A stretch of DNA of 13,810 nt, from the NCBI GenBank assembly GCA_023250585.1, contig JAHFAK010000013.1:12245-26054 (forward strand). The letters are read 5' to 3'. The stretch comes from Deltaproteobacteria bacterium. Lineage in GTDB: Bacteria; Bdellovibrionota_F; JAHFAK01. Of this stretch, positions 1-13,810 are shown in pieces; within the stretch, counting starts at the first letter, position 1; every line of letters begins with the position of its first letter. Made by a program: the position numbers and the translations under genes. A model generated the notes under the pieces. It was not told the DNA's origin and did not search any database. It saw only the letters and a list, made by a program, of their open reading frames with translations.

Positions 1-1690
1 TTGTCGTTTCTTCGGTCTTATCTTCAACACGTACTATCAGCAGTCCTAACGTTATAGGAATAGTATCATGAAAGAATTGATCACTCTTAAGAGATACTTC
101 AAATGTATTTGCATTCGGAGTGAGTGTATAGAAGTTAGTTGAAGACGGTTTTAAAGTAATTTCTGATGCTGTTGGAAAATCAAGCGTTATAATACCATTT
201 ATCGAGTACGTAGTTCCATCAATAGTTCGTTCATTTTTTGCTAATCGAATGCCGCGAATCTGTCCGGTGAGTTTGTCTTCTTCGGTATCATCAAAGCGAT
301 ACGTCTCATTGAGACTCGTGCTATCAAGTGCAACTGTTGCAAGAAAACGTGGATAGAGAAAATCAATTTTTTGATCTTGCGTTGCTTCAATATTGGTAAG
401 TCCCGTAGAAGCTGAAGTCATAAGTGAATTCAAAAATTCAAGGCTATCACCTGATATAAGATTTGCTGTGGTATCAGAATAGGTCAGCTTTCCTTCTCGT
501 TCGAGTAAGTATCGTAAGAAAAGATATCCAAAGGAGCGTTGTTTTTCGCTATCGAGGCTTGAAAAAAGAGTAACGTCACTTGGGCTTGTCAAAAATGAAC
601 TCAAAAGAATGTAATTTGAGTTTCCATATCCAACGATATCTTCAGCAAGTTGGCTCATAGCTTCATCAAGCCAGGGCGATTCTCTCGTTACATTCTGATT
701 ATGCGATGAGATAAATGGTCTAACGACCTTATAACAAAAATTTAAAAGATGTTGATAGTTATGAATAATACTCGCAATAATTTTATCTTTTGAAATTTTA
801 GTTGATGGAATTGGGACATAGAGTATTTTTTGTTGATTGGACGTTGGATTTACAATTGCATCAAAATTCAATAAATCACCAGAATTAAAGAAACCCAATT
901 GATCGCTGTCATTGAGTAAAGACGTAAAGACGATATTTATTTTATTGTCGATCATGTTGCCATCAGGTAAAAAAATCGCATCTTCGTCGAGGCATGTTCC
1001 ATAGACGAGATCCATTCGTGAAAAAACAATATCATCAAGAGTCGTTAGTATGTCGGTAAATGTTTTATCCTGAGTTTTGTCGTCAATTTTTATTGAGGTC
1101 TCATCAACAAAAAAAATTGCACGATTTCCCAGATTTTTTGCATATGCTGTGATGGTTGCCTCTACCGTATCTCCATCGCGAGAAAATTTAAATGTCTTTT
1201 TATCATTTTGTGAAATGCTTCTTTTAGCACTCGAGGATTTATGCGATTGTTTGCTGAGAAGCTTCTCGATATTTGTTATTTTGGCAGTGTTATTTTTATT
1301 GATATTTTTTTCAAGGGCAATGGTGTTACTAATCAGTGTAGTTTGTGTTGAAGTCGTTGTATCCGTAGTTGTTTCCGTTTCAGCTTGTAGAGGCGCTCCA
1401 TCAACAGTTGCGGTGGCTGTTACGGTGAATTGATTTACCGGCATTGAAATTTTATCTTCGGTAAGAAGAATATAAGGCATAGCGATGTATGTTTCCTTTT
1501 TGGTTAGTCCTCCTTGAGATACTAAAGCTTCAATTTTATTTGTTTCATCGCTTTCTTTAAATTCTGCAATGGTCAAGCCACCTTTTTGCGAAAGATCTAA
1601 GTCTTCCGAGTTAGCTGAATTATTCGTTGTTGAATCAACTTCACATCTTAAAAGTAGTAGAAGAAAGCAAAATAAGATGTTTTTTTTCAT
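1..1690 (-). CDS. Secreted M30 (hyicolysin-like) peptidase-family protein with degenerate zinc motif, 3' end outside window
   Basis: I read 563 codons in one open frame from the ATG at 1690 to the left edge; the C-terminus lies outside. A perfect GGAGG sits 7 nt before the ATG. The N-terminus (MKKNILFCFLLLLLRC) is a signal peptide. Cys16 could be a lipoprotein cysteine, but Arg at -1 is atypical. Residues about 95-115 are Thr-rich. The middle fits the Peptidase_M30 pattern: IIHNYQHLLNF at 308-318, PWLDEAMSQLAED at 339-351 and FGYLFLRYLLEREG at 387-400. In active members the first motif is HExxH. Here the catalytic Glu is Asn311, while both His (310, 314) and the downstream Glu343 remain. That suggests a non-catalytic or changed enzyme at the cell surface or outside. 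It is transcribed away from folP, with no obvious functional link. Family assignment is by recalled motif pattern; specific function unknown. Confidence 0.8.
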   Translation of the reverse strand, partial: MKKNILFCFLLLLLRCEVDSTTNNSANSEDLDLSQKGGLTIAEFKESDETNKIEALVSQGGLTKKETYIAMPYILLTEDKISMPVNQFTVTATATVDGAPLQAETETTTDTTTSTQTTLISNTIALEKNINKNNTAKITNIEKLLSKQSHKSSSAKRSISQNDKKTFKFSRDGDTVEATITAYAKNLGNRAIFFVDETSIKIDDKTQDKTFTDILTTLDDIVFSRMDLVYGTCLDEDAIFLPDGNMIDNKINIVFTSLLNDSDQLGFFNSGDLLNFDAIVNPTSNQQKILYVPIPSTKISKDKIIASIIHNYQHLLNFCYKVVRPFISSHNQNVTRESPWLDEAMSQLAEDIVGYGNSNYILLSSFLTSPSDVTLFSSLDSEKQRSFGYLFLRYLLEREGKLTYSDTTANLISGDSLEFLNSLMTSASTGLTNIEATQDQKIDFLYPRFLATVALDSTSLNETYRFDDTEEDKLTGQIRGIRLAKNERTIDGTTYSINGIITLDFPTASEITLKPSSTNFYTLTPNANTFEVSLKSDQFFHDTIPITLGLLIVRVEDKTEETT

Positions 1691-1697
1691 TATAATA

Positions 1698-1702
1698 CCT
1701 CC
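1698..1702 (-). promoter_or_regulatory. Strong Shine-Dalgarno of the M30-like gene
   Basis: The minus strand reads GGAGG followed by 7 nt and ATG at 1690. This full-consensus site fixes the start of the M30-like gene. Confidence 0.8.
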
Positions 1703-1716
1703 ATGATAGACTGAGT

Positions 1717-1745
1717 ATTATTGCTGTATTGCCGAATAAAATCAA
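1717..1745 (-). promoter_or_regulatory. Candidate sigma70 promoter of the M30-like gene
   Basis: The minus strand shows TTGATT (1745-1740), a 17-nt spacer and AATAAT (1722-1717), each close to the -35 and -10 consensus. The -10 box lies about 26 nt before the start codon, leaving room for a leader with the GGAGG site. Prediction by eye only. Confidence 0.4.
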
Positions 1746-1761
1746 TACTGAATCCTCTCGC

Positions 1762-1790
1762 TTGACCGCCTCGTCCATCTTAATTATAAG
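1762..1790 (+). promoter_or_regulatory. Candidate sigma70 promoter of folP, implying a leaderless mRNA
   Basis: TTGACC (1762-1767), a 17-nt spacer and TATAAG (1785-1790) make a near-consensus promoter. Transcription would start about 6-8 nt after the -10 box, at 1796-1798, exactly where the best folP ATG lies. It faces away from the M30-like promoter; the two -35 boxes are about 16 nt apart. Confidence 0.55.
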
Positions 1791-1797
1791 AGAAATC

Positions 1798-2613
1798 ATG
1801 AAAATCAATCTCTCCCAAAAGCCTTGTAAAATAATGGGAATCCTGAATGTCACTGATGATTCCTTTTATGATGGCGGCAGGTATACCTCAATCGATACTG
1901 CAATTGAGCGAGGGAGGACTCTTGCGAAAGAAGGTGCTGATATTATTGATATCGGTGCTGAAAGTACAAGGCCGGGAGCGATGCCGATAAATGTCAATGA
2001 AGAATTACAACGATTAGTGCCTGTGATCCAAGCTCTTAAAAAAGAGATTCATATTCCCATTTCAGTTGATAGTTATAAACCAGAGGTAATACGTGAATGC
2101 GTACCCCTTGGAATTGATATGATTAACGATGTTACGGGGCTACGAAACAAATCAATGGTCGATGTGGTCATAAAATCAAAACTCCCTGTGGTGGTCATGC
2201 ATATGCGCGGTACGCCACAAACAATGCAACAAGATATTCATTACGATGATGTCGTTAAAGAAATTTACACTTTCTTTGAAAAAAAATTACATGAGATCGA
2301 TTCTGCTCATGTTATCATTGATCCTGGTATAGGATTTGGAAAAGAAGTAGATCATAATCTTTTAATTTTGAAAAACCTCAGCGTGTTTAAAACACTTGGC
2401 TGTCCTATTCTCATTGGAACAAGCAGAAAGTCATTTATTGGAAAAGTTCTTGAGCTCCCATCGCCAATTGATAGACTTTCAGGAACACTGGCATCATGTG
2501 TGTATGCATATCTTCAGGGAGCGAATATTTTACGAGTTCATGACGTCCGTGAGGTGAAACAAGCAATAAAACTTATCGAGGCAATTGAATATGTATCTGA
2601 CAAAAAGATTTAG
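1798..2613 (+). CDS. folP: Dihydropteroate synthase
   Basis: FolP condenses 6-hydroxymethyl-dihydropterin diphosphate with p-aminobenzoate to give dihydropteroate in cytoplasmic folate synthesis. From the ATG at 1798 the product has 271 residues, normal for the family. Visible motifs are MGILNVT (13-19), DIGAESTRPGA, SVDSYKPEV, NDVTGL, VVMHMRGTPQTMQ, IIDPGIGFGK, GTSRKSFIG and the C-terminal RVHDV. The pABA-loop segment usually reads NVTPDSFSDGG; here it is NVTDDSFYDGG, with Pro to Asp and Ser to Tyr changes. An in-frame TTG at 1729 would add 23 residues, but it has no ribosome site, lies upstream of the predicted promoter, and adds sequence without family resemblance. It is the first gene of a folP-QueD/PTPS-folK operon. 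The ATG at 1798 has only a weak purine stretch before it, in line with leaderless translation. Confidence 0.95.
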   Translation: MKINLSQKPCKIMGILNVTDDSFYDGGRYTSIDTAIERGRTLAKEGADIIDIGAESTRPGAMPINVNEELQRLVPVIQALKKEIHIPISVDSYKPEVIRECVPLGIDMINDVTGLRNKSMVDVVIKSKLPVVVMHMRGTPQTMQQDIHYDDVVKEIYTFFEKKLHEIDSAHVIIDPGIGFGKEVDHNLLILKNLSVFKTLGCPILIGTSRKSFIGKVLELPSPIDRLSGTLASCVYAYLQGANILRVHDVREVKQAIKLIEAIEYVSDKKI

Positions 2614-2935
2614 CTTTGAAGCTGCTCACAATTTATTGAATTACTCAGGTAAATGCAAAAATCTTCATGGGCACTCCTATGCTTTAGAAGTAACGGTTAT
2701 TGGTGAGCCTGAACATAACGGTATGATAATGGATTTTTATGATGTGAAAAAGATTGTTGAAGAAAGAGTAATTGATAAACTTGATCACACATATTTGAAT
2801 GACATTATTGAACAATCAACTGCAGAGCGTATTACACTCTGGATTTGGAACGCTCTTTATAAGGAATTACCATCACTCTATGAAATTAAATTATTCGAAA
2901 CAGAAGATTCATGGGTTACGTATCGGAGTAAATAA
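2591..2935 (+). CDS. QueD / 6-pyruvoyl-tetrahydropterin synthase family protein in a folate operon
   Basis: The 114-residue product is a T-fold pterin enzyme. Zinc ligands His13 (EAAH), His26 and His28 (NLHGH) are present. So are Cys22 in the CxxxHGH arrangement, the LDH pair (Asp65, His66) and the pterin-anchoring Glu103. Family members act on dihydroneopterin triphosphate to make 6-carboxy-tetrahydropterin (QueD) or 6-pyruvoyl-tetrahydropterin. PTPS-III forms give 6-hydroxymethyl-dihydropterin and stand in for FolB, but carry Glu at the Cys position. Motifs here point to QueD/PTPS-I; position between folP and folK points to folate synthesis. The start overlaps the folP end by 23 nt, with GAGG (2578-2581) 9 nt before the ATG. 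A TTG two codons upstream is the alternative start. The family is certain; the reaction is not. Confidence 0.9.
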   Translation: MYLTKRFSFEAAHNLLNYSGKCKNLHGHSYALEVTVIGEPEHNGMIMDFYDVKKIVEERVIDKLDHTYLNDIIEQSTAERITLWIWNALYKELPSLYEIKLFETEDSWVTYRSK

Positions 2936-3418
2936 ATGCTTCATGATGTGTATCTTTCATTAGGTTCAAATATTGGAAAACGAGAAAAATATATTGAAAG
3001 AGCCATAGAAGATCTTTGCGCTGTTTCAACTATTCAAAAAAAATCAAAAATTATAGAAACTGATCCGGTAGGGTACGAGGATCAAAATAAATTTTTAAAT
3101 TGTGTAGTATTTGTAAAAACACCATGTGCACCTGAAGAACTACTTCAAAAAATAAAAAAAATTGAAAATGATCTTGGCCGGAAAAGGCTCATCCATTGGG
3201 GTCCCCGAACAATTGATGTCGATATTATTTTTTATGATGATTTGATTTTAAACAGTGAAGTATTGATCATCCCGCATTCACGAATGCATGAACGATTATT
3301 TGTTTTAGAATCGCTTGTGGAAGTTAATCCTGATTATATACACCCAATTTTCAAAAAAACAATTAAGGAATTATATAAGGATATTTGTCATTGCGAGCGC
3401 AGCGAAGCAATCTCATAA
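2936..3418 (+). CDS. folK: 2-amino-4-hydroxy-6-hydroxymethyldihydropteridine diphosphokinase with repeat-derived C-terminus
   Basis: FolK transfers pyrophosphate from ATP to 6-hydroxymethyl-dihydropterin, making the substrate of FolP. The 160-residue product has the N-terminal SLGSNIG (8-14), the signature GPRTIDVDIIFYDD with its metal-binding aspartates, and the C-terminal PHSRMHERLFVLESL. The ATG follows the stop of the preceding gene directly, with GGAG (2925-2928) 7 nt upstream, so the operon is tightly coupled. The last ten residues (CHCERSEAIS) are encoded by the left arm of an inverted repeat, and the TAA lies just beyond that arm. The family fold seems complete by about residue 150, so the tail looks like an add-on created by repeat insertion that removed the original stop. 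Activity is probably retained. Confidence 0.95.
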   Translation: MLHDVYLSLGSNIGKREKYIERAIEDLCAVSTIQKKSKIIETDPVGYEDQNKFLNCVVFVKTPCAPEELLQKIKKIENDLGRKRLIHWGPRTIDVDIIFYDDLILNSEVLIIPHSRMHERLFVLESLVEVNPDYIHPIFKKTIKELYKDICHCERSEAIS

Positions 3419-3457
3419 TTTTTTTCCCATAAGATTGCTTCGCTGCGCTCGCAATGA
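3388..3457. repeat. Perfect 26-bp inverted repeat (dispersed-repeat type), possible folK terminator
   Basis: The arms 3388-3413 and 3432-3457 are exact reverse complements, separated by an 18-nt AT-rich loop. They are clearly richer in GC than the surroundings. The left arm can be read as CHCERSEAIS or VIASAAKQS and the right as LLRCARND, peptides I recall from spurious ends of predicted proteins in many bacteria, which marks a dispersed palindromic repeat. T5 follows the right arm, so on the plus strand it could act as an intrinsic terminator for the folate operon, between convergent folK and folC. There is no T-run on the minus-strand side. A mobile origin (REP/MITE-like) is inference. Confidence 0.85.
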
Positions 3458-3484
3458 TTTTTATAGCACATTCATATTGAAACG

Positions 3485-4663
3485 TTATATTAATTCACCA
3501 ACAAGATAGCTTGAACCAGCGACAACAATAAGGTCATTCTTATCAGCTATAGTGCAAGCATATGTATACGCTTTCTTTGAATTTTTTATAAAAACATCAT
3601 CAGATCTTTTATATCGTTCTATATTTCTTTGGTTCCAGCTTCTTTCGATCTTTGGGATTGTAAAAATAATCGTATGTGCAAGCTTTTTAATATGTGCGAC
3701 CATTTTTTTATGATCCTTGTCATGCATAATTCCTAAAACGACAATGAGTTTTTTATAGCGAAGATCTTTAATGGCTCGGCAAAGCGTTTCAATACCATTT
3801 GGATTATGAGCTATATCAAAAATTACTGTTGGGTTTTTTTGTATTTTCTGAAAGCGACCAATAATGGTCGAACGAAAAATCCCTTCTTTGATTGCTTTTT
3901 GAGATATTTTGAAGACTTTTTTTTCATTAAGTATATGAGCCGCATTCATGCCCAGTGATGCATTATCTTTCTGAAAATATGGTGAAAGATTTTTAACAGG
4001 AGAACTAGTATGAAAATCTTTGATCGGTATAAAATAAGCTTCTGTAGAACGGCAGTATTCTTTGAATATTTTTTGTAAGTCCTGTCGTTTTTCTCCTGTT
4101 ATAAAAAGCGTGTTTCTTTTTACAATTTGTATTTTATCTTGCGCGATTTTTTGGTGGGTTCTTCCCAAAATTTCGGTATGATCTAAATGTATATTTGTAA
4201 TGATGGCAAGCAGAGGGTTGGTGACATTGGTGCAATCAAGTTTTCCTCCCAATCCAACTTCTAGTACGGCAACATCGACTTTTTGTTTCAAAAAATAATA
4301 GAAGACAATTACTGTTTTGAATTCGAAATATGATAATTTAATAGGAATTTTCTCTTTTAATTCCTGTACAAGTTGACTAAACATTTTTTTTGAAATCGGC
4401 TGAGCATTGATGCGAATCGTTTCAGTAATTTCTTTGACGTAAGGAGAATTATATAGTCCTACTCTATATCCAGCTTTATACAGAATCGTTGCGAGAAATG
4501 TCGATGTGGAACCTTTGCCATTCGTGCCTCCCACAAGAATAGTTTTCAATTGCTTGTGCGGATTTCCTATAAAGGCAAGAGCTTTTTGTATAGCATCCAG
4601 GGAAAATTTTTTTTGAGAAGGTCCAAGATTAATGACATATGACTTTGCTTGTTCGAATGTCAT
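3485..4663 (-). CDS. folC: Folylpolyglutamate synthase / dihydrofolate synthase
   Basis: FolC adds glutamate to dihydropteroate and/or folates using ATP. The 392-residue product, slightly short for the family, has the P-loop GGTNGKGST (45-53), the segment SPYVKEITETIRIN, EVGLGGKLDCTN (135-146), TNIHLDHTEILG (156-167), the IAQDKIQIVK stretch whose Lys177 matches the carbamylated lysine of the family, and the C-terminal-domain motif FDIAHNPNG. In the GGKLDCTN stretch Lys and Cys replace the usual Arg and Ala. The start ATG overlaps the stop of a 50-codon ORF by ATGA and has only a weak purine stretch, so translation is probably coupled. It ends the long minus-strand gene series and converges on folK. 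Whether it has one or both activities cannot be told from sequence. Confidence 0.95.
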   Translation of the reverse strand: MTFEQAKSYVINLGPSQKKFSLDAIQKALAFIGNPHKQLKTILVGGTNGKGSTSTFLATILYKAGYRVGLYNSPYVKEITETIRINAQPISKKMFSQLVQELKEKIPIKLSYFEFKTVIVFYYFLKQKVDVAVLEVGLGGKLDCTNVTNPLLAIITNIHLDHTEILGRTHQKIAQDKIQIVKRNTLFITGEKRQDLQKIFKEYCRSTEAYFIPIKDFHTSSPVKNLSPYFQKDNASLGMNAAHILNEKKVFKISQKAIKEGIFRSTIIGRFQKIQKNPTVIFDIAHNPNGIETLCRAIKDLRYKKLIVVLGIMHDKDHKKMVAHIKKLAHTIIFTIPKIERSWNQRNIERYKRSDDVFIKNSKKAYTYACTIADKNDLIVVAGSSYLVGELI

Positions 4664-4812
4664 ATTTCTTCAACATAGGAAAGGAATTCATGTTCAGAGA
4701 TAATACTGTTTTCTAAGAGAAAAGTTATGAGTAGCTGGAATCGCTTTTCAATTTCTTTTTCATCCGTAGGGCATTCTTGACGTAAGATTTCAAATGGTTC
4801 ATTTATTTTCAT
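4660..4812 (-). CDS. Small hypothetical protein, 50 residues, between the GspE-N-like gene and folC
   Basis: This short frame starts at ATG 4812, inside the last codons of the upstream gene (14-nt overlap), and stops at a TGA that overlaps the folC ATG as ATGA. It begins MKINEPFEILRQE and ends FLSYVEEI. It is acidic, with a predicted helical middle (KRFQLLITFLLENS) and no signal peptide or membrane segment. I do not recognise a family. There is no clear ribosome site, so it would depend on re-initiation after the upstream gene. Support comes from the fit: without it, 138 nt would separate the neighbours in an otherwise overlapping gene chain. It could instead be a chance frame. Confidence 0.5.
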   Translation of the reverse strand: MKINEPFEILRQECPTDEKEIEKRFQLLITFLLENSIISEHEFLSYVEEI

Positions 4813-5512
4813 ACGATGGAATTCGAAATCCTTTTTTATTAAGTAGACGTATTAATTTCTGCAGTTTTTCTTTTATAGAATTATGGCGATTATTTTCATC
4901 TGAGACATTTCTTAAGGCAGTTTCTAATGAAAAAAGAGCATTAAGAAGAAATGAATTCATCTCATCCTGAAAGTTGTCTTTTTGAAAAATATCAAATTTA
5001 GCATTTTCAATTGATTTAATTGTCTTCTCAAATATTTTTTCTTTATTGGTTTCAATGGGCGTGTATTCTTTTGGTTGGAGCTGGGTATTAAAATAGTGGT
5101 TAATTACTTTGGTGAGAGCCTTTTCTGTATCGAGAACAAAACGTATTTTTCCCCCCAGACTTTTTTTTATAAATTCCAGGGTATCGCTTTGAGAGGGATC
5201 TGCAATGCAGATAACAAAGGATTTTTCAGTTTCTTCGACAGGAAAAAATGTATATTCAATAAGTATATTTTTTGGAAAAAGACCAATAAGCTTCTCATTG
5301 ATTTCTTTGTCTGCGATACTGATTCGAGGAATATGAAAATGTTCGCTTAAGAGTTCGGTCAGAAATTCTTCATCAAAATATCCAAGCTGAAGCATGGTAT
5401 GTTCAAGTTTTCCTCCCCACGTTTTTTGTTTTTCACGCGCGGTGGTAAGTTGTTCTTCCGATATAATGCCCGCATCAATAAGTATGTCTTCAAATTTTTT
5501 TTTATTATTCAT
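4799..5512 (-). CDS. Stand-alone GspE/PilB N-terminal (MshEN-like) domain protein without ATPase
   Basis: The 237-residue product resembles the N-terminal part of type II secretion/type IV pilus assembly ATPases (T2SSE_N, MshEN). Residues 7-30 and 35-61 look like the two tandem helical repeats (LIDAGIISEEQL; LQLGYFDEEFLTELL...HFHIP). Residues 66-141 form the second subdomain, ending in VINHYFN where the ATPase would normally begin. No Walker motif follows; residues 150-237 are a charged, mostly helical tail. In MshEN domains that bind cyclic di-GMP each repeat starts with RLG; here the equivalents read KFE and KLE, so canonical binding is doubtful. A G6 run and an A9 run lie within the gene. 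The start overlaps the lipoprotein stop by 8 nt. A role as adaptor or regulator in pilus or secretion machinery is a guess. Confidence 0.75.
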   Translation of the reverse strand: MNNKKKFEDILIDAGIISEEQLTTAREKQKTWGGKLEHTMLQLGYFDEEFLTELLSEHFHIPRISIADKEINEKLIGLFPKNILIEYTFFPVEETEKSFVICIADPSQSDTLEFIKKSLGGKIRFVLDTEKALTKVINHYFNTQLQPKEYTPIETNKEKIFEKTIKSIENAKFDIFQKDNFQDEMNSFLLNALFSLETALRNVSDENNRHNSIKEKLQKLIRLLNKKGFRIPSYENK

Positions 5513-6323
5513 CTAAATTCCGTATTATAGCATCACCGGGAATAGCTATGTCAAAACGCTTTTTGTCGAGTGTTTCTTCGAATGTTATATCCGTAAATTT
5601 CATAGTAAGTGTGGATGCATTCATATGATCAATAATTTCTAATTCTTTAGGAAATGCCTTTTGAGAAAACTGAGCATAGTTTTTGTAGAAAATTGTCATT
5701 GATTCTTTTTGGTCCTCGTACAAGATTATTCTGGTGATCTGGAGTTCTTTATTGATATATATTTTAGTTGTGAGATCCTCTAATAAAATTTCTTCATTCA
5801 CCGGAGTAATTTTTTTGGTGTTATTATCAAGTAAGAGTAGGGGATTAGACAGCAGGAAGTATAAATTTTTTAATGTAAGCTTAATATTAAAAAGACGATA
5901 GAAATTTTCTTTTGTGGATTTGCCTTTATAGAGGGTATTTTCACGAGGATAAAAGGCATACACTTGATGCTTTTGTAATTTTAGTTGATAGACAATGGTG
6001 CCAAAAAAATGAAAAGCATCAATATATAAAAATTCATCTTTTTCCAGTGCAATAAATGCATTCAGTCGGGATAGTTTTTCTTTATTTTTATAAGAAATCT
6101 TGGCGTGTCCTCGAAGAGTCATAAAGTTTGGAGAGTATATTTTTTTTTCTATTTCTTCAGATGAGTCTGAAATATTCAATGAATGTGTGTTCGGAGAAAT
6201 ATGCTTTGGAGCACAACTGAGAGAACATATGCAGATGAGCGATGTCAGAATGAGCAGACCAATGCGCGACGAGGAGTAATAAAGGTCTGCTAAGTTATGG
6301 CATTGTTGATAATTCGAATTCAT
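5505..6323 (-). CDS. Putative outer-membrane lipoprotein, LolB/DUF4292-like
   Basis: The 272-residue product has a hydrophobic segment (GLLILTSLICIC, 22-33) followed by SLSCAPK, so Cys37 is a likely lipidation site although the lipobox is loose. The rest lacks membrane spans. Its pattern recalls LolB/DUF4292 lipoproteins: LRGHAKISY, short beta strands with DEFLYIDAFHFFG, the LLSNPLLL segment, and the ending FPKELEI...LTMKFTDITFEETLDKKRFDIAIP. Such proteins fold into a half-barrel that holds lipid or lipoproteins; a place in outer-membrane biogenesis is inferred. The start ATG lies 29 nt inside the upstream gene with no ribosome site, and no other good start precedes the signal peptide, so coupled translation is likely. 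The n-region is unusually long. Its stop overlaps the next gene's start. Family assignment is tentative. Confidence 0.7.
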   Translation of the reverse strand: MNSNYQQCHNLADLYYSSSRIGLLILTSLICICSLSCAPKHISPNTHSLNISDSSEEIEKKIYSPNFMTLRGHAKISYKNKEKLSRLNAFIALEKDEFLYIDAFHFFGTIVYQLKLQKHQVYAFYPRENTLYKGKSTKENFYRLFNIKLTLKNLYFLLSNPLLLLDNNTKKITPVNEEILLEDLTTKIYINKELQITRIILYEDQKESMTIFYKNYAQFSQKAFPKELEIIDHMNASTLTMKFTDITFEETLDKKRFDIAIPGDAIIRNLDE

Positions 6324-7026
6324 AATAGTAAATAAAGCGTTGGCAGCTTGGGCAGAAATGCAGCTTATCTCCTCGTTTTAGTTGATTATAGATCTGATGA
6401 GGAATTCCCATAAAGCAGCCGTGACAAATTGTATCTTTACAGGGAACAACTGCTATGCCATTGCGATTTGTGATCAGTAAGTTATATTGAGAAAGAATAT
6501 CGGAGGGAATATGTTTAGTAAAAGCTTCGCGTTCTTTTGCTTTATTACTGATTTGAAGATGTAAATCCTGCTGTTTATCTCCCAATGCTTCTCGTATCTT
6601 TTGTAATTCAGTTTCAAGATCTTTAAGCGTTCCATCAGGATTCTCATGCTGTTTTTTGGTGCTTTCGAGCTTTTCAATAATTTCAAGAATTTGTTCTTCA
6701 AGATCCCCTATTATTTTTTTTTTGGTTTCAATTTCGGTAAGAATGGCGTGGTATTCTTCATCAGTTTTTATTCGGACAGCTTTTTCTTGGCTTTTTTCTT
6801 TATCACTTTCCATTTGTTTGAGTTCATTTTCGAGTTGCCTTTTCTTAGTTTCAATTAAACCAAGATAATTTTGAAATGTTGCTTCTTCTTCTTTTATTTT
6901 TTTGATTTTATTTCCAATTTCATACAGGCGTTCTTTTTCTTTTTCTTCCTTTTCCTTAAGATTTTTTATTTCAAGATCAATTGCCTGTAATTTTCCAAGC
7001 TCTTTTAACGTTTCCAACACAAACAA
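6295..7026 (-). CDS. Coiled-coil protein with C-terminal C4 zinc ribbon (zf-RING_7 family)
   Basis: The 243-residue product is almost wholly charged, heptad-like coiled coil from about residue 10 to 165, followed by a zinc ribbon with Cys201/Cys204 (CHGC) and Cys225/Cys228 (CPSC). This is the layout of the zf-RING_7 family, which includes H. pylori HP0958 (flagellar/RpoN chaperone) and chlamydial CT398/CdsZ (secretion-linked). Those relatives act as adaptors binding RNA or secretion and motility proteins in the cytoplasm; the role here is unknown. The start is TTG 7026 (AGGG 4 nt upstream) or GTG 7020, 7 nt after the AGGGTGG stretch at 7034-7028. The tRNA gene lies just upstream, and the lipoprotein gene overlaps its end by 29 nt. 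Confidence 0.88.
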   Translation of the reverse strand: MFVLETLKELGKLQAIDLEIKNLKEKEEKEKERLYEIGNKIKKIKEEEATFQNYLGLIETKKRQLENELKQMESDKEKSQEKAVRIKTDEEYHAILTEIETKKKIIGDLEEQILEIIEKLESTKKQHENPDGTLKDLETELQKIREALGDKQQDLHLQISNKAKEREAFTKHIPSDILSQYNLLITNRNGIAVVPCKDTICHGCFMGIPHQIYNQLKRGDKLHFCPSCQRFIYYYEFELSTMP

Positions 7027-7060
7027 ACCACCCTTTCTGTCAAATCTTAGTGCCTAACAG

Positions 7061-7132
7061 TGGGCCCACCTGGGATCGAACCAGGGACCAACCGGTTATG
7101 AGCCGGTGGCTCTACCACTGAGCTATAGGCCC
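7061..7132 (-). tRNA. tRNA with anticodon CAU, probably tRNA-Ile2 (lysidine type), else elongator tRNA-Met
   Basis: 72 nt fold into a complete cloverleaf. The 7-bp acceptor stem pairs GGGCCTA with TGGGCCC (one G-T pair). The D stem is GCTC/GAGC. The anticodon stem ACCGG/CCGGT has loop CTCATAA with CAT at 7100-7098. The T stem is CCTGG/CCAGG with loop TTCGATC. The discriminator base is A and CCA is not encoded. The G1-C72 pair rules out initiator tRNA. C4-G69 and C5-G68, known determinants for the lysidine synthase TilS, and the CTCATAA loop favour tRNA-Ile2 over elongator Met, but sequence alone cannot settle it. A TATAAT at 7169-7164 could be its own -10 box; otherwise it is processed from the rpoD transcript. 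Confidence 0.93.
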
Positions 7133-7203
7133 ATTCTTAGTTATTAGTTTTTAATCGTTATTTATTATAGTTTCATTCTATTTCTATCTACTAAAAATTC
7201 AAT

Positions 7204-8964
7204 TTATTCGTCAATAAAACTCTTGAGTTTCTTGCTTCTCGAAGGATGTCGAAGCTTACGTAATGCCTTTGCTTCGATTTGACGAATACGTTCACGAGTT
7301 ACATCAAAATCCTGTCCAACTTCTTCAAGAGTGTGATCATATTTTTCGCCAATACCAAATCTCATACGTAATACTTTTTCTTCCCGCGGAGTAAGGGTTG
7401 CGAGAACCTTTCTCGTTTGCTCAGAAAGATTAGTATTCAGTATTGCGTCTGAGGGGCTTGTTACTGCTTTATCTTCAATAAAATCTCCGAGATGACTATC
7501 TTCTTCTTCTCCAATCGGTGTTTCAAGTGAAATAGGTTCTTTTGCAATTTTTAATACTTTTCGTACCTTATCAACGGGAAGGTCCATTTTTTGTGCGATT
7601 TCTTCTGGTGTCGGTTCTCTGCCCATTTCTTGGACGAGTTGACGAGACGTACGAATGAGTTTATTAATTGTTTCGATCATATGAACGGGAATTCTGATTG
7701 TTCGTGCTTGATCCGCAATTGCTCGCGTAATTGCTTGTCGAATCCACCATGTTGCATAGGTGCTAAATTTATATCCACGGCGATACTCAAATTTATCAAC
7801 TGCTTTCATGAGACCAATATTTCCTTCTTGGATTAAATCAAGAAATTGTAATCCACGATTGGTATATTTTTTTGCGATACTTACAACCAAACGTAAATTT
7901 GCTTCTACTAATTCGCTTTTTGCCTTTTCAGCCATGAATTCAGCATTCTTAATAGCATAATAGGTATTTTTGAGTTCACTGACGGGTTGATTAGCTTCTT
8001 TTTCAATTGTTTTTATTATTTTTTGCGATTCAGCAAGCTTTTCTCCGGTTTGTTCTATCTCAGCAAATGGTCGTTTTAATTTTGTTTCTAATTGTTTTTT
8101 TGCGCGTGGATTTCGAGCAGCTTTAATTAAATTCTTAAGTTCTTTATCATTGGTCAACTTATATTTTTGAGTTATTTTTTCTAGGACTTTCTCTTCTTTT
8201 TTAATAGTAACAATAAAATTGTGAAATTTTTCAACAATCGTTGTAATTTGTTTTCGTGTGAGGTTAAGTTCCTTAAGATGATTGAACATGAGCTTCTGAT
8301 TATCAGTCATTTGAACATGTAAATTTCTTTTTGAACGAAGTGATTGAGATTTCTTTTTCAGATTATTCTCGAATTTTTGATTACTGAGGTAGAGATTTCT
8401 GATCTTACCAATTAATCCAAAAATATGTTCTTTAAAAGCTTCATGGTCAATTTCAAAATCATCATCTTCAATGTCTTTAACAATATCACGGAGTTTTATT
8501 TCATCATTTTTTAATTTATCAGAAAGAGTAAAAATTTCATTAAGTCCTATAGATGATTTCAAAACAGTTTCTAAGATCTCGTTGTTACCTTTTTCAATTC
8601 TTTTTGCTATTTCGACTTCACCTTCTCGTGTTAAAAGGGAAACGCTTCCCATCTTTCGTAAATAGAGACGAACAGGATCATTTTGCCGTACTTCTTCTGC
8701 TGGTTCTTCTTGTTCTTCTTCCTCGGCAGCCGCTGTTTCAACATGTTCATCTGCATCGATGCTTTGGATATCAGATTCGAATGCTTCATCGACGAGTTCA
8801 ATATTGAGTTTATGTAAAAGAATCATGATCTCATCGATTAATTCAGCTGAAATCATATCAGAAGGAAGAACATCGTTAATTTCTTCAAAGGTTAAAAATC
8901 CTTTATTTGTTCCAAGCTCAAGGAGTTTTTTAATTTCTTTTACTTTTTCTAATTTAACTTTCAT
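7204..8964 (-). CDS. rpoD: RNA polymerase primary sigma factor (sigma70)
   Basis: RpoD directs RNA polymerase to housekeeping promoters. The 586-residue product has region 1.1 (about 1-60), an acidic linker (60-95, Glu-rich), region 1.2 ([11 protein letters not shown] from 96), a long Lys-rich non-conserved region (about 129-345), and region 2 ([34 protein letters not shown], the [10 protein letters not shown] recognition helix). Region 3 ([12 protein letters not shown]) and region 4 follow ([13 protein letters not shown]; helix-turn-helix [17 protein letters not shown]). Full length and all motifs point to the primary sigma. AAGGA lies 6 nt before the ATG and only 3 nt separate it from the dnaG stop, so the two are co-transcribed. 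No clear terminator follows before the tRNA. Confidence 0.98.
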
Positions 8965-8967
8965 TTT

Positions 8968-10710
8968 TTATCCTTTAGAGAAAGATTTAGTGATAGAGCT
9001 TTGCTTTTTTACAAGCAATTCCTGTAATAATTTTTGATCATTGTGTCTCTCAGCGTCTTTAATAGCCTCGAGTATTTTTTTATTGTCCGCAACTTCTTTT
9101 TTCTTTTCTAATTTTGTAATTGCAGAAGTATAGAGAACATCAATTGTTTCAGTCTTTATTTCATCATCATCAAAAGATAGTTGAGTGATAATATATAAAA
9201 AGCGCGCTGCATCTTTTTCTGCTATAAGAGTTTTGAGAGAATATTCTGCTCTATCTCTTTGTTGTAGATAGGTTAGCAGATCTTTTATTTCTGGTGTACT
9301 AAAATATTCTATGACTCGTGAATCAAGGAGTTTGTCTAAATACTCTCTACTTGAGAGAGCGATCTTGACCAGAATTTTTTCAAGTGGAGGAATAATAAGA
9401 TTTTTCCGCGGTTGCAGCGGAGCTGCAAATACGAGTTCTTTCCTTGAAGTTTTTTTATTTAAGAGAGCGCGAAGCGTTTTCGGCTCGACTTTAATAAGAG
9501 ATGCGGTTTTCTGTAAATAGAGGTCTATCATAACTGGATTAGTAGATGCTTCTACTATACCAACAATATTTTTTGCAAGTTCTGATTTTGCAGTCACGGA
9601 TGGATTTTTTTTGATGTTACATTCTATATAATATTCAAACAGATCACGTGCATTGTTAATATACTGGCTGAGCGCTTCTTTGCCCTGAGACAGAAGGAAA
9701 GAATCAGCATCTGAATCTTTCGGCAAAATACAAATTTTTGCTTCGGCTTCATGCTGAATAATTAATGGAAGAGAGCGCAACATCGCATTGATTCCTGCTT
9801 CGTCTCCATCTAAAAGAAAGAGAATATTTTTGGTAAAACGTGTAAGAATTTTGAGATGCTCGTGAGTGAGTGCGGTTCCAGAAATAGCAACTGCATTGGT
9901 AAAATCAAAGCGATGAAGCGTAACAACATCAAAATATCCCTCAGTAAGAATCACATAATCTTTATGTACAATTTCTTTTTTTGCTTTATCAATACCAAAA
10001 AGCGTTGCGCTTTTATTATAGAGTAGTGAATCGCGCGAATTAAGATATTTAGGCATTCCGCTGTCGAGTACTCTTCCACCAAAGCCAATAATCTGGCTTC
10101 TTTGATTTTTGATAGGAAAGAGAAGTCGATTACGAAAATAATCATAGGGTTTATTTTCCTTGCCTGTAAGAACAAGGCCTAATGTCAATGCACGAGTAAG
10201 GTCGCTTTTATCATCTTTCAGGTGATTTGTTATATACTGCCATGAATCAGGAGCATAGCCAATTTCAAAGCTTTCAATCTCTTCATTGGTAACTTGTCGC
10301 TCTTTTAAGTAATTTTTTACTTTTTGATGACCTGCTAGATTTTTTTTATAAAGCCCACATACTTTTACATTGAGACTTATAAAATCGTTGAGAGAAGGTG
10401 ACTTTTTTCGGTCTTTATCTAAATTTACGGTGATATTGAATCTTTCCGCCAAAAGCTTTAAGGCATCCATAAATTCAATATTTTCAATTTTCATGATAAA
10501 GTTAATGGCATTTCCACCAACCCCGCAGCCAAAGCAGTGATAGATTTGTTTTGTTTCACTTACTACAAATGAAGGAGTTTTTTCTTCATGGAAAGGGCAA
10601 CGGGCTTTGTAGTTTGTTCCCGATCGTCTGAGTCCTATATAGTCATCGACCACGGATACGATATCAACATGATCGAGAAGCAATTGAACTTGTGAATTAA
10701 AATCTGACAA
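8968..10710 (-). CDS. dnaG: DNA primase
   Basis: DnaG makes the RNA primers for replication. The 580-residue product has the N-terminal CHC2 zinc finger (Cys38, His41, Cys59, Cys62), the catalytic-core motif RNRLLFPI (193-200) and FGGRVL, and the Toprim motifs TEGYFD (Glu257) and DGDEAG (Asp301, Asp303). A less conserved C-terminal helicase-binding part (about 430-580) follows. The start is TTG at 10710, with AAGG 6 nt upstream and an in-frame TAA just before it, which excludes a longer form. A TTG start may keep primase levels low. It lies second in rpsU-dnaG-rpoD, after a 59-nt spacer holding a hairpin. Confidence 0.98.
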   Translation of the reverse strand: MSDFNSQVQLLLDHVDIVSVVDDYIGLRRSGTNYKARCPFHEEKTPSFVVSETKQIYHCFGCGVGGNAINFIMKIENIEFMDALKLLAERFNITVNLDKDRKKSPSLNDFISLNVKVCGLYKKNLAGHQKVKNYLKERQVTNEEIESFEIGYAPDSWQYITNHLKDDKSDLTRALTLGLVLTGKENKPYDYFRNRLLFPIKNQRSQIIGFGGRVLDSGMPKYLNSRDSLLYNKSATLFGIDKAKKEIVHKDYVILTEGYFDVVTLHRFDFTNAVAISGTALTHEHLKILTRFTKNILFLLDGDEAGINAMLRSLPLIIQHEAEAKICILPKDSDADSFLLSQGKEALSQYINNARDLFEYYIECNIKKNPSVTAKSELAKNIVGIVEASTNPVMIDLYLQKTASLIKVEPKTLRALLNKKTSRKELVFAAPLQPRKNLIIPPLEKILVKIALSSREYLDKLLDSRVIEYFSTPEIKDLLTYLQQRDRAEYSLKTLIAEKDAARFLYIITQLSFDDDEIKTETIDVLYTSAITKLEKKKEVADNKKILEAIKDAERHNDQKLLQELLVKKQSSITKSFSKG

Positions 10711-10727
10711 AGGTAACCTTACAGATT

Positions 10728-10757
10728 CACGTGTCGGAACAATAGTCCGATACAGTG
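10728..10757 (-). promoter_or_regulatory. Hairpin in the rpsU-dnaG spacer, possible attenuator or processing site
   Basis: In the transcript, CACTGTATCGGA and TCCGACACGTG pair over 11 bp (one G-U pair and one bulged base) around a 7-nt loop. It ends only 8 nt before the AAGG of dnaG. No U-run follows, so it is not a standard intrinsic terminator. E. coli has a partial terminator at the same place in its rpsU-dnaG-rpoD operon, so a role in lowering dnaG relative to rpsU is plausible. Confidence 0.55.
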
Positions 10758-10769
10758 TATAAAATTTCT

Positions 10770-10961
10770 TTATCTTTTTACAAACGTTTTTAACGCGCGT
10801 TTACGAGCAGCTTGAGATTTTTTCTTTTTGCGAATGGATGGCTTTTCATAGTGCTCGCGTTTTTTTGTCTCGGAAATAATGCCTGCTTTTTCACATTGGC
10901 GTTTAAATCTCGAAAGCGCAATTTCAAATGATTCACCGTCTCTGATTTTAATACCTGGCAT
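10770..10961 (-). CDS. rpsU: Small ribosomal subunit protein bS21
   Basis: The 63-residue, strongly basic product carries the bS21 pattern: [20 protein letters not shown] (9-28), KREHYEKPS and the Arg/Lys-rich tail [12 protein letters not shown]. bS21 sits near the 3' end of 16S rRNA in the 30S subunit and helps initiation on mRNA. The ATG at 10961 has GAGGG 10 nt upstream. It is the first gene of the rpsU-dnaG-rpoD operon, behind a 197-nt control region. Confidence 0.97.
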
Positions 10962-10991
10962 GAACTCTTCACCCTCTCTTAGGAAATGATA

Positions 10992-11049
10992 AATAGGTTA
11001 ACTAACGTATAAAAAAATACTTATATGTCAATAGGTTATAAATACTTAT
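10992..11049. repeat. Two-fold iterated elements AATAGGTTA and AAATACTTAT around the rpsU -35 box
   Basis: AATAGGTTA occurs at 10992-11000 and 11030-11038, and AAATACTTAT at 11015-11024 and 11040-11049. Each pair keeps the same order. The TTGACA box sits between the two AAATACTTAT copies. A third, inverted AATACTTA forms the right arm of the hairpin next door. The arrangement suggests a repressor or activator site, but simple AT-rich sequence could also produce it. Confidence 0.5.
11004..11031 (-). promoter_or_regulatory. Candidate promoter of the rpsU-dnaG-rpoD operon
   Basis: The minus strand has a perfect TTGACA (11031-11026), then a 16-nt spacer and TACGTT (11009-11004) as a weak -10 box. 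It lies about 43 nt before the rpsU ATG. The -35 is convincing; the -10 is not, so the exact promoter is uncertain. Confidence 0.4.
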
Positions 11050-11066
11050 GGTTTAAGTATTTATAA
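11036..11066. terminator. 13-bp AT-rich hairpin between the barrel gene and the rpsU promoter
   Basis: TTATAAATACTTA (11036-11048) and TAAGTATTTATAA (11054-11066) pair perfectly around a 5-nt loop. It lies 93 nt past the stop of the minus-strand barrel gene and just upstream of the rpsU -35 box. It could end the upstream transcript or serve as a dyad operator. It has almost no GC and no U-run, so terminator function is uncertain. A separate 10-bp palindrome TGCCTAGGCA is at 11088-11097. Confidence 0.45.
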
Positions 11067-11158
11067 GATTTGAGTCAATTATCTTAGTGCCTAGGCAAAG
11101 TCAAGAATAAACAAACAATAAGTGTATTACTTCAGTATGAGGGGGTAGTATGTCCCAC

Positions 11159-11863
11159 TCATTTGAAATAATAGCCAATCCCAATTCCTGCAAAAGGAAT
11201 CGTCAGTAAGTCTACAAAGAGGTCATTAATATACGGTTCCACTTCATCAGGATTACCATGGACTTTTATGGTTTTGAAAACTCCAAGCTCGCCGGAGAGA
11301 GCGATATTTTTGTTAATAAAATAACGATAGCCAATGCTGCCGCGAACATTATGGGAATAGGTTTCGAGCAGAACTTCCGATTGTGTGAGGATTAAGTTTT
11401 GTCCTTCAGGACTTTCTATCAAATTAGGGAACATAAGCGATAAGGTGTCAACGCCAATAAAATCTCCACCAAAACCAAGAAAGGTATAGCCGGCAGAGAC
11501 GAATAATCCATTGGCACGCAGAGGAAAAAACTTGAAAAGGAGAGAGATGCTCATTGATGAATCAAGACTTTTTTGAATTGTGTCTTGGGTTTTTTGATCC
11601 CAATTACTCCCAAAAAGAGCTGCAGCTTGATTCATCGAATTTGTATAGAGAAAAGGCATATAGCCAACATCAAGCCCAATATTAAAAGATCGATTAATAT
11701 CATAATCGAATAATATGCCGGTTGAAAGAGGGTAATACGTTGTTGCAGAAATCCCTAATTGATTCCAATGATTAAATTTCCATGAAGAACAACAATATGA
11801 AGCCTCAACTTTCTGATTACAAATAAAAAATAAAGAAAGCATAAACGCTATTTTAAGCTTCAT
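11159..11863 (-). CDS. Putative outer-membrane beta-barrel protein
   Basis: The 234-residue product starts with a clear signal peptide (MKLKIAFMLSLFFI, probable cleavage after Ala21 in VEA-S), followed by two adjacent cysteines (24, 25). The mature part shows alternating strands rich in Tyr, Phe and Gly (NIGLDVGYMPFL, LFVSAGYTFLGFGGDF, VRGSIGYRYFINKNIALSGELGVF) and ends GIGIGYYFK, like the last strand of a barrel recognised by BAM, though the final residue is Lys. AAAGG sits 5 nt before the ATG. It lies 82 nt after another barrel-like gene and may share its transcript. I do not recognise a specific family; it could be a surface antigen or a small transport barrel. Confidence 0.7.
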   Translation of the reverse strand: MKLKIAFMLSLFFICNQKVEASYCCSSWKFNHWNQLGISATTYYPLSTGILFDYDINRSFNIGLDVGYMPFLYTNSMNQAAALFGSNWDQKTQDTIQKSLDSSMSISLLFKFFPLRANGLFVSAGYTFLGFGGDFIGVDTLSLMFPNLIESPEGQNLILTQSEVLLETYSHNVRGSIGYRYFINKNIALSGELGVFKTIKVHGNPDEVEPYINDLFVDLLTIPFAGIGIGYYFK

Positions 11864-11945
11864 AGAGACCTTTATAATATGAAGTTTGTTTATGATGCAA
11901 GATAAATGACGTATTGGATAAATAATAGTTGGTAATTAGCTGAAA

Positions 11946-12581
11946 TTAAAAGAAATTTATGTAGAAGCCCATTTCAATAGCAAATTGGAATATAAGAAGA
12001 TTAGGAGAAAGTGGCTCTAAATACACTACAGTTTGGGTTTCAAGGGTGCTTCCTACACGATCATTATAAGGAATATCGATGCCTGCGGCAAAGTAAAGGC
12101 CCACGAGACTATGATTGACAAAATCTCCAGAGGCATCTCCTGAGTCATTGAGTAGATATTGGGTGGCTGGTCCAACGGCAATATAAGGGTTTACTGCAGA
12201 CGTTTTATTTTCAACTAAAATAGCGTTATTATCATTTGCTAAATACTGAGTCTGTTTTTCTGCCAATGGATATAATTTGATAAGCAATCCGGCGAGAATA
12301 AAAAAGTATTGGGAATTTAATTCATCGCTGGTAGTTAATACCCATGGTTTAGAAAATCCTAATAAGAAAACAATATTCGTTCGATTAGAAAGACTAAATT
12401 CAAATGCTTCTTTAAATGAAGCACCTATAACATGAGTTCTACGAGAGGACTCATCGACCATGTAGTAATTAAAAGCAGGAGCGATAGCATAACGATTTAC
12501 ATATGCATATGAACGTTCTGATATAACACAAAAAATGAGTAGTATACTAAGAAAAGAAAATATGCTGTGTATGTACTTCAT
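11946..12581 (-). CDS. Putative outer-membrane beta-barrel protein coupled to the FliG-like gene
   Basis: The 211-residue product has a signal peptide (hydrophobic residues 7-20, likely cleavage after Ala26 in SYA-Y). Amphipathic strands follow (RYAIAPAFNYYMV, NIVFLLGFSKPWVL, NPYIAVGPATQYL, SLVGLYFAAGIDIP), and the end is MGFYINFF, a good terminal barrel strand with Phe last. The pattern suits a small 8- to 10-strand barrel. Its ATG overlaps the stop of the FliG-like gene (ATGA), so the two are probably translated together, an unusual pairing of an outer-membrane protein with a protein of cytoplasmic fold. Resemblance to the next barrel gene is general only; I see no clear paralogy. Function unknown. 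Confidence 0.7.
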   Translation of the reverse strand: MKYIHSIFSFLSILLIFCVISERSYAYVNRYAIAPAFNYYMVDESSRRTHVIGASFKEAFEFSLSNRTNIVFLLGFSKPWVLTTSDELNSQYFFILAGLLIKLYPLAEKQTQYLANDNNAILVENKTSAVNPYIAVGPATQYLLNDSGDASGDFVNHSLVGLYFAAGIDIPYNDRVGSTLETQTVVYLEPLSPNLLIFQFAIEMGFYINFF

Positions 12582-13810
12582 TTATTTATATCAGGTTTAG
12601 GATTTTGAGCAGCTTGCGGATTTATTTTTACTCCTGGGGGTGTTTGTGGAGGCTTTTGGATTCCTGGTTGTGCTGGTTTAACTCCTTGTTGAGAAGTCGT
12701 TGTTGCCGATGCTCCAGTTGTAGGAGGAGTTGTATGTATTGTTCCTCCATTAGGTTGCTTTGGTGTTACAGCTACGTCAGCAGGCTTGGTTGCCTTTTCG
12801 ATGTCGAGTTCTCCATTGCGAATCATTTCTCTAATTTTGATAACAATTTCTTTTTGAGCTTTTATGATTTCTGCTTGGGGCGCATTTTTTTGTTTATCCA
12901 TATCAAATTTGAGCATTTCAGCTTTACGTTCAGGCAGGATAGAAAGAACTTTTGCAATAAAATTCTCATCTACACCAACTAAACTCGTTGCAAGAGCATT
13001 TTTTGAGACGTCTTTAATGATAATCTTTAATGCTTCTTTACTTAAGCCTAAGAGATCATCGAAAACAAAATATGCTTTCTTGATTTTCTTTGCCAGATTT
13101 GGATCAAATTCTTTTATGGTGTTGAGTACAAAGCTTTCATCTTTAGAGTCGAGATGATCTAAAATAGAGACAAGGCTATTAATACCACTTCCCGGATAGA
13201 GGTCAAATTTTGGTATCATGAGTGATTTTTCAGCCAAACGTTTTGTTACGGCATTTAAAATATCTGAATTAATATAGTTTATATTGCCAATTTCAACGGC
13301 GATTTCACTTTTTTGTTTTGGCGAAAGCTGTCCGACTAATTTTGCTGCTCTGTCAGCTGGCAGATACGTCAATAAAAGAGCAATAACACGTGAATCTTCA
13401 TCTTTAATGAGATAAAAGAGTTGGTAATCAGATAATTTTTTAATAAATGAAAAATGGGAAGCCTCTGTACCCTCGCTGAGTATATTTTGTTCATATTTTT
13501 TTGCCACAAGATTTGCTTTGAGTTTGGAGAGTGCATTAATTTCTTCCTGAATATCCCAATTATCAACGGTATTGTAGAAGGCTAAAATTTTTGCTCGTTC
13601 CTGTGAAGCAACATCAGCAAATAAATTCATCGCAGTATCGATACCAAATATTTTGATAAGAGAGGCCGCTTGTCTCAAGCCATTTTCTTCAATTACCCAA
13701 TTCGAGATAATTGTAGCGAGTAAATCAGGACGAGAAAAACATTGATTAATAACATCTTGTTTTAATAAATCTTTACTTAAAATTTGTGTTTGTTCAGCCG
13801 TGCTTGGTTG
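12578..13810 (-). CDS. FliG-like protein (FliG M and C domains) with Pro/Thr-rich tail, 5' end outside window
   Basis: The frame is open from the right edge, 410 codons to TGA 12580-12578; a TTG at 13678 is internal. Counting from the edge, residues about 30-105 resemble the FliG N domain (LRQAASLIKIFGIDTAMNLF), about 128-196 the M domain (VIALLLTYLPADRAAKLVGQLSP), and about 209-340 the C domain (FVFDDLLGLSKEALKIIIKDV; ILPERKAEMLK). The C part aligns by eye with E. coli and T. maritima FliG without gaps. FliG joins the flagellar rotor to FliM and bears torque residues. Here EHPQ reads EDSR (138-141), and of E. coli K264, R281, D288, D289, R297 only R281 and D289 remain (others Val278, Phe302, Pro311). 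The tail from 342 is rich in Pro, Thr, Gln. No other flagellar gene is visible. Probably a FliG paralogue with a different job. Confidence 0.8.
   Translation of the reverse strand, partial: QPSTAEQTQILSKDLLKQDVINQCFSRPDLLATIISNWVIEENGLRQAASLIKIFGIDTAMNLFADVASQERAKILAFYNTVDNWDIQEEINALSKLKANLVAKKYEQNILSEGTEASHFSFIKKLSDYQLFYLIKDEDSRVIALLLTYLPADRAAKLVGQLSPKQKSEIAVEIGNINYINSDILNAVTKRLAEKSLMIPKFDLYPGSGINSLVSILDHLDSKDESFVLNTIKEFDPNLAKKIKKAYFVFDDLLGLSKEALKIIIKDVSKNALATSLVGVDENFIAKVLSILPERKAEMLKFDMDKQKNAPQAEIIKAQKEIVIKIREMIRNGELDIEKATKPADVAVTPKQPNGGTIHTTPPTTGASATTTSQQGVKPAQPGIQKPPQTPPGVKINPQAAQNPKPDINK

Follow-up and report, generated by a model that had tools for sequence, protein, structure and literature searches.

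The gene at the edge of the stretch of DNA analysed here encodes a membrane protein that, judged by its sequence, is a natural FliF(RBM3)-TM-FliG fusion. We consider it likely, with a probability of roughly two in three, that this protein is the rotor subunit of a non-flagellar envelope motor driven by MotAB. The analysis shows the domain homology, the architecture, the membrane topology signals, the gene linkage, the missing markers of the flagellum and of type III export, and the loss of the FliM motif; we infer that the protein forms a ring, touches MotA and rotates, and that the motor drives some process. Since relatives of the gene in other phyla lie beside MotA/MotB and outer-membrane protein genes, parts of the flagellar motor are probably at work in another envelope machine, one not yet described.

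The analysed stretch (the window, 13,810 nucleotides) corresponds to G000:C43:12245-26054 of the host draft genome, G000, which comprises 2.24 Mb in 164 contigs and is 96.7% complete. The FliG-like frame in the window belongs to a longer gene, of which it makes up the last two thirds (Table 1). The full gene, recovered upstream of the window, starts with an ATG at L003:14533 and has 651 codons, encoding a protein of 651 residues with a signal peptide at its N-terminus. A run of exactly 100 N lies inside the gene, directly at the window edge. This run is a scaffold gap, and since the number of N written for such a gap is arbitrary, a frame that stays open through it carries no weight by itself. 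We nonetheless treat the two sides as one gene, because the homologue in a second genome of the host's phylum, G001 (locus MGSU01000112.1, Deltaproteobacteria bacterium RIFOXYA12_FULL_61_11), is an uninterrupted frame of 644 residues that aligns with both sides of the gap. G001 belongs to another family than the host and has a very different base composition. The two proteins are 44% identical over 348 residues of the FliG part (window residues 1-342); in the N-terminal part, identity is 27% over 170 residues.

Table 1. Features of the fusion gene and the two genes downstream of it, in window coordinates.
Feature	Position	Strand	Remarks
Second signal-peptide protein, predicted barrel	11159..11863	(-)	weakly matches OMP_b-brl (E 0.0033, under the cut-off)
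Signal-peptide protein, predicted outer-membrane barrel	11946..12581	(-)	4-base ATGA overlap with fusion gene
FliF/G fusion, C-terminal 410 residues	12578..13810	(-)	open frame running off window edge
Pro/Thr/Gln-rich cytoplasmic tail, ~65 residues (about 346-410)	12581..12775	(-)	after FliG_C match
FliG_C (torque) domain	12800..13120	(-)	PF01706 E 1e-26; K264V, D288F, R297P; R281 and D289 kept
FliG_M domain	13223..13423	(-)	PF14841 E 2.6e-15; EDSR in place of EHPQ
Linker and divergent helical region replacing FliG_N (window-part residues 1-119)	13454..13810	(-)	44% identity to G001 homologue (over window residues 1-342)

The domain order of the full protein is signal peptide, FliF RBM3/S-ring-like domain, transmembrane helix and FliG. 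Between the signal peptide and the hydrophobic helix, which in the host runs into the N gap, lie about 170 periplasmic residues; by hydropathy, an N-terminal signal-like segment and a second transmembrane segment occur in every family member checked. A plain Pfam search detected no FliF in the host protein, and a profile-profile comparison was therefore needed. Using hhalign, the N-terminal region of the family matches FliF with probability 98.9 and E = 3.4e-17, colinear over 157 columns, while the best of 30 column-shuffled controls reached 0.56; the two members from the host's phylum alone give probability 92.7 and E = 4e-7. A further control (‘fliGcan’) is invalid, as the fusion proteins were probably among the sequences in its alignment. 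The aligned region of FliF is its C-terminal periplasmic part (RBM3, with the collar insertion shortened), and a signal peptide takes the place of RBM1-RBM2 and TM1, which are missing. Conversely, the profile of the family N-region matches FliF frames upstream of FliG in flagellated genomes (1e-6 to 1e-20), and two relatives reach the Pfam FliF_C cut-off directly, with PF08345 matches over the whole profile (L070, 29.7 bits against a cut-off of 23.8; L075, 5e-10). The hhalign match, the reciprocal FliF matches and these direct matches thus all lead to the fusion proposed above.

In the FliG part, a sequence-only reading of the window had recognized M and C regions resembling FliG, and both domain matches in Table 1 do lie far above their Pfam cut-offs. 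The nearest solved relative of the window protein is FliG of T. maritima (6e-21). An AlphaFold model of the G001 homologue, built from two sequences, is usable in its FliG part, for which Foldseek returns FliG at 4e-10, whereas its periplasmic/RBM3 domain is poorly modelled. Helices are predicted, with moderate confidence, for the region of this homologue that stands in the place of FliG_N. The Pro/Thr/Gln-rich tail is poorly conserved in it.

We set the residue columns by alignment to T. maritima FliG and compared them against 37 canonical FliGs, naming the torque residues by E. coli positions that we take to be K264, R281, D288, D289 and R297. The alignment confirms the substitutions read earlier by eye, both in the EHPQ motif and at K264, D288 and R297. 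The accompanying claim that most motor residues have been lost holds for three of the five torque residues, but it is overstated, because each of the 11 module FliGs that align at D289 has retained the acidic residue there (by module FliGs we mean those of the fusion or of its two-gene version, described below); R281 is also retained in the host. FliG D289 is reported to interact with MotA Arg-90 (PMC7564593). The EHPQ motif is lost in 12/12 module FliGs: its His and Gln are kept in none of the 12, compared with 32/37 and 37/37 of the canonical sequences, respectively. The fusion protein fails the fliG equivalog test (TIGR00207; 127.1 bits against a cut-off of 226.7), and we do not file it as a flagellar FliG. 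In the FliG tree, whose long branches call for caution, the module FliGs stand apart from nearly all others with support 89/92; L032, labelled canonical there, is really the module FliG of G054. The fusion protein probably works like flagellar FliG.

Several other FliG-related sequences were encountered. A second FliG_C match in the host (C66) was rejected as a chance match: it is below the cut-off, contains an internal stop and, by eye, belongs to a HEPN/nucleotidyltransferase-like pair. The third FliG-related gene of G001 (L036:7855-8274, on G001:C186) encodes 139 residues with a transmembrane helix at the N-terminus and a FliG_C-like part by itself (4.6e-9), and its contig also encodes MotA and MotB. 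Orphan FliG_C-type proteins occur in other genomes (L080:6423-7388, L081:1263-2060, L079:3406-3933); one has a C-terminal transmembrane helix, one adjoins a TonB-like gene, and two of the three sit on very long branches of the FliG tree.

The gene for a TPR/PEGA lipoprotein ends 8 bases upstream of the fusion gene, and the triad of lipoprotein, fusion and barrel is found in the same order in G001. On the downstream side, the tail and the overlap with a signal-peptide frame are as the earlier reading had described them. Its description of an outer-membrane barrel there is plausible as a prediction for both downstream frames, but the first has no Pfam match and the OMP_b-brl match of the second is below the cut-off. 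The first has a homologue in G001 (E 6e-14), where the overlap is GTGA; the second is present only at the host locus. A promoter scan gave results near chance. Elsewhere in the window, we observed a stand-alone MshEN-domain protein that has no ATPase domain (4799-5512); a DUF4292 (LolA/LolB-like) signal-peptide protein (5505-6323) between the MshEN gene and a zinc-ribbon coiled-coil gene; and a folK-like frame ending in CHCERSEAIS (3391-3418), a translated, repeat-like tract that is GC-richer, in an AT-rich genome.

The gene belongs with envelope genes, in line with the earlier reading, and the pairing of a FliG-like protein with barrels recurs in G001 and in other phyla. Searched against the genome contigs, the window protein alone gave no match and the two-member alignment matched only the G001 locus. 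The profile of the N-region, however, run on 386 genomes sampled across bacteria, gave strong matches (E 1e-43 or better, well separated from FliF) in 10 genomes of 8 families. The fusion gene is present in 2/2 genomes examined of the host's phylum, and the module in 6/6 genomes of a second phylum. Outside the host's phylum, motA and motB directly adjoin the fusion or its split version at 9/9 loci uncut by contig ends (G067, G208, G213, G072, two in G388, G329, G054 and G082); in G329, G054 and G082 the FliF and FliG parts are separate neighbouring genes. At most module loci, PorV/UPF0164-type barrels or barrel-TPR proteins are adjacent.

The host genome itself encodes a complete MotA-MotB pair, on a contig other than that of the fusion. 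Its MotA (271 residues) has the prolines in place and shows no conservation where it aligns with R90 and E98; its MotB has the plug, the OmpA domain and the membrane ion-binding Asp. In G001, this MotA finds its best match (51%, E 5e-93) in an extra MotA, after which comes a separate MotB. The extra pair is orthologous to that of the host and stands apart from the other MotAs of G001, which match the host MotA at E 1e-17 to 1e-23. In G054, G329 and G082, it is the module's own MotA that the host MotA matches best. In G000 and G001, where motA-motB is not adjacent to the fusion, the two are tied together by co-occurrence in only two genomes and by linkage in other phyla. In the MotA tree, the module MotAs were not recovered as one clade; support is weak both for grouping the host MotA with them (64/12) and for the position of the G000/G001 pair.

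Flagellar genes were assessed in the host by four markers. The genome, at 97% completeness, contains no FlhA/SctV (FHIPEP), no FliM/FliN, no FliG other than the fusion, and no YscJ/FliF domain (PF01514; FliF RBM1-2, SctJ). These absences agree with the earlier view that the protein is not a flagellar FliG, and by these markers the gene is not the sole FliG of a complete flagellar set. FlhA and FliM/N are missing in 8/11 module genomes tested (the host and 7 others). In G001, G054 and G329 the module coexists with a separate full flagellum, and is therefore a paralogous system. The flagellar cluster of G001 also contains a 406-residue, MotE-like signal-peptide protein with four MgtE_N-like stretches (L037:3928-5148).

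It is important to weigh other accounts of the gene against that of a rotor subunit. That the host has an ordinary flagellum, the rest of whose genes were missed in an incomplete draft of 164 contigs, is scarcely credible: FlhA, FliM/N, FliF RBM1-2 and a canonical FliG are all absent together, the 7 other module genomes lack FlhA and FliM/N likewise, and the protein falls below the fliG equivalog cut-off. Another account is that the gene belongs to an apparatus akin to type III secretion, which has been proposed for the chlamydial FliF-FliG fusion. FliF of Chlamydiaceae is indeed a natural FliF-FliG(M) fusion (PMC4768692), and the relative L070 weakly matches NF004606, a ‘type III secretion system protein’. 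Nevertheless, we find this account very improbable, since FHIPEP is absent from the host and 7 other module genomes, the SctJ domain is absent from the host, and the chlamydial protein has neither FliG_C nor an RBM3-like domain (PMC4768692). It is hardly more probable that the gene no longer has a function and is what decay has left of a lost flagellum. Few flagellar-type genes are left in the host, and stray rotor genes are common in non-motile genomes (PMC12199754), but the gene has kept 44% identity to a homologue in another family of very different base composition, gene order and 4-base overlaps are conserved between the two genomes, the module occurs in all 6 genomes of the second phylum and in genomes with a separate full flagellum, and a fusion bearing a signal peptide is not what decay alone would produce.

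A static membrane ring or scaffold, which would organise envelope proteins such as a secretion channel or the barrels and not turn, with MotAB serving something else, deserves more weight, although we regard it as unlikely. It would fit the replaced torque residues and the unlinked motAB of the host's phylum, and SpoIIIAG provides an RBM3-like ring that is a channel component with no motor (PMC11481574). Against it stand the presence of motA-motB in the module cluster at all uncut loci of other phyla, the orthologous MotAB pair kept in G000 and G001 even though one of them has no flagellum, and a FliG_C that is kept whole, its acidic D289 residue included. The sequence-only reading had proposed that the FliG fold was reused, perhaps as a scaffold; given the FliF N-terminal half, the MotA/MotB of the host and the motA-motB genes in the operon of relatives, a repurposed motor fits better.

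In such a motor, the fusion protein would span the inner membrane once after removal of its signal peptide. The FliF RBM3/S-ring domain would form a periplasmic ring, under which FliG (the M and C domains and the divergent N part) would hang in the cytoplasm. Held to the peptidoglycan through the OmpA domain of MotB, MotA5MotB2 units would use the ion gradient to push FliG_C and so turn the ring, which may hand its torque to the TPR/PEGA lipoprotein and the outer-membrane barrels and thereby move or export some cargo at the cell surface. By analogy to GldLM, the PorV-like barrels and giant repeat proteins beside several modules suggest that the likeliest outputs would be gliding-type surface movement or secretion. 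On balance, we also favour the broader view that the module represents a widespread, undescribed class of non-flagellar rotary motor, built on a FliF(RBM3)-FliG fusion or its two-gene version and driven by MotAB, with no FliM/N, export gate or filament, which would act on barrel/TPR proteins of the outer membrane and so bring about the movement or export of surface material. In the open-access literature searched, we found no paper describing it.

Compared with the flagellar rotor (FliF MS-ring and FliG; PF08345, PF01706), the module has in common the order and topology of RBM3/S-ring, TM2, FliG_M and FliG_C, as well as MotA/MotB in the genome. It differs in that its protein is one polypeptide in which a signal peptide replaces TM1 with RBM1-RBM2, in the loss of the FliM site, in the lack of FliM/N or the export gate from most of its genomes, and in its linkage to outer-membrane barrel and TPR genes. 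The 5:2 ion-driven motors (GldLM of type IX secretion and gliding, AglRQS, ExbBD, TolQR) are, like the proposed module, proton-driven units with outer-membrane partners, and the PorV-like barrels at several module loci recall type IX secretion; the module adds a FliF/G ring, and we know of no 5:2 motor that uses a FliG ring as its driven wheel. The sporulation ring of SpoIIIAG resembles the module in having a single RBM3-type domain and a large ring, but it has no FliG, and L070 matches it weakly (18.7 bits against a cut-off of 147.7).

The nearest natural precedent is the chlamydial FliF-FliG(M) fusion, CT719/Cpn0860 (Bergeron 2016, PMC4768692), which shares with the module the absence of a flagellum, a signal sequence and a C-terminal transmembrane segment. 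It differs in keeping RBM2 and, of FliG, FliG_M only, without the SpoIIIAG-like (RBM3) domain and FliG_C that the module keeps; moreover, it interacts with FlhA in cells that have FlhA and FliI (PMC4768692), whereas the host has MotAB and no export gate. Covalent FliF-FliG fusions made in the laboratory assemble rings (PMC6079021, PMC11481574; PDB 8z4d), but these are constructs of full-length flagellar proteins, unlike the module.

A flagellar rotor and stator working as a separate machine, with no secretion system, would bear on the way in which the flagellum was put together from modules, or broken up into them. For structural work, the module could supply minimal FliF/G rings; it also leads us to expect, in several uncultured phyla, surface movement or secretion of a new kind.

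Three further kinds of gene were observed at module loci. Immediately next to the FliF/G-MotA-MotB module at L071:1-2545 and L147:386-5976, where there are two motB copies, lie stacked response regulators together with a sensor histidine kinase; this arrangement suggests signal control of the motor. Giant repeat-rich proteins of surface type adjoin the PorV-like barrels (L070:8517-12992, L072:2-1303, L148:1-6105), and one of them has, by eye, a C-terminal end like a sorting/FlgD-type domain. Finally, in one sub-type of the module, very long coiled-coil proteins of 1121-1304 residues with proline-rich starts (L073:1713-5627, L074:2225-6073, L148:10042-13407) are encoded between the fusion and motA.
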